From: Tannerellaceae bacterium
GTDB lineage: Bacteria > Bacteroidota > Bacteroidia > Bacteroidales > Tannerellaceae
Reading direction: 5' to 3'
Length of the DNA: 55,765 bases
NCBI GenBank assembly: GCA_031264865.1
Contig: JAISDJ010000107.1
Coordinates: forward strand, 1-55,765
Shown: piece by piece, positions 1-55,765 of the stretch
Position numbering within the stretch: position 1 is the stretch's first letter
Layout of the letters: each line of letters starts with the position of its first letter
The notes under the pieces: generated by a model
What the model saw: only the letters and a program-made list of their open reading frames with translations
What the model was told of the DNA's origin: nothing
Database searches by the model: none
Program-made: the position numbers and the translations under genes

Positions 1-43
1 CATAATAATTGCATTGGTATTGGAAACATATAATAATAAGGGT

Positions 44-2419
44 ATGAAAACAATACTACGTAATTTCTTCTTTGTTATAAAGCGGTTTAAGATGGCTACA
101 TTGCTGAATGTGGCAGGCTTAACAGTAGCCTCTACCGCTTTTCTGGTATTAGTGATGCAAGTAAGCTTCGAATATAATTTCGACCGCATGCATGCCACCT
201 CCGACCGCGTGTACCGTGTAGACATCAACCGCGAAAGTTTCTTTGGCGTTATCCTCTCGCGTGGTTTTGTGGAGGCGGTGTTGCGCTCCTCTCCACACAT
301 CGAAGCGGCCACGCTTGTCAATCCCTACAATACCGGCGTCTATTTCTCTATCGGGCAAGAGGGCGAAAGAAACGGGTTTAAGGAAATAGTCACCACCTGT
401 AGCCCCGGTATAGTAAAGGTATTCGATATTCCCATCCTGCAGGGCGACCCTGATTGCCTCCAGGAGCCCGACAAAGTGATTATCCCCCTCAGCCTGGCAC
501 AAAAACTGTTCGGCAACGAATCGCCCATAGGTAAAGTGCTTCACGCCGAAGAAAGCGTCTGGACAAAAAGCGGCGACAGCTTCACCGTCGGTGCAGTGTA
601 CAGGGATTTCCCCGCCAATACGCAGCTAAAGAATACCCTCTACACCGCCATGGATGCCAATTATGATATAAACAATTTCGATGCGGCTAATTTCTTCTGT
701 TATCTTCTGCTCGACAGTCCTTCGTCAAAAGACAGGGTAACCGGTAACTTCAACGATACCTTTGATTTCGAAAAGATAAGCTGGAACCCGGAAGAAATAA
801 ACAATCTGAGAATGTCCCTCACCCCGCTGACCGATGTCTATTTCATGAAAGATATACAAAACCCGAGTATCATAAAATCCGGCAACCGGGAAACCTCCTT
901 TATCCTGATAGCCATCGCTTTTCTGATAGTAATCATAGCCGCTATCAACTTCACCAATTTCAGTACCGCCCTGGCTCCCATGCGCATCAGGAGCGTCAAT
1001 ACGCAAAAGGTGCTCGGAAGCCCCACCGCCACCTTGCGTGCCGGTTTTATGCTTGAAGCTGTCGCCCTGAGCCTTTTCGCCTTTGTGCTCTCGCTGTTCA
1101 TCATCTTTTCGCTGGAGAAAACGGCCCTTCTCTCTTTCCTCGACGCCGATTTACGCCTTTCGAACAATCTATGGCCCATCGGCATCGCAGGTATGTTTTT
1201 CTTACTCATCGGGTTGATAGCCGGCGTCTATCCGGCTTACTATATGACGTCGTTTCCCACCGCCTTAGCCCTCAAGGGAAATTTCGGCTTGTCGCCCAAA
1301 GGTAAAGGCCTGCGTACGGCCTTGATCGGTTTTCAGTTCATTGTATCAATCGGCCTGATAATAGCCGCCCTTTTCATACAGTTGCAGCAGCGCTACATGC
1401 AAAACTACACGGTGGGCTTCGACAAAGACCGGATAGCCATCGTAGAATTAAACAACAGTATGTACAAAACCCACCGCGACAGTTACATAAACAAGCTAAA
1501 AAGCTTCACCGGCATCGAAGACGTAGCCTTTTCACGCCAGAAATTGGGCGCGCAAGACAGTTATTCTACCAACAGTTTTCTACACGAAGGCAACTGGGTG
1601 CAATACCACCACCTGGACGTATCACCTAATTTCCTCTCTGTGATGGGCATCCCCGTCATCGAAGGCCGCGAGCCAAGGTCCTCCGACGAGTTGGCAAGCG
1701 AGCCTGTCTACATCTTCAATAAAATGGTACGGGACAATTACAACATACAGACAGGCCGGCAGAACCTGTTCGGACACGAGGCACAAAGCGAGGTACTTGG
1801 CTTCACAGACAACATAAAGTTTCGCTCCCTCCGGCAGGAAGACCATCCTTTCGCCCTCACGATCAATACGGGAAACTCTCTGCCCGTTTCCTATATTCGC
1901 CTCAAAGCCGGCACGGATTATTTCGCAGCCGTAAGCCATATCCGTCAATCCATAGCGGAGATAGATCCCGGATACCCGGTCGAAATAGAGTTCTACGACG
2001 TCATTTTCAACACGCTGTATCAGAAGGAGGAGAAGATGAACAGTACCATCTCGTCTTTCGGCCTCCTGGCTATCATTATCTCAATCGTGGGGGTATTCGG
2101 GCTGGTCGTATTCGAAACGCAGTTCAGGCGAAAGGAGATCGGTATCCGCAAGGTAATGGGCGCCAGTATAGGCAATATCATCATGATGTTCAATAAGACC
2201 TATATGCATATCGTGTGCATAAGTTTTCTACTGTCAGCCCCCATCAGCTACTATGTTGTAACGAAGTGGCTCGAAAACTTCGCCTTCAAGACGCCTCTCT
2301 ATTGGTGGGTATTCGCCGTTGCTTTCCTCACCGTTGCCGGCATCACCTTGCTTACGGTTACTTACAGGAATTGGCAGGCGGCAAAAGCTAATCCGGTGGA
2401 AAGTATAAAGACGGAATAA
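44..2419 (+). CDS. FtsX/MacB-type ABC transporter permease (first of two)
   Basis: This is an inner-membrane permease of about 791 aa in the MacB/FtsX superfamily. Such proteins couple cytoplasmic ATP hydrolysis to mechanical work on the periplasmic side, for example efflux or lipoprotein handling. The first transmembrane helix follows the short N-terminus (MATLLNVAGL). Large periplasmic core domains alternate with FtsX membrane blocks around residues 280-420 and 670-790, the usual duplicated ~800-aa layout. The ending NPVESIKTE is typical of these Bacteroidetes permeases. I chose ATG 44; an in-frame TTG at 14 would add ten unconvincing residues. No ATP-binding subunit is visible, so it probably lies upstream. 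The next gene is a paralogue, and a two-component system follows convergently, so an envelope-stress efflux role is plausible but inferred. Confidence 0.9.
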   Translation: MKTILRNFFFVIKRFKMATLLNVAGLTVASTAFLVLVMQVSFEYNFDRMHATSDRVYRVDINRESFFGVILSRGFVEAVLRSSPHIEAATLVNPYNTGVYFSIGQEGERNGFKEIVTTCSPGIVKVFDIPILQGDPDCLQEPDKVIIPLSLAQKLFGNESPIGKVLHAEESVWTKSGDSFTVGAVYRDFPANTQLKNTLYTAMDANYDINNFDAANFFCYLLLDSPSSKDRVTGNFNDTFDFEKISWNPEEINNLRMSLTPLTDVYFMKDIQNPSIIKSGNRETSFILIAIAFLIVIIAAINFTNFSTALAPMRIRSVNTQKVLGSPTATLRAGFMLEAVALSLFAFVLSLFIIFSLEKTALLSFLDADLRLSNNLWPIGIAGMFFLLIGLIAGVYPAYYMTSFPTALALKGNFGLSPKGKGLRTALIGFQFIVSIGLIIAALFIQLQQRYMQNYTVGFDKDRIAIVELNNSMYKTHRDSYINKLKSFTGIEDVAFSRQKLGAQDSYSTNSFLHEGNWVQYHHLDVSPNFLSVMGIPVIEGREPRSSDELASEPVYIFNKMVRDNYNIQTGRQNLFGHEAQSEVLGFTDNIKFRSLRQEDHPFALTINTGNSLPVSYIRLKAGTDYFAAVSHIRQSIAEIDPGYPVEIEFYDVIFNTLYQKEEKMNSTISSFGLLAIIISIVGVFGLVVFETQFRRKEIGIRKVMGASIGNIIMMFNKTYMHIVCISFLLSAPISYYVVTKWLENFAFKTPLYWWVFAVAFLTVAGITLLTVTYRNWQAAKANPVESIKTE

Positions 2420-2424
2420 CCCCA

Positions 2425-2438
2425 CCCCCTTTAGGGGG
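2425..2438. repeat. Short C/G palindrome between permease genes
   Basis: CCCCCTTTAGGGGG forms a six-base-pair stem with a two-base loop just after the stop of the first permease. The same core occurs inside the ygiQ gene of this window. It may act as a small terminator or be a copy of a dispersed palindromic element. Confidence 0.6.
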
Positions 2439-2474
2439 ATAAGAGATAGATAATGTAAATAATAAATAAATAGT

Positions 2475-4892
2475 ATGAATAACGAATTTGATTATAAGTC
2501 TCCCCTTCAGGGGAGATTTGGAGGGGTCAGAGGAGGCGTCTTTCGTAATTTTTTCTGTATACTTCGCCGCTTTAAGATGGCGACCGTATTGAATATTCTT
2601 GGCCTTTCGGTAGCCTTTGCCGCTTTTATGCTTTTAATTATGCAGGTGAGATATGAATGGAGTTACGACCGGTTTCATAAACAGGTAGATTGTATTTACC
2701 GGTTAGGTATTTATTGGCCGGATAACGGGAATCAGGTTGTTTTGTCTCGCCCGCTTATTGATCGGTTTGTGGCTTCATCTCCTCATATCAAAGAAGGGGC
2801 GATTACACAGTCGTGGATAAGCGAACTGTTTTTTAACATTGAAAAAGGAGGCGAAAGGAAGAGCTATAAAGAATCCCAATACCAGGTATCTCCTAATTTC
2901 ACAGAAGTGTTCTCTTTTGATATGATAGAAGGAGAGAGGCAGGCAATGGAAAATCCCGGAACAGTGATGATACCCGAATCAATGGCACGTAAGTTCTTTC
3001 AGGATGAACCGGCATTAGGCAAACAACTTTTAGGAAACGGGTGGAGTGTTACGATAGGAGGCGTTTATAAAGATTTTCCAAACAACTCCATTGTACGTAA
3101 TCTGATTTACAAAGGCATCAATCCCTTAGAAGGTAAAAACGAATGGGGGCACCAGAACTATCATCTTTATCTATTGCTCGACTCCCCCGCTGCTGCCGAC
3201 CAGTTAATCAATAACTTTTGGGAGACTGTTAATATAGAAGAGTTTGAAGTAATAAACCTTAGTTCGGCCGAATTACACCTGACCCAGCTACCCGATATTT
3301 ATTATGAAACAGACGTTCTGTTTGATACCCAAAGCGAGAAGGGTAGCCGCACAACAGTATTAGTCCTTTTCAGTATATCACTGTTGATTATCCTTATTGC
3401 CGGTATAAACTTTACCAATTTCAGCAATGCCATGATTCCTATGCGGATGAAGAGTATCAACATACAGAAGGTATTAGGAAGCACGGATAAAGCGCTTCGC
3501 CGGTCGATATTGACGGAAGCGATGATTATTTGTTTCATATCTTTCGGTATATCGCTACTTTGGGTAAATATCCTTTCTCATACCCGGTTGGTAGACATGG
3601 TTAATGCCGATATATCGTTCGTATCTGCTAATATCCCAATCTTTATCTGTACGGCGGTCTTGTCATTAGTGACTGGTCTATTGGCAGGGATTTATCCGTC
3701 GCGGCTCATTACCTCTTTTTCTCCGGCGTTGGTATTGAAAGGCTCGTTCGGATTATCTCCTTCGGGAAGGAAATTACGTAGCGTGTTGATAGGCTTCCAG
3801 TTTATTTCTTCGTTTGTACTGACGGCTGTTGCTTTGTTTATTTATATGCAAAATCGTTATATGGTAACCTCCTTAGGCTTTGAGACAGACCAGATAGCCA
3901 TAGTAAGCACAAGCCAAAAAGCTCGGCAAAATATGAATCTGTTAGGCGACCGCCTAAAAAGCGAAACAGCTATAGAAAATGTATCTTTTGCACAAACCTT
4001 ATTGGCAAGTAAAGACGATTATATGAATTGGGGCCGTGGTTTCAGAGATAAAAACATCACCTTTACAGTACTAAATGTCTCTCCCGATTTTCTCCAGTTT
4101 ATGGATATCCCCCTAAAAGAAGGACGAAACTTCCGTGAAGAAGACACGCACACACCGGGTGGCGTCTACATCTTCAACGAAACAGCCAGAAAGCAATACG
4201 ACCTGCAAGCAGAAGAATACATTACCGGCACTGAATGGTATGCCTGCGAACCAGCTCTAATTGCAGGTTTTGTTGATGATATAAAATTTGCTTCTTTCCG
4301 TCTGGCAATTAACCCAATGGCCTTTTATGTACCTCCCGTGAAAGACTTTACTCCCGTGTACGCTTACATAAAGATAAAGGCTGGAGCCGATATCAGAGAG
4401 GCAGTCCATACGATAAAACAAACCTTTGCCGATATAGACCCGGAATATCCTGTAGAAATATCTTTTTACGATACGGTATTGGATAATCTTTACAAGAAAG
4501 AAAAAAGCATCGGTATACTGATCATGTTATTCAGCCTGATAGCTGTGTTTATTTCGATTGTAGGCGTTTTCGGACTGGTATTGTTCGATAGCCAATACCG
4601 CCACAAAGAGATAGGCATCCGTAAAATACACGGTGCAACGACAGGACTGATCTTAGCGATGCTAAATAACAAATACATCCGGTTGTTGATCGTCTGTTTT
4701 ATCTTTTCCATTCCGGTATCCTATTATGCCATATCCCGGTGGCTGGAACATTTTGCCTATAAAATCCCCCTTTACTGGTGGGTCTTTGCCCTCTCATTCC
4801 TGCTAATAACTTGTATTACCCTAATCACCGTCACCCACCAAAGCTGGCGTATAGCTAATGCCAATCCGGTGAATAGCCTGAAGACGGAGTGA
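2475..4892 (+). CDS. FtsX/MacB-type ABC transporter permease (second of two)
   Basis: An 805-aa paralogue of the preceding gene, with the same two-half arrangement of membrane and periplasmic core domains. Matching landmarks include KMATVLNILGLSVAFAAF at the first helix, the NIQKVLGS segment near residue 330, GVFGLVLFDSQYRHKEIGIR near residue 700 and the ending NPVNSLKTE. The extreme N-terminus differs: where the paralogue begins MKTILRNFFFVIKRF, this protein has about 23 residues (MNNEFDYKSPLQGRFGGVRG and following) encoded by a palindromic, G-rich element before RNFFCILRRF. The gene has lower G+C and different codon use from its neighbour, so the two are not a recent tandem duplication. The stop lies six bases from the convergent response-regulator stop. 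An ATPase partner is not in view. Confidence 0.9.
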   Translation: MNNEFDYKSPLQGRFGGVRGGVFRNFFCILRRFKMATVLNILGLSVAFAAFMLLIMQVRYEWSYDRFHKQVDCIYRLGIYWPDNGNQVVLSRPLIDRFVASSPHIKEGAITQSWISELFFNIEKGGERKSYKESQYQVSPNFTEVFSFDMIEGERQAMENPGTVMIPESMARKFFQDEPALGKQLLGNGWSVTIGGVYKDFPNNSIVRNLIYKGINPLEGKNEWGHQNYHLYLLLDSPAAADQLINNFWETVNIEEFEVINLSSAELHLTQLPDIYYETDVLFDTQSEKGSRTTVLVLFSISLLIILIAGINFTNFSNAMIPMRMKSINIQKVLGSTDKALRRSILTEAMIICFISFGISLLWVNILSHTRLVDMVNADISFVSANIPIFICTAVLSLVTGLLAGIYPSRLITSFSPALVLKGSFGLSPSGRKLRSVLIGFQFISSFVLTAVALFIYMQNRYMVTSLGFETDQIAIVSTSQKARQNMNLLGDRLKSETAIENVSFAQTLLASKDDYMNWGRGFRDKNITFTVLNVSPDFLQFMDIPLKEGRNFREEDTHTPGGVYIFNETARKQYDLQAEEYITGTEWYACEPALIAGFVDDIKFASFRLAINPMAFYVPPVKDFTPVYAYIKIKAGADIREAVHTIKQTFADIDPEYPVEISFYDTVLDNLYKKEKSIGILIMLFSLIAVFISIVGVFGLVLFDSQYRHKEIGIRKIHGATTGLILAMLNNKYIRLLIVCFIFSIPVSYYAISRWLEHFAYKIPLYWWVFALSFLLITCITLITVTHQSWRIANANPVNSLKTE
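2499..2537. repeat. Palindromic G-rich element inside the permease start
   Basis: TCTCCCC TTCA GGGGAGA forms a seven-base-pair hairpin at 2499-2516, followed by a G-rich tail (gatttggaggggtcagagg). It encodes residues of about 9 to 21 of the second permease. Its layout, palindrome plus G-rich tail, matches the arms inserted in ygiQ at 51711-51837. Confidence 0.6.
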
Positions 4893-4898
4893 AGTATC

Positions 4899-5585
4899 TT
4901 ATGGAGCTGATAGCACATACCCCTTCTTAACAAGCGAAGTGATTTGTACGGAGGGGTCGTGCTGCAAGGCTTTGCGGAGATAGGTGATTTGTACGTTCAG
5001 GGCTAATGAGTTGGCATACGATTCGTTTCCCCATATGGTTGAGAGGATTCGTTCACGGCTTACGGCTATGTTGAGGTTGGTTGCCAGAATACGGAGTATT
5101 TCGGCTTGGCGGGAGGTGATTAGTATCTTGTTATTGCCGGTACGCAGTTCGTTTGTGCTGTAGTTGAAGACTGTATTGCCGAATGGATAGATTTCTTCCG
5201 GGAGGCTTTCGGGCGAGTTCATCTCGAACCGCTCTTTTATACGGGCAATCAATTCTTCGGGATAGAAGGGTTTTGAGATGTAATCGTTTCCTTTGAGGCT
5301 GAATCCTTTGAGGCGGTCGCTCTTATCCGATCGGTCTGAGAGGAAAAAGATGAGCGTATGTTTATCTTTTTCGCGAATCTTTTCAGCCACTTCAAAACCA
5401 TTGAGGCCGGGCATGTTAATATCAAGAAGTACCAAATCTGGTTTTACCAGGGAGAATTGTTCTACGGCCATTGTCCCGTTGCCGGTGTAGGTAACGTCGT
5501 ATCCTTCGCGTTCAAGGAAACGCTTTATCAGGAGAGAGTACTTTAAATCATCGTCGGCAAAAAGAATCTTCAGCATTGTCTTCAT
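4899..5585 (-). CDS. rprY: OmpR-family response regulator (RprY-like)
   Basis: A 228-aa two-component response regulator. The receiver domain (about 5-118) has the acidic pair D11/D12, the phospho-acceptor D55 in LVLLDINMPG and the conserved K103 in SKPF. The C-terminal winged-helix domain (about 130-226) carries the usual ILRILATNLN and NVQITYLRKAL helices. Once phosphorylated it should bind DNA and control transcription. It overlaps the upstream kinase by ATGA (stop of the kinase inside the start), so the pair is translationally coupled. The size and sequence style match RprY of Bacteroides; the symbol is by family resemblance. Targets cannot be read from the sequence; the convergent FtsX permeases are candidates by position only. 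Confidence 0.88.
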   Translation of the reverse strand: MKTMLKILFADDDLKYSLLIKRFLEREGYDVTYTGNGTMAVEQFSLVKPDLVLLDINMPGLNGFEVAEKIREKDKHTLIFFLSDRSDKSDRLKGFSLKGNDYISKPFYPEELIARIKERFEMNSPESLPEEIYPFGNTVFNYSTNELRTGNNKILITSRQAEILRILATNLNIAVSRERILSTIWGNESYANSLALNVQITYLRKALQHDPSVQITSLVKKGYVLSAP

Positions 5586-6997
5586 TGTGGTAGGTATAAG
5601 GTTACGGAGGTGCCTTCGCCCACATGGCTTGAGAGGGATACGTGGCCGTGGTGGGCTTCGGTTATGAGTTTTACATAGCTTAATCCCAGTCCAATACCGG
5701 GGATATCACGGTTGGGGAGGTTGGTTCCACGATAGAATTTGACAAAGACCTTTTCCTGCTCGGCAAAGGGGATGCCTATGCCGTTGTCGGTTACTGTGAG
5801 CCATAGCTCCCGGCCTTTTTGTCGGGCTTTTACTTCTATAGCTACGTCGGTTTCCGAATATTTTATGGCATTTTCTATCAGGTTGCTAAGGATATTGGCG
5901 ATATGTACCGGGTCGGCCTCTATCCAGGGAGATTCCATATCGTACCGGGTAGATAGTTGTACCGTCTTGCCTGCCGGTATATGCATCAGGCGGAGTACCT
6001 TCTCCGTTAGTTCTTCCAGATTGAACGTTATGGGGTAGAGGGAGGTAGATTCGGTGTCGGCACGCATCATATCTTTTAGCTTGTTCAGATAGGCTGATAG
6101 ATTATCCAGTTCAAACATGGAGTCTTGCGCCACCTGATTGGCAGCTATATCGTCGGCACGCATTTCTTTATCGGCCAAGAAAGATACGAACGTTTTTAAG
6201 GTCTGTACCGGGCGTTTGAGTTCATGAATCATTGTATTGACAAAGCTCTCCCTTAGTTCGCCTACTTTCTTTTGTTTTAGAATAGTCTTGACTTGGAAAA
6301 CCAAACACCCGATAAGCAACAGGATCAATCCCAAGGCCAGCAATAACTGGATAGCCATTTTCTTAAAAAGAGGTTGCGACGGAATAGCGATATCAATAGC
6401 AACCCCTTTCTGCTCAAACGGACTGTAAGCATACAGAACGGTAATTGTCGGATGAAGCAGGCTGCCCGATTGTTTCCAACCGGATATATAACTAAGCGAA
6501 TCTGCATCTGTCCAGGCTTTTATGGAATAGCGAATACCGGGAAGATCGGCACTGATAACGGAGTCGAGCAATTCCGTGCGGAACGGGTTCGTGAAGTTTG
6601 TCACCGCCCGGTTAACGGCAGCATGCATGCTGTCGGGAGACATCTTGGCATTCATAAACAAACGATATTTAACGGAATCCTCCGGCAGATCCTTCTCCCC
6701 TTCATCCGGTTTGCGATGAACAATAGAGAACATCAGGTTGTGTTTGAACGTACTATCCTCCTTTTCGTTCGAATACGCCGTATTCTGCTGGATAATATAC
6801 GTATAAAAAGCCTTCTGGGTAGCCTTGCGGATCGCATGCTCTTTATCACCTGCCTGAAGTGCTTTTTCGGCTAATTCCTCCGAATACGTATCAACCACAT
6901 ACCGGAATTGATTGTACAACCAGTACCCCTGTACACCAATCAGCAATAAGGCCGACAACAGTGACAGTATCCATATAATTCGTATGCGCCGTTCCAT
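5582..6997 (-). CDS. rprX: Membrane sensor histidine kinase (RprX-like)
   Basis: A 471-aa sensor kinase and partner of the downstream regulator. Transmembrane helices lie at about 8-24 and 214-236 and bracket a ~190-residue periplasmic sensor with no motif I recognise. The dimerisation/phosphotransfer helix holds H258 in FVNTMIHELKRPVQ. The catalytic domain shows the N-box NLIENAIKYS, then DNGIGIP and GIGLGLSYVK. It acts at the inner membrane to phosphorylate the regulator. A consensus -7 box lies 25 bases upstream of the start. The signal sensed is unknown. Confidence 0.88.
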   Translation of the reverse strand: MERRIRIIWILSLLSALLLIGVQGYWLYNQFRYVVDTYSEELAEKALQAGDKEHAIRKATQKAFYTYIIQQNTAYSNEKEDSTFKHNLMFSIVHRKPDEGEKDLPEDSVKYRLFMNAKMSPDSMHAAVNRAVTNFTNPFRTELLDSVISADLPGIRYSIKAWTDADSLSYISGWKQSGSLLHPTITVLYAYSPFEQKGVAIDIAIPSQPLFKKMAIQLLLALGLILLLIGCLVFQVKTILKQKKVGELRESFVNTMIHELKRPVQTLKTFVSFLADKEMRADDIAANQVAQDSMFELDNLSAYLNKLKDMMRADTESTSLYPITFNLEELTEKVLRLMHIPAGKTVQLSTRYDMESPWIEADPVHIANILSNLIENAIKYSETDVAIEVKARQKGRELWLTVTDNGIGIPFAEQEKVFVKFYRGTNLPNRDIPGIGLGLSYVKLITEAHHGHVSLSSHVGEGTSVTLYLPQ

Positions 6998-7022
6998 TTC
7001 ATCTTTCCTTTTTTCTTTCCTG

Positions 7023-7030
7023 CAAAGATA
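7023..7030 (-). promoter_or_regulatory. Promoter -7 box for the rprX-rprY operon
   Basis: Read on the minus strand this is TATCTTTG, a perfect match to the Bacteroidetes -7 consensus TAnnTTTG. It sits 25 bases upstream of the kinase start. An ATTG partial match to the -33 TTTG box lies about 20 bases further upstream. Confidence 0.6.
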
Positions 7031-7128
7031 TAGCGAGGTGATTAAGTTTACAATGTACGCAAGTCTTTTTTATTACGTGAGTAATATTTAAGTAATAAGA
7101 TTGAGTGGCTCTTATCAATGCTATCCGG

Positions 7129-7136
7129 TATTTTTG
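7129..7136 (+). promoter_or_regulatory. Promoter -7 box for the GLPGLI gene
   Basis: TATTTTTG matches TAnnTTTG exactly and lies 30 bases upstream of the ATG at 7167. I see no convincing -33 box at the expected spacing. Confidence 0.5.
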
Positions 7137-7166
7137 CCGGAAGTAATTAAAAGAAAGGAAAATGAT

Positions 7167-8045
7167 ATGAAAAGAAAAGTATTTATCACCGGCCTCCTTG
7201 TATTTGCTATACAGGCCGTAAGCATGCAGGCTCAAATGGTTATCAGTATCATTACGAATGATGAGGTGGAAAAGACGGAGCCTATAGACGAAACCGCCTT
7301 TTCCGTACAATACCAAACGTCGTTCATACCGGACACACTGAAACCGGAGCGTACCACCAACGAAACGATGATGCTCAAAGTAGGAGGCAGGAGTTCGGTC
7401 TATTACAGCTATGCCCGTTTCCTGTCCGATTCGGTTATCGACGATTTGAAAAAGAAAAATGTAAGTATCGACCTCATTGCAGATCAAATAAAGCAATACC
7501 ACAGTATGATTACCTACAAGGTATACAAAAACTATCCCTTGGGAAAGGTAACGATGCTCGAACAAATCGCCATGAACCGCTACCGGTGTGAGGAAGAAAA
7601 TGAACGCCAGTCCTGGAAACTTCTTGCCGATACGGATACCACCATTCTCTCTTACCCTTGCCGGAAAGCCGTATGCCGTTTCCGCGGACGCGAATGGATT
7701 GTCTGGTACACGCCGGAAATCCCTCGTAGCGAAGGCCCCTGGAAACTACACGGACTGCCCGGCCTTATCCTCAAAGCTGCCGACAGTCGAAACCATTATA
7801 CCTTCGAGTGCAGCGGAATCGTCAACGGACGTGAGGGCGAAAGCATCCAATTCGGGGCAACCGGCTACGAACCCGTTTCGCGCAAGAATCTGAATAAACT
7901 GTACGAACGCAATGCAGCAGACCCGGTAGGCTTTGCCAAAGCATCCGCCCCTAATCTAAACCTCAACATAACCATACAGGATGAAAACGGCCAACAGGTA
8001 AAAGCTCCTAGAAACATGCCCCATAACCCCATAGAACTGGAATAG
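7167..8045 (+). CDS. GLPGLI family secreted protein
   Basis: A 292-aa exported protein with a signal peptide (MKRKVFITGLLVFAIQAVSM, ending near AQA). It contains the family signature GPWKLHGLPGLILKA at about residues 191-205. GLPGLI proteins are common in Bacteroidetes and have no assigned biochemical activity. They are typically encoded beside an outer-membrane beta-barrel with an N-terminal carboxypeptidase-like domain, and that is the case here: the next gene starts one base after this stop. ATG 7167 was chosen because it starts the signal peptide and follows a promoter box; the frame is open back to 7101 but encodes nothing sensible there. Confidence 0.85.
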   Translation: MKRKVFITGLLVFAIQAVSMQAQMVISIITNDEVEKTEPIDETAFSVQYQTSFIPDTLKPERTTNETMMLKVGGRSSVYYSYARFLSDSVIDDLKKKNVSIDLIADQIKQYHSMITYKVYKNYPLGKVTMLEQIAMNRYRCEEENERQSWKLLADTDTTILSYPCRKAVCRFRGREWIVWYTPEIPRSEGPWKLHGLPGLILKAADSRNHYTFECSGIVNGREGESIQFGATGYEPVSRKNLNKLYERNAADPVGFAKASAPNLNLNITIQDENGQQVKAPRNMPHNPIELE

Positions 8046-8046
8046 G

Positions 8047-10557
8047 ATGAAACACCCGGGCCTCCTTCTTCGTCTCACAGCAATAATACTTTTTGGGCTA
8101 CATACGCACAATGCCAAAGCCCAAGACCAACACCGTTTTCAGGGAGTAGTGACAGACGCCACAACCGGAGAGGCCGTAGAGACGGCAACCGTCCAACTCC
8201 TGAAAGGAAAAGGTGAAGCGATCGTCCACTATACCTTTACCGATGCAAAAGGCGCCTTTACCCTGCCCGCCCCGGAGAGCGATTCCCTGCAAATAACCGT
8301 CTCCCTGCTGGGCTATAAGACGTGGAAAGAAACCGTCTACCCCGGCAAACTGCTTTATATCCGGCTCGAAGAACAACCCTTCCGCTTGAAAGAAGTAGAA
8401 ATCCGTCCAGGCAGAGTATGGGGCCAACGCGATACCATTCATTATGATGTAACCCAATTCCTAACCTCAAGAGACGAAAACATCAAAGATGTTATTAGAA
8501 AGTTACCGGGAATAGATGTAGACGACCTTGGCCAAATTTCCTATAACGGAAAAAACATCCGTAATTTCTACGTAGAAGGCATGGATCTGACAAACGGACG
8601 CTACAACCAGCTAACAAACAATTTAGATGCCAAAGCCGTAGAAAGCATCCAGCTACTGGAGAATCACCAACCGATCCGTATCTTGCAAGATAAAATCAAG
8701 ACAGATGATATAGCCCTCAATCTTAAGCTAAAGCCCGAATTCCGTGGCAAATGGATGCTCACCCTGCGGGGAAGCGTAGGCATATCCCCCCTTCTGTGGG
8801 AGGCCTCCGCCAATGCCATGCAACTTAGCCGGAAAAGCCAAAGCGTCTACATCTATAAAAGCGATAATACCGGAAAAGATGTAACAGACGAACAGCTCAG
8901 GTTCTTTGATACCCGCCAAGGTAAACTATCAGAGCCGGCAACACCTTCATTCCTTACCCAACCCTCTATCCTGGCTCCGCTGAAAAAAGAACGCCTTTTG
9001 TTTAACAACGTCCACAACTTCGCTGCCAATCGTCTTTACAGAATTAATGAAACCGCCCTGCTACGCATCAACGCAGGCTACACACATGATACCCGCCAGC
9101 AAGAAAGAGGAAGCGAAACTATTTATTTCCAACCAATAGACAGCGTCTATGTAGCCGAACAAACAAACACCCATATCCAAGCCAACCAGGCAGAAGTAAG
9201 CATCAACCTCGAAAATAATGCACCGGATTATTTTATGGACAACCGTTTTAAAGCTACCGGTAATTGGGACAGAAGCATTTCCCGCTACACCGGAAACGAT
9301 CCAATAAACCAACAAATCAAAACAGATGCCATAAGCCTGAGAAACGATTTCAGGAATCTATGGAACCCTATCGGCTATACCCTCGAAGCCCGTTCGCTCA
9401 TACATTATACCCATTCACCCGCCCAATTAATTATTAATAACAGCCAGGAGCGTTATCTGCTAAACCAGTTGTACACCGATAATTCTTTTTCACTGATCCG
9501 TAAACAGGGAAGAATCAACCACCAATATAGCGGAGGAATCACCGCACAGGTAAACAATATAAAAAACGGTTTCACCCTCTACGCCCTGCCAACATGGCAA
9601 TTAAACCACCCCAAAGGATACACCACCCTAACGCTCCCAATCCTATGGACAACCTTTCCCAAAGGCAACCTCTCACGTCTAACCGCCAACCCTTCCGCGT
9701 CATTCAATTACAAACTAAACTACGCCTGGAACTTTTCACTACACGCCGCTTACCGCGAACAATACGGCGATATCCTGAATTTCCAGACAACCCCTTACCA
9801 AACCGACTATCGCCATACCGTATGGCATAACGGCCAACTCCCCATTCAGCGCCAGCAAAACTATTCCATCTACGGAGAATATAAAAAGACCGTCCAAGAG
9901 TTCTTCACCTCCCTTTCGATCGCCCATACACGTATCTGGTCAGACCATATGTATGAGCAATTAATAGAAGAAAACCACCTAATGCTTGCCTCACGTCGCT
10001 TACCCAACAAAGGAAACAACTGGCTATTGCGAGGCACAATCTCCAAAGGCTTCTACGACCTTGGAATGAAAACATCACTTGGATATCAATTCAGTCGCAG
10101 CCAAGGAGAGCAATTAAGCCAGGGAGAGCGTTTGCCATTCATCGCCGCTTCAATGCAGTACGAACCCAAAATCAGCTGGTCGCCCTCCAAACACATAGAA
10201 GCATCCTATCAATCCGCCATTCGTTACGGAAGCTCTACAAACCGCGATACCCGTCTGACCCCTTTATGGAACGTAGTACAAAAAGCAACCCTTTCATACG
10301 AACTTTTCCCCTTTGAAGTAAACCTATCGATAGACCATTATTACAACGATATAAGTAAAAACAAATCAACCAACGCTTTCTTTGCCGACATATCACTCCG
10401 CTTAAAACAAGACGATTGGCAATTCGAAGCCTTCATCACAAACCTCTTCGACAAACAACAATACCGTTACACCGAATACACCCCCCTACAAAGCTACACC
10501 TCCTGGATAAACATCCGGGGACGCGAATTACTGATAGCCGCAAAATACAAGTTTTAA
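8047..10557 (+). CDS. Outer-membrane beta-barrel with carboxypeptidase-like regulatory domain
   Basis: An 836-aa outer-membrane protein. It has a signal peptide to about residue 25 (NAKAQ), a carboxypeptidase D regulatory-like beta-sandwich at about 29-112 (VTDATTGEAVETATV, LLGYKTW), and a plug-like segment at about 135-225 (VIRKLPGIDVDD, YVEGMDL). A long barrel follows, ending LLIAAKYKF with the terminal phenylalanine expected for BAM-assembled proteins. It resembles TonB-dependent receptors without the SusC signature, and is the usual partner of GLPGLI proteins. One base separates it from the GLPGLI stop, so the two form an operon. Cargo is unknown. The last 120 bases hold the promoter region and an open frame of the next gene, but that gene starts downstream at 10599. 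Confidence 0.85.
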   Translation: MKHPGLLLRLTAIILFGLHTHNAKAQDQHRFQGVVTDATTGEAVETATVQLLKGKGEAIVHYTFTDAKGAFTLPAPESDSLQITVSLLGYKTWKETVYPGKLLYIRLEEQPFRLKEVEIRPGRVWGQRDTIHYDVTQFLTSRDENIKDVIRKLPGIDVDDLGQISYNGKNIRNFYVEGMDLTNGRYNQLTNNLDAKAVESIQLLENHQPIRILQDKIKTDDIALNLKLKPEFRGKWMLTLRGSVGISPLLWEASANAMQLSRKSQSVYIYKSDNTGKDVTDEQLRFFDTRQGKLSEPATPSFLTQPSILAPLKKERLLFNNVHNFAANRLYRINETALLRINAGYTHDTRQQERGSETIYFQPIDSVYVAEQTNTHIQANQAEVSINLENNAPDYFMDNRFKATGNWDRSISRYTGNDPINQQIKTDAISLRNDFRNLWNPIGYTLEARSLIHYTHSPAQLIINNSQERYLLNQLYTDNSFSLIRKQGRINHQYSGGITAQVNNIKNGFTLYALPTWQLNHPKGYTTLTLPILWTTFPKGNLSRLTANPSASFNYKLNYAWNFSLHAAYREQYGDILNFQTTPYQTDYRHTVWHNGQLPIQRQQNYSIYGEYKKTVQEFFTSLSIAHTRIWSDHMYEQLIEENHLMLASRRLPNKGNNWLLRGTISKGFYDLGMKTSLGYQFSRSQGEQLSQGERLPFIAASMQYEPKISWSPSKHIEASYQSAIRYGSSTNRDTRLTPLWNVVQKATLSYELFPFEVNLSIDHYYNDISKNKSTNAFFADISLRLKQDDWQFEAFITNLFDKQQYRYTEYTPLQSYTSWINIRGRELLIAAKYKF

Positions 10558-10565
10558 AAAATAAC

Positions 10566-10573
10566 TATCTTTG
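10566..10573 (+). promoter_or_regulatory. Promoter -7 box for the prolyl oligopeptidase gene
   Basis: TATCTTTG is a perfect TAnnTTTG match in the 41-base gap before the ATG at 10599. No clear -33 TTTG is present at the standard distance; a run of T lies at 10552-10555. Confidence 0.6.
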
Positions 10574-10598
10574 CCCCCAATATTCTAATTCAATAGAA

Positions 10599-12707
10599 AT
10601 GAAAACAAAACACGTAATTTTAGTAAGCGGAATGATGATGTTAGGAGCATGTAATTCGGGAACAAAACTGGTTTACCCAGTAGCAGAAAAAGACGGTACG
10701 ATAGATACCTATTTCGGAACGGAAGTAGCCGACCCATATCGTTGGTTGGAAAATGATACCTCTAAGGCTACCGAAGCCTGGGTGGAGGCAGAAAATAAGA
10801 TAACGGCAGCTTATCTGTCCGAAATCCCTTTTCGTACCAAAGTCAGGCAACGGCTAACAGACCTGACAAACTACGAAAAGATTGGAACACCCTATAAAAA
10901 GAAAGGGAAGTACTATTTCTTCAAGAACGACGGCCTCCAGAATCAAAACGTACTCTACGTAAAAGAAACCTTAAACGGCGAAGCCCGCGTATTACTAGAC
11001 CCCAATAAACTATCCGAAGACGGAACAGTAGCCCTAAGCGGCATCTCTTTCTCGCACGACGGAAAATACCTGGCCTATAACATCTCACGAAGCGGATCCG
11101 ACTGGAATGAAATATACATCATCGACCTAACAACCGGCAGCCAACTAAACGACGCTATCCAATGGGCAAAATTCAGTGGAGCATCCTGGCAAGGCAACGG
11201 CTTCTATTACAGCGCATACGATGCACCCGAAGCAGGGAAAGAATATTCAAACATGAACGAAAACCATAAAATATACTATCACACACTGGGAACCTCCCAA
11301 AACGAAGACCAACTGGTCTACCGGAACCCCGCAGAACCCAAACGTTTCTACTACGGCGACGTTAGCGAAGACGAGCGTATCCTATTCATCTATGAGTCGG
11401 GAGCCGGAAGCGGAAACAACCTTTTCATGAAAGACCTAACAAAGAACGTCCCCGTAACAGCCCTGACCCATGATATGGAATACAGCTATTCACCCATTGA
11501 GGTAATAGACAACAAAATCTATCTGATCACCAATTACGGTGCACCAAGATACCGTATCATGACGGCGACAGTCTCCTCTCCCAAGCTTGAAGAATGGAAA
11601 GAATTAATACCCGAATCGGAATCCGTCCTTGCCGGCGCCTCTATTATCGGCGGCAAACTTATCCTGACGTACGAAAAAGATGCCTCACACCACGCCTACG
11701 TCTATACATTAGACGGAAAGCAAGAACACGAAGTAAAGCTACCCACACTAGGATCCGTCCATTTCAGTGGAGATAAAGACGATAAAGAAACCTTCTATTC
11801 CTTCTCTTCCTTTACCTTCCCGCCCACCATTTATACATATGATACAGACAAAAATGAATCCAACGTTTACCTGGCCCCCAAAGTAGCTTTCAACCCAGAC
11901 GACTATACCACCGAGCAAGTATTCTACCCAAGTAAAGACGGCACGCAGATCCCCATGTTCCTTACATACAAAAAAGAGTTGCAAAAAAACGGCTCAAACC
12001 CAGTTCTGCTATACGGATACGGAGGCTTCAACATAAGCCTGAGTCCCGGATTCTCCACGAATCGCCTGGTATTCCTTGAAAACGGCGGCATCTATGCACA
12101 AGCCAATCTAAGAGGAGGCAGCGAGTATGGAGAAGAATGGCATCAGGCCGGCACAAAGATGAATAAGCAACATGTATTCGACGACTTCATTGCCGCAGCC
12201 GAATACCTGATAAAAGAAAATTACACCAATAAAGAGAAGTTAGCCGTCAACGGAGGCTCTAATGGCGGCCTACTGGTAGGAGCCGTAGTAAACCAACGTC
12301 CCGACTTATTCAAGGTAGCCGTTCCGGCAGTAGGAGTTATGGACATGCTTCGCTACCACAAATTCACTATCGGGTGGAACTGGGCCAGCGATTATGGCAC
12401 AAGCGAAGACAACGCAGACATGTTCGCCTACCTCTACGCCTATTCACCCTTGCACAATATAAAGAACGACGGTACGCCCTATCCGGCTCTCCTTATCACA
12501 ACCGCCGACCACGACGACCGGGTTGTACCCGCCCACTCATTCAAATATGCGGCCACCTTGCAAGCAGCCAATACAGGCAATGCCCCCAAGCTAATCCGCA
12601 TTGAAACAAAAGCCGGACACGGAGCCGGCAAACCCATAAGCAAAGTGATAGACGAATACACAGATGTATATTCCTTCATTATGTACAATCTGGGAATCAA
12701 CCTTTAG
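10599..12707 (+). CDS. Prolyl oligopeptidase family S9A, lipoprotein
   Basis: A 702-aa serine peptidase that cleaves after proline in short peptides. The N-terminal MKTKHVILVSGMMMLGAC is a lipoprotein signal with lipobox LGAC, so the enzyme is predicted to be membrane-anchored in the envelope. A seven-blade beta-propeller covers about 70-430 and the alpha/beta-hydrolase domain about 440-702. The triad is S554 in NGGSNGG, an Asp in DHDDR (638-641) and H674 in AGHGAG. Length matches the family. The start was taken at the signal-peptide ATG behind a promoter box; the frame is open back to 10416, but that part only shadows the upstream barrel gene. The gene ends by overlapping the convergent dapA stop by four bases. 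Confidence 0.92.
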   Translation: MKTKHVILVSGMMMLGACNSGTKLVYPVAEKDGTIDTYFGTEVADPYRWLENDTSKATEAWVEAENKITAAYLSEIPFRTKVRQRLTDLTNYEKIGTPYKKKGKYYFFKNDGLQNQNVLYVKETLNGEARVLLDPNKLSEDGTVALSGISFSHDGKYLAYNISRSGSDWNEIYIIDLTTGSQLNDAIQWAKFSGASWQGNGFYYSAYDAPEAGKEYSNMNENHKIYYHTLGTSQNEDQLVYRNPAEPKRFYYGDVSEDERILFIYESGAGSGNNLFMKDLTKNVPVTALTHDMEYSYSPIEVIDNKIYLITNYGAPRYRIMTATVSSPKLEEWKELIPESESVLAGASIIGGKLILTYEKDASHHAYVYTLDGKQEHEVKLPTLGSVHFSGDKDDKETFYSFSSFTFPPTIYTYDTDKNESNVYLAPKVAFNPDDYTTEQVFYPSKDGTQIPMFLTYKKELQKNGSNPVLLYGYGGFNISLSPGFSTNRLVFLENGGIYAQANLRGGSEYGEEWHQAGTKMNKQHVFDDFIAAAEYLIKENYTNKEKLAVNGGSNGGLLVGAVVNQRPDLFKVAVPAVGVMDMLRYHKFTIGWNWASDYGTSEDNADMFAYLYAYSPLHNIKNDGTPYPALLITTADHDDRVVPAHSFKYAATLQAANTGNAPKLIRIETKAGHGAGKPISKVIDEYTDVYSFIMYNLGINL

Positions 12708-13597
12708 CAACGAATACTTAACTGACGAAGCACATTACGTATCTTTTCAAATGTAGTAATTCGTGTAGGAACCAAAGGCAGGCGAAGTTTATTCTCAATA
12801 TAACCCATTGCATTAAGCATACTCTTTACGCCTGCCGGGTTTCCGTCAACAAACAATAAATCAAATAACTCCGTAAAACTATGATGAATAGTACGGGCGC
12901 TATCATAATCCCCAGCCAATGCAAGACGAACCATACGGCTAAATTCGCGGGGAAACGCATTTCCTATCACCGAAATAACACCGATAGCTCCCAGGGTGAT
13001 CAAGGGGAAAGTAATACCGTCGTCGCCGGAGATAACATTAAAATTAGCCGGCTTATTTTTAATAATATCATCCATTTGAGTGATATTGCCCGACGCCTCT
13101 TTAATAGCAATCACATTCCTGCACTCACGAGCAATCCGGAGAGTTGTTTCCGCCGTCATATTTACACCCGTACGTCCCGGCACATTATACAAAATGACAG
13201 GCAAACGAGTAGCTTCCGAAACAGCCTTATAATGCTGATAAAGTCCCTCCTGAGAAGGTTTATTATAATAAGGCGTTACAGACAAGATAGCATCTACCCC
13301 CTCAAAGCCGCCATGCTTTAATTTTTCTACGGTAGAACGTGTGCAGTTACCTCCCACCCCTACCACAACAGGGATACGTCCCCGTACCTTGGTAACGATA
13401 AGGCGAAGGATATTGTCTTTCTCTTCTTCCGTCAGCGTAGGTGTTTCCGCCGTAGTACCTAATACTACCAGATAATCTGTTCCGTTTTGTAATTGGTAAT
13501 CAGTTAGTTTAGCCAACGTATCATAATCAACACTCTCATTCTCTTTAAAAGGAGTAATCATTGCTACCCCCATTCCTTTTAAATTAATATCTATCAT
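12704..13597 (-). CDS. dapA: 4-hydroxy-tetrahydrodipicolinate synthase
   Basis: A 297-aa cytoplasmic enzyme of the DAP/lysine pathway. It condenses pyruvate with aspartate semialdehyde, supplying diaminopimelate for peptidoglycan and lysine. Visible active-site residues are the TT pair 48-49 in GTTAETPTL, the tyrosine motif VTPYYNKPS at 108-116, Y137 in LYNVPGRTG, and the Schiff-base K166 in IAIKEASGN. ATG at 13597 begins MIDINLKGMGVAMITPF, the usual start of Bacteroidetes DapA; the longer open frame to 13633 would add twelve residues running into the promoter. A perfect -7 box lies 33 bases upstream, so it can be transcribed independently of the genes before it. Confidence 0.95.
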   Translation of the reverse strand: MIDINLKGMGVAMITPFKENESVDYDTLAKLTDYQLQNGTDYLVVLGTTAETPTLTEEEKDNILRLIVTKVRGRIPVVVGVGGNCTRSTVEKLKHGGFEGVDAILSVTPYYNKPSQEGLYQHYKAVSEATRLPVILYNVPGRTGVNMTAETTLRIARECRNVIAIKEASGNITQMDDIIKNKPANFNVISGDDGITFPLITLGAIGVISVIGNAFPREFSRMVRLALAGDYDSARTIHHSFTELFDLLFVDGNPAGVKSMLNAMGYIENKLRLPLVPTRITTFEKIRNVLRQLSIRC

Positions 13598-13630
13598 AAG
13601 GAGATTCTTCCGTTTCGTTATTCTGCTGTG

Positions 13631-13638
13631 CAAAAATA
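13631..13638 (-). promoter_or_regulatory. Promoter -7 box for dapA
   Basis: On the minus strand this reads TATTTTTG, a full match to TAnnTTTG, in the short gap between the preceding gene's stop and dapA. No clear -33 element is seen. Confidence 0.55.
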
Positions 13639-13649
13639 AGGAATTTATA

Positions 13650-16174
<2,525 letters not shown>

Positions 16175-16180
16175 TCAGCG

Positions 16181-17158
16181 CTATTCATATACCAATGCCA
16201 CATTATCTACCCAAAACGTATTACCGGGCGAACCGGTATAAGCCCCTCCATGACTGGATGAAAACAGCAGGATAAGATGCGTTGGCGTCTCCTGTTCGCT
16301 TTCCCAGCCGGTTTCCCGTATCGGGACGCTCTTCCCCTTGCTATTTACCGTATACCTTTCTTCAGTCTGTATTCTCATATAATCCATATATTCCGGATGC
16401 GACGTAATATCACCATACAAAATGGGGTAGGTAGCCTCATTCACCCAGCCTGCCGAAGATTGCGTATAGCGTTGCACCATTGTACCGATTCGTTTAGCAT
16501 ACACATTACCGCTACTATCCTCCCAACGCCTTTGCAAGAGGAGGATTGCCATGGCTTTATCCTGCCCTTCCACCGTTGTTTTCCGGCTGAAACCGGAACT
16601 TCTCACCCGTTGTTTTCCCGGAGCTATCTTTACCTTATAGTCAAAGCGTATCGCTTTAGGCTTTCGGGTAAAGGCAATGCCACTCTCCAGCATACTCTGC
16701 GGATTCTTAGTCCCTTTAACAGGCTCGTGCATCTTGCCTAAGAATACAGAGCCGGCCGCAACCACTTCAATATCTATCATACCAAGCGCCTTTACGCTCA
16801 CTAGTCGAGTCTCCATACGTGCACATTTCCCTTCTCCTCTGATTTCCGGGAAAACAGACGTATTGGCTTTCACCACGCCACCCATTTTGGCCAACACATT
16901 AGAGTTAGCCCAGGGAGAACCCCCACGGTTTCTATAAGCCGTATTGCCCGTAATCGTATCAACAGGCCCCAGCTCATATAAGAACCTCGTATGCCCCCCG
17001 ATAACGGCCGATTCCTTAATCTCACGAACCGTCCACCGATCCATATTACCATAAGCAAAAGGAACAATCTCTTGCGAATAAACAGCCGTCAGCCGAGCGT
17101 TGGCAATTATAGTAATAAAAGCTAAAATACGGATACTATTTTTCCAATCTGCGTTCAT
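16181..17158 (-). CDS. PCMD-domain secreted protein (putative carbohydrate-binding)
   Basis: A 325-aa exported protein with a signal peptide (MNADWKNSIRILAFITIIAN, ending near TAVYSQ). The mature part matches the PCMD (putative carbohydrate metabolism) beta-sandwich of Bacteroidetes: GGSPWANSNVLAKMG near 78-92, IRFDYKVKIAPGK near 188, and the closing GNTFWVDNVALVYE. Members are usually surface or periplasmic and are thought to bind glycans; no catalysis is established. It lies 43 bases after the sulfotransferase on the same strand and just before ligA. This suggests, without proving, that it belongs to the end of the sulfation operon. Confidence 0.75.
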   Translation of the reverse strand: MNADWKNSIRILAFITIIANARLTAVYSQEIVPFAYGNMDRWTVREIKESAVIGGHTRFLYELGPVDTITGNTAYRNRGGSPWANSNVLAKMGGVVKANTSVFPEIRGEGKCARMETRLVSVKALGMIDIEVVAAGSVFLGKMHEPVKGTKNPQSMLESGIAFTRKPKAIRFDYKVKIAPGKQRVRSSGFSRKTTVEGQDKAMAILLLQRRWEDSSGNVYAKRIGTMVQRYTQSSAGWVNEATYPILYGDITSHPEYMDYMRIQTEERYTVNSKGKSVPIRETGWESEQETPTHLILLFSSSHGGAYTGSPGNTFWVDNVALVYE

Positions 17159-17201
17159 ATTTCTGTTTTTTTAAGGATTATTGGATCATTTAACCCTCCG
17201 T

Positions 17202-18290
17202 TTAGTATCCCCAGTTCTCCAAAGCCATTTTCCAGTTCCTGTCTACCACCTCCAATGTCCGGTCGTCATAAGTATAGTTGTTCTTCTTATATCCTTTTTT
17301 CTTGTCGAGGTAGCTACGGATGTTTTCTTTCGACTCCTCAAACCCCGGTAAGTCCAGCTTCTTATAAATACTTTCCGTCATTCCGAAGGCATCAGCCTCA
17401 AAATCTTCAAACTTTATCTCCACCAGATTACCGGAAGGTATCAGTTGTTTTTCCTCCTCATACTTATAATACAGCCGTTTGAATATTTCTACTACGTTTG
17501 TTTCCAGTTCTTCGTTCGTGATGTCTTGTAGCCGGAGCGGCTGTATGGTATTCGTAAAAAAGTTGCGCGTACTCTCAAACACCGTGTAAGGATTTCGCTT
17601 CAAGTAAAGAAACTTAGCGTTAGGAAACATTTCCAACAACGTTCTTATTCGCCCCGTATGCGGAGGATTCTTACTCAGGAACTGAACACCTTTCGTACTC
17701 CACAGCGATATTTTTATCAATTTAAGGAGCGTCTCCTTAAACACCCGTCGTTCCTCTTCGGTAATGGTATCAAACAGCAGAAAGCGATCGCAATACTCTA
17801 ACATATATTTGGGCAAGTACCAAAAGTTATAATAACTATAAGGCATCATATTAGAAAGCGCAAACTCCTCCTCTTGCGGTAAGTCCACCGCCAGCTCAAG
17901 ATTGTCCGTAGGACGCGAATGAGGCATCGACACAGACAAACATTTCTTAAAAAAAGCCTGCCCGAAAAGCATCAGGTTAGGAAACACCGTCTGATAAGTA
18001 GTATTATAGCCAAAGTGCGCATCACAGGCAAAGACATTATGCACAAAGGTAGTTCCACACCGCCAATGCCCGATAATAAAAAAAGGATCCATTTCCAATG
18101 GCTTTTCATCCAGTTTCCGAAACCGTTTCCTTTCAATGGGCAGATACATACTTAAGAGCTGCGCACCTATCCGGGTCAGGCGATACTTCTTCCTGAACCC
18201 CTTATCAATCACCCTTCCTGCCGTAATAGCGTCGAACGTCTTCGGACTTGCTCCGATAAGCGGTGTAACCGGTAACTTCTGAAAATCCAT
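17202..18290 (-). CDS. PAPS-dependent sulfotransferase
   Basis: A 362-aa cytoplasmic sulfotransferase that moves sulfate from PAPS to an acceptor hydroxyl or amine. The 5'-phosphosulfate loop is GHWRCGTTFVHN at residues 74-85 and the 3'-phosphate motif is the YLKRNPYTVFESTRNFF segment near 230. It follows cysN by eleven bases, so donor synthesis and use are in one operon. From established work as I recall it, Bacteroides thetaiotaomicron has a sulfotransferase (BtSULT) beside cysD/cysN/cysC genes that sulfates cholesterol and steroids. The gene order here is the same, so a sterol or lipid acceptor is the leading guess; the acceptor cannot be read from sequence. Confidence 0.88.
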   Translation of the reverse strand: MDFQKLPVTPLIGASPKTFDAITAGRVIDKGFRKKYRLTRIGAQLLSMYLPIERKRFRKLDEKPLEMDPFFIIGHWRCGTTFVHNVFACDAHFGYNTTYQTVFPNLMLFGQAFFKKCLSVSMPHSRPTDNLELAVDLPQEEEFALSNMMPYSYYNFWYLPKYMLEYCDRFLLFDTITEEERRVFKETLLKLIKISLWSTKGVQFLSKNPPHTGRIRTLLEMFPNAKFLYLKRNPYTVFESTRNFFTNTIQPLRLQDITNEELETNVVEIFKRLYYKYEEEKQLIPSGNLVEIKFEDFEADAFGMTESIYKKLDLPGFEESKENIRSYLDKKKGYKKNNYTYDDRTLEVVDRNWKMALENWGY

Positions 18291-18301
18291 GCCTCTTCCC
18301 C

Positions 18302-19741
18302 CTATTTAATTAATTGTATTACGATTCCCTGGCGCCTTAATTCCTCCTGTACCCTTTCTATCGCACGATAATGTTCCCGGTCGATACCCATTTCTTTCAA
18401 GTCTACAACCGCCAAGGCCGCCTCGCCATGCATATCCTTCACATCAATCTTTCCGATAATCATCCCCACAGCCGATGTATTATTCGTAACAGGATTTATT
18501 AAAATAAAAGCCCCCGTCTGTTTATTCGTCTGATAAGGATCGAAAAACAACTCCTTACCGGTAGTAAAATAAACACGTCCGATCTCGTTCAATGCCAGTT
18601 GGCTGGCCGGGGAGTGCTCCATGGTATTCACGTCTATTTTATAACGAACGCTGTCTATACGGGCTCTCGTTGTATTTGTGGTATGTTTTATATAGAAAGA
18701 ACCGGAAGTATCCATTGGCTCCTCATCCACCCATACAAGCATAGCTTCAAAGTTACGATTTACGGTGGGAACATCATCCGGATGCACCAACATCTCACCC
18801 CTCGACACATCAATCTCATCCTCCAGCGTGAGGGTAACGCTCAGGGGAGGAAAAGCAGCCTCCAGATCACCGTCATACGTCACGATACGACTCACTTTAG
18901 ACACCTTTCCCGAAGGCAAAGCCATAACCCTATCTCCTTTACAGACTACGCCACTGGCCACCTTCCCACAGAATCCCCTGAAGTGCTGGTTAGGGCGCGA
19001 TACATATTGCACCGGGTAACGGAAATTCGTATAATTCCTGTCCAGATCGATAGGCACCGTTTCAAGATGTTCCAACAAAGGCACACCCTCATACCAGCGC
19101 ATACGTTCACTCCCGGCAACCACATTATCCCCCTCCAAAGCCGATAGCGGAATACAGGTAACGCTAGCTATCTTCAGCGGCTCTACAAAGCGCCTGTAAT
19201 CCGCCACGATCCTATTAAATACCTCCTGGCTGAAACCAACCAAATCCATTTTATTAACCGCCAATACCACCTGCTTAATACCCAGCAGAGCAACCAAAAA
19301 GGTATGCCTCCGCGTCTGCGTAATTACACCTGTACGGGCATCTACCAGAATAATAGCCAGATTAGCCGTTGAGCCCCCCGTTATCATATTACGCGTATAC
19401 TGTTCGTGCCCCGGTGTATCGGCTATGATAAACTTCCGGTTATTCGTACTAAAATACCGGTAAGCCACATCAATCGTAATACCCTGTTCACGCTCAGCCT
19501 TCAGGCCGTCTAGTAAAAGAGCATAATCAATATGGCTTCCGGCATTCCCCATACGTTTGCTATCCCGTTCGAGCGCATCCAGCTGATCTTCATATATCTT
19601 CTTGCTGTCGAATAACAACCTCCCGATAAGTGTAGACTTCCCGTCGTCTACAGAACCGGCTGTAAGAAAGCGAAGTAAGTCTTTCTGTTCGTCTTTCTCA
19701 AGATACGCCCCGATCGTAGACGATTCATTATGTTGTTTCAT
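18302..19741 (-). CDS. cysN: Sulfate adenylyltransferase subunit 1 (GTPase)
   Basis: A 479-aa regulatory GTPase subunit of ATP sulfurylase. GTP hydrolysis by CysN drives the unfavourable formation of APS by CysD. Motifs present are the G1 loop GSVDDGKS (29-36), DTPGHE (108-113) and NKMD (163-166), followed by EF-Tu-like domains. The protein ends before any kinase domain, so APS kinase is not fused and is encoded separately by cysC. ATG at 19741 begins [14 protein letters not shown]; the open frame reaches 19750 only through a TTG. It sits 27 bases after cysD. Confidence 0.95.
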
Positions 19742-19768
19742 CCTGTTCAAACCCTTTTATTCATCACG

Positions 19769-20683
19769 CTAAAAGTATCCCTCCCGTTTCTTTTGCTCCA
19801 TGCTCCCCTCCTGGTCGAAGTCTATTACACGGGTGGTACGTTCACTTTTAGTAGTAGTCATCATTTCCTCTACGATCTGTTCAATCGTATCAGCATTGCT
19901 CCTTACAGCTCCCGTAAGAGGGTAACAACCCAACGTACGGAAACGAACCTTCATCATCTCAGCTTTTTTCCTGTATTCTTCCGGCATACGATCATCATCC
20001 GCCATGATCAGATTACCGTCTATTTCTACAATCGGACGTTCCTTTGCAAAATACAGAGGAACAATCGGTATTTTTTCTATACGAATATATTGCCAAACGT
20101 CCAGCTCCGTCCAGTTGGATAAAGGAAACACACGGATGCTTTCTCCCTTATGGATACGGGCATTGTAAATATCCCATAACTCAGGACGTTGATTCTTGGG
20201 ATCCCATTGATGAAATTTGTCGCGAAACGAAAAAATCCGCTCCTTGGCACGACTTTTCTCTTCATCCCTGCGTGCCCCGCCGAAGGCAGCGTCAAACGAA
20301 TACTTATCCAGCGCGTCTAGCAGCGCCTTCGTCTTCATCAAGTCCGTATGCACCTTACTGCCATGCGTAAAGGGGCCTATTCCGGCCCGGTAAGCCTCCA
20401 GGTTGGATTCTACGATCAGCTTCCAACCGAACATTTTAGTGTACGAATCACGAAACTCAATCATTTCCCTGAATTTCCATTTCGAATCTATATGCATCAG
20501 CGGAAAAGGCACTTTGCCCGGCGCAAAAGCCTTCTCGGCCAGGCGAACCATTACCGACGAATCCTTTCCAATAGAATAAAGCATCACCGGACGCTCAAAT
20601 TCGGCAGCTACCTCGCGGATAATATGAATAGACTCAGCTTCCAGTTCACGAAGATGAGTTAACGGATACGGTTCAGCGTTCAA
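19769..20683 (-). CDS. cysD: Sulfate adenylyltransferase subunit 2
   Basis: A 304-aa catalytic subunit of ATP sulfurylase, joining sulfate and ATP to give APS. The PP-loop SIGKDS is at 37-42, and [23 protein letters not shown] and the C-terminal [15 protein letters not shown] are family hallmarks. The start is unusual: the only start codon in the right place is TTG at 20683, overlapping the cysC TGA as TTGA. The next ATG would delete the N-terminal [19 protein letters not shown] block that the family conserves. This suggests translation by re-initiation after cysC. Confidence 0.95.
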
Positions 20684-21294
20684 CGTCTGGTATCTATTTT
20701 AGGTAAAACAAGTTCTAACAACCGGCCTACGGCTTCTTCCACCGTTATATCAGACGTATCTATCGTCAGGTCCGGATTCAGAGGAGGTTCATACGGAGCC
20801 GTTATCCCGGTAAAATCATCTATCTTCCCCTTACGCGCTTTGGAGTAGAGACCTTTTACATCCCGTTTTTCGCACACTTCCAGAGGCGTGCTAATGTATA
20901 TCTCCAGAAAATCATCCTTTCCCACAATCGAAGCAGCCAGTTCCCGCATCACTATTTCAGGACTAATAAAAGCGGCAATAGTTATAACGCCTATATTCAT
21001 AAACAATTTAGCAACCTCTGCTATCCGCCTGATATTCTCTATTCTGTCGTCTGTCGTAAAGTCAAGGTTCTTATTTATACCACTTCGGATATTATCACCG
21101 TCCAGCATGCAGCAGAGCAAACCCCTGCTGTGGAGCTCTTTCTCCAAAGCAATAGCTATCGTACTCTTACCGGAACCACTCAGTCCGGTAAGCCAAATCA
21201 TAACACTGTGTTGCTTCAGCAACCATTCTTTTTCCTCCTTTGAAAGCATTTTGTCAAAGACAGGTTTTAAGCTGTTTTTATCCAATTGATCCAT
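20680..21294 (-). CDS. cysC: Adenylylsulfate kinase
   Basis: A 204-aa kinase that phosphorylates APS to PAPS. The Walker A motif GLSGSGKS is at 37-44, followed by LDGDNIR, FISP and the [15 protein letters not shown] lid segment. It begins [17 protein letters not shown] at ATG 21294, two bases after the permease stop; the frame extends further upstream but only inside the permease gene. With cysD and cysN it makes PAPS for the downstream sulfotransferase. An N-terminal extension of about 30 residues before the kinase core is normal for bacterial CysC. Confidence 0.95.
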
Positions 21295-21296
21295 AT

Positions 21297-22850
21297 TTAA
21301 AAAGGCCAGATTAACGGAGTTAGAAATATTGTCGTCAAAAAAACGATAATTGTAAGCGGAAGACCAATCTTTACAAAGTCCATGAAGGAATATCCCCCAA
21401 GCCCCTGCACAATCATATTGGTCTGATAGCAAATCGGCGTACAGAAACTGGTAGACGCAGCCACACAGGTAACCATAAAGAAGGGCATCGGATTAACCCC
21501 CAATTGCGTAGCCACAGACAGCGCCACCGGGAAACTTAATGCCGCCGCTGCATTATTTGTGATGATCTGCGAGAACAGAGCCGTAATAATAAACGTCATC
21601 GCCAGCAACGTATAAGCGCCCGTTGTGGCCGACATATCAATAATAAACTTAGCCACTACCGCAGCCAGTCCCGAATTTTCAATAGCCTTACTGATAGCAA
21701 AAGCACAGGCAATCGTAATCAGTATATCCCACGAGATATACTTCGTATATTTACGGGCCGGGAATATATTCATCCAAGCCATTATAACAGTGGTAATGCA
21801 TACGAAGAAAAACATATCAAGCTTCAGCTCCGGCCACGCCTCCTTCACCACAGGCAGCTCACCCACGGTAGCCCCCGCAATCATAAAAATGAAAAGGCCC
21901 AGCGCCAGCCACCTTTTTTTGTTGGAAATAGGAGCATCCTCCTCCTTTCCATTAGCCAGGGTAAGGAACACCCTCGATTCGCCCCAAGTAGGAATAAACG
22001 AATCATCGGCCCACAGCACCAGCGTATCCCCCTGCTGCAATACCACATCGTCCGGATTGCCGGTCACATACCTTCCGCCGGATTTAACCTCCTTCACAAT
22101 AGCCCCGTAATGACGGGTAAAGTCAAATTCACCCAGCTTTTTATTAATACCCGGAAAACGCGGGCCCAGCACCGCTTCAATGCTATGCAACCCTCCCTTT
22201 TCATCCTTACCGGCAGCCTCCTCTTCTTTATTCTCCCTCGATTCGGGCAATAGCTTATTAGAAGCGAAGATAAGGAAAAGAACACCCACCAGGGCAACCG
22301 GCACACCAATCCTGGCTATTTCAAACATAGATAGCCCCTCGTAGCCGGCTTCCATAATCATACCATTCACCACCAGATTGGTAGACGTACCGATCAACGT
22401 ACAAATCCCTCCCAAACTGACGGCAAACGTCAAAGGAATCAGAAACTTGGTAGAAGGCAAACGAACGCTTTCCGCCCACCGTTTAATAATAGGAGCGAAG
22501 ATAACAACCATAGGCGTGTTGTTCAGAAAAGCCGACATCCCGGTCAAAACCGGAAGCAACCTCATCTCCGACCTAACCACCGTTGTCTCCCCCTTCGGAA
22601 GAAGCTTTTTAAATAATTGAGCCAGCATACCACTCTGACGGATACCTTCGCTCACCAGAAAAAGCATAGCAACAGTTATCATCCCCTTGTTACTAAACCC
22701 CTCAAGCATCTCCCTGGGAGTCAGTATACCTGCACAAAGGAATAATACCACCACAGAAATCAACACCATGCCAGGGCGCATCCTATCCCATATTAAGGCG
22801 GCAATCATCCCGGCTAAAGCCAACAACACAAATGTAATTTCAAATTTCAT
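21297..22850 (-). CDS. DASS/SLC13-family anion (sulfate) permease
   Basis: A 517-aa inner-membrane transporter of the divalent anion:sodium symporter family with about ten to eleven helices. It has an N-terminal helical block, the GTSTNLVVNGMI signature near residue 155, and a cytoplasmic RCK_C/TrkA_C domain at about 210-295 (YVTGNPDDVVLQQGDTLVLW). A second helical block contains TNNAAAALSFPVAL. Its place as first gene of the PAPS operon points to sulfate uptake. A perfect -7 box lies 39 bases upstream. Confidence 0.88.
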   Translation of the reverse strand: MKFEITFVLLALAGMIAALIWDRMRPGMVLISVVVLFLCAGILTPREMLEGFSNKGMITVAMLFLVSEGIRQSGMLAQLFKKLLPKGETTVVRSEMRLLPVLTGMSAFLNNTPMVVIFAPIIKRWAESVRLPSTKFLIPLTFAVSLGGICTLIGTSTNLVVNGMIMEAGYEGLSMFEIARIGVPVALVGVLFLIFASNKLLPESRENKEEEAAGKDEKGGLHSIEAVLGPRFPGINKKLGEFDFTRHYGAIVKEVKSGGRYVTGNPDDVVLQQGDTLVLWADDSFIPTWGESRVFLTLANGKEEDAPISNKKRWLALGLFIFMIAGATVGELPVVKEAWPELKLDMFFFVCITTVIMAWMNIFPARKYTKYISWDILITIACAFAISKAIENSGLAAVVAKFIIDMSATTGAYTLLAMTFIITALFSQIITNNAAAALSFPVALSVATQLGVNPMPFFMVTCVAASTSFCTPICYQTNMIVQGLGGYSFMDFVKIGLPLTIIVFLTTIFLTPLIWPF

Positions 22851-22889
22851 GCCTTATAGACTTCTTCTATGATGTTCACAGATACATTG

Positions 22890-22897
22890 CAAAAGTA
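22890..22897 (-). promoter_or_regulatory. Promoter -7 box for the sulfate/PAPS operon
   Basis: Minus-strand TACTTTTG is a perfect TAnnTTTG box 39 bases before the permease start. No -33 TTTG is present at 19-20 bases. Confidence 0.55.
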
Positions 22898-22968
22898 AAA
22901 AAGAATATCGGTAGTTAGTCTTTTTAACACATATAATTTAAGAATAGTCTGCAAATAGACTACGAAAG

Positions 22969-23793
22969 TCAGTATTTGGAATAGATCGGTTTAACAATAA
23001 ACCATTGGTTCGTGAGCAGTTGTTTGTTATACCGCAAAGGCGTTTTCTCGTCGATATGATAAATCTCGCACCCGGAAGCTTTAGCAATAGCATGGCCCGC
23101 AGCCGTATCCCATTCCATAGTAGGAGCAAAGCGGGGATACATATCTGCCGAACCTTCGGCTACAAGGCAAATCTTCAAACTACTTCCGCTATCAATTCGC
23201 GTAACCGGCTGTCCCTTTTTACGTAGATTATCAATGTAGGCCAGCGTCTCTTCGGTTTGGTGAGAGCGAGACGAAACCACCACAATGCCCTGATGTCCAC
23301 TGAGCAAAGGCAGCCGAACCCCCTGCCTTATCAATTCATCCATAGAAAGCCGGCTGGCATAATCGATCCCCGTCAGCTTATAAGCCCCAATTGCTTCGGA
23401 AGAGAAATACAACTCCCTCCTCACAGGGATGAAGATAACACCCATTACGGGCTTATGATCTGCCACCAGCGCGATATTAACCGTAAACTCCCCATTACGC
23501 TTTATAAATTCCTTGGTGCCGTCCAGCGGATCCACAATCCAAAGCGTTTCCCATTTGGAACGCTCCTTATAAGGAATCATTTTGCCCTCCTCACTCAGAA
23601 TAGGAAAAGGAGTAGACGATAAGGCACTTACAATAATCCCGTGAGCCGCTTTATCAGCACGCGTCAGCGGAGAATGGTCTTCTTTCATCTCAATGCCAAA
23701 GTCTGCATCCGGACTCGAATAAATATCCATGATAGACTTTCCGGCATCCACAGCCGCACAAATGGCCATATACAAATAGTTAAAGTAGTTCAT
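22969..23793 (-). CDS. cysQ: 3'(2'),5'-bisphosphate nucleotidase
   Basis: A 274-aa phosphatase of the inositol-monophosphatase fold that hydrolyses PAP, the by-product of sulfotransferases, to AMP. The metal-binding motifs are E68/E69 in LSEEG, DPLDGT at 88-93, and WDTAAGHAI in the C-terminal half. Clearing PAP relieves product inhibition, which completes the sulfation module downstream. It has its own -7 box and a gap of about 118 bases before the permease gene, so it may be a separate unit. Confidence 0.93.
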   Translation of the reverse strand: MNYFNYLYMAICAAVDAGKSIMDIYSSPDADFGIEMKEDHSPLTRADKAAHGIIVSALSSTPFPILSEEGKMIPYKERSKWETLWIVDPLDGTKEFIKRNGEFTVNIALVADHKPVMGVIFIPVRRELYFSSEAIGAYKLTGIDYASRLSMDELIRQGVRLPLLSGHQGIVVVSSRSHQTEETLAYIDNLRKKGQPVTRIDSGSSLKICLVAEGSADMYPRFAPTMEWDTAAGHAIAKASGCEIYHIDEKTPLRYNKQLLTNQWFIVKPIYSKY

Positions 23794-23821
23794 CTTAGCC
23801 CTTGATTATATTTTGTTGTCG

Positions 23822-23829
23822 CAAATATA
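23822..23829 (-). promoter_or_regulatory. Promoter -7 box for cysQ
   Basis: Minus-strand TATATTTG is a perfect TAnnTTTG box 28 bases upstream of the cysQ ATG. A TTTG lies 23 bases further upstream, slightly beyond usual spacing. Confidence 0.55.
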
Positions 23830-23896
23830 AAAAAAATAGTCATTCTACTGTACAAAATGAATTATTTTTAGAGCAACTACCTTAAACCGCTAAACC

Positions 23897-25561
23897 TCAA
23901 TTTTCCTCCTTAGGCTGATACAAATAACGTTTGATGCTTCGTTTAGGCGTCTTCTCAAATTCTTCCTGAAACAGCTTAAAACCACTCACTTTGCTATAAG
24001 CCGGCATTTCATCATTCAGCTCATTCAGGTTCTGCTGCATGCGTTTTTCCACCTCATCATGCCCAATACCGTTTTTATCTAAAAGTTCCCAATCCGGATA
24101 GATTAGCGCCATTAGCTTAGCTCCTTCACTTATTATCAACGATTCATTCACGTAAGGCTTATTATTTAAAACGTCTTCTATCTCCTCCGGATATATATTC
24201 TGCCCGTTCGAACTGAGTATCATAGTCTTACTCCGACCCTTAATAAACAAGAAACCGTCGGCGTCTATCAGCCCCAAATCACCGGTATTCATCCAACCGT
24301 CCGGCAGCATAACAGCATCCGTTGCCTCCTGGTTCATATAATAACCCAGCATATTGTTGGTTCCTTTCACAAAAATTTTACCAACTCCAGACGTAGGATC
24401 CGGGCTATCTATACAAACCTCCATACGATCTACCACCCTACCTACAGACCCTTGTTTAAACGTATCCCATTGCTCATACGCTACCAAAGGCCCACACTCG
24501 GTAAGACCATACCCCACCGTATAACGGAAGTTGATCGTACGAAGAAAACTTTCCACCTCTTTATTCAGCGCAGCGCCCCCAATCACTATCTCGCCAAAAT
24601 TCTTACCGAAAGCAAGATTTAGCTTTTGGGCAATCGCTTTTAGCACCAACTTATTAACAACCGGCACCTTCAGCAGCGATTTGATAAGCGGTTTCTCCAG
24701 CTCCGGAAACACCCGGCTCCTCACAATCTTCTCAATAATCAGCGGAACGGCCAATATCAACGTAGGCTTAAACGTAGCAAAAGCATCCGCTACAATCTTC
24801 GGACTAGGCGTACGCGTTAAGAAATGTATATGGCAACCCTTACTCACCGAATTAAGTATCTCGAACGCCAATCCATACATATGAGCCATTGGCAACATGC
24901 ACACAATATTATTGCCCGCCTTTACAAACGGCACATTCTCATACGCATATTTCGTATTGCTCCAGAGACTCCGGTAAGGAATCATCACACCCTTAGACGA
25001 ACTCGTAGTCCCGGAAGTATAATTCAGCACAGCCAATTCATCCGGATCTTCCAGATAATAAGCCACATCCGTATTAGACATACCCCGTGGATACCTCTTA
25101 GTAAAATAAAAATCAAGCTTTTCCCTTATAGCAAATAACTTCTTATCAACCGCATCGATAACCGAAAAATCATCCAGCAACATAAAAAGCTTCACCTCCG
25201 GCATAACCCTCTCATCCAGCGTCTCCCAGTTGCCACCCCCGGCAAAAACCGCCTTGGCCCCCGAATGATTAACAATATGATGAATCGTATCCGCCTTAAA
25301 ATCATGCAAAATAGGCACCACCACCGCCCCATAAGCCAGCGTACCAAAGAAACAGATCACCCAGTTGGCCGAATTACGACCCACCAGCGCCACCTTATCC
25401 CCATGCATAATACCCGCACGCTCATACAAAATATGCAGCTTTTCAATCTCACGCGCCATATCCCCATACGAATACGTTTTCCCTTTATAATCAGAGAGCG
25501 CCGCCAAATCCCAATGCCTTTTAATACTATCTTCAACAATACCTAAAAAACGATTTTCCAT
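23897..25561 (-). CDS. AMP-forming acyl-CoA synthetase
   Basis: A 554-aa adenylate-forming enzyme of the long-chain fatty acid CoA-ligase type, activating a carboxylic acid with ATP and CoA. The P-loop YTSGTTSSSKG is at 181-191, followed by VGYGLTECGPLV, the MNTGDLGLIDADGF motif and the hinge/C-domain NGQNIYPEEIE. Length fits the family. ATG at 25561 (MENRFLGIVEDSIKRHWD) follows a promoter box; the frame continues upstream to 25639 only through the repeat region. The true substrate (fatty acid, dicarboxylate or other) is unknown. Confidence 0.9.
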   Translation of the reverse strand: MENRFLGIVEDSIKRHWDLAALSDYKGKTYSYGDMAREIEKLHILYERAGIMHGDKVALVGRNSANWVICFFGTLAYGAVVVPILHDFKADTIHHIVNHSGAKAVFAGGGNWETLDERVMPEVKLFMLLDDFSVIDAVDKKLFAIREKLDFYFTKRYPRGMSNTDVAYYLEDPDELAVLNYTSGTTSSSKGVMIPYRSLWSNTKYAYENVPFVKAGNNIVCMLPMAHMYGLAFEILNSVSKGCHIHFLTRTPSPKIVADAFATFKPTLILAVPLIIEKIVRSRVFPELEKPLIKSLLKVPVVNKLVLKAIAQKLNLAFGKNFGEIVIGGAALNKEVESFLRTINFRYTVGYGLTECGPLVAYEQWDTFKQGSVGRVVDRMEVCIDSPDPTSGVGKIFVKGTNNMLGYYMNQEATDAVMLPDGWMNTGDLGLIDADGFLFIKGRSKTMILSSNGQNIYPEEIEDVLNNKPYVNESLIISEGAKLMALIYPDWELLDKNGIGHDEVEKRMQQNLNELNDEMPAYSKVSGFKLFQEEFEKTPKRSIKRYLYQPKEEN

Positions 25562-25606
25562 AATGATCTTATTAAAGAGCAAAGCCAACCAGCCTTGCTC
25601 ATATTG

Positions 25607-25614
25607 CAAACATA
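25607..25614 (-). promoter_or_regulatory. Promoter -7 box for the acyl-CoA synthetase gene
   Basis: Minus-strand TATGTTTG matches TAnnTTTG and lies 45 bases before the ATG. The position where a -33 box should be is occupied by the inverted repeat that begins at 25618. Confidence 0.5.
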
Positions 25615-25617
25615 CAA

Positions 25618-25748
25618 AAAAATGGCACACGGAGCACACGGAATACGCGGAATTACACGGATATTTATCTAAAAAGAACTTTAAAGATATCTTTCTTAAA
25701 TAAAATTCCGCGTAATTCCGCGTATTCCGCGTATTCCGTGTGCCATTT
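25618..25748. repeat. Long imperfect inverted repeat (CCGTGTGCCAT family)
   Basis: Two arms of about 43-44 bases (25618-25660 and 25705-25748) are near-perfect reverse complements. Each begins or ends AAAATGGCACACGGA and is built of short units such as CGGAATACG and CGGAATTAC. The ~44-base loop is AT-rich. The element fills the space between lutC and the acyl-CoA synthetase promoter, and the lutC stop codon lies at its edge. It could serve as the lutC terminator. A related single arm is at 32891-32935. Confidence 0.8.
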
Positions 25749-26329
25749 TAGTTAGTCAACAAAACAATGACCCCTCGAGCTCCATGCGCCCCTACCACAA
25801 GAGCCTGTTCTATATCCGCCGTCTTGGAAGGCCCGGAAATAAATACCCCAAACCCCCTATCCGTAAACCATATTTTATTATACGCCTCATGCATATTATC
25901 TACTATATGGTTTCTATCTAATAGTATTAACAGGTATTCGGCTATAAAATACACCGCTTTTTCCTTTACATTCTGAGGGATCCATATACAACCATTCTCT
26001 GCTACACCTATTTCGCCCTGCACAATCGCAAGATCAGTACCATTCAGCAGATACGGACTCTCCACCTCATCCGGATTAACGGTAGCTATACGTATATGCG
26101 GAAGATTAGAAGCTATCGTTTGGGCTTCAGGATATAAAGACAGGATTCGATCATTAATATCCTCCTCCTCATGCAATTCGATAGCCCTGCCCCCCACACT
26201 TTCCATTACACTGATAAATTGGGCAACCTTATCAGCATACCGTATGCCGTCAGGTTCAATGGCAGGCATAGCATACGTTTTACCCACACGACCACGTATG
26301 GCAGACAATATATCACTCTTCGTACTCAT
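25748..26329 (-). CDS. lutC: Lactate utilization protein C, LUD domain
   Basis: A 193-aa LUD-domain protein, third subunit of the LutABC L-lactate oxidation complex. Visible family blocks are GTDLAIVQGEIGVAENGCIW and the C-terminal FISGPSKTADIEQALVVGAH. The complex oxidises L-lactate to pyruvate in the cytoplasm using iron-sulfur clusters carried by LutA and LutB. The start is ATG 26329; the preceding codon is GTG. It lies 17 bases after lutB. Its final codons form the edge of the inverted repeat. Confidence 0.88.
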   Translation of the reverse strand: MSTKSDILSAIRGRVGKTYAMPAIEPDGIRYADKVAQFISVMESVGGRAIELHEEEDINDRILSLYPEAQTIASNLPHIRIATVNPDEVESPYLLNGTDLAIVQGEIGVAENGCIWIPQNVKEKAVYFIAEYLLILLDRNHIVDNMHEAYNKIWFTDRGFGVFISGPSKTADIEQALVVGAHGARGVIVLLTN

Positions 26330-26346
26330 CACTCAGCCATTTTTCA

Positions 26347-27720
26347 TTACAATTTCTTCACCCTCCCGTTCTTCCACATCCGGGTAAACGATTCGTTGGC
26401 AAAAAGAGGCAATTCACGTCCCTTCCCCCACACATTCAGATTATTATAAACAAGCAAACGGGGCGCCTTATTAATAACGGGAGCCAGCCTCAAGCCGGTA
26501 GTATACAAGGCGGGATGATTAAAAAGATACTTCAACCCCCCGGAAAGCATTTTCTTCGTCCGGTCCGCCTTTCCAAACGAATCCAGTTGCTGGCGCCATT
26601 TATAAATTTGATCGGCAAGGTCTATCTTAGCCGGACACACATTATTACAAGAATAACAAAGAGAACAAGCCGACACATTATCATAATACATCTTGGGCGA
26701 CTTCAGCATACCCAGGTTAATCCCAATAGGCCCCGGTATAAAATACGTATACGAATAGCCACCACTCCGCCGGTAAACCGGGCACGTATTCATACAAGCC
26801 CCACAACGAAGGCATTTAAGCGTCTGCACATGATCATTATTCCCCAAAATATCACTCCGTCCGTTATCTACCAATACAATGTGCATCTCGCACCCTTCAC
26901 GGGGTTTACGGTAATGCGAGGTGTAGGTAGTAGCCGGTTGTCCGGTTGCCGAACGGGCCAGTAAACGAATAAAAACACTTAACGACCCATAATCAGGCAC
27001 CACCTTTTCCAGGCCCATAGACACGATATGCAGCTTAGGAAACGAAGTCCCCATATCCGCATTTCCCTCATTGGTACAAACCACCACGTCACCCGTAGCC
27101 GCCACACCAAAGTTGGCCCCCGTAAGAGCAGCATCAGCCGTCAGAAATTCATTCCTGAGATGCAGACGGGCCGCATGCGTCAGATACGTAGGATCACTAT
27201 TTTCTTTCTCGGTCCGGAGCTTCTCTTCAAACAACCGGCCCACTTCCTGTCGCTTAATATGAATAGCAGGCATCACAATATGACTAGGCGGCTCGTCCAT
27301 CAATTGAAGAATCCGCTCGCCAAGATCACTCTCCACTACTTCTATTCCTTTACTTATTAGATAAGAGTTTAGATGGCATTCCTCCGTAAGCATAGACTTA
27401 CTTTTCACCAGCTTCTTCACCTGCCGCTCCTGAAGAAGGCTACCGATAATCTCATTATGCTCCTGTGCATCCTTTGCCCAGTGAATCACGGCGCCATTGG
27501 CTTCGGCACAGTCGGCAAACTGTTCGATATACCGATCCAAATGTGTAACGGTATGCATCTTGATGCGGCTCGACAGCTCGCGTAATTCCCCCCATTCGGG
27601 AAGGGCCCTTGCCTGGTGATCTCTCTTCTCCCTTACCAGCCAGAGCGTTTTATTATGCCACATTTCCTGAGCTTTGTTTTGGATAAAACGGTCGGCAGCT
27701 TTTGCATGTTTCGTACTCAT
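26347..27720 (-). CDS. lutB: Lactate utilization iron-sulfur protein B
   Basis: A 457-aa LUD-domain protein with two 4Fe-4S motifs of ferredoxin type, CLRCGACMNTCPVYRR near 306-321 and CSLCYSCNNVCP near 353-364. The N-terminal LUD region contains TGANFGVAATGDVVVCTNEG. It is the electron-carrying subunit of the LutABC complex. It begins inside the lutA stop (ATGA overlap), evidence for tight coupling of the operon. Confidence 0.93.
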   Translation of the reverse strand: MSTKHAKAADRFIQNKAQEMWHNKTLWLVREKRDHQARALPEWGELRELSSRIKMHTVTHLDRYIEQFADCAEANGAVIHWAKDAQEHNEIIGSLLQERQVKKLVKSKSMLTEECHLNSYLISKGIEVVESDLGERILQLMDEPPSHIVMPAIHIKRQEVGRLFEEKLRTEKENSDPTYLTHAARLHLRNEFLTADAALTGANFGVAATGDVVVCTNEGNADMGTSFPKLHIVSMGLEKVVPDYGSLSVFIRLLARSATGQPATTYTSHYRKPREGCEMHIVLVDNGRSDILGNNDHVQTLKCLRCGACMNTCPVYRRSGGYSYTYFIPGPIGINLGMLKSPKMYYDNVSACSLCYSCNNVCPAKIDLADQIYKWRQQLDSFGKADRTKKMLSGGLKYLFNHPALYTTGLRLAPVINKAPRLLVYNNLNVWGKGRELPLFANESFTRMWKNGRVKKL

Positions 27721-28427
27721 AATCCGGCAGCTAATATTTGAGAAATATGTATAAAATGAATCGGCATCGTCCCCCTTCGGGCAATCCCCTGCATATGCAT
27801 CAGGCAGGAGCTATCGGCCCCGGTGATATATTCGGCCCCGGTAGCCAGGTGATTCTTCACCTTATCAAGCCCCATACAGACGGATACCGACGGTTCTTCT
27901 ATGGAAAACATGCCTCCAAAGCCACAACATTCGTCTACCTTTTCCGGTTCGAGCACCGATATACCCTCTACCATGTATAATAACTTTTTCAATTTAGAAT
28001 AGGGCGAAATCATTAATTCGCTCGCCGAAGAAAGCTGCAATTTACGGACGCCATGGCAACTATTATGCACACTCACCCGGTGCGGAAACTTCCCCGGAAG
28101 CTCCTCTACTCGCAATATATCGTGCAGAAACTCGCAGATTTCGTATATTTTGCCGTTCATCTCCTCAAGATGTTCTTTTACAAAGACAACGCAACTGGCG
28201 GAAGGCGCCACAACATAATCGTAACCGGAAAAGAGCTTGTTGAATTGCTTGGTCAAACATTCGGCTTTGTGTTCAAATCCCGCATTAGCCATTGGCTGTC
28301 CGCAGCAGGTTTGCTTAAGGGGATAATCTACCTCAATCCCCAGATACTCCAGTAAACGATACGTTGCAACGCCCGCCTCGGGATAAATAGCATTCACGTA
28401 ACAGGGAATAAATAACCCTACTTTCAT
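27717..28427 (-). CDS. lutA: Lactate utilization iron-sulfur protein A
   Basis: A 236-aa protein with two cysteine-rich CCG domains, of the type in heterodisulfide reductase subunit B and glycolate oxidase GlcF. The motifs are CYVNAIYPEAG with QTCCGQPM in the first half and NSCHGVRKL with DECCGFGGMFSI in the second. It works with LutB and LutC in L-lactate oxidation. It lies twelve bases after the aldehyde dehydrogenase. Confidence 0.93.
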   Translation of the reverse strand: MKVGLFIPCYVNAIYPEAGVATYRLLEYLGIEVDYPLKQTCCGQPMANAGFEHKAECLTKQFNKLFSGYDYVVAPSASCVVFVKEHLEEMNGKIYEICEFLHDILRVEELPGKFPHRVSVHNSCHGVRKLQLSSASELMISPYSKLKKLLYMVEGISVLEPEKVDECCGFGGMFSIEEPSVSVCMGLDKVKNHLATGAEYITGADSSCLMHMQGIARRGTMPIHFIHISQILAAGL

Positions 28428-28439
28428 ACCGTCGCCTTC

Positions 28440-29876
28440 TTATCCTTTAGTCTCCAGATAAACGATGTGCGTTTGCAGATACTCTTCCAGTCCATGCTTC
28501 CCGTCGGCGCCACCAATACCCGATTTACGCCAACCGGCATGGAATCCCTGCATAGCCTCAAAGTTTTCACGATTAATATAGGTCTCACCAAATTTCAAAG
28601 CTCGTATTAGTTTGAAGGCAACATCCAGATTCTGCGTATAAACAGACGACGTAAGCCCATACTCGCAATCATTAGCCCACCGGATAGCATCCTCCGTATC
28701 TGTAAATTCTACGATAGGAAGTACCGGCCCAAAGGTTTCTTCGCGGATAATATCCATATCCTGCCGGCAATCGGTAAGAACCGTAGGCTCAAAGAAATAA
28801 CCCTTTGTCCCGATGCGTTTACCCCCCAAAGCCAGCGTAGCGCCTTGCGCAACGGCCTTCTCTACTTTTTCTTGTACCGATTTCAGAGCCCCGGCTTCCA
28901 CCAGCGGGCCCATATCAAGATCCTTTATTTCGTGCGGGTTGCCTGTTTTTACAGCCTTCATACCGGCCAGTAGTTTTTCCAAAAACAATGCCTTGACGCT
29001 CGTATGCACATACACCCGTTCGCAACAATTACACACCTGTCCGGTATTAATAACCCTCGAAGCAATGATCGATTTCACCGCCAAATCCAGATCGGCATCC
29101 GGCATCACAATCCCCGGCGCCTTACCGCCAAGCTCCAGCGATACTTTGGTAACATTGGCCGAGGCCGCCGCCATAGTCTGCACGCCTGCCTCCACGCTAC
29201 CGGTAAGGCTCACCATACCCACTTTAGGATTGGCAGCCAGCTCATGACCAATCACAGATCCACGCCCGTTTACCAGATTGAAAACACCCTTAGGCAAACC
29301 AACTTCCGCCACGATCTGCGCAAAAATATATGCATTGATAGGCGTAATCTGGCTAGGCTTAATAACAATGGTATTCCCCGTCAACAGAGCCGGAGCGGCT
29401 TTACGGGCAATCAGGAAGAACGGAAAATTCCAGGGAAGAATCCCCGTCGTAACACCAATAGCCTTTTTAAACAAGAAAATATTCTCATGCGGACGATCAC
29501 TCTGAATGATCTCTCCCTCATAACGGCGAGCCCATCCCGCCATATACTCCAGATAGTCGGCTGTAAACAAGACTTCAACATTGGCCAGACCTTGCGTTTT
29601 CCCTCCTTCACGAACAATCGTATCAGTCAACTCCTTTTCTCTTAAACGGATACCTTCGGCTATTTTCATCAGGTAACCTGCCCGTTGAATAGCCGGCAGC
29701 CTCTCCCAGTCGCCCTGCGCCCTTTCGGCAGCCTCGATAGCACTACGCACCTCCTCAACCGTTCCGTCGGGCATACGCACAAGCACCTCCTCCGTAGAAG
29801 GATCCAACACATCAATCCACTTACCGGACTGATTCTCGGTGAACTCACCATTAATAAACATTTTCAATTCTCTCAT
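28440..29876 (-). CDS. aldA: Aldehyde dehydrogenase (lactaldehyde dehydrogenase type)
   Basis: A 478-aa NAD(P)-dependent aldehyde dehydrogenase. The oxyanion Asn is N150 in LPWNFPFF, the general base is E248 in LELGGKAPG, and the nucleophile is C282 in NTGQVCNCC. It heads an operon with lutABC. The natural reading is L-lactaldehyde (from fucose or rhamnose breakdown) to L-lactate here, then to pyruvate by LutABC. The window also encodes a rhamnosidase-like enzyme, which fits. Substrate choice is inferred from context; glycolaldehyde is also possible for this family. Confidence 0.9.
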   Translation of the reverse strand: MRELKMFINGEFTENQSGKWIDVLDPSTEEVLVRMPDGTVEEVRSAIEAAERAQGDWERLPAIQRAGYLMKIAEGIRLREKELTDTIVREGGKTQGLANVEVLFTADYLEYMAGWARRYEGEIIQSDRPHENIFLFKKAIGVTTGILPWNFPFFLIARKAAPALLTGNTIVIKPSQITPINAYIFAQIVAEVGLPKGVFNLVNGRGSVIGHELAANPKVGMVSLTGSVEAGVQTMAAASANVTKVSLELGGKAPGIVMPDADLDLAVKSIIASRVINTGQVCNCCERVYVHTSVKALFLEKLLAGMKAVKTGNPHEIKDLDMGPLVEAGALKSVQEKVEKAVAQGATLALGGKRIGTKGYFFEPTVLTDCRQDMDIIREETFGPVLPIVEFTDTEDAIRWANDCEYGLTSSVYTQNLDVAFKLIRALKFGETYINRENFEAMQGFHAGWRKSGIGGADGKHGLEEYLQTHIVYLETKG

Positions 29877-29918
29877 GGCATCTATAATTACAGATAAATG
29901 TAAAGGTTATAACAGCCA

Positions 29919-29926
29919 CAAATATA
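29919..29926 (-). promoter_or_regulatory. Promoter -7 box for the aldA-lutABC operon
   Basis: Minus-strand TATATTTG is a perfect TAnnTTTG box 42 bases before the aldA ATG. A clear -33 box is not visible. Confidence 0.55.
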
Positions 29927-29937
29927 AATAGAAAAAA

Positions 29938-30029
29938 GGAGTTAAAGTAGTCAAGTAGTTAAGAAGTAACGAAGTTTTTTAACAAACTACTTAACTCCTC
30001 TGACTCCTTAACTCCTTTAACTCCTTTTA
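29938..30029. repeat. Imperfect inverted repeat made of TTAACTCCTT units
   Basis: The left part (aggagttaaagtagtcaag and following) is partly complementary to the right part, which repeats TTAACTCC several times with slight changes. It lies directly after the stop of the DUF6266 gene and upstream of the aldA promoter, so it may end transcription of the former. Confidence 0.55.
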
Positions 30030-30038
30030 AAAAGCCCG

Positions 30039-31121
30039 TTAATCCAGCAAAGGAAGACTCGCTACGCCCGAAAAGACAGCAACCACCTCATCATCCTTCA
30101 GCAACAAAGAATACGCATCATCCCGGGCCGGATACTCACTCGTAATATAAACGCCACTTCCCGGAGGCGACACAATGATACCATTCACCTGTTCCTTCGT
30201 GTCCTTCGACAAAGAATCTACCTTAAACCGACGGAAATTCTCATACTCCATATCCTCTATAAAGACAAAAGAACAACTCAACGCCCGCTCACCTATCTCG
30301 GCAGCAAACCCCTTTGGATTGTCTACCACCAGACGCATATGCTTATCATCATTAAACGTCTGCGACGCAATATGAAACTGGGGAGCCATATCCGGCATCG
30401 GCGACAAATACGATTCCGACGAATCCTTCTCACCCGTCAGGATCGTAGAAACAAGGATCTCCACATCACTAAAACCAGGAGGAAGCTTACCAAAAATATT
30501 CATCGTAGGAAAAGCCTGCCTCGTAATCCTAAACTGATTATTATAAGGCAACTGATCAATATCCTCCTCCGTAAGCCGCTTCTGATACAAATCGATCATC
30601 TCGAAATACGACCCCACCAACACATACGAATAACAAACTCCCAGCGTAAGCACATCCCCCGCCACATACGGACGCGACGCATACACCGTTCCCCCAATAT
30701 TAGACATAGAATCCCACTCATACGTAGGAATAAGCAACACACTACCATTAGCCACCAACACCTTATCATCAAAAGCATTATCAGACAAAGCAATGCAAAG
30801 ATTCGTAACACTAGGCAACCTCACATCATACTCCGCACTCCGCTTAATATACTCCATTAACGGCTTATTATAATGCATAAACAAATTATCCACCCTACTA
30901 TCCCTACTATGAACCAGTCCCACCAAAAGAAGAGAACGAAGAGCCTTAGCCATATGCGCAATCGAACCAAAACCCTTTCGCTGTTTAACCTGTAGCTTCG
31001 TGCTACTACTATTAGAAGTAATCCTCCGTGAAGCAACCGTCTGTCCCCTCACATACCGGTAAGTAAGATTCCCCATAGACCCACGGCCCTTACCCACCGC
31101 CTCACTCTCTATCCGAGCCAT
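30039..31121 (-). CDS. DUF6266 family protein
   Basis: A 360-aa protein without signal peptide or membrane helix. Its N-terminus (ARIESEAVGKGRGSMGNLTY, then QTVASRRI) is the style I associate with DUF6266 proteins of Bacteroidetes, which begin with a GK.RG..G...Y motif. No function is established. The first ATG is 31121; an upstream TTG at 31127 is also in frame. It stands alone between repeat blocks, which is typical for an accessory gene. Confidence 0.7.
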   Translation of the reverse strand: MARIESEAVGKGRGSMGNLTYRYVRGQTVASRRITSNSSSTKLQVKQRKGFGSIAHMAKALRSLLLVGLVHSRDSRVDNLFMHYNKPLMEYIKRSAEYDVRLPSVTNLCIALSDNAFDDKVLVANGSVLLIPTYEWDSMSNIGGTVYASRPYVAGDVLTLGVCYSYVLVGSYFEMIDLYQKRLTEEDIDQLPYNNQFRITRQAFPTMNIFGKLPPGFSDVEILVSTILTGEKDSSESYLSPMPDMAPQFHIASQTFNDDKHMRLVVDNPKGFAAEIGERALSCSFVFIEDMEYENFRRFKVDSLSKDTKEQVNGIIVSPPGSGVYITSEYPARDDAYSLLLKDDEVVAVFSGVASLPLLD

Positions 31122-31272
31122 ACGCAAACAATTTAAAAGTTAATACTCAATTCAGGTCTAAACCAACAGCAGATCCAAGGCCAGTCAAACAGTATTTATA
31201 AATGCCCTTACACCTAAAAAACAACTCCCCTCCCCAAAAAGTTGTTAACAAAAAACAATAAACTTAAAGTCT

Positions 31273-31464
31273 GACGCCGTACGGCGTCTAAGATGAATAA
31301 CCCCGTCGCAAGCAAAGCGCAACCCGGGGTAAAAACTGCTCCCTCCAAACCAGAACTGCGAAGCAGTTCAACTCCCTGCAGAGTTGATATTTAGATCTAT
31401 ACACAAAACCCCGAGCTGCACTCCGTTTGCATCGGGGTTATCCAAATCAAACGCCCTACGGCGT
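31273..31464. repeat. Composite block of palindromes in an otherwise empty 350-base gap
   Basis: Five hairpin-capable units follow one another: a perfect 16-base palindrome GACGCCGTACGGCGTC (31273-31288), CCCCG...CGGGG (31301-31329), GAACTGC-gaa-GCAGTTC (31353-31369), AACTC...GAGTT just after it, and AACCCCGA...TCGGGGTT (31407-31439). A related ACGCCCTACGGCGT closes the block (31451-31464). The end units resemble each other, as in a dispersed repetitive extragenic element. I see no coding frame or promoter between 31128 and 31470. Confidence 0.75.
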
Positions 31465-31470
31465 TAAATA

Positions 31471-31647
31471 TCATACTATCCCATACATATCATTGCCGGC
31501 ACTATCTTTTTTATTCGCCTTATCTTTTAGCTCAAAACGAACCTCATCCGTACAAGAATGATCTATATTGATTTCATTTTTTTCGACAGGTCTATCAGGA
31601 AATCGGTTATAATGATCAATAAAATCTTTCTCTAATAAACCTTTCAT
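31471..31647 (-). CDS. 58-aa ORF coupled to the AAA ATPase, possibly a truncated partner
   Basis: A short frame of 58 codons, starting MKGLLEKDFIDHYNRFPDRP and ending GNDMYGIV. Its ATG overlaps the TGA of the ATPase gene (ATGA at 31647-31644), strong evidence for translation as the second gene of the pair. The sequence is charged and soluble (HSCTDEVRFELKDKANKKDS) with no signal or membrane helix. I do not recognise the family. The stop lies only seven bases from the edge of the palindromic repeat block, so it may be the stub of a longer partner cut by repeat insertion, or simply a natural small protein. Base composition is AT-rich like the ATPase and unlike most of the window. Confidence 0.6.
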   Translation of the reverse strand: MKGLLEKDFIDHYNRFPDRPVEKNEINIDHSCTDEVRFELKDKANKKDSAGNDMYGIV

Positions 31648-32786
31648 TCCGGCAACAAATTATATTCATCATAAATACGGTTAATAGGATCAGAAAGTGG
31701 ATCTGTATAAATCAATCGTTTATTTTGAACCTTCAAATCAATAATCTCCCCGTCTGCTACCTGATAAACAGACATATCATCGAAACTTAATTTAGCGCCT
31801 TTAACCGGCGTATTCGTATCATAAGCCCTAATCAATAAGTTCAAATAATTAATAATATACGGACTATGTGTCGTCAGCATAAGCGTCATATCATAATCAG
31901 AATGTTTTTCTATAAGACAACGATTCACAATAAAGCTAATCAAGCTAAGCTGACTCTCAGGATCTAAACTCAATTCCGGTTCTTCAATATGAATATGAAC
32001 ACGTCTATGCCTAATATCACCTATATTCAAATCCGTCCGGAAATCTTTCAAATTATCACCTTGCGATAAATACCACCAAATCATAGTATTAACAGCACTA
32101 TTAAAATCGTAATACTTTGAAAAATATTCAACAATTACCGCCAAGGGCACAACCATTTGCGTTCCCGAAGATGAATCTTCCAAATCAATCGTATAATTAC
32201 CAGCCTTGTTTATACCCTCAATAAAATGTTTTGTACCCAGACTTGTTTCTTTCGAAAGATATTTAACACCTAAATAATCAATATTCAACTCATTTATCAA
32301 TTTAGACGATGTAATAAAATCCTCAAAAGTGTCCCATAAAAAGAAACTCATAGGCCTTTTATCAGGCCTTCTTTCCGCCAAAATATCAGGAATAAGATTC
32401 CGTTTATCACAAATAAAAGACACCTTTTCCAGACTAAGTTCCTCCTTTGAAACAAGTTGTGAAGCCATAAGCTTCTCTTTATAAACAACTTTAATATTAC
32501 CTCTCTGATAAATAATCTCCGTATCAGATTTCAGATAATTAGTGAAACCATTATTCTTAAGATACTGTCTGAAATCAAGATTAAACAGAGACTGAGACAC
32601 ATTCGCATGTTTCAGATACGAACGAATATTATGCATCTTATAGATCCAACGAAACAATGCAAGTACTTTCAGAATCGTACTCTTCCCACTACCCGATCCA
32701 CCGATGAAAACAATAAACGGCTTTATATCACTAATTTCCACACACCGAATAGGCCCAAAATTTCGTATAACAATAGACTCCTTCAT
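31644..32786 (-). CDS. AAA/ABC-type ATPase of the OLD/PtuA-like kind
   Basis: A 380-aa soluble ATPase with an SMC/ABC-style nucleotide-binding domain. It has Walker A GGSGSGKS (29-36), a signature-like DSSSGTQ (204-210), Walker B HIHIEEPEL (264-272) running into D-loop LDPESQ, and switch H307 in TTHSPYI. The middle (about 45-195) is a helical insertion. There is no Toprim, HNH or other nuclease domain in this chain. Such stand-alone ATPases are common in phage-defence pairs (Septu PtuA, OLD, PARIS AriA) and need a partner; the overlapping 58-aa ORF is the only candidate here. It is AT-rich, flanked by repeats on both sides and unrelated to neighbouring metabolism, which suggests horizontal acquisition. 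A defence role is inference. Confidence 0.85.
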   Translation of the reverse strand: MKESIVIRNFGPIRCVEISDIKPFIVFIGGSGSGKSTILKVLALFRWIYKMHNIRSYLKHANVSQSLFNLDFRQYLKNNGFTNYLKSDTEIIYQRGNIKVVYKEKLMASQLVSKEELSLEKVSFICDKRNLIPDILAERRPDKRPMSFFLWDTFEDFITSSKLINELNIDYLGVKYLSKETSLGTKHFIEGINKAGNYTIDLEDSSSGTQMVVPLAVIVEYFSKYYDFNSAVNTMIWWYLSQGDNLKDFRTDLNIGDIRHRRVHIHIEEPELSLDPESQLSLISFIVNRCLIEKHSDYDMTLMLTTHSPYIINYLNLLIRAYDTNTPVKGAKLSFDDMSVYQVADGEIIDLKVQNKRLIYTDPLSDPINRIYDEYNLLPE

Positions 32787-32803
32787 AAATCAAAACATTT
32801 CGG

Positions 32804-32833
32804 TAAAGATACGATAATTCCTCCAAAACCAAA
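32804..32833 (-). promoter_or_regulatory. Promoter for the AAA ATPase pair
   Basis: On the minus strand a TTTG (32830-32833) stands 18 bases upstream of TATCTTTA (32804-32811), which matches the -7 consensus at all but its last base. The ATG is 17 bases downstream. Confidence 0.6.
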
Positions 32834-32890
32834 GCCAACAAAGACATTAGAACAATAAAACGAGAATCCACTCCCTACAAAAAAAATAAA

Positions 32891-32935
32891 AACTCCGTGA
32901 AACTCCGCGTAATCCGCGTCCTCCGTGTGCCATAA
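32891..32935. repeat. Single arm of the CCGTGTGCCAT repeat family
   Basis: Short units ACTCCGTGAA, ACTCCGCGTA, ATCCGCGTC and CTCCGTGTGCCAT are arranged as in the right arm of the inverted repeat at 25705-25748. No matching second arm is nearby, so this is a half element. It lies in the 645-base gap 32787-33431, which otherwise holds only promoters and AT-rich DNA; I see no supported gene there. Confidence 0.65.
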
Positions 32936-33005
32936 AAGTGTTAAAAAAGACCTACCACTAAGCACAAATAGATAAGATACCGCTAAGGTACAAATTAATC
33001 CGACC

Positions 33006-33036
33006 CGAAGGATCATCGAAGGATCCCCGAAGGATC
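33006..33036. repeat. Tandem CGAAGGATC triplet repeat
   Basis: CGAAGGATC occurs three times with an exact 11-base period (33006, 33017 and 33028), in the intergenic gap upstream of the GH9 gene. Period 11 is about one helical turn, so bound proteins would line up on one face. Function is unknown. Confidence 0.6.
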
Positions 33037-33359
33037 GCCCTAGAATCCCCTTAGGTGTAAGCAAGGGTAGGGCAACCACCACGCAAAACGACAAAAACAA
33101 AAACCCAACATAAACCCCAAACAAACCAACCACTTACACAACAAAATCACCAAAAACCAAACTATCAATCTGACACCAAATCGAAGAAAACACAAACAAT
33201 CCGTCAAACCATCACTTCAAACAATTTAAGCATTATTATAGAAATTTAACCGAAAAACCCCCGTAAACCCCTAAAATTCACAAACCAAAACAAACCCCGC
33301 CAATTAACAATCGCAACACTTTTTCACACATAATATACCCAAACATCTGTTTTTTCCAT

Positions 33360-33367
33360 TACCTTTA
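33360..33367 (+). promoter_or_regulatory. Likely promoter -7 box for the GH9 operon
   Basis: TACCTTTA matches TAnnTTTG at all but the final base and lies 64 bases before the GH9 ATG. A T-rich tgttttttc segment precedes it by about ten bases. Confidence 0.4.
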
Positions 33368-33431
33368 CACAACGAATCAAAGCATCAAATCGTAAAAGAC
33401 ATACATAGTAAAGAACAAAACAAGCTACATA

Positions 33432-35957
33432 ATGAAAAAGTCTAACCTTTCCATGTGTTTTCTAGCAGGAACGATACTCCTATGCTCACAAGCCCTTTAC
33501 GCCCAGAAATTCGAATTATCCCCCTCCGGTTACTTTCAAAACCAAGGAGTAGACATAATGGCTTTCGACGACATCTACCCCGAAGGCCACCAGGGAGGCC
33601 TCTCCCTCATCATGCACGGTAACAGGGTTGCCACCAACGGCGACATACGCCTCGAACCAACACCCGGACAATGGCAGCCCGTTCCCAAACAACAAGGCCG
33701 ACAACTCGACCCCGCCACACACACCATAACAGCTCAACTGAGCTACCCCGACTCATCCCGTCACCTCACCGGATTCAACCCCATGATATACCCCGATCTA
33801 ACCTTCAACTACACCGTATCCGCAACCGCCCAAGGCCCCTCCATAATCGTAACCGTAGACCTCGATCGCCCCATACCACAAGAATTTATAGGAAAAGTAG
33901 GCTTCAACCTCGAACTATTCCCCGGCACCCTATTCGGCAAGCCCTGGATTATGGACCGACAAGCTGGCATATTCCCCCGGCAACCCAACGGTCCCACTCA
34001 GTATGAAGCATCGAACCACCAGCATACCGGCAACTTCAACCCCGAAGGCCGGGCCAGTATCCCTCAGCTAACCGGAAAAGGCTACAGCCCAATCGTTGCC
34101 GACGACATCGTAGCCACCCCCTATGCCACCGGAAAAAGCTTCACCGTACGCCCCGACGACCCCTACAACAGGTTCACAATCACCTCCGAAGGCACCGAAC
34201 TAAAGCTATACGACGGACGAATGAATCATAACAACGGCTGGTTCGTACTACGCAGTGAAGTTCCCCAGGGCGCAACAAAACAGGCCATAAAGTGGATCAT
34301 CACCCCCAACGTAGTGAACGATTGGCTCTACCAACCCGTCGTCCAAACCTCTCAGCTAGGCTACCACCCCAACCAACCCAAAGTGGCAATCATAGAGCTA
34401 GACCAACGAGACACCCGGCGACCCCAACCAATCCTCTACAAAATAACCGAAGAAGGCCAAACAGCAATCGAATTCCACGCCGCCGAAGAATGGGGCAAGT
34501 TCCTACGATACAACTACCTAACCTTCGACTTCTCGCACATAACCGACCCGGGACTCTACCAAATACACTACGGCTCCTCCGCCTCACCCGTATTCCGCAT
34601 CGCCAGCGATCTGTACGACCGAGGCGCCTGGCAGCCCGTACTAGAATACTTTCTCCCCATACAAATGTGCCATATGCGCATCAATGACAAATACCGCGTA
34701 TGGCACGACTCCTGCCACACAGACGACGCACGCATGGCCCCCACCAACTTCAACCATATAGACGGCTACTCCCAAGGCCCCTCTACGCTAACGAAATACA
34801 AGCCCGGCGACCCCGTACCCGGACTAAACATAGGAGGCTGGCACGATGCCGGCGACTTCGACCTGCGTGTAGAATCGCAAGCCGGCGAAACCTACATCCT
34901 ATCCCTTGCCTACGAAGCCTTTAAGGAAAACTACGATGCTACCTCGATCAACCAAACAAGTCGCATCACCGAAATACACCAGCCCGACGGAAAAGCCGAT
35001 CTTTTACAACAGATTGAGAACGGCCTCCTCACCGTCGTAGGCGCCTATCGCTCTCTGGGACGCCTCTACCGGGGCATCATTTGCAACGACCTACGCCAAT
35101 ATGTTCTCCTGGGCGATGCCGCCTCAATGACAGACAAGGTATCGGGCAATGCCGACGATCGCTGGGTATTCACCGAAGACAACCCCGTTCGCGAACTAAC
35201 AACGGCTGCCCAGCTAGCCGCCGCTTCCCGTGTATTAAAAGGCTTTAACGACACCCTGAGCCAACAATCCCTCGAAGCCGCCCGCGAGTTATACAATGTA
35301 ACGCGCGTTACAGACCAGGCCAGAGCCGCCAAAATACACGCCGCTACCGAACTATTCCTCACCACTAAGAAAGCCGAATACAAGAAACATCTCTTATCGG
35401 AGACCGACTATATCGCACAAAACATCAACCGTACGGGTTGGTACATCGGACGAGCAGAGAAGGCGCTCAACAACAAAGCCTTCACCACCGCCATACGAGA
35501 CGCCCTGAAAGACTTCCGTCTCGACCTCGAAAAGCAAGGCCACGAAACACCCTACGGTATCCCTTACCGTCCGCATATCTGGGGAGCGGGCTGGGATATA
35601 CAGGCCTTTGGCTACCGTCAGTACTTCCTGCACACGGCCTATCCCGATATCTTTGGAGCCGATTATGTATACAACGCACTCAACTTCATACTCGGTTGCC
35701 ACCCCGGTTCCAACCCCTCGTCGTTCGCCTCCGGTATCGGAGCGCAGTCGGCCACCGTAGGGTACGGGCTCAACCGGGCGGACTGGTCCTACATCCCGGG
35801 CGGCGTAGTCTCCGGCACAGCCCTGATCCGCCCCGACTTCCCCGAACTACTGGAGTTCCCCTACCTCTGGCAACAAGTAGAATACGTAATGGGAGGCGGT
35901 TCGTCTCACTATATGTTCCTCGTCCTGGCCGCCAAACAAATCTTATCCGCCCAATAA
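33432..35957 (+). CDS. Glycoside hydrolase family 9 with Ig-like N-terminal domain
   Basis: An 841-aa exported glycosidase with a signal peptide (MKKSNLSMCFLAGTILLCSQ, then ALYAQ). An N-terminal beta-rich region is followed by a cellulase Ig-like domain (about 300-395, VVQTSQLGYHPNQPKVA). The GH9 (alpha/alpha)6 barrel covers about 400-838. Catalytic candidates are D472 and D475 in GGWHDAGDFDLR and E817 in LWQQVEYVMG, aligned with the NEVAI Glu of classical GH9. The usual HHR-type motif is replaced by GYGLNRADW, so this is a divergent subgroup and its substrate need not be cellulose. It starts an operon with an epimerase (nine-base gap) and an esterase, suggesting beta-glucan or mannan oligosaccharide breakdown in the periplasm. 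Confidence 0.88.
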   Translation: MKKSNLSMCFLAGTILLCSQALYAQKFELSPSGYFQNQGVDIMAFDDIYPEGHQGGLSLIMHGNRVATNGDIRLEPTPGQWQPVPKQQGRQLDPATHTITAQLSYPDSSRHLTGFNPMIYPDLTFNYTVSATAQGPSIIVTVDLDRPIPQEFIGKVGFNLELFPGTLFGKPWIMDRQAGIFPRQPNGPTQYEASNHQHTGNFNPEGRASIPQLTGKGYSPIVADDIVATPYATGKSFTVRPDDPYNRFTITSEGTELKLYDGRMNHNNGWFVLRSEVPQGATKQAIKWIITPNVVNDWLYQPVVQTSQLGYHPNQPKVAIIELDQRDTRRPQPILYKITEEGQTAIEFHAAEEWGKFLRYNYLTFDFSHITDPGLYQIHYGSSASPVFRIASDLYDRGAWQPVLEYFLPIQMCHMRINDKYRVWHDSCHTDDARMAPTNFNHIDGYSQGPSTLTKYKPGDPVPGLNIGGWHDAGDFDLRVESQAGETYILSLAYEAFKENYDATSINQTSRITEIHQPDGKADLLQQIENGLLTVVGAYRSLGRLYRGIICNDLRQYVLLGDAASMTDKVSGNADDRWVFTEDNPVRELTTAAQLAAASRVLKGFNDTLSQQSLEAARELYNVTRVTDQARAAKIHAATELFLTTKKAEYKKHLLSETDYIAQNINRTGWYIGRAEKALNNKAFTTAIRDALKDFRLDLEKQGHETPYGIPYRPHIWGAGWDIQAFGYRQYFLHTAYPDIFGADYVYNALNFILGCHPGSNPSSFASGIGAQSATVGYGLNRADWSYIPGGVVSGTALIRPDFPELLEFPYLWQQVEYVMGGGSSHYMFLVLAAKQILSAQ

Positions 35958-35966
35958 ATATCGCTT

Positions 35967-37244
35967 ATGAGAAAGTATACCGTACCCGTAGTTACCTTGT
36001 TCCTCCTCACCCTCTTATCTTGTTCCAGGAGAGAAGAAAGCGAACAAAAACTACATCAAATGCGTGAAGAAGTATTAAGCAACCTGATAACAAACATACT
36101 CCCCTTCTGGGAAATATACTCGCCCGACCCCTCCGGCGGCTTCTACGGCACGATACTCAACGACGGAACCCCCGTAGCCGACGCCGAAAAAGGCCTCGTG
36201 CTCAACGCCCGTATCCTCTGGGCCTTCTCTTCCGCCTACCGATCCTTTGAAGTAGAAAACTACAGACAACTGGCCGACAGAGCCCAGAAATACCTTATCG
36301 ACCACTTCATCGACCCCGAATACGGAGGCGTCTACTGGAGCGTAACCTCCAATGGCGAACCCGCCGACACCAATAAACAAACCTACGGAATCGCTTTCGC
36401 CATATATGGCCTCTCCGAACACTACCGGGCAACCGGCAACGAAAACAGCCTCGAGCATGCATTAGACCTCTACGACATCCTGCTGAAAATGGCATACGAC
36501 CGCAAAGACGGAGGCTACATAGATACTTTCACCCGCAACTGGAGGCTACCCGGGCAAGTAGACTACGAGTCTCTAGACCCGGGCCCCAAAACAATGAACA
36601 CCCAAATACACGTACTCGAAGCCTTCACAAACCTATACCGCGCATGCCCGGACAATCGGATAAAAAAGCGCCTGGAAGACTTGGTAAACCTTTTCTGCAA
36701 CGAAATAATAAACTCCGAAACCAATCACCAACGCCTCTTCTTCACCAAAGATTGCCACTATCCGGAAGAAGTAAACTCCTACGCCCACGATATAGAAATC
36801 TCCTGGTTACTCTACGAAGCAGCCCAAACGATAGGAGACGAGAGCCTGATTGATAGGACAAAACAAATCGCCATAAACCTGGTAGAAACTCAGCTCCGGG
36901 AAGCCTGGACGCCCGAAGGCTACCTGTTACTCGAAAAATCAAACGGGCAGCCAAGCAGCAAAATCGAATGGTGGCCCCAGGCAGAAGCCGTGGTAGCCTT
37001 CATCAACGCCTGGCAACTAACCGGTGATCCCGCATACGCCCACGCCGCCACCACCACCTGGAACTGGATCAGGGACAACCTGGTAGACCACGAATACGGC
37101 GAATGGTACCACAGTTTGGATAAAAACCATATGCCGATCACCACCCGTCCCAAAGCAAACATGTGGAAATGCCCCTACCACAACAGTAGAATGGCCTTCG
37201 AAACAATCACCCGTATCCAGTGGAAAGAAGAAAACAAACCATAA
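35967..37244 (+). CDS. AGE-family epimerase, cellobiose 2-epimerase type, lipoprotein
   Basis: A 425-aa (alpha/alpha)6-barrel epimerase. Motifs of the cellobiose 2-epimerase branch are clear: MNTQIHVLEAFTNLYR, YAHDIEISWLL, EWWPQAEAVVAF and WKCPYHNSRMAFE. The reaction is reversible conversion of the reducing-end glucose of beta-1,4 disaccharides to mannose. The N-terminus MRKYTVPVVTLFLLTLLSCS is a lipoprotein signal with lipobox LLSC, so the enzyme is predicted outside the cytoplasm; the enzymes I know of this family are cytoplasmic. It lies between a GH9 hydrolase and an esterase, so it may act on oligosaccharides released by the former. Confidence 0.88.
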   Translation: MRKYTVPVVTLFLLTLLSCSRREESEQKLHQMREEVLSNLITNILPFWEIYSPDPSGGFYGTILNDGTPVADAEKGLVLNARILWAFSSAYRSFEVENYRQLADRAQKYLIDHFIDPEYGGVYWSVTSNGEPADTNKQTYGIAFAIYGLSEHYRATGNENSLEHALDLYDILLKMAYDRKDGGYIDTFTRNWRLPGQVDYESLDPGPKTMNTQIHVLEAFTNLYRACPDNRIKKRLEDLVNLFCNEIINSETNHQRLFFTKDCHYPEEVNSYAHDIEISWLLYEAAQTIGDESLIDRTKQIAINLVETQLREAWTPEGYLLLEKSNGQPSSKIEWWPQAEAVVAFINAWQLTGDPAYAHAATTTWNWIRDNLVDHEYGEWYHSLDKNHMPITTRPKANMWKCPYHNSRMAFETITRIQWKEENKP

Positions 37245-37275
37245 CAAACCATGTCGAACCATAAATAATAAACCC

Positions 37276-38145
37276 ATGAAACGACTAATTACATGCCTTA
37301 CAATAGCCCTGGCTATTACAGTAACAACCTCCGCTCAGCAAGGACAAGTGTTTGAAACACTAACCGTAAAGAGCACGATCCTCAAAATGGACCGCAAGTT
37401 TGCCATTTACCTACCCGACGGATACAACCAGACCGACCAGTCGTATCCCGTACTATACCTCTTACACGGCAGTGGCGACAACCAAACCGGCTGGGTACAG
37501 TTCGGTCAGGTACAGCACATTGCCGACCAGACGATTGCCGCCGGACAGGCAGCCCGCATGATCATAGTCATGCCCGACGCCGATACCGGACGCCGGGGTT
37601 ATTTTAACGATATCCGGGGAGACTTCAATTACGAAGATTTCTTCTTCAAAGAATTGATACCCCACATAGAAAAGAACTACCGTGTACGCTCCGAACGTCG
37701 CTATCGCGCCGTCGCCGGACTCTCCATGGGAGGTGGAGGAACAATCTTCTACACCCTGCATCACCCCGAAATGTTTGCCGCCGCCGCTCCCCTGAGCGCA
37801 TCAACCGGCAGCTGGGACATAGAACAAGTAAAAGCAAGGCTCCCCCAAGATGCCAAACTAACAACCCAACAAATAGACGAATACTACAAGCGCAATAGCA
37901 TTGAAGAAATGCTAAAAGCAGCCTCGGAAGACGAACTGAAACAGATCAAACAAGTACGCTGGTATGTAAGCTGTGGCGACGACGACTTCCTCTATGAAGG
38001 CAACGCCCGCCTGCACGTCACCTTCCGAAAGAACGAAATCCCCCACGAATACCGCGTAAAAGACGGCGGACATACCTGGACCTACTGGCGAATGGAGCTT
38101 CCCCTGGTAATGGAATTTGTCTCAAAATCATTCACCCAGTATTGA
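37276..38145 (+). CDS. CE1-like alpha/beta-hydrolase esterase, secreted
   Basis: A 289-aa exported esterase with a signal peptide (MKRLITCLTIALAITVTTSA). The alpha/beta-hydrolase triad is S150 in GLSMGG, an Asp in CGDDDF (235-237) and H266 in DGGHTWTYW. This is the pattern of the esterase D/feruloyl esterase family (CE1), which removes acetyl or feruloyl groups from hemicelluloses. It is the last gene of the GH9 operon, consistent with removing ester decorations from glucan or xylan fragments. Its 3' end overlaps the convergent membrane-protein gene by 18 bases. Confidence 0.88.
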   Translation: MKRLITCLTIALAITVTTSAQQGQVFETLTVKSTILKMDRKFAIYLPDGYNQTDQSYPVLYLLHGSGDNQTGWVQFGQVQHIADQTIAAGQAARMIIVMPDADTGRRGYFNDIRGDFNYEDFFFKELIPHIEKNYRVRSERRYRAVAGLSMGGGGTIFYTLHHPEMFAAAAPLSASTGSWDIEQVKARLPQDAKLTTQQIDEYYKRNSIEEMLKAASEDELKQIKQVRWYVSCGDDDFLYEGNARLHVTFRKNEIPHEYRVKDGGHTWTYWRMELPLVMEFVSKSFTQY

Positions 38146-38550
38146 AATAAACGTTCCGTTCAGGTATACCTCCCTCGGGGTTACGAACCGCATCTTTAAA
38201 GAAAGCCTCTCAGTAACCTCCTTTTCCGGTTTGCCGATATATAACGTATCATTAGAAAGACGCAGAAGCGGCAAATAACTTCGTGCTCCCTCGTAGTATA
38301 TATACGACTCGACGTCAGGTAAATCAGTGCTACTACGATCGGAACCGGGAAAGGAGGAATACCGAGACGTATCGATCTCAACATCTTCAATACCCAAAGC
38401 AGGATTCTCAATCATCACAACGCTACATACAATATCAAAGCGGAAAAGGTACCTCTTATCAAACCTCAGATAGAACCCTCCCAATATAATGCCAGGCAGA
38501 ACAAAGAGAGTAACAAGCAGGACTATAAATAGAATATTACTTCGTTTCAT
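38128..38550 (-). CDS. Hypothetical membrane-anchored protein of the GntR/ABC operon
   Basis: A 140-aa protein with one N-terminal helix (ILFIVLLVTLFVLPGIILGG) and a beta-rich extracytoplasmic part, as in an anchor or adaptor. I do not recognise the family. Its ATG shares a base with the GntR stop region, and it is the last gene of a four-gene operon with an ABC transporter, so a role with that transporter is likely. The end overlaps the convergent esterase gene. Confidence 0.7.
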   Translation of the reverse strand: MKRSNILFIVLLVTLFVLPGIILGGFYLRFDKRYLFRFDIVCSVVMIENPALGIEDVEIDTSRYSSFPGSDRSSTDLPDVESYIYYEGARSYLPLLRLSNDTLYIGKPEKEVTERLSLKMRFVTPREVYLNGTFISILGE

Positions 38551-38924
38551 TAGGATAATTTGTTAATTGATAAATAATTCGTATAAGCATTAAGCAGTTC
38601 GTCAATACCGATATTAAGAAGAACCATTTCCTTGAAGACAGCAGGCAGTATCTCGTCTACAAAGGTACGATGACGCGTAACGCTGATTTTCTTTCTTGCA
38701 TCCGAAGAAACAAAGTAGCCAAGCCCCCGCTTATTGTATATAATCTCATGCTTCTGCAACCATTCGAACGAACGCATCACAGTATTAGGATTTACCTCCA
38801 TTTCAACCGACAGCTCCCGTACGGAAGGAATACGCACGTCGGGAAGATACTCGCCGCTTAAAACGCGGTCACATATCCGGTCGGCTATCTGTATAAAGAT
38901 CGACAGATTCGTATTATAATTCAT
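38550..38924 (-). CDS. GntR-family regulator of the YtrA type
   Basis: A 124-aa repressor with an N-terminal winged helix-turn-helix (about 10-75, DVRIPSVRELSVEMEVNPNTVMRSFEWL) and a very short C-terminal helical part instead of a ligand domain. This is the architecture of the YtrA subfamily, whose genes typically sit in operons with ABC transporters. It lies between the permease (four-base overlap) and the last membrane gene. A palindrome at 40481-40502 next to the operon promoter is the likely binding site, so it probably represses its own operon. Confidence 0.92.
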   Translation of the reverse strand: MNYNTNLSIFIQIADRICDRVLSGEYLPDVRIPSVRELSVEMEVNPNTVMRSFEWLQKHEIIYNKRGLGYFVSSDARKKISVTRHRTFVDEILPAVFKEMVLLNIGIDELLNAYTNYLSINKLS

Positions 38925-39625
38925 CGCAATTCCTTTTCTTTAAGTTTGAGATACCCAATATACAACACAACAATGGTAGCCACCACCAAAACCGGAGCAG
39001 CAATCGATTTCATAAAATCAAGCGCCTCATAAGCAAACGACGACATAAAATAAGGATTGAATGCATCACTAGCCACCGATACAATCTTCAGCGATACACC
39101 CGTAAACAACAATACATAAAGCGCAATACCCGTAACAACAATCAATAAAGCATACTTACGAAAAGCAATATGCGACAAAAATATAACAGACGACACAACT
39201 CCCCAAAGCTCCAAAGGAATAACGTCATAACATAATTCCGTCAGACCAATCCCCACAAAAGCAGGCGAAAGGAGCTTAAACAAACCTAATCCCAACCAGA
39301 AAATCCCCACAAATACCAGAAAAAATAATAAACCCTCAACCAGCAGCGTAAAATACTTTTCCTCATTACTGGCCGGAAGCGTATAATATAAACCCTTCGG
39401 CTGATGAATCTTTTTACCAATAAAGCGACAATAATAAATAAAAACAGCCAACCCACCAACAAAGAAGAAGCCACTCTGTACATTTGCTTTCGGCTCAACA
39501 AAGTACAAAAGCGCTATCCATACAAGTAAAACTCCACCCAAACCGAGCAGCAGACTTTTCCTGTGCTCCACCCAATCAACCCGCAAAAGATAGTTGACCC
39601 GATTCAAATTAAAATACGTATTCAT
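38921..39625 (-). CDS. ABC-2 type transporter permease-like membrane protein
   Basis: A 234-aa protein with about six hydrophobic helices (LLLGLGGVLLVWIALLYFV, then FFFVGGLAVFIYYC, and others) and short loops. It lies between the ATP-binding subunit and the GntR gene and must be the membrane partner. It has no signature beyond its topology. The likely job is export or defence against envelope-active compounds, as for YtrA-controlled transporters; this is inference. Confidence 0.8.
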   Translation of the reverse strand: MNTYFNLNRVNYLLRVDWVEHRKSLLLGLGGVLLVWIALLYFVEPKANVQSGFFFVGGLAVFIYYCRFIGKKIHQPKGLYYTLPASNEEKYFTLLVEGLLFFLVFVGIFWLGLGLFKLLSPAFVGIGLTELCYDVIPLELWGVVSSVIFLSHIAFRKYALLIVVTGIALYVLLFTGVSLKIVSVASDAFNPYFMSSFAYEALDFMKSIAAPVLVVATIVVLYIGYLKLKEKELR

Positions 39626-39636
39626 TGTAATAAAGA

Positions 39637-40464
39637 TTATGCGTTAAAGATCTGTTTGATTATATCTTTAGAAGAAATCGTAGCATTGAACAGCAATTCC
39701 AGCGAAACATGACTCTTTTCGCCCGAATCGTTACGTACCACCCCCATTTTCCCTGCCGGGGATAACTCGGAATAAAGCGCCAACTCGTTCGCCTCAATCG
39801 TACGGAAATTCAACTTCTCACTTATCTCATCAAGCGATTTGTTGAACACAATTTCCTTGTTGTCGAGTATGATAACCGAGTCAATCAGACTTTCCAAATC
39901 ACGCACCTGATGAGTAGAAATAACGATAGACTGGTCTTCGCTAACAAACGAACCAAGCAACTTACGGAAAATGCTCTTCGACGGAATATCTAATCCATTA
40001 GTAGGTTCATCCATAAAAAGAACCTGTGTATTAGCAGCTAAAGCCAGCGTAATGGCAACTCTCTTTTTCTGCCCTAACGACAGCCGCAAGATAGCATCAT
40101 CCATATTCAACTCAAAAGATTCAACACACGACCGCAACCTCTCATTACTAAAAGTAGGATAAAAGGGAGCATACATGTTAATATAGTCCGAAACAGTTAC
40201 ATCAGGCAGGCTAATTTCCTCAGGCAAGATAAAAATCTTCTGAAGAAACACCACCTTCCGTTTCTCTGGCATCTCATCAAAAACACGACAAGTACCACTA
40301 TCCGGAAACAAAAGCCCACACATAATATTGAGGAGAGTCGTTTTTCCCTCCCCATTTTTCCCAAGCAGCCCGTATATAAGACCCGGTTTGATATCTAAGC
40401 TAATGCCGTGAAGCACTTGCTTTTGCTTGCGATATCCAAAGCTTACATCTGTTAAATTGATCAT
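39637..40464 (-). CDS. ABC transporter ATP-binding protein
   Basis: A 275-aa ATPase subunit with Walker A GKNGEGKTT near 35-43, signature LSLGQKKRVA near 128, Walker B VLFMDEPTNGLD and the switch STHQV. A C-terminal extension of about 60 residues follows. It is the first gene of the operon, eleven bases before the permease. Its promoter and a palindromic operator lie just upstream. Confidence 0.93.
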   Translation of the reverse strand: MINLTDVSFGYRKQKQVLHGISLDIKPGLIYGLLGKNGEGKTTLLNIMCGLLFPDSGTCRVFDEMPEKRKVVFLQKIFILPEEISLPDVTVSDYINMYAPFYPTFSNERLRSCVESFELNMDDAILRLSLGQKKRVAITLALAANTQVLFMDEPTNGLDIPSKSIFRKLLGSFVSEDQSIVISTHQVRDLESLIDSVIILDNKEIVFNKSLDEISEKLNFRTIEANELALYSELSPAGKMGVVRNDSGEKSHVSLELLFNATISSKDIIKQIFNA

Positions 40465-40480
40465 ATCGTATAACCTATTA

Positions 40481-40502
40481 GTGTATTAGTTTTATAGTAC
40501 AC
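40481..40502. promoter_or_regulatory. Putative GntR/YtrA operator
   Basis: GTGTATT...ATAGTACAC is a 22-base palindrome with seven of the eight outermost pairs complementary. With the preceding A it reads AGTGTA-N12-TACACA. As I recall, Bacillus YtrA binds AGTGTA-N13-TACACT, a very close match. It lies directly between the -7 box and the first gene, at the expected transcription start, so bound repressor would block initiation. Confidence 0.65.
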
Positions 40503-40504
40503 AA

Positions 40505-40535
40505 CAAATATAAGTAATGTTTGAAACAAACCAAA
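40505..40535 (-). promoter_or_regulatory. Promoter of the ABC-GntR operon
   Basis: On the minus strand TTTG (40532-40535) is followed after exactly 19 bases by TATATTTG (40505-40512): both Bacteroidetes boxes are perfect and ideally spaced. The start codon is 40 bases downstream. Confidence 0.8.
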
Positions 40536-40658
40536 TACTTTAACATGTTTTAAAGAGTTTGTTTTTTCTCTTTGCAGAAAAGCCGTTTTTTTTCAGGAAA
40601 CGGGTTAGTAGTTTATCCTCTTTTTTTCGTCTTGATAGTAGTAGAAAATCTGAAAGAT

Positions 40659-41627
40659 ATGCAGGAAGAACTGGATAATTATTTTCTGGGAGTGCTGAAT
40701 AAGAAGGAGAAAGAGGCGCTTTTCGACAAGATTGAATCTGACGAAAGTTATAAAATGGCGTTTATCCGGATGCAGCATACCGTGGCACTTTCCAGGCTGT
40801 ATGCGCAAAAGAACGATCAGGCCGGGGCACAACGGATGCTGGATCACTTCGTCCGGACCGTCCGAAACCGACAGATACGCCGTCGGCTTTGGAACGTTGC
40901 GAAATACGCCGCCGTAGTGTTGCTGCTCACCGTCAACGGCTGGCTCCTTACGGACAGGCTGTCTGGCGGTATCGAAGAGGAGATCAGTTACACCACGGTT
41001 GAAGCGCCGAAAGGGCAACGGGTAAGCATGATCCTGCAGGATGGTACGGAAGTATGGCTGAGTCCGCGCTCCACGCTTCGGATACCCGACAGGTTCAACC
41101 GGAAAGAACGTTCGCTGGAACTGGATGGCGAAGGCTATTTTGTGGTTACCCGAAACGAGGAGAAACCCTTCCTGGTACAAACCAGTCAGCATACCGTGAA
41201 AGTGGTAGGGACGCGGTTCAACGTCTTTGCCTATTCAAAATCAGACCGGTTTGAAACAGACCTACTCGACGGAAAGGTAAAGGTATGGCAACGAGACAGG
41301 CCGGAAGAAAGTCTGCTGCTCTCTCCCGGCGAGAAGGCTTTCTCTAAAAATAACAGACTGACAAGGTCGGTCTCCCGTTTTAATAATGATGAATATCTGA
41401 AGAATGGCGTATTCAGTTTCAATAACAAACGATTCGGGGAGATACTGGAATACCTCACCTTATGGTACGACATCCGGTTCGATATCAGGGATTCGGCCAA
41501 AAAGGACCTGCTCGTATCCGGTAAATTCCGTCAGAGTGATGAGGTGAAGAATATCCTGAAAGGCCTGCAGGGCGTTCACCCTTTCCGTTACAAAGAGATT
41601 AATGAGCATCAAATTGAGATATATTAA
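40659..41627 (+). CDS. FecR-family anti-sigma factor
   Basis: A 322-aa inner-membrane protein. A cytoplasmic N-terminal anti-sigma segment (about 1-65) is followed by a membrane helix (WNVAKYAAVVLLLTVNGWLL). A periplasmic FecR domain (about 105-200, PKGQRVSMILQDGTEVWLSP) and a C-terminal DUF4974-like domain (about 245-320, FSFNNKRFGEILEYLTLWYD) follow. It should hold the ECF sigma factor inactive until the STN domain of the SusC protein signals. ATG 40659 begins MQEELDNYFLG; the longer open frame to 40572 would add a hydrophobic stretch not typical of FecR. Its sigma factor is 9 kb away at the other end of the locus, on the opposite strand. Confidence 0.9.
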   Translation: MQEELDNYFLGVLNKKEKEALFDKIESDESYKMAFIRMQHTVALSRLYAQKNDQAGAQRMLDHFVRTVRNRQIRRRLWNVAKYAAVVLLLTVNGWLLTDRLSGGIEEEISYTTVEAPKGQRVSMILQDGTEVWLSPRSTLRIPDRFNRKERSLELDGEGYFVVTRNEEKPFLVQTSQHTVKVVGTRFNVFAYSKSDRFETDLLDGKVKVWQRDRPEESLLLSPGEKAFSKNNRLTRSVSRFNNDEYLKNGVFSFNNKRFGEILEYLTLWYDIRFDIRDSAKKDLLVSGKFRQSDEVKNILKGLQGVHPFRYKEINEHQIEIY

Positions 41628-41659
41628 GTAGATCTGTCATATTCTTAACACCTGTTTAT

Positions 41660-44600
41660 ATGAAAAACATGTTACACGTATTCTTTTGTATCGTATTATT
41701 CTCCTGCAGTTCGTCGCCCGAAACGACGCTGGAGAAGGAGTTTAAAACGCCTCCCGAGCACGTTCAGACATCCGTCTACTGGTACTGGATGTGCGGAAAT
41801 ATTTCCCGCGAGGGGGTGATTGAAGACCTCAAAGCCATGAAACGGGCAGGCATCAACCGGGCCTTTATCGGCCATAATTACTTTGACCCTTACGAGGGCG
41901 GACGAAACGTTAAGCTGATGAGCGACGAATGGTGGGACGTAATGCACACCGCCCTGAAGACAGCTTCAGACCTGGACATCGAGATTGGCATCTTTAACTG
42001 CCCGGGATGGACACAGGCCGGCGGACCATGGGTGAAGCCCTCCGAGTCGATGCGCTATCTTACCTCCTCGGAGATCCGGGCCAGGGGACCCGCTACGTTC
42101 ACAGCCCGGCTACCTCAACCGGCGGAAACGTTTGAAGACGTAAAAGTGATCGCTTACCCCGCTCCCGCCGAAGAGCATGTCCCCTTCGCCCGGGGTAATC
42201 CGCCGGAGGTATTCGACGGAGACAGAAATAAAGGCATCGATCTGCCTCAGGGTAAGGAAGTTTGCATCAACCTGACGGCTCCCGATGATTTTACGGCGCG
42301 CAGCCTTACCGTCTACCCCACGCATGCGGAGATTAAGGCCGATTTTGAATTGCAGGCCAAAATCGGCGATGCGTTTCAGACGATAGCGACATTTACTATA
42401 GACTGGCATCACCTGCAACTGATTGTCGGATTCCAGCCGTATGCGCCCGTTGTCATCACCCTGGCCGAAACGAAGGCAAAGGAGTATCGTTTGTTGGCCC
42501 GAAACCATCATCATCAGGGCGGGATTGCAGAGGTAGAACTGTCTGCCTCTCCACGAATTGAACAGTATGCCCAAAAGACCTTTGCCAAAATGTGCGAAGA
42601 CCCGTTGCCGATGGGAAACTTCTACGCCTGGCGCGAACAGCCCGAAGTGAGCAATCCCGCGCTATACATCCGTCCGGAAAAGGTATTGGATATCTCGCAG
42701 TATATGACCGCAGACGGCCTTCTTACCTGGGAAGTACCCCAGGGCGAATGGGTAATCGTACGCACCGGCATGACTTCGACGGGCGTAACCAACAACCCCG
42801 CTGGCCCCGACGGTACCGGCCTTGAAACAGATAAGATAAACAGGCAACACATCGCCACCCACTTCGACGCCTATATCGGCAGGATACTGAAGAGGATTCC
42901 GGCCGAAGACCGTAGCACATTCAGGGTAGTCGTGCAAGACAGTTATGAATCCGGCGGACAGAACTTTACGGATGGTTTTCTCGACCGCTTTAAGGATCGT
43001 TACGGGTATGACGCCCTGCCTTTCCTGCCGGCCTATTTCGGAAAAGTGGTGGGAACGCAGGCGGAGTCCGACCGGTTTCTCTGGGATATGCGCCGCCTGG
43101 TAGCCGACGGAATCGCTTACGAGTACGTAGGCGGATTCAGGGAGCTGTGCCATAAACACGGACTGCGTACCTGGCTCGAGAACTACGGCCACTGGGGCTT
43201 TGCCTCCGAATTCCTGATGTACGGCGGACAGTCCGATGAAGTAGGCGGAGAATACTGGCTGCCGAACGCATTCCCTTCCTGGGAAAACAACCTGGGGATC
43301 ATTGAAAACCGCGCAGCCTCCTCCTGTGCGCATATCTACGGAAAGACGCTGGTATCCTCCGAATCAAACACCAGCGGAGCCCCCGCCTTCTCGCGAGTTC
43401 CGGCCGATGCCAAACAGCGCACGGATAAATACTTTGCCGAAGGGGTAAACAACACCCTGTTGCACGTCTACATCCACCAGCCGGATACGGATAAGTTTCC
43501 GGGAACGAACGCCTGGTTCGGTACGGAATTTAACCGGGAGAACACCTGGTTTTCGCATATAGACCTGTTTCTGGCCTATATCAAACGCTGCAATTATATG
43601 CTCCGCCAGGGGCTGAACGTAGCCGATGTAGCTTATTTTATCGGAGAAGATGCCCCAAAGATGACGGGTGTACAGGACCCGTCCCTCCCGACCGGTTACC
43701 AGTTCGACTATATCAACGCCGAAGTGCTGGTAAGAGACGCTGTCGTAAAAGACGGAAGGATCACGCTGCCGCACGGAACAAGCTACCGCGTGCTGGTACT
43801 CCCCAAGAGCCAGACCATGCGCCCCGAAGTACTTGCCCGGATCAAACAACTGGCGAACGAGGGAGCTATCATAGCGGGCCCCGCCCCTTCACGTTCCCCA
43901 AGCCTGCAAAATCAGCCGGAAGCAGACCGGCAGGTCCAGACGATGGCCGAAGAATTATGGGGAGCGGCAGACGGACAGACGGTCCACTCAGCCCGGGTGG
44001 GCAAAGGAATGATCTTTAACGGAAGGAGCCTTGAAGAAATATTCGCACAAACAGATTGCATCGCCGACTGCAAGATACCGGACGGGAAGCCCATCCATTT
44101 CGGTCACCGCCATACGGATAAGGCCGAGATTTATTTTATATCCAACCAAAGCGACCGGATGCAGGAAACCAGCCTCACGTTCCGCGTGGCAGGATTACAG
44201 CCCGAATGGTGGGATCCCATCCACGGCGCCACGCGTAAGCTTGCCGAATATTCGTCTACAAAGGCTACGACAACCGTCCCCGTCAGGCTGGAAGCTTACG
44301 AAAGCGCCTTTATCGTATTCAGGGAGAAAGGCAGACCGGTGGCAGGCAGCCGTAACTTCCCGGAACCAGTCAAGGTAGCCGACCTGACAAACCGTTGGGA
44401 CATTTGCTTCGAAGGAAAAGTAGCCGTTCCCGCTCCGATCCGTCTGGATAAGCTGCAGGATCTGGCCACATTCGACGAAGATAACATCCGGTATTATTCC
44501 GGGAATATGATCTATACGACGACTTTCGACCTCGACCGAACAATCTCCCCCCATGAAACGCTCCTCTTAGACCTCGGAAAAGTAGCGAAGATGGCAAAGG

Positions 44601-44851
44601 TATGGGTAAACGACCAATATGTGGGAGGAGTCTGGACGCCGCCTTATTCCGTAAACATTTCACCAGCCGTAAAGCAGGGGAACAACACGCTTCGGATTGA
44701 CGTGGTAAACACCTGGGTAAACCGATTAATCGGCGATATGACGCTCCCCCGTGAAGAGCGGCGGACATGGACAGGCATCCATCCCTACGGAGCGGATTCT
44801 CCTCTGCAGGAAACAGGACTGATTGGTCCGGTTGCTGTCTACGCAAAATAA
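41660..44851 (+). CDS. GH106-like alpha-L-rhamnosidase, lipoprotein
   Basis: A 1063-aa glycoside hydrolase with lipobox LFSCS after MKNMLHVFFCIV, so it is membrane-anchored. The (beta/alpha)8 part begins around residue 35 (SVYWYWMCGNISREGVIEDL) and contains blocks seen in GH106 enzymes: GIFNCPGWTQAGGPWV, NNPAGPDGTGLETDK and VVQDSYESGGQNFTDGF. The C-terminal about 110 residues (TTTFDLDRTI, VWVNDQYVGGVWTPPY) form a GH2-type sugar-binding beta-sandwich. The expected activity is removal of terminal alpha-L-rhamnose from pectin (RG-I/RG-II) or other glycans. It is enclosed by FecR and SusC/D genes, so it is the hydrolase of this small utilisation locus. Confidence 0.85.
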   Translation: MKNMLHVFFCIVLFSCSSSPETTLEKEFKTPPEHVQTSVYWYWMCGNISREGVIEDLKAMKRAGINRAFIGHNYFDPYEGGRNVKLMSDEWWDVMHTALKTASDLDIEIGIFNCPGWTQAGGPWVKPSESMRYLTSSEIRARGPATFTARLPQPAETFEDVKVIAYPAPAEEHVPFARGNPPEVFDGDRNKGIDLPQGKEVCINLTAPDDFTARSLTVYPTHAEIKADFELQAKIGDAFQTIATFTIDWHHLQLIVGFQPYAPVVITLAETKAKEYRLLARNHHHQGGIAEVELSASPRIEQYAQKTFAKMCEDPLPMGNFYAWREQPEVSNPALYIRPEKVLDISQYMTADGLLTWEVPQGEWVIVRTGMTSTGVTNNPAGPDGTGLETDKINRQHIATHFDAYIGRILKRIPAEDRSTFRVVVQDSYESGGQNFTDGFLDRFKDRYGYDALPFLPAYFGKVVGTQAESDRFLWDMRRLVADGIAYEYVGGFRELCHKHGLRTWLENYGHWGFASEFLMYGGQSDEVGGEYWLPNAFPSWENNLGIIENRAASSCAHIYGKTLVSSESNTSGAPAFSRVPADAKQRTDKYFAEGVNNTLLHVYIHQPDTDKFPGTNAWFGTEFNRENTWFSHIDLFLAYIKRCNYMLRQGLNVADVAYFIGEDAPKMTGVQDPSLPTGYQFDYINAEVLVRDAVVKDGRITLPHGTSYRVLVLPKSQTMRPEVLARIKQLANEGAIIAGPAPSRSPSLQNQPEADRQVQTMAEELWGAADGQTVHSARVGKGMIFNGRSLEEIFAQTDCIADCKIPDGKPIHFGHRHTDKAEIYFISNQSDRMQETSLTFRVAGLQPEWWDPIHGATRKLAEYSSTKATTTVPVRLEAYESAFIVFREKGRPVAGSRNFPEPVKVADLTNRWDICFEGKVAVPAPIRLDKLQDLATFDEDNIRYYSGNMIYTTTFDLDRTISPHETLLLDLGKVAKMAKVWVNDQYVGGVWTPPYSVNISPAVKQGNNTLRIDVVNTWVNRLIGDMTLPREERRTWTGIHPYGADSPLQETGLIGPVAVYAK

Positions 44852-44892
44852 ATAGTTTCACCAACTTTCAATACAGCGCGTATGAACAAAAG

Positions 44893-44927
44893 GACCGGCC
44901 GCAGAAGATCCTCACCGGTGGCCGGTC
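44893..44927. promoter_or_regulatory. Hairpin between rhamnosidase and susC
   Basis: GACCGGCC (44893-44900) and GGCCGGTC (44920-44927) form a perfect eight-base-pair stem with a 19-base loop in the 215-base gap. No T-run follows, so it is more likely an mRNA-stability or attenuation element than a terminator. Confidence 0.45.
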
Positions 44928-45066
44928 TGAAATAACATTAAACCAAAGGTATGCAGCATGAAAAAAGGGGCAGGCGTCGTTAGCGCTCACCCCCCCAAGT
45001 CAATACCCACTCTTTTAAACCTACATATAAAAAAACAGTATTAACTTTTAAATATGAAGCAAAGTT

Positions 45067-48000
45067 ATGAAAAATATTTTGCAAACTTTATATCCGTGGA
45101 AACTTCCACATAAACAAGAGTATGGATTAAAACGTATCGTTCGCATTATGAAAGCCACCGTTATACTACTTATGATCGCCATATTTCATATACATGCGGC
45201 CAGTATGTATTCTCAAATGGCAAAAGTGAATCTTTCCGCAACCCGTTTATCGATAGAAAAACTGATATTGACGGTAGAAGACCAGACGAATTTCCTTTTC
45301 CTGTACAGCGAGAAGGAAATAGACCTGAATCAGGAAGTAAGGATCAGGACCAAAGACAGCCCCGTAAACGAAATACTCGCGCAGGCCTTTGCCAGTACAG
45401 ACATTACTTATACGATTCATGAAGATTATATTTCCCTGCGCAGGAAATCGCTTCCCGACAGCCAGACGTTTCCGCAGGCCGGACGACGGATAACCGGCGT
45501 CGTGGCGGATGCATCGGGCGAACCGATCATTGGCGCCAATGTTATTGAGAAGGGAACGACCAATGGGGTGATTACCGATACAGACGGAACGTTTTCGCTC
45601 CAGGCGGATGACAATTCCATGTTGCAGATATCCTACATTGGATATATCACCCGGGAAATTCCGGTAGCCGCGCAACCGGGAACGATCTTCGTCACCCTGC
45701 TGGAAGACTCCCGCGCCTTGACCGAGGTAGTCGTCGTAGCCTACGGTACACAAAACAAGCGGAATGTAACAGGCTCGATGGAGACAGTTAAATTCGAGAA
45801 CCTGACGGATATGCCTGTGGGCCAGTTTGCCCAGAAGCTACAGGGACAGATAACCGGCGGGCAGGTAAACCAGGGTACCGGCAAACCGGGGCAGGGGATG
45901 AATATCCGTATCCGCGGTTCGGGTTCTATTTCGAGCACCTCCGCTCCGCTTTATGTGGTAGACGGTTTCCCGATAGTGGGAGATATCAGCAATATCAACC
46001 CCGGCGAGATAGAAAGCCTTACCGTGCTCAAAGACGCGGCGGCTACTTCCATCTACGGTTCGCGGGCGGCTTTCGGCGTTATCCTGATCACGACAAAGAG
46101 CGCCAAATCCGGCGAGACCCGGGTGAATGTAAACGCCTATACCGGTATCCAGCAGGTACCGCAGCGGGGGCGGCCTGATATGATGAACGGTACCGAATGG
46201 GCGCAGTTCAGAAAAGAGCATTACGAAGATATGGGTGTAGAGGTACCCGAAGCCTTCCGCAACCCGTCTCAGTATGGTAAAGGCTACAACTGGTACGACG
46301 CCATGCTGCGTACGGCACAGATCAGCGATTACAGCGTTTCGGTCAATGCCGGCAAAGACAACTTCTCCAGTTCCGTGGTACTGGGCTATTTCCGGCAGGA
46401 AGGAGTTGTGATCAATTCGGCCTACGACCGCTTCTCCGCCCGGGCGAACAACGAATATACATTTTCCGACAAGTTCAAAGTGGCCGTCAATATCGCCCCC
46501 AGTTTCAGTTACGACAACGCTCCGCCGGCCGACGGTTTCTTTGGCGGTGGCGGCGGATTGCTGGACAATGCCCGCCTTACGCCTCCCGTCATCTCCTGGA
46601 AAAATGCCGACGGCACGATGCCTGCAGCCGTAACGACTCCCGGCATCACCGCCTTCTCTACCCCCAACTGGATTCGTTCGGCGCAGGATATCGTAAACAA
46701 ATCCCAGTGGAGCCGCCTGCTTTCCAACGGCTATCTGGAATATGAACCGATCAGGAACCTGAAACTGAAAACAAGTATCAGCGTAGACCTTGGAAACAGT
46801 AATACTCACTATTTCCAATCCTCCACAGCCAGCCGGGGGTTTGCCACTACGCCCAGTTCAATCAATGCCTACCTGTCCGACGCTTCCTTCCGCTATTATT
46901 CCTGGCTGAACGAAAATACGGTATCTTACATGAAGCAGGCCGGAGAGCATGAACTCGACGTATTACTTGGCTATACTACGCAAAAGTACCGGAGCGATTA
47001 TTCATTCATGAGCGGTTCCAACTTCTCCGACGACCGTATCGAAACAATCAATATGGCACTGGTAAAGAATAATCCTGAGATGGATATCCAGCAATGGAGT
47101 ATGATCTCCTACCTCGGTCGTGTAAATTACAGCTATAAGGACCGTTATCTGTTGAGCGCCAGTTTTCGCCGGGATGGTTCGTCTCGCTTCGGCATAAACA
47201 ATAAGTGGGGAAGCTTCCCCTCCGTTTCCGCCGGATGGATTGCCAGCGACGAAGATTTTATGAGCAGGCTCGACAAACGTCTCTTTCTGAAACTGCGCGC
47301 CAGCTATGGGATTATCGGAAACAACAATATCGGTAATTATACGCAATACAACCGGGTGAGCGACTCCAATGCCGTTTTCGGAAACACCTCGTACAGCGGT
47401 TCTGCCGTTACCAATCTGGGGAACGACGATCTGGGATGGGAGATGACCCGCCAGCTCGACCTGGGCATAGACCTCGGTTTCTTTAACAACCGCGTGAATT
47501 TCACGTACGATTATTACCGCAAGATCACGACCGACCTGCTCTATCAGTTACCCATCCCGCAGGAATCCGGCTTCTCCAGTTTTATGGGCAATATGGGTAA
47601 GATTAAGTTCTGGGGAAATGAGTTCACGCTGAATACTAAAAACCTGACAGGCAATTTCAAATGGGATACGAACTTCAATATCGCATTCAGCGACAACCGC
47701 GTGCTTGCTCTGTCGGATATAAGCGACCAGTTGGTAGCCTATTCTTCACGCGTATCAACCATCACCCGCGTTGGCGGACGAATCGGACAGTTCTACGGAC
47801 CGGTGCAGGTAGGCGTTTATACCGATCAGGCAGATTTTGATAATTCTCCCAAACTGGTAAACTCAGAAGTAGGAACGATCAAATTCAAGGATATAAACAG
47901 AGATGGCGAGATTACCCTGGTGGATGTAGATGGCGATAAGACAGAGATCGGAAACCCGTTGCCGAAGTTTATCTTTGGTTTCATCAATAACTTCTCGTAT

Positions 48001-48471
48001 CGCCATTTCGACCTGTCCGTTGTGATGTCGGGTTCATATGGCAATAAAGTGATGGCCACGGAAGAAGGTATCACCAATCTCGACGGCGTGTTCAACGTAT
48101 TGAAAGACGTAAAAGACCGATGGCGTTCGCCCGAAAATCCGGGAGCCGGCAAATACGGCAAATCCACCGGAGCCACCGAGGCCGATCGGAATCCTCACTC
48201 CCGCTGTGTGTACGACGGCAGCCACCTCACCATTAAAAACGTAACATTGGGCTACAACATCCCGTGCAAGCTTGTGAAGAATATCGAAAGCATCCGGGTA
48301 TTCGGCAGCATCCAGCAATTATATGTATTCACGAAATACCCATACGGCAATCCGGAAGCCGGTGTGGATGCAGACGGCAACTCCCCCAGTCCATTATTGC
48401 AGGGGATAGACAACTCAACCTACCCGGTGCCTCGTACATTCACTCTGGGAATAAGCTTTACCATTCAGTAA
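45067..48471 (+). CDS. SusC-type TonB-dependent receptor with STN signalling domain
   Basis: A 1134-aa outer-membrane glycan importer. After a long N-terminal leader (helix MKATVILLMIAIFHIHAASM, about 28-47) comes an STN domain (about 55-125, LSIEKLILTVEDQTNFLFLY) that passes an occupancy signal to FecR. A carboxypeptidase-like domain (about 142-220, GVVADASGEPIIGANVI), a TonB-box/plug (VVVAYGTQNKRNVTG, LYVVDGFPI) and the beta-barrel follow, ending LGISFTIQ. With SusD it binds and imports oligosaccharides, here probably rhamnose-containing. The STN domain plus FecR and ECF sigma form the standard trans-envelope regulatory loop. An alternative start at the inner ATG (45148) would still leave the signal helix. 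Confidence 0.95.
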   Translation: MKNILQTLYPWKLPHKQEYGLKRIVRIMKATVILLMIAIFHIHAASMYSQMAKVNLSATRLSIEKLILTVEDQTNFLFLYSEKEIDLNQEVRIRTKDSPVNEILAQAFASTDITYTIHEDYISLRRKSLPDSQTFPQAGRRITGVVADASGEPIIGANVIEKGTTNGVITDTDGTFSLQADDNSMLQISYIGYITREIPVAAQPGTIFVTLLEDSRALTEVVVVAYGTQNKRNVTGSMETVKFENLTDMPVGQFAQKLQGQITGGQVNQGTGKPGQGMNIRIRGSGSISSTSAPLYVVDGFPIVGDISNINPGEIESLTVLKDAAATSIYGSRAAFGVILITTKSAKSGETRVNVNAYTGIQQVPQRGRPDMMNGTEWAQFRKEHYEDMGVEVPEAFRNPSQYGKGYNWYDAMLRTAQISDYSVSVNAGKDNFSSSVVLGYFRQEGVVINSAYDRFSARANNEYTFSDKFKVAVNIAPSFSYDNAPPADGFFGGGGGLLDNARLTPPVISWKNADGTMPAAVTTPGITAFSTPNWIRSAQDIVNKSQWSRLLSNGYLEYEPIRNLKLKTSISVDLGNSNTHYFQSSTASRGFATTPSSINAYLSDASFRYYSWLNENTVSYMKQAGEHELDVLLGYTTQKYRSDYSFMSGSNFSDDRIETINMALVKNNPEMDIQQWSMISYLGRVNYSYKDRYLLSASFRRDGSSRFGINNKWGSFPSVSAGWIASDEDFMSRLDKRLFLKLRASYGIIGNNNIGNYTQYNRVSDSNAVFGNTSYSGSAVTNLGNDDLGWEMTRQLDLGIDLGFFNNRVNFTYDYYRKITTDLLYQLPIPQESGFSSFMGNMGKIKFWGNEFTLNTKNLTGNFKWDTNFNIAFSDNRVLALSDISDQLVAYSSRVSTITRVGGRIGQFYGPVQVGVYTDQADFDNSPKLVNSEVGTIKFKDINRDGEITLVDVDGDKTEIGNPLPKFIFGFINNFSYRHFDLSVVMSGSYGNKVMATEEGITNLDGVFNVLKDVKDRWRSPENPGAGKYGKSTGATEADRNPHSRCVYDGSHLTIKNVTLGYNIPCKLVKNIESIRVFGSIQQLYVFTKYPYGNPEAGVDADGNSPSPLLQGIDNSTYPVPRTFTLGISFTIQ

Positions 48472-48490
48472 TTATTAAAAATAACAGATT

Positions 48491-49957
48491 ATGAGAATAC
48501 TAAAATATATAGCCGTATGGGGAATTGCAGCCTTGACCGGCTGTGCAGACAACTTTCTGGAACTTCCGTCTAAAACGGCCCTGAGTACGGTTATTTACTT
48601 CCAGACACAGAGCGATTTCGAGCAGGCAATCAACGGTGCCTATACCCCCCTTCGCGGACTCTATAATGGAAACGAAGGAGCCTGGGCTATGGGAGAGATG
48701 CGTTCCGACAATACAACTTACAAGTATAATCCGAACGACCGGGGAACAATCTCCGGCGAATACATCAAAGACTTTATTGAAGAGTCGTCCAACAGCATCC
48801 CACTCAACAAATACGTTGCCGATTACGGTATCATCTCGCGGGTTAACCACCTGTTGGAACCTATCGACGAAGTAGCGTTTGATGAAACGGCCAAAAACAA
48901 CATCCGGGGGCAAGCTTATTTCCTGCGGGCATTGGCCTATTTCGACCTGGTACAGTATTTCGGCAGCGTACCCCTGCACCTGAAACCGGTAAAGACGCTG
49001 GACGAAACAGCCCTGCCTCTGTCGGACGTAGAAGAGGTGTATGCCCAGATCATTTCCGACGCCAGGCAGGCCGCCGCTTTATTGCCCGGCAAAACTGGTC
49101 AGGAACCCGGACGCGCAACTTCGGGAGCGGCCAAAATGTTATTGGGAAATCTTTATATCGTACAAAAGAAATGGGCGGAAGCAGAAGCTATCCTGAAGGA
49201 GATCACCGGCTATTCGCTCCTTCCCGATTACAGCGATATCTACGATACGAACAATAAAAATCACAGCGAGTCGATCTTTGAAGTCCAGTATAAGGAAGGA
49301 ACCGAAGGGTTTGCCGGCTGGTTCTTCTACACCTTCCTGCCACAACCGGTAACGGCGGAAGAGGTAAGCGCCATCACCGGCATCCCGGAAGTAGCGCGTA
49401 CGATAGAAGGATATAATATCCCGACGCCTGATATTATGGCAGCATACGAACCGGGCGATCTGCGCAAAGACGCCTCTGTCGGTATGCTTGCAGCATCGGG
49501 TGATTCGTGTCCTTACATCAGGAAATACTGCCATCCTCATGCGCAAAGTTATAATACAAACGACAACTGGCCGGTTTATCGCTATGCAGAAACCCTGCTG
49601 TTTCTGGCCGAAGCCGCCAACGAACAAAACAAACCCTCCGAAGCGCTGAATTACCTGAACCAGGTAAGAAACCGCGCCGGCCTTGGCAACAGCCTCACAG
49701 AAGGGCAAGCCGCTATCCGCGAAGCAATCCTGCAGGAAAGACGGGTAGAGCTGGCATTCGAGAATAAACGCTGGCTGGATCTGGTACGAAGCAACAAAGC
49801 AGAAGAAGTAATGAAAGCCTACGGAGAAAGAGTCAGGGCCAACCCGGCCGCCTACTACTTCCCCCAGGGTTTCACCGTTGCTCCATCGGCCTACACCCGT
49901 ATCCCGTACCTGTTTGCCCTGCCTGCTTCGGAAGCCTCTTTGAGTCCTCACTTTTAG
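48491..49957 (+). CDS. SusD/RagB-type glycan-binding lipoprotein
   Basis: A 488-aa surface lipoprotein with lipobox LTGC after MRILKYIAVWGIAA, so the mature N-terminus is C18. The SusD-like N-terminal region (NFLELPSKTALS, GAYTPLRG) and the RagB/SusD C-terminal repeats (YAETLLFLAEAANEQNKP, ALNYLNQVRNRAGL, RRVELAFENKRWLDLVR) are clear. It covers the SusC barrel and binds the glycan. It follows susC by 19 bases and ends at a hairpin terminator. Confidence 0.95.
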   Translation: MRILKYIAVWGIAALTGCADNFLELPSKTALSTVIYFQTQSDFEQAINGAYTPLRGLYNGNEGAWAMGEMRSDNTTYKYNPNDRGTISGEYIKDFIEESSNSIPLNKYVADYGIISRVNHLLEPIDEVAFDETAKNNIRGQAYFLRALAYFDLVQYFGSVPLHLKPVKTLDETALPLSDVEEVYAQIISDARQAAALLPGKTGQEPGRATSGAAKMLLGNLYIVQKKWAEAEAILKEITGYSLLPDYSDIYDTNNKNHSESIFEVQYKEGTEGFAGWFFYTFLPQPVTAEEVSAITGIPEVARTIEGYNIPTPDIMAAYEPGDLRKDASVGMLAASGDSCPYIRKYCHPHAQSYNTNDNWPVYRYAETLLFLAEAANEQNKPSEALNYLNQVRNRAGLGNSLTEGQAAIREAILQERRVELAFENKRWLDLVRSNKAEEVMKAYGERVRANPAAYYFPQGFTVAPSAYTRIPYLFALPASEASLSPHF

Positions 49958-49981
49958 TTATCGGCTCTCCAAACTTTCAGA

Positions 49982-50011
49982 AAGCCTTGCTTAACCGGTT
50001 GAGCAAGGCTT
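49982..50011. terminator. Bidirectional hairpin terminator between susD and the sigma gene
   Basis: AAGCCTTGCT and AGCAAGGCTT form a perfect ten-base-pair stem with a ten-base loop in the 75-base gap between convergent genes. No strong T-run follows, so termination strength is uncertain. Confidence 0.65.
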
Positions 50012-50032
50012 CTCAGCAAAATGACGGCGGCA

Positions 50033-50587
50033 TCAGATCATAAAAATAAACAACGGCAGATAATCCTTCAATTCGGTTTTGAGCCTGCGAAGAGCGGCGG
50101 AGATATGGTTTTGTACAGTATTTACGGAGATATGGAGTTGTCGGGCGATTTCTTCATGTTTCAGTCCTTCCATGCGGCTGAGGATAAATACTTCCCTGCA
50201 TTTTTCAGGCAGGTTATTGACGGCGTTGTTCAGCAGTTCTTCTATTTCCTGCGTGGAAAACAGGTTCTCGTCAAATTGTTTCAAGGCCTCCATTTTCAGA
50301 TGCAGTTCGCGCTCCTGCAGAGAATCGAGCGATACCTGCATCCGGCTCACACGCATGTACCGGCGATAGAAATCAATACAACGGTTTTTCGTCAGGGTAA
50401 AAAGAAAGGCATTCAGGTTGGAAACCGCTTCCAGGGTATCACAGTGTTCCCACAGATAGAGAAACAAATCCTGCACAATACTCTGCGCTTCCTCTTCCGA
50501 AATCACATACTCCCGGGCAAAACATACCATCTTTGGAAAATACAGAGTATATATCCGCGAAAATTCCTTATGATCTTTTATCCCCAT
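50033..50587 (-). CDS. ECF RNA polymerase sigma-70 factor
   Basis: A 184-aa extracytoplasmic-function sigma factor. Region 2 (about 10-75, FSRIYTLYFPKMVCFAREYV, SIVQDLFLYLWEH) and region 4 (about 125-175, CREVFILSRMEGLKHEEIA, HISVNTVQNHISAALRRL) are complete. It is the expected partner of the FecR anti-sigma protein at 40659 and would activate the glycan locus when substrate is sensed. It is convergent to that locus rather than directly in front of fecR, which is the usual order in Bacteroides. Confidence 0.93.
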   Translation of the reverse strand: MGIKDHKEFSRIYTLYFPKMVCFAREYVISEEEAQSIVQDLFLYLWEHCDTLEAVSNLNAFLFTLTKNRCIDFYRRYMRVSRMQVSLDSLQERELHLKMEALKQFDENLFSTQEIEELLNNAVNNLPEKCREVFILSRMEGLKHEEIARQLHISVNTVQNHISAALRRLKTELKDYLPLFIFMI

Positions 50588-50766
50588 TTCTTTCTATTTA
50601 TGCTGCTAATTCTATTATTTCATGGCATAAAGATAATAAATAATATATTACTAATGTATTCAGTTTTCCGACTGGCCGGTTCAATCGTACCGGAACCGGC
50701 GTAAACAATCCTTTCCCGATAAACCAGCCATACCTGATTCGTTTTTTATACACTGCTTTCAGCTTT

Positions 50767-50920
50767 CAGCCTGCTTTCAGCCAAAAATCAGAGTCGGCGA
50801 AAAGTGAAAAAACCATCACAATGCTTTTATAAAAGCATCGTAATGGTTTGAAAAAAGCATTGTGATGGTTTTTTGATGAAATAAATACGTCTCCGAATAG
50901 TTCCGGCTGAAAGCAGGCTG
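50767..50920. repeat. Nested three-arm palindrome in a 497-base intergenic region
   Basis: An outer perfect 16-base inverted repeat CAGCCTGCTTTCAGCC (50767-50782) / GGCTGAAAGCAGGCTG (50905-50920) encloses three copies of an inner unit. Arm A (50807-50828) is perfectly complementary over 22 bases to arm C (50853-50874), and over 17 of 19 bases to arm B (50831-50849). A can therefore pair with B or with C, as in a switch. Arm C ends in six T. I see no gene in 50588-51084. Confidence 0.8.
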
Positions 50921-51071
50921 AATCGTCTTCTTTCAGTATGTCAAACTGTAAATCAAATAGTTACAGAAGACCTGAAAGCTGAAAGAAGAGGTAAAAAAAG
51001 GAATCAGAGAGGCGGACAGCCGTAACAACCCGTGGAGAACAACTTTTTCTGTCACAGTTTTAAAAAATCAC

Positions 51072-51079
51072 TACCTTTG
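51072..51079 (+). promoter_or_regulatory. Promoter -7 box immediately before ygiQ
   Basis: TACCTTTG is a perfect TAnnTTTG match whose last base is only five bases before the ATG at 51085. Transcription should start at or next to the start codon, giving a leaderless message. Confidence 0.6.
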
Positions 51080-51084
51080 CCTCT

Positions 51085-53007
51085 ATGAATCCATATAAAT
51101 TAAGCGCCTGGTTACCCACTACCAAAAAGGACGTAGAAGCAAGAGGCTGGGATTATCTTGATGTTATTCTCTTTAGTGGTGATGCGTATGTAGACCATCC
51201 TTCGTTTGGGGCTGCCGTAATTGGACGCTTGTTGGAATCCGAAGGGTTACGAGTGGCTATTGTTCCTCAACCTGATTGGCATGGCGATTATCGTGACTTT
51301 AAGAAATTGGGAAAGCCCCGTCTCTTTTTCGGTGTATCGCCGGTAGCGATGGATTCGATGATCAATCATTACACAGCTAATAAGCGCCTGCGTAGCGACG
51401 ATGCTTACACGCCCGATCGTCGTCCGGGTATGCGTCCCGATTATCCCAGTATTGTTTATACAAAGATATTGAAAGAGCTTTATCCTGATATTCCGGTTGT
51501 TTTGGGAGGAATTGAAGCCTCCCTCCGCCGCCTGACTCATTACGATTACTGGCAAGATAAGTTAAAACCAGGTATTCTTATCGAAAGCCATGCTGATTTA
51601 TTAATCTATGGTATGGGCGAACAACCCCTCCGCGAACTAATAAAAAGAGTAAAGAATGGAGAACAGTTTCAAGAGATAAAGGATATTAAGCAGACAGCAT
51701 ATGTGGAATCAACCCCACCTCAACCCACTCCCCAACCCACTCCCCAACCCCCTAAAGGGGGGGTAGAGAGAATCGTCCCTGTCAGCCCCCCCTTTAGGGG
51801 GTTGGGGGGTGGGCTGGGGGGCGGAGGCGGGCTGGGCATTCTCCTCTATTCCCACGAAGAATGTCTGAAAGATAAGTTGAAGCAGGCTAAAAATTTCCGT
51901 TACATAGAAGAAGAATCGAATAAATATGAAGCTTCGCGTATCATACAACAGGTAGGCAACCAATGGATAATCGTCAATCCGCCTTTCCCTCCCATGACAC
52001 AGGATGAAATTGATGCTTCTTTTGATTTACCTTATACCCGTTTACCGCATCCGAAATATAAGGGTAAAGAAATTCCGGCTTTCGAGATGATTAAACATTC
52101 CGTAAATCTGCACAGAGGATGTTTTGGGGGATGTGCCTTCTGTACCATATCAGCCCATCAGGGTAAATTTATTGCTTCACGCAGTAAAGAATCCATCTTG
52201 AAAGAAGTAAAAGCTGTGACAAATATGCCTGATTTTAAGGGTTATCTGAGTGATTTGGGAGGACCTTCGGCGAATATGTACCAAATGAAAGGAAAAGATG
52301 AAACAATCTGCCGTAAATGCCGGAAGCCCTCTTGTATATTCCCCGTTATATGTAAGAACCTGCATGCCGATCATACGCCTATGCTTGATATATATAAGGC
52401 GGTAGATAATTTACCGGAAGTAAAGAAGTCATTTATAGGAAGTGGCGTACGTTACGATTTACTGCTACATGACTATGAAGATGAGGAACAGAATAAATCA
52501 GCCCGAGCTTATATTGAAGAACTGATAATCCGGCATATCTCCGGTCGTTTGAAGGTAGCTCCCGAACATACAGAACCCAATGTGTTGAAGATAATGAGAA
52601 AACCCTCTTTTGAACTGTTCGGCAGATTCAAACGGATTTTCGAACGTGTCAACAAACAAAACGGACTAAATCAGCAATTGATCCCTTATTTCATATCCAG
52701 TCATCCCGGTTGTACAGAAGCGGATATGGCAGCATTGGCCGTTGAAACAAAAGGATTAAATTTCCGATTGGAACAAGTGCAAGATTTTACCCCATCACCC
52801 ATGACATTAGCTACAGAAATATATTATACGGGATATCATCCCTATACATTGGAAAAAGTGTACACAGCCCGGACCAAAAACGAAAAATTGGCTCAACGAC
52901 AGTATTTTTTCTGGTATAAGCCGGAGTTTCGCAGGCAAATAACCCATTCCTTGCAGCGTCTGAAAAAGAATGATTTAATAAAGAAATTGTTTGGGCGGAC
53001 GCAATAA
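51085..53007 (+). CDS. ygiQ: YgiQ-family radical SAM protein with in-frame insertion
   Basis: A 640-aa radical SAM protein of the YgiQ family. It has an N-terminal B12-binding-like domain (about 10-210, DVILFSGDAYVDHPSFGAAV) and the cluster motif CFGGCAFC near residues 348-355. The radical SAM core and a C-terminal YgiQ domain (FRLEQVQDFTPSPMTLATEI, IKKLFGR) follow. The reaction is unknown. Residues of about 209-250, rich in proline then glycine, are encoded by a palindromic repeat and break the family alignment between KQTAYVE and the LLYSHEECLKDK block. The frame is kept, so the protein is likely still made. The start is fixed by the conserved SAWLPTTKKDVEARGWD and the promoter just before it. 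Confidence 0.9.
   Translation: MNPYKLSAWLPTTKKDVEARGWDYLDVILFSGDAYVDHPSFGAAVIGRLLESEGLRVAIVPQPDWHGDYRDFKKLGKPRLFFGVSPVAMDSMINHYTANKRLRSDDAYTPDRRPGMRPDYPSIVYTKILKELYPDIPVVLGGIEASLRRLTHYDYWQDKLKPGILIESHADLLIYGMGEQPLRELIKRVKNGEQFQEIKDIKQTAYVESTPPQPTPQPTPQPPKGGVERIVPVSPPFRGLGGGLGGGGGLGILLYSHEECLKDKLKQAKNFRYIEEESNKYEASRIIQQVGNQWIIVNPPFPPMTQDEIDASFDLPYTRLPHPKYKGKEIPAFEMIKHSVNLHRGCFGGCAFCTISAHQGKFIASRSKESILKEVKAVTNMPDFKGYLSDLGGPSANMYQMKGKDETICRKCRKPSCIFPVICKNLHADHTPMLDIYKAVDNLPEVKKSFIGSGVRYDLLLHDYEDEEQNKSARAYIEELIIRHISGRLKVAPEHTEPNVLKIMRKPSFELFGRFKRIFERVNKQNGLNQQLIPYFISSHPGCTEADMAALAVETKGLNFRLEQVQDFTPSPMTLATEIYYTGYHPYTLEKVYTARTKNEKLAQRQYFFWYKPEFRRQITHSLQRLKKNDLIKKLFGRTQ
51711..51837. repeat. Palindromic repeat inserted inside ygiQ
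   Basis: Two C/G-rich arms (about 51711-51763 and 51786-51837) are imperfect reverse complements around a 22-base centre. Both contain the CCCCTAAAGGGG / CCCCTTTAGGGG core and repeats of CCCCAACCCACT or GGTTGGGGGG type. The whole keeps the reading frame. It matches the shorter elements at 2425 and 2499. Confidence 0.8.
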
Positions 53008-53021
53008 AACGACTATCTTTG
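52990..53021 (+). promoter_or_regulatory. Promoter of the LytTR-FHA locus
   Basis: TTTG (52990-52993) and TATCTTTG (53014-53021) are separated by 20 bases, a full match to both boxes of the Bacteroidetes promoter. It overlaps the end of ygiQ and lies 36 bases before the LytTR ATG. Confidence 0.75.
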
Positions 53022-53057
53022 TTGTTTGATTAAGAAAGAAAAAGTCAACAGCCACGT

Positions 53058-53447
53058 ATGGAGCGTTATTTAATTATTAAGACAAGGGATGAATTGTTGC
53101 GTATAAAGATAGGTCAGATACTTTACTTTGAGGCTGATAGAAATTACACTAAACTACTCTTATCTAATGGAATCCAATTTACATTTGCCATTAATATAGG
53201 CAAAATTGAAGAAATATTGGAAAAACAGGTAGCAGGTAGTAGCAGTATTCTAATGCGCGTGGGTAAAAGTCATATCATCAACAAAAATCATATTTTACAG
53301 ATAAATTTACCTAAGCAACGATTGCTACTTTTAACAGGCGAAGGAAAACCCAAAGAATTAGTCATCTCCAAAGACCCGTTGAAAACACTGAAAGATTCAT
53401 TTGAAAAGGAAATGGGTAAAGCAGAAGAAGAGGAAGGAACAAAATAG
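53058..53447 (+). CDS. Stand-alone LytTR DNA-binding protein
   Basis: A 129-aa protein consisting essentially of one LytTR domain (about 8-112; ILYFEADRNYTKLLLSNG, LMRVGKSHIINKNHI). There is no receiver domain, so it is not a classic two-component regulator and its signal must come otherwise, for instance by phosphorylation or protein contact. It is two bases upstream of an FHA-domain gene and likely the transcription factor of the phospho-signalling locus. The tail is highly charged (KEMGKAEEEEGTK). Confidence 0.88.
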   Translation: MERYLIIKTRDELLRIKIGQILYFEADRNYTKLLLSNGIQFTFAINIGKIEEILEKQVAGSSSILMRVGKSHIINKNHILQINLPKQRLLLLTGEGKPKELVISKDPLKTLKDSFEKEMGKAEEEEGTK

Positions 53448-53449
53448 CA

Positions 53450-54103
53450 ATGGTAATAACAATAGGTAGAGCCGGAGATAATGATTTCGTTGTAAACGAT
53501 CCTCATGTAAGCAGGTATCATGCACGGCTGTTGCGTGATGAAGAGGGATGTTTGTTTCTAGAGGATATGGCCTCTACCAGCGGTACATTTGTCAACGGTA
53601 GCCAGATTGCAAAGAAAAAAGTGTCTCTTACTGATACCATATGGTTTGGAGAAGAGTATAAGCTGGAACTTTCCGAAGTATTAAAAGCCGGAAATGATTA
53701 TAGTGAAGATTTTGCTCAATTGAAAGAGATATATGATAAGTATATTGAACAGAAAGTCAAAATACAATCCTCTAATCAGTTCAAGACGCGTTTGTTCCAG
53801 ACTTTGCCGTTTGCTTTTATTGGTGTCATAGGCGTTTTAATCAGCACATTGGGAAAAGGAAGCACTGTTTTGTTCGGAATAAGTTTATTTGTTACGATTT
53901 GTGTACCAACGATCGGTATTTATCTGGGGGCTAAACAATCAGCCAAGATACCCCGTCAGTTGCAAGACCTTGCCAACCAGTTCAAAATAGATTATGTATG
54001 TCCTAAATGCGGAACATTTTTGGGAGAGATCCCTTGGGAATCGTTATCCAACCGGAAACAATGTCCGGTTTCATCGTGTAAGGCGAAATGGGTAAAAGAT
54101 TGA
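53450..54103 (+). CDS. FHA-domain membrane protein with C-terminal zinc ribbon
   Basis: A 217-aa protein. Its N-terminal FHA domain (about 1-75) keeps the phosphothreonine-binding residues in GRAGDND, VSRYHARL and FVNGSQI. A linker helix follows, then two hydrophobic helices (about 122-165, LPFAFIGVIGVLISTLG, VLFGISLFVTICVPTIGIYL). It ends in a cysteine motif CPKCG...CPVSSCKAKW like a rubredoxin-type knuckle. It should tie a phosphorylated partner to the inner membrane. It lies next to LytTR, a second FHA protein and PP2C. Confidence 0.88.
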   Translation: MVITIGRAGDNDFVVNDPHVSRYHARLLRDEEGCLFLEDMASTSGTFVNGSQIAKKKVSLTDTIWFGEEYKLELSEVLKAGNDYSEDFAQLKEIYDKYIEQKVKIQSSNQFKTRLFQTLPFAFIGVIGVLISTLGKGSTVLFGISLFVTICVPTIGIYLGAKQSAKIPRQLQDLANQFKIDYVCPKCGTFLGEIPWESLSNRKQCPVSSCKAKWVKD

Positions 54104-54195
54104 TACTTCGTATACCAAAACTACCCTTTTGTACAGTAAACCGGATTGTATGATTAATAGGTTACTTTTCGTAAAATCACAATCAATACTTTTCC

Positions 54196-54203
54196 TACCT
54201 TTG
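54196..54203 (+). promoter_or_regulatory. Promoter -7 box for the acidic protein, FHA and PP2C genes
   Basis: TACCTTTG is a perfect TAnnTTTG box 30 bases before the ATG at 54234, in a 130-base gap. No -33 TTTG is seen at normal spacing. The three downstream genes may therefore be transcribed apart from the LytTR-FHA pair. Confidence 0.6.
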
Positions 54204-54233
54204 TTTCATAAATTATGAGATAAATAATTTTAT

Positions 54234-54473
54234 ATGCAGGAAGAAGAATATACATTCGTTACGATTGATAGTGATGATTCTCTGTTTTCGGATGCGGTTG
54301 TTATTGATATGGATAACAACGATGATTTGGCAGGAATAGTAACTATTGATGAAAGCATGGACAATTCGGATTTCATTACCCTTGCGGATGATACGATCAT
54401 GCTTTCGGACGCTGATATGATTGATGCTTATTCAAGCGACATCAGCGATATGGACATTTCAATCATGATATGA
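54234..54473 (+). CDS. Small wholly acidic protein in the FHA/PP2C locus
   Basis: A 79-aa protein with 19 Asp and 4 Glu and not a single Lys, Arg or His, so its net charge is about -23. It contains a repeated VTID motif (9-12 and 36-39) and five threonines. T49 has Asp at +3 (TLADD) and T54 has Leu at +3 (TIMLS), spacings that FHA domains often select. There is no signal peptide or membrane helix. Its stop overlaps the ATG of the next FHA gene (ATGA), so it is made together with that protein. I do not recognise the family. A phosphorylatable ligand or regulator of the neighbouring FHA proteins is a reasonable but unproven idea. Confidence 0.7.
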   Translation: MQEEEYTFVTIDSDDSLFSDAVVIDMDNNDDLAGIVTIDESMDNSDFITLADDTIMLSDADMIDAYSSDISDMDISIMI

Positions 54474-54988
54474 TTGCTGTTAAATGTCCACATTGCCATG
54501 TGGGATTGAAGGTAGATGAAAAGAAGTTGCCTTCTGATATCACTTCCTTCAAATGTCCCAAATGCAAGTGTCCCATTCCCGTCTCCATGCTTTCGCAGAA
54601 AGAAGGAGAGGGGACTTCTTCGTCTGATACCGTTTTATTGCATCTCATGAAAAAAGGAATCGGCAAAATAACCGTTTTGCCTAATGATGAGACAGCCGAA
54701 CAAGTATTTCTCCTTGCTGAAGGTGTTTCCATTATCGGACGGAAATCTACTAAACCTTCCCTCACAACAATCGGCATTGAAACAACCGACAGGTCGATGA
54801 GCCGTGAACATATCCGGATAGAAGTAAAAAAAGATCCAAAAGGGGGCTATAAACATTATCTTTCCGATAATAATAGTAAAAACCGTACGTTATATAATAG
54901 CAATTACTTAGGAGAAGGTGAAGTGGTAATATTGAATAACAATGAAGAGATTATCATAGGCCGTACCGTACTCCGTTTTAACGAATAA
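54470..54988 (+). CDS. Zinc-ribbon plus FHA-domain protein
   Basis: A 172-aa soluble protein. An N-terminal zinc ribbon (CPHCHVGLKV, then CPKCKCPIPV, residues about 5-40) of the MJ0042 type is followed by a short linker and an FHA domain (about 75-170; SIIGRKSTKP, MSREHIRIEV, NRTLYN). Between FHA strands there is an extra segment (SLTTIGIETTDR). It is translationally coupled to the acidic protein and 13 bases upstream of the PP2C gene. Confidence 0.85.
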   Translation: MIAVKCPHCHVGLKVDEKKLPSDITSFKCPKCKCPIPVSMLSQKEGEGTSSSDTVLLHLMKKGIGKITVLPNDETAEQVFLLAEGVSIIGRKSTKPSLTTIGIETTDRSMSREHIRIEVKKDPKGGYKHYLSDNNSKNRTLYNSNYLGEGEVVILNNNEEIIIGRTVLRFNE

Positions 54989-55001
54989 ACGTATTGCTAT
55001 T

Positions 55002-55765
55002 ATGAACATTACAATAGGAAAATCCTGTGCAATTAGTGAAAAAGGCGGCAGGCAAAACAATGAAGACGCTATTTACCCGCAGCCTGAGGCTGTAAAGCTT
55101 ACGCAGAAATTGTTTTTGGTTTGCGACGGAGTAGGAGGAGCCGAAAAAGGAGAAATAGCGAGTTCGTTAGCCTGTGATTATTTCCAATGGTACTTTTTGA
55201 ATATGCCGGAAGAAGACAAATCTACCCCTGAATTTATCAAAAAGGCGTTGCGTTATACGGAAATAAAATTCGATGAATATATTGCTGAACATCCTGAAGC
55301 TACCGGAATGGCTACTACACTGACGATGTTGTATGTAAGCTGGTCGGGCATAACATTGGCTCACGTTGGCGACAGCCGGATTTACCAATTCCGTGAAGGC
55401 AAAATCATTTATAAGACCGAAGACCATTCATTAGTTAATTCTTTGATACAACTAGGGCAGATAACTCCCGAAGAAGCCCGTAATCATCCTCAGCGAAATG
55501 TGATAACACGCGCCCTTCAAGGAACCAAACATCCCTCGGAAGCCGACGTAATCTTACTAAAGGATATAGAGCCCGGCGACTATTTTTTCATGTGCACCGA
55601 TGGTGTAATGGAAAACTTTATCGACGAATCTTTAGCGGTCCTTTTCAAAGAAAAAGTAGCATCGGAAGTTATTAAAGATACCCTCGTAGAAACCTGTAAC
55701 GGAAAAACCCGGGATAACTTCTCTTTTTATATTATTCCCATTCAAAATGTGCAGGAATCTGATAG
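55002..55765 (+). CDS. PP2C-type serine/threonine phosphatase (cut by window end)
   Basis: At least 254 codons of a PP2C/PPM metal-dependent phosphatase, running off the right edge without a stop. Motifs in order are the N-terminal KGGRQNNEDA, metal-binding CDGVGGAEKGE, GMATTLTMLYV, HVGDSRIYQFR, ITRALQG and CTDGVMENF. It should dephosphorylate Ser/Thr residues, reversing a kinase. The nearby FHA proteins are the natural readers of such marks. A serine/threonine kinase gene is the obvious thing to expect just beyond the window. Confidence 0.93.
   Translation, partial: MNITIGKSCAISEKGGRQNNEDAIYPQPEAVKLTQKLFLVCDGVGGAEKGEIASSLACDYFQWYFLNMPEEDKSTPEFIKKALRYTEIKFDEYIAEHPEATGMATTLTMLYVSWSGITLAHVGDSRIYQFREGKIIYKTEDHSLVNSLIQLGQITPEEARNHPQRNVITRALQGTKHPSEADVILLKDIEPGDYFFMCTDGVMENFIDESLAVLFKEKVASEVIKDTLVETCNGKTRDNFSFYIIPIQNVQESD

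Follow-up and report, generated by a model that had tools for sequence, protein, structure and literature searches.

The five-gene locus at the end of the analysed DNA probably belongs to an envelope-signalling system of Tannerellaceae, in which a membrane FHA protein would restrain a LytTR regulator under the control of a Ser/Thr kinase, a PP2C phosphatase and an acidic protein, and the regulator would drive its own operon and S-layer genes (estimated probability roughly 0.6). Predicted operator sites precede three classes of targets, namely the kinase operon, S-layer genes and genes for an ECF sigma factor. The first-pass annotation had read the locus as a phospho-signalling cluster and this reading is supported; the predicted operator sites, the two transcription units and the S-layer link go beyond it, and the new result is regulatory. 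Through a single predicted operator, S-layer genes of common gut bacteria become linked to an ECF sigma factor and to a Ser/Thr kinase cascade. This gives the FHA/PP2C/kinase clusters of Bacteroidales a possible role and hints at how phase variation of the surface coat and regulated expression may combine.

Gene content and conservation of the locus

The window, i.e. the whole analysed stretch of 55,765 nucleotides, is an entire contig (G000:C72) whose end falls within the PP2C gene. The first 119 bases of contig C39 are identical to the last 119 bases of the window. On this overlapping contig (L003) the PP2C gene ends at C39:162 and the next gene (start C39:201) encodes a Ser/Thr kinase, which the first-pass annotation had pointed to as something to look for on this side. 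The kinase gene is followed on C39 by genes for a predicted outer-membrane-barrel protein and then a Kelch/fn3 protein. No von Willebrand/TerD-type gene, the other kind that the first-pass annotation had suggested looking for, was named among the conserved neighbours.

All five consecutive genes of the original description are open reading frames at the positions given below; Pfam supported the LytTR, both FHA and the PP2C assignments, and the acidic protein belonged to no family. Since all five are kept as proteins among relatives, they are not chance reading frames. A conserved order had also been anticipated. Among the 80 named loci (80 of 92 relatives were kept in the scan), the order LytTR–FHA–acidic–ZnFHA–PP2C–kinase was found in 72, nearly all of them from Tannerellaceae, and the five-gene order without requiring the kinase in 74; four of the eight loci that lack the six-gene order are contig ends. 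The conserved set of eight genes occurs in bacteria of gut and mouth, and no relatives of ZnFHA were found among viral contigs.

The first gene (53058..53447, plus strand; Pfam LytTR, 7.2e-10) encodes a stand-alone LytTR DNA-binding protein of 129 aa, for which the same genome contains one or more paralogues (L004). The second (53450..54103, plus strand; Pfam FHA, 2.4e-17) encodes FHA1, a protein of 217 aa with an FHA domain at the N-terminus and a zinc ribbon at the C-terminus. Two long helices were predicted in an AlphaFold2 model (mean pLDDT 86.3, pTM 0.58), and two hydrophobic stretches inside them, read by eye, agree with the membrane location first proposed for this protein. The cysteine knuckles described for both FHA proteins were borne out, with C184/C187/C205/C210 invariant in 22 FHA1 sequences and C6/C9/C29/C32 invariant in 20 ZnFHA sequences.

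The remaining genes in the window encode the acidic protein (54234..54473, plus strand; 79 aa), with an N-terminal YTFVTID motif whose T7 is present in 22/22 sequences, ZnFHA (54470..54988, plus strand; 172 aa; Pfam FHA, 1.1e-09), whose reading frame shares 4 bp with that of the acidic protein, and the PP2C phosphatase (55002..55765, plus strand; Pfam PP2C_2, 5.8e-13), cut by the contig end. ZnFHA has an N-terminal zinc ribbon and a C-terminal FHA domain; its Pfam zinc-ribbon matches score below their cut-offs.

Phosphothreonine readers of the FHA fold have conserved GR, SxxH and N residues. In ZnFHA R91, S111, R112, H114 and N138 were invariant in 20/20 sequences, with R91, S111, H114 and N138 as the residues of the reader motif. 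In FHA1 S21, R22, H24 and N49 were retained in 22/22 sequences. At the phosphothreonine-contact position the window copy has the usual R of the GR motif and the remaining 21 of the 22 sequences have K, so that this arginine is not conserved. FHA1 may therefore fail to bind phosphothreonine in the usual way. From the conservation of T7, the acidic protein is a candidate phospho-threonine adaptor.

Predicted promoters, operator and further targets

Two predicted promoters divide the locus into two putative transcription units. P1, of the LytTR-FHA1 unit, is the -33/-7 pair TTTG-N20-TATCTTTG (52990..53021, plus strand), which we take to be the Bacteroidota-type -33/-7 consensus, and it overlaps the 3' end of the radical-SAM gene lying upstream. 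In the 54 LytTR upstream regions of at least 80 bp (56 were extracted), a TAnnTTTG box was found in 54/54; TT[TCG]GTAC was found in 0/54 on the same strand and in 3/54 on either strand. P2, of the acidic-ZnFHA-PP2C-kinase unit, has the -7 box TACCTTTG (54196..54203, plus strand) and no clear -33 box.

The predicted operator lies between FHA1 and the acidic gene (54107..54161, plus strand) and consists of three LytTR-type direct repeats at about 54107-54120, 54127-54141 and 54149-54160, with a period of 21-22 bp. Such repeats were present in 77/77 FHA1–acidic gaps versus 0.8 expected from base shuffling, where shuffle expectations preserve base composition only. In 65 of the 77 gaps the distance from the repeats to the TAnnTTTG (-7) box was 67-69 bp. 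A gap of 10-12 bp separates the end of the third repeat from the position expected for the -33 box, itself not clearly visible.

Two site profiles were compared. R1 was built from kinase-operon sites only, with 44 of the 54 Parabacteroides-like sites, after removal of L144 and of near-duplicate sites, and 0 of the 23 Tannerella-like sites. Exactly one R1 match at E<=1e-6 was found in 38 of 58 family genomes, and by coordinates 37 of these 38 matches are next to FHA1 or some 1.7 kb ahead of the kinase. The operator of the window was the best R1 site of its own genome (49.9 bits). A weak match at 23846-23870 (minus strand; 12.5 bits, genome E 0.5) is near chance, and the weak matches in contigs C142, C104 and C169 of the same genome have no consistent target.

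At E<=0.1, R1 returned 46 secondary matches in genomes that were scanned for S-layer genes too; seven adjoin A7 S-layer genes and five precede the sigma factor (about 0.016 expected), a further four coincide with R2 sites, and 30 have no recognised target. R2 was built only from S-layer sites (23 of 26 used, the other three being the same DNA viewed from the divergent gene). The two profiles were reciprocal, as R2 in turn picked up the site of the kinase operon; this held for at least 14 of 25 genomes, including the genome of the window (E 0.02). Among the 30 R2 loci listed, 14 of which were training sites and 16 not, 28 adjoin an S-layer-type start, one the sigma factor and one a kinase operon.

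The site pattern was present in 26 of 30 S-layer upstream regions (23 distinct sites) versus 0.125 expected; the full pattern was missing in L208, L213 and L218, and the upstream region of L202 was only 29 bases long. For the ECF sigma factor (197 aa) a site was found in 23/27 upstream regions versus 1.8 expected. Read by eye, the preceding gene has a terminator hairpin that overlaps with these sites and could account for part of their conservation.

The cells of Tannerella forsythia, and presumably those of Parabacteroides distasonis, are coated by an S-layer, and no regulator of these S-layer genes is named in the parts of the literature searched. In a TfsA/TfsB-type pair, adjacent genes encode proteins that have a T9SS C-terminal domain and lengths of about 1,179 and 1,364 aa. 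In G028 a site precedes a pair (L283) that matches TfsA/TfsB in size and order, as compared by published sizes: the reading frames are adjacent and of 1222 and 1376 aa, and have internal MNKK starts and near-identical C-termini. In line with the C-terminal domain of this type, a DUF6383 C-terminal domain was found in three of four related proteins scanned, the fourth being cut before its C-terminus. The G028 site was missed by R1, and at the tfsA/tfsB-like pair of G061 no site was found by pattern or R2.

Across 99 genomes, the S-layer N-terminus profile matched in 58/89 genomes with the kinase versus 2/10 without it (Fisher p = 0.013). This co-occurrence is modest and confounded by incomplete genomes and phylogeny; in G001 and G085 the S-layer match is present and the kinase match absent, and in 31 genomes the kinase is present and the A7 match absent. 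No S-layer N-terminus was found in 25 genomes (20 outside the family), a search that had no positive control and included G012 and G026 with reduced loci. S-layer loss had been considered as a natural kinase knock-out, and this co-loss argument was dropped because the kinase of G012 (also that of G017) was found on another contig.

A proposed mechanism and its alternatives

From gene content and predicted sites we infer the binding of LytTR to the sites, the direction of control, the site of phosphorylation, the sensing and every phosphorylation step in the following scheme. Transcription from P1 would supply LytTR and the membrane FHA protein, and the latter would keep LytTR inactive, by analogy with LytTR Regulatory Systems (LRS). 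Transcription from P2 would supply the acidic adaptor, ZnFHA, PP2C, the transmembrane Ser/Thr kinase, the outer-membrane barrel with its helical domain and the Kelch/fn3 protein. Activation of the kinase would come from the envelope proteins, as sensors of the surface state, and the kinase would then phosphorylate the acidic protein; the invariant Thr7 of YTFVTID is the most likely position, with Thr10, Thr49 or Thr54 as possible further ones. FHA domains would read the phosphothreonine and LytTR would be released; PP2C would reset the signal. Released LytTR would activate the second unit in a positive feedback and also the TfsA/DUF6383-type S-layer genes and the ECF sigma factor. More tentatively, and at somewhat under even odds in our judgement, this would be a new signalling class in which envelope sensor, Ser/Thr kinase, acidic adaptor, membrane FHA inhibitor and LytTR set the S-layer of Tannerellaceae, and in which Parabacteroides-like operators lie in invertible segments, so that random inversion would choose the coat gene that the regulated signal reaches.

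The kinase, PP2C and FHA proteins might instead act post-translationally on envelope proteins, with LytTR-FHA1 an independent LRS that controls the S-layer without phosphothreonine input. The existence of two transcription units, the K in place of R at the key position of FHA1, the loci where LytTR-FHA1 stands without the other genes adjoining (L049, L062, L121 and L137) and the genomes G012 and G017, where the kinase and LytTR-FHA1 are on different contigs, all fit such independence. We nevertheless consider it rather unlikely, given that LytTR-FHA1 adjoins the second unit through the kinase in 72/80 named loci, that this unit has the operator in all 77 gaps, and that FHA1 retains its other S, R, H and N residues in every sequence.

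It is unlikely, too, that the repeats are bound by another regulator, e.g. another LytTR protein, and that the LytTR of the locus controls something else. The paralogous LytTR in the same genome (L004) would be a candidate; however, no R1 match at E<=1 was found in the paralogous contigs (L004 and L053; C207 and C329), the single strong R1 match per genome is at the LytTR locus in 37 of 38 genomes, and the repeats have the layout of LytTR sites. A threonine phosphorylation pathway of the T6SS type (PpkA/PppA/Fha), controlling a secretion machine rather than transcription, combines a kinase with a PP2C phosphatase and an FHA protein just as the locus does, and NCBIfam VI_FHA matches FHA1, far under its cut-off (29.4 vs 120.25 bits). 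The neighbouring genes that are conserved encode LytTR, barrel and Kelch proteins and the operator data indicate transcription, which makes this explanation highly improbable.

Comparison with known systems

The LytTR locus shares several features with the LRS as described in PMC6193735. In these systems a membrane protein inhibits the soluble LytTR regulator that it is paired with, and examples are HdrRM and BrsRM of Streptococcus mutans and LRS-like operons in the Bacteroides fragilis group. The first-pass annotation had called a LytTR protein without receiver domain unusual; in the LRS it is the rule (PMC6193735), and the claim does not stand. Here too a small soluble receiver-less LytTR (129 aa) is encoded beside a membrane-type protein, FHA1, with membrane insertion judged by eye. 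LRS repeats have 11-13 bp spacers, lie about 10 bp before the -35 box and mediate positive autoregulation (PMC6193735); the direct repeats in the window, just 5' of the predicted promoter P2, agree with this spacing in their 21-22 bp period, but the -33 box from which the distance would be counted is not clearly visible there. Positive feedback plus outside targets are predicted. Unlike the LRS inhibitors, the membrane protein of the locus bears an FHA domain and a zinc ribbon, and the operator, which in the LRS described precedes the LytTR gene, here precedes the second unit with kinase, phosphatase, acidic and envelope proteins. The term FHA has 0 occurrences in the main text of PMC6193735, and an LRS-like system with phosphothreonine input was not found in the literature searched.

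The PorXY/SigP system resembles the proposed one in that it controls T9SS-related surface proteins and involves an ECF sigma factor of comparable length (193 aa for SigP and 197 aa for the present one; compared by size), but PorXY is a two-component system. The PpkA-PppA-Fha pathway of the T6SS is a threonine phosphorylation pathway with a membrane Ser/Thr kinase, a PP2C phosphatase and an FHA reader. All three have counterparts here, whereas no secretion genes were recognised among the conserved neighbours of the locus, whose proposed output is a DNA-binding protein. In the GarA/OdhI-type switches of Actinobacteria an FHA domain binds a threonine of a short region once it has been phosphorylated; the OdhI model matched the FHA region weakly (26.3 vs 200 bits), and, in contrast to these switches, the threonine motif of the locus is on a separate protein of 79 aa and the proposed output is transcription.

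Gene content and conservation of the locus

The five consecutive genes described in the first-pass annotation, encoding a LytTR regulator, an FHA protein (FHA1), an acidic protein, a zinc-ribbon FHA protein (ZnFHA) and a PP2C phosphatase, were found to be real and positioned as described. The PP2C gene is interrupted by the end of the window, which is the whole of contig G000:C72; the final 119 bases of the window are identical to those that open contig C39. PP2C ends at C39:162, and the next gene (C39:201-2006) encodes a Ser/Thr kinase (601 aa, Pkinase 9.6e-41), a gene that the first-pass annotation had proposed to look for on the right. Judged by eye, the kinase has a hydrophobic stretch around residue 370, and H164, D166, K168, N171 and the D184-F185-G186 motif were invariant in 20 sequences. 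It is followed on C39 by a 306-aa protein, a Kelch- and fn3-domain protein of 721 aa (internal start), and an ORF that we take to be serine-acetyltransferase-like. The 306-aa protein was modelled with a helical N-terminal half and a beta-sheet C-terminal domain (AlphaFold2, mean pLDDT 86.6, pTM 0.50); its top Foldseek matches were small outer-membrane barrels, among them Ail, OmpA and OmpX (E ~1e-6 to 1e-4, with low TM-scores and high rmsd), and the helices gave a weaker match to SEL1L. A low-complexity insert, PTPQPPKGG...PPFRGLGG, interrupts the radical-SAM protein encoded upstream of LytTR (window 51700-51960) and resembles a dispersed repeat that is translated in frame.

Of 60 relatives searched, 32 had relatives of FHA1, the strong ones belonging to the window's own family. 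A scan of named genomes yielded 92 relatives. The 80 retained (Parabacteroides, Tannerella, Massilibacteroides, Tannerellaceae MAGs, one Porphyromonadaceae and one Bacteroidia record) bore out the conserved gene order: the five-gene order was present in 74/80 named loci, the six-gene order with the kinase in 72/80, and all eight genes were consecutive in 60/80. Among the eight loci without the six-gene order, L077, L087, L095 and L109 are cut by contig ends, and L121, L130, L132 and L137 depart from it at that place, as read from lengths. The kinase and LytTR-FHA1 lie on different contigs in genomes G012 and G017, and in G016 an 880-aa ORF between ZnFHA and PP2C splits the operon (L048:6671-9313).

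Several rearranged relatives were also observed. Genome G019 has a tandem duplication of LytTR and an FHA ORF ahead of the operon (L043:4480-7256). The window's own genome holds a paralogous, reordered set on two small contigs (L004 on G000:C207 and L053 on G000:C329), comprising LytTR, a repeat protein that is acidic and has a hydrophobic stretch, PP2C, a kinase, and another FHA-helix-zinc protein adjoining an acidic proline-rich protein. Divergent relatives at the edge of the family or outside it (L052 in G020, L063 in G045 and L064 in G051) have kinases, FHA proteins and PP2C in other orders, and may belong to a broader class of FHA-kinase clusters in Bacteroidales.

The acidic protein had no Pfam match and is conserved, with T7 invariant within a YTFVTID motif in 22 sequences. 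Threonine was also found at position 10 in 20/22, at position 49 in 18/22 (with D at +3 in 21/22) and at position 54 in 19/22 (with mostly L at +3); FHA domains prefer particular +3 residues. In ZnFHA, R91, S111, R112, H114 and N138 were kept in 20/20 sequences. FHA1, whose model shows a beta domain followed by two long helices and a small part at the C-terminus, kept S21, R22, H24 and N49 in 22/22; position 7 is K in 21/22 and R in the window only, and position 44 is S in the window alone and N elsewhere (n = 22).

Predicted operator and transcription units

The gap between FHA1 and the acidic gene is 90-204 bp long (77 loci), and TT[TCG]GTACA was present in 77/77 gaps, compared to 0.8 expected from base-shuffled gaps. 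The consensus of 54 Parabacteroides-like gaps has three direct repeats, TTYGTATnnnAAA, TTTTGTACAgtAAAcc and TTTGATTATAAG, 21-22 bp apart, and that of 23 Tannerella-like gaps has two clear repeats, TTTTGTACAATAA and TTTTGTACGTTA. A TAnnTTTG box lies 67-69 bp from the second repeat in 65/77, 79-80 bp from it in 7 and 100-101 bp from it in 3, with no box in 2. Among LytTR upstreams (those with 80 bp or more), TT[TCG]GTAC occurred in 0/54 on the same strand and 3/54 on either strand; the TAnnTTTG box was present in 54/54 and the full TTTG-N19-21-TAnnTTTG pair in 19/54, the window's own pair at 52990-53021 included. Given that the repeats lie in the FHA1-acidic gaps and are absent from that strand of the LytTR upstreams, two transcription units seem to be present, LytTR-FHA1 and acidic-ZnFHA-PP2C-kinase-barrel-Kelch, with the predicted operator on the second only. 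We infer the binder of these predicted sites from their position and conservation.

A sequence-only profile of 44 kinase-operon sites (R1) had its best match in the window's own genome at window positions 54107-54161 (49.9 bits, E 1e-12; next match 18.6 bits). Exactly one match at E<=1e-6 was obtained in 38/58 family genomes, from which many of the training sites come, and 37 of these 38 adjoin FHA1 or precede the kinase by ~1.7 kb; on G082:C20 the match and the kinase are ~30 kb apart on the same contig and the locus seems split.

S-layer-type genes and an ECF sigma factor

Eight chosen weaker R1 matches were inspected; three had no clear target, one preceded an ECF sigma factor and four lay ~180-250 bp ahead of genes encoding large secreted proteins that begin M[NK]KKFFTL or MNKKIFTL, with a C-terminal DUF6383 in three and the fourth cut before its C-terminus. 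An N-terminal profile of such proteins (A7) matched 23/24 chosen family genomes. In G028 the matches form a pair of ORFs, 1222 and 1376 aa long, which have internal MNKK starts and whose C-termini are almost identical. Tannerella forsythia TfsA and TfsB are 1,179 and 1,364 aa (PMC3354324); these S-layer proteins are counted among the CTD proteins (PMC4030854), and the S-layer is reported lost in T9SS mutants (PMC4175972). The G028 pair fits a TfsA/TfsB-like identity, the naming being from size, order and these texts rather than comparison with deposited sequences.

The site pattern was found, in either orientation, in 26/30 S-layer-type upstreams (23 distinct sites; 0.125 expected by shuffling). 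Two results speak against the S-layer link: R1 misses the G028 S-layer site, and the TfsA/TfsB-like pair of G061 had no site by the pattern or by a profile built from S-layer sites only (R2). R2 recovers the kinase-operon site in at least 14/25 genomes, among matches listed to E 0.025. Of the 30 loci returned with R2 (14 training sites, 16 not), 17 had the start of an S-layer-type gene downstream and 11 only on the other side of the site, the others being the sigma factor and the G027 kinase operon. In the genomes covered by both scans, R1 gave 46 secondary matches at E<=0.1: 7 were next to A7 genes and 5 upstream of the sigma factor, compared to 0.016 expected, 4 fell on R2 sites, and for 30 no target was recognised. 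R2 matches at E<=1, few of which were inspected, numbered 14 to 33 per genome in G089, G095, G097 and G062, which suggests large coat-gene families under one putative operator. The association between kinase and A7 matches was modest (A7 in 58/89 genomes with the kinase vs 2/10 without, p = 0.013), which also counts against the reading; exceptions included G027 (full locus, no A7 match) and G001 and G085 (A7 match, no kinase match).

At L205, L223 and L225 the site is oriented away from the S-layer gene and lies between long inverted repeats (arms 29-39 nt, 142-144 nt apart), a layout as would be expected of invertible promoters; at L212, where the site points towards the gene, no inverted repeats were found at the same setting. 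Parabacteroides distasonis has phase-variable surface glycoproteins (Fletcher et al. 2007, cited in PMC2943079), and we infer that the S-layer-type genes would correspond to the genes for these and that the segments would invert.

The sigma factor (197 aa) was reached independently by both profiles (L186 via R1, L247 via R2). Orthologues were found in 27/28 genomes, and TT[TCG]GTAC was present 162-191 bp before the start in 23/27 upstreams vs 1.8 expected. The preceding gene probably ends in a terminator hairpin whose stem contains the site (L256-L281), and part of its conservation may therefore stem from the terminator. In Porphyromonas gingivalis, T9SS genes are reported to be driven by SigP, an ECF sigma factor of 193 aa (PMC4800418).

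Comparison with LytTR Regulatory Systems

In the literature searched, which covered few subscription papers, no paper was found that combined LytTR with both FHA domains and PP2C in Bacteroides-type bacteria, or with both FHA domains and a kinase, and LytTR did not occur among the papers listed by a broader search. LytTR Regulatory Systems are described as consisting of a soluble LytTR protein and a membrane protein that inhibits it, and as activating their own operon via direct repeats with 11-13 bp spacing just before the promoter (PMC6193735). The present locus resembles these, as described there, in its pair of a regulator and a predicted membrane protein and in its repeat spacing, but differs in that the predicted operator is at the second unit and in its proposed FHA/kinase/PP2C input. 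Because of these two differences, we regard the locus as a probable LRS-like system with a putative phosphothreonine input, rather than as a member of the LRS.
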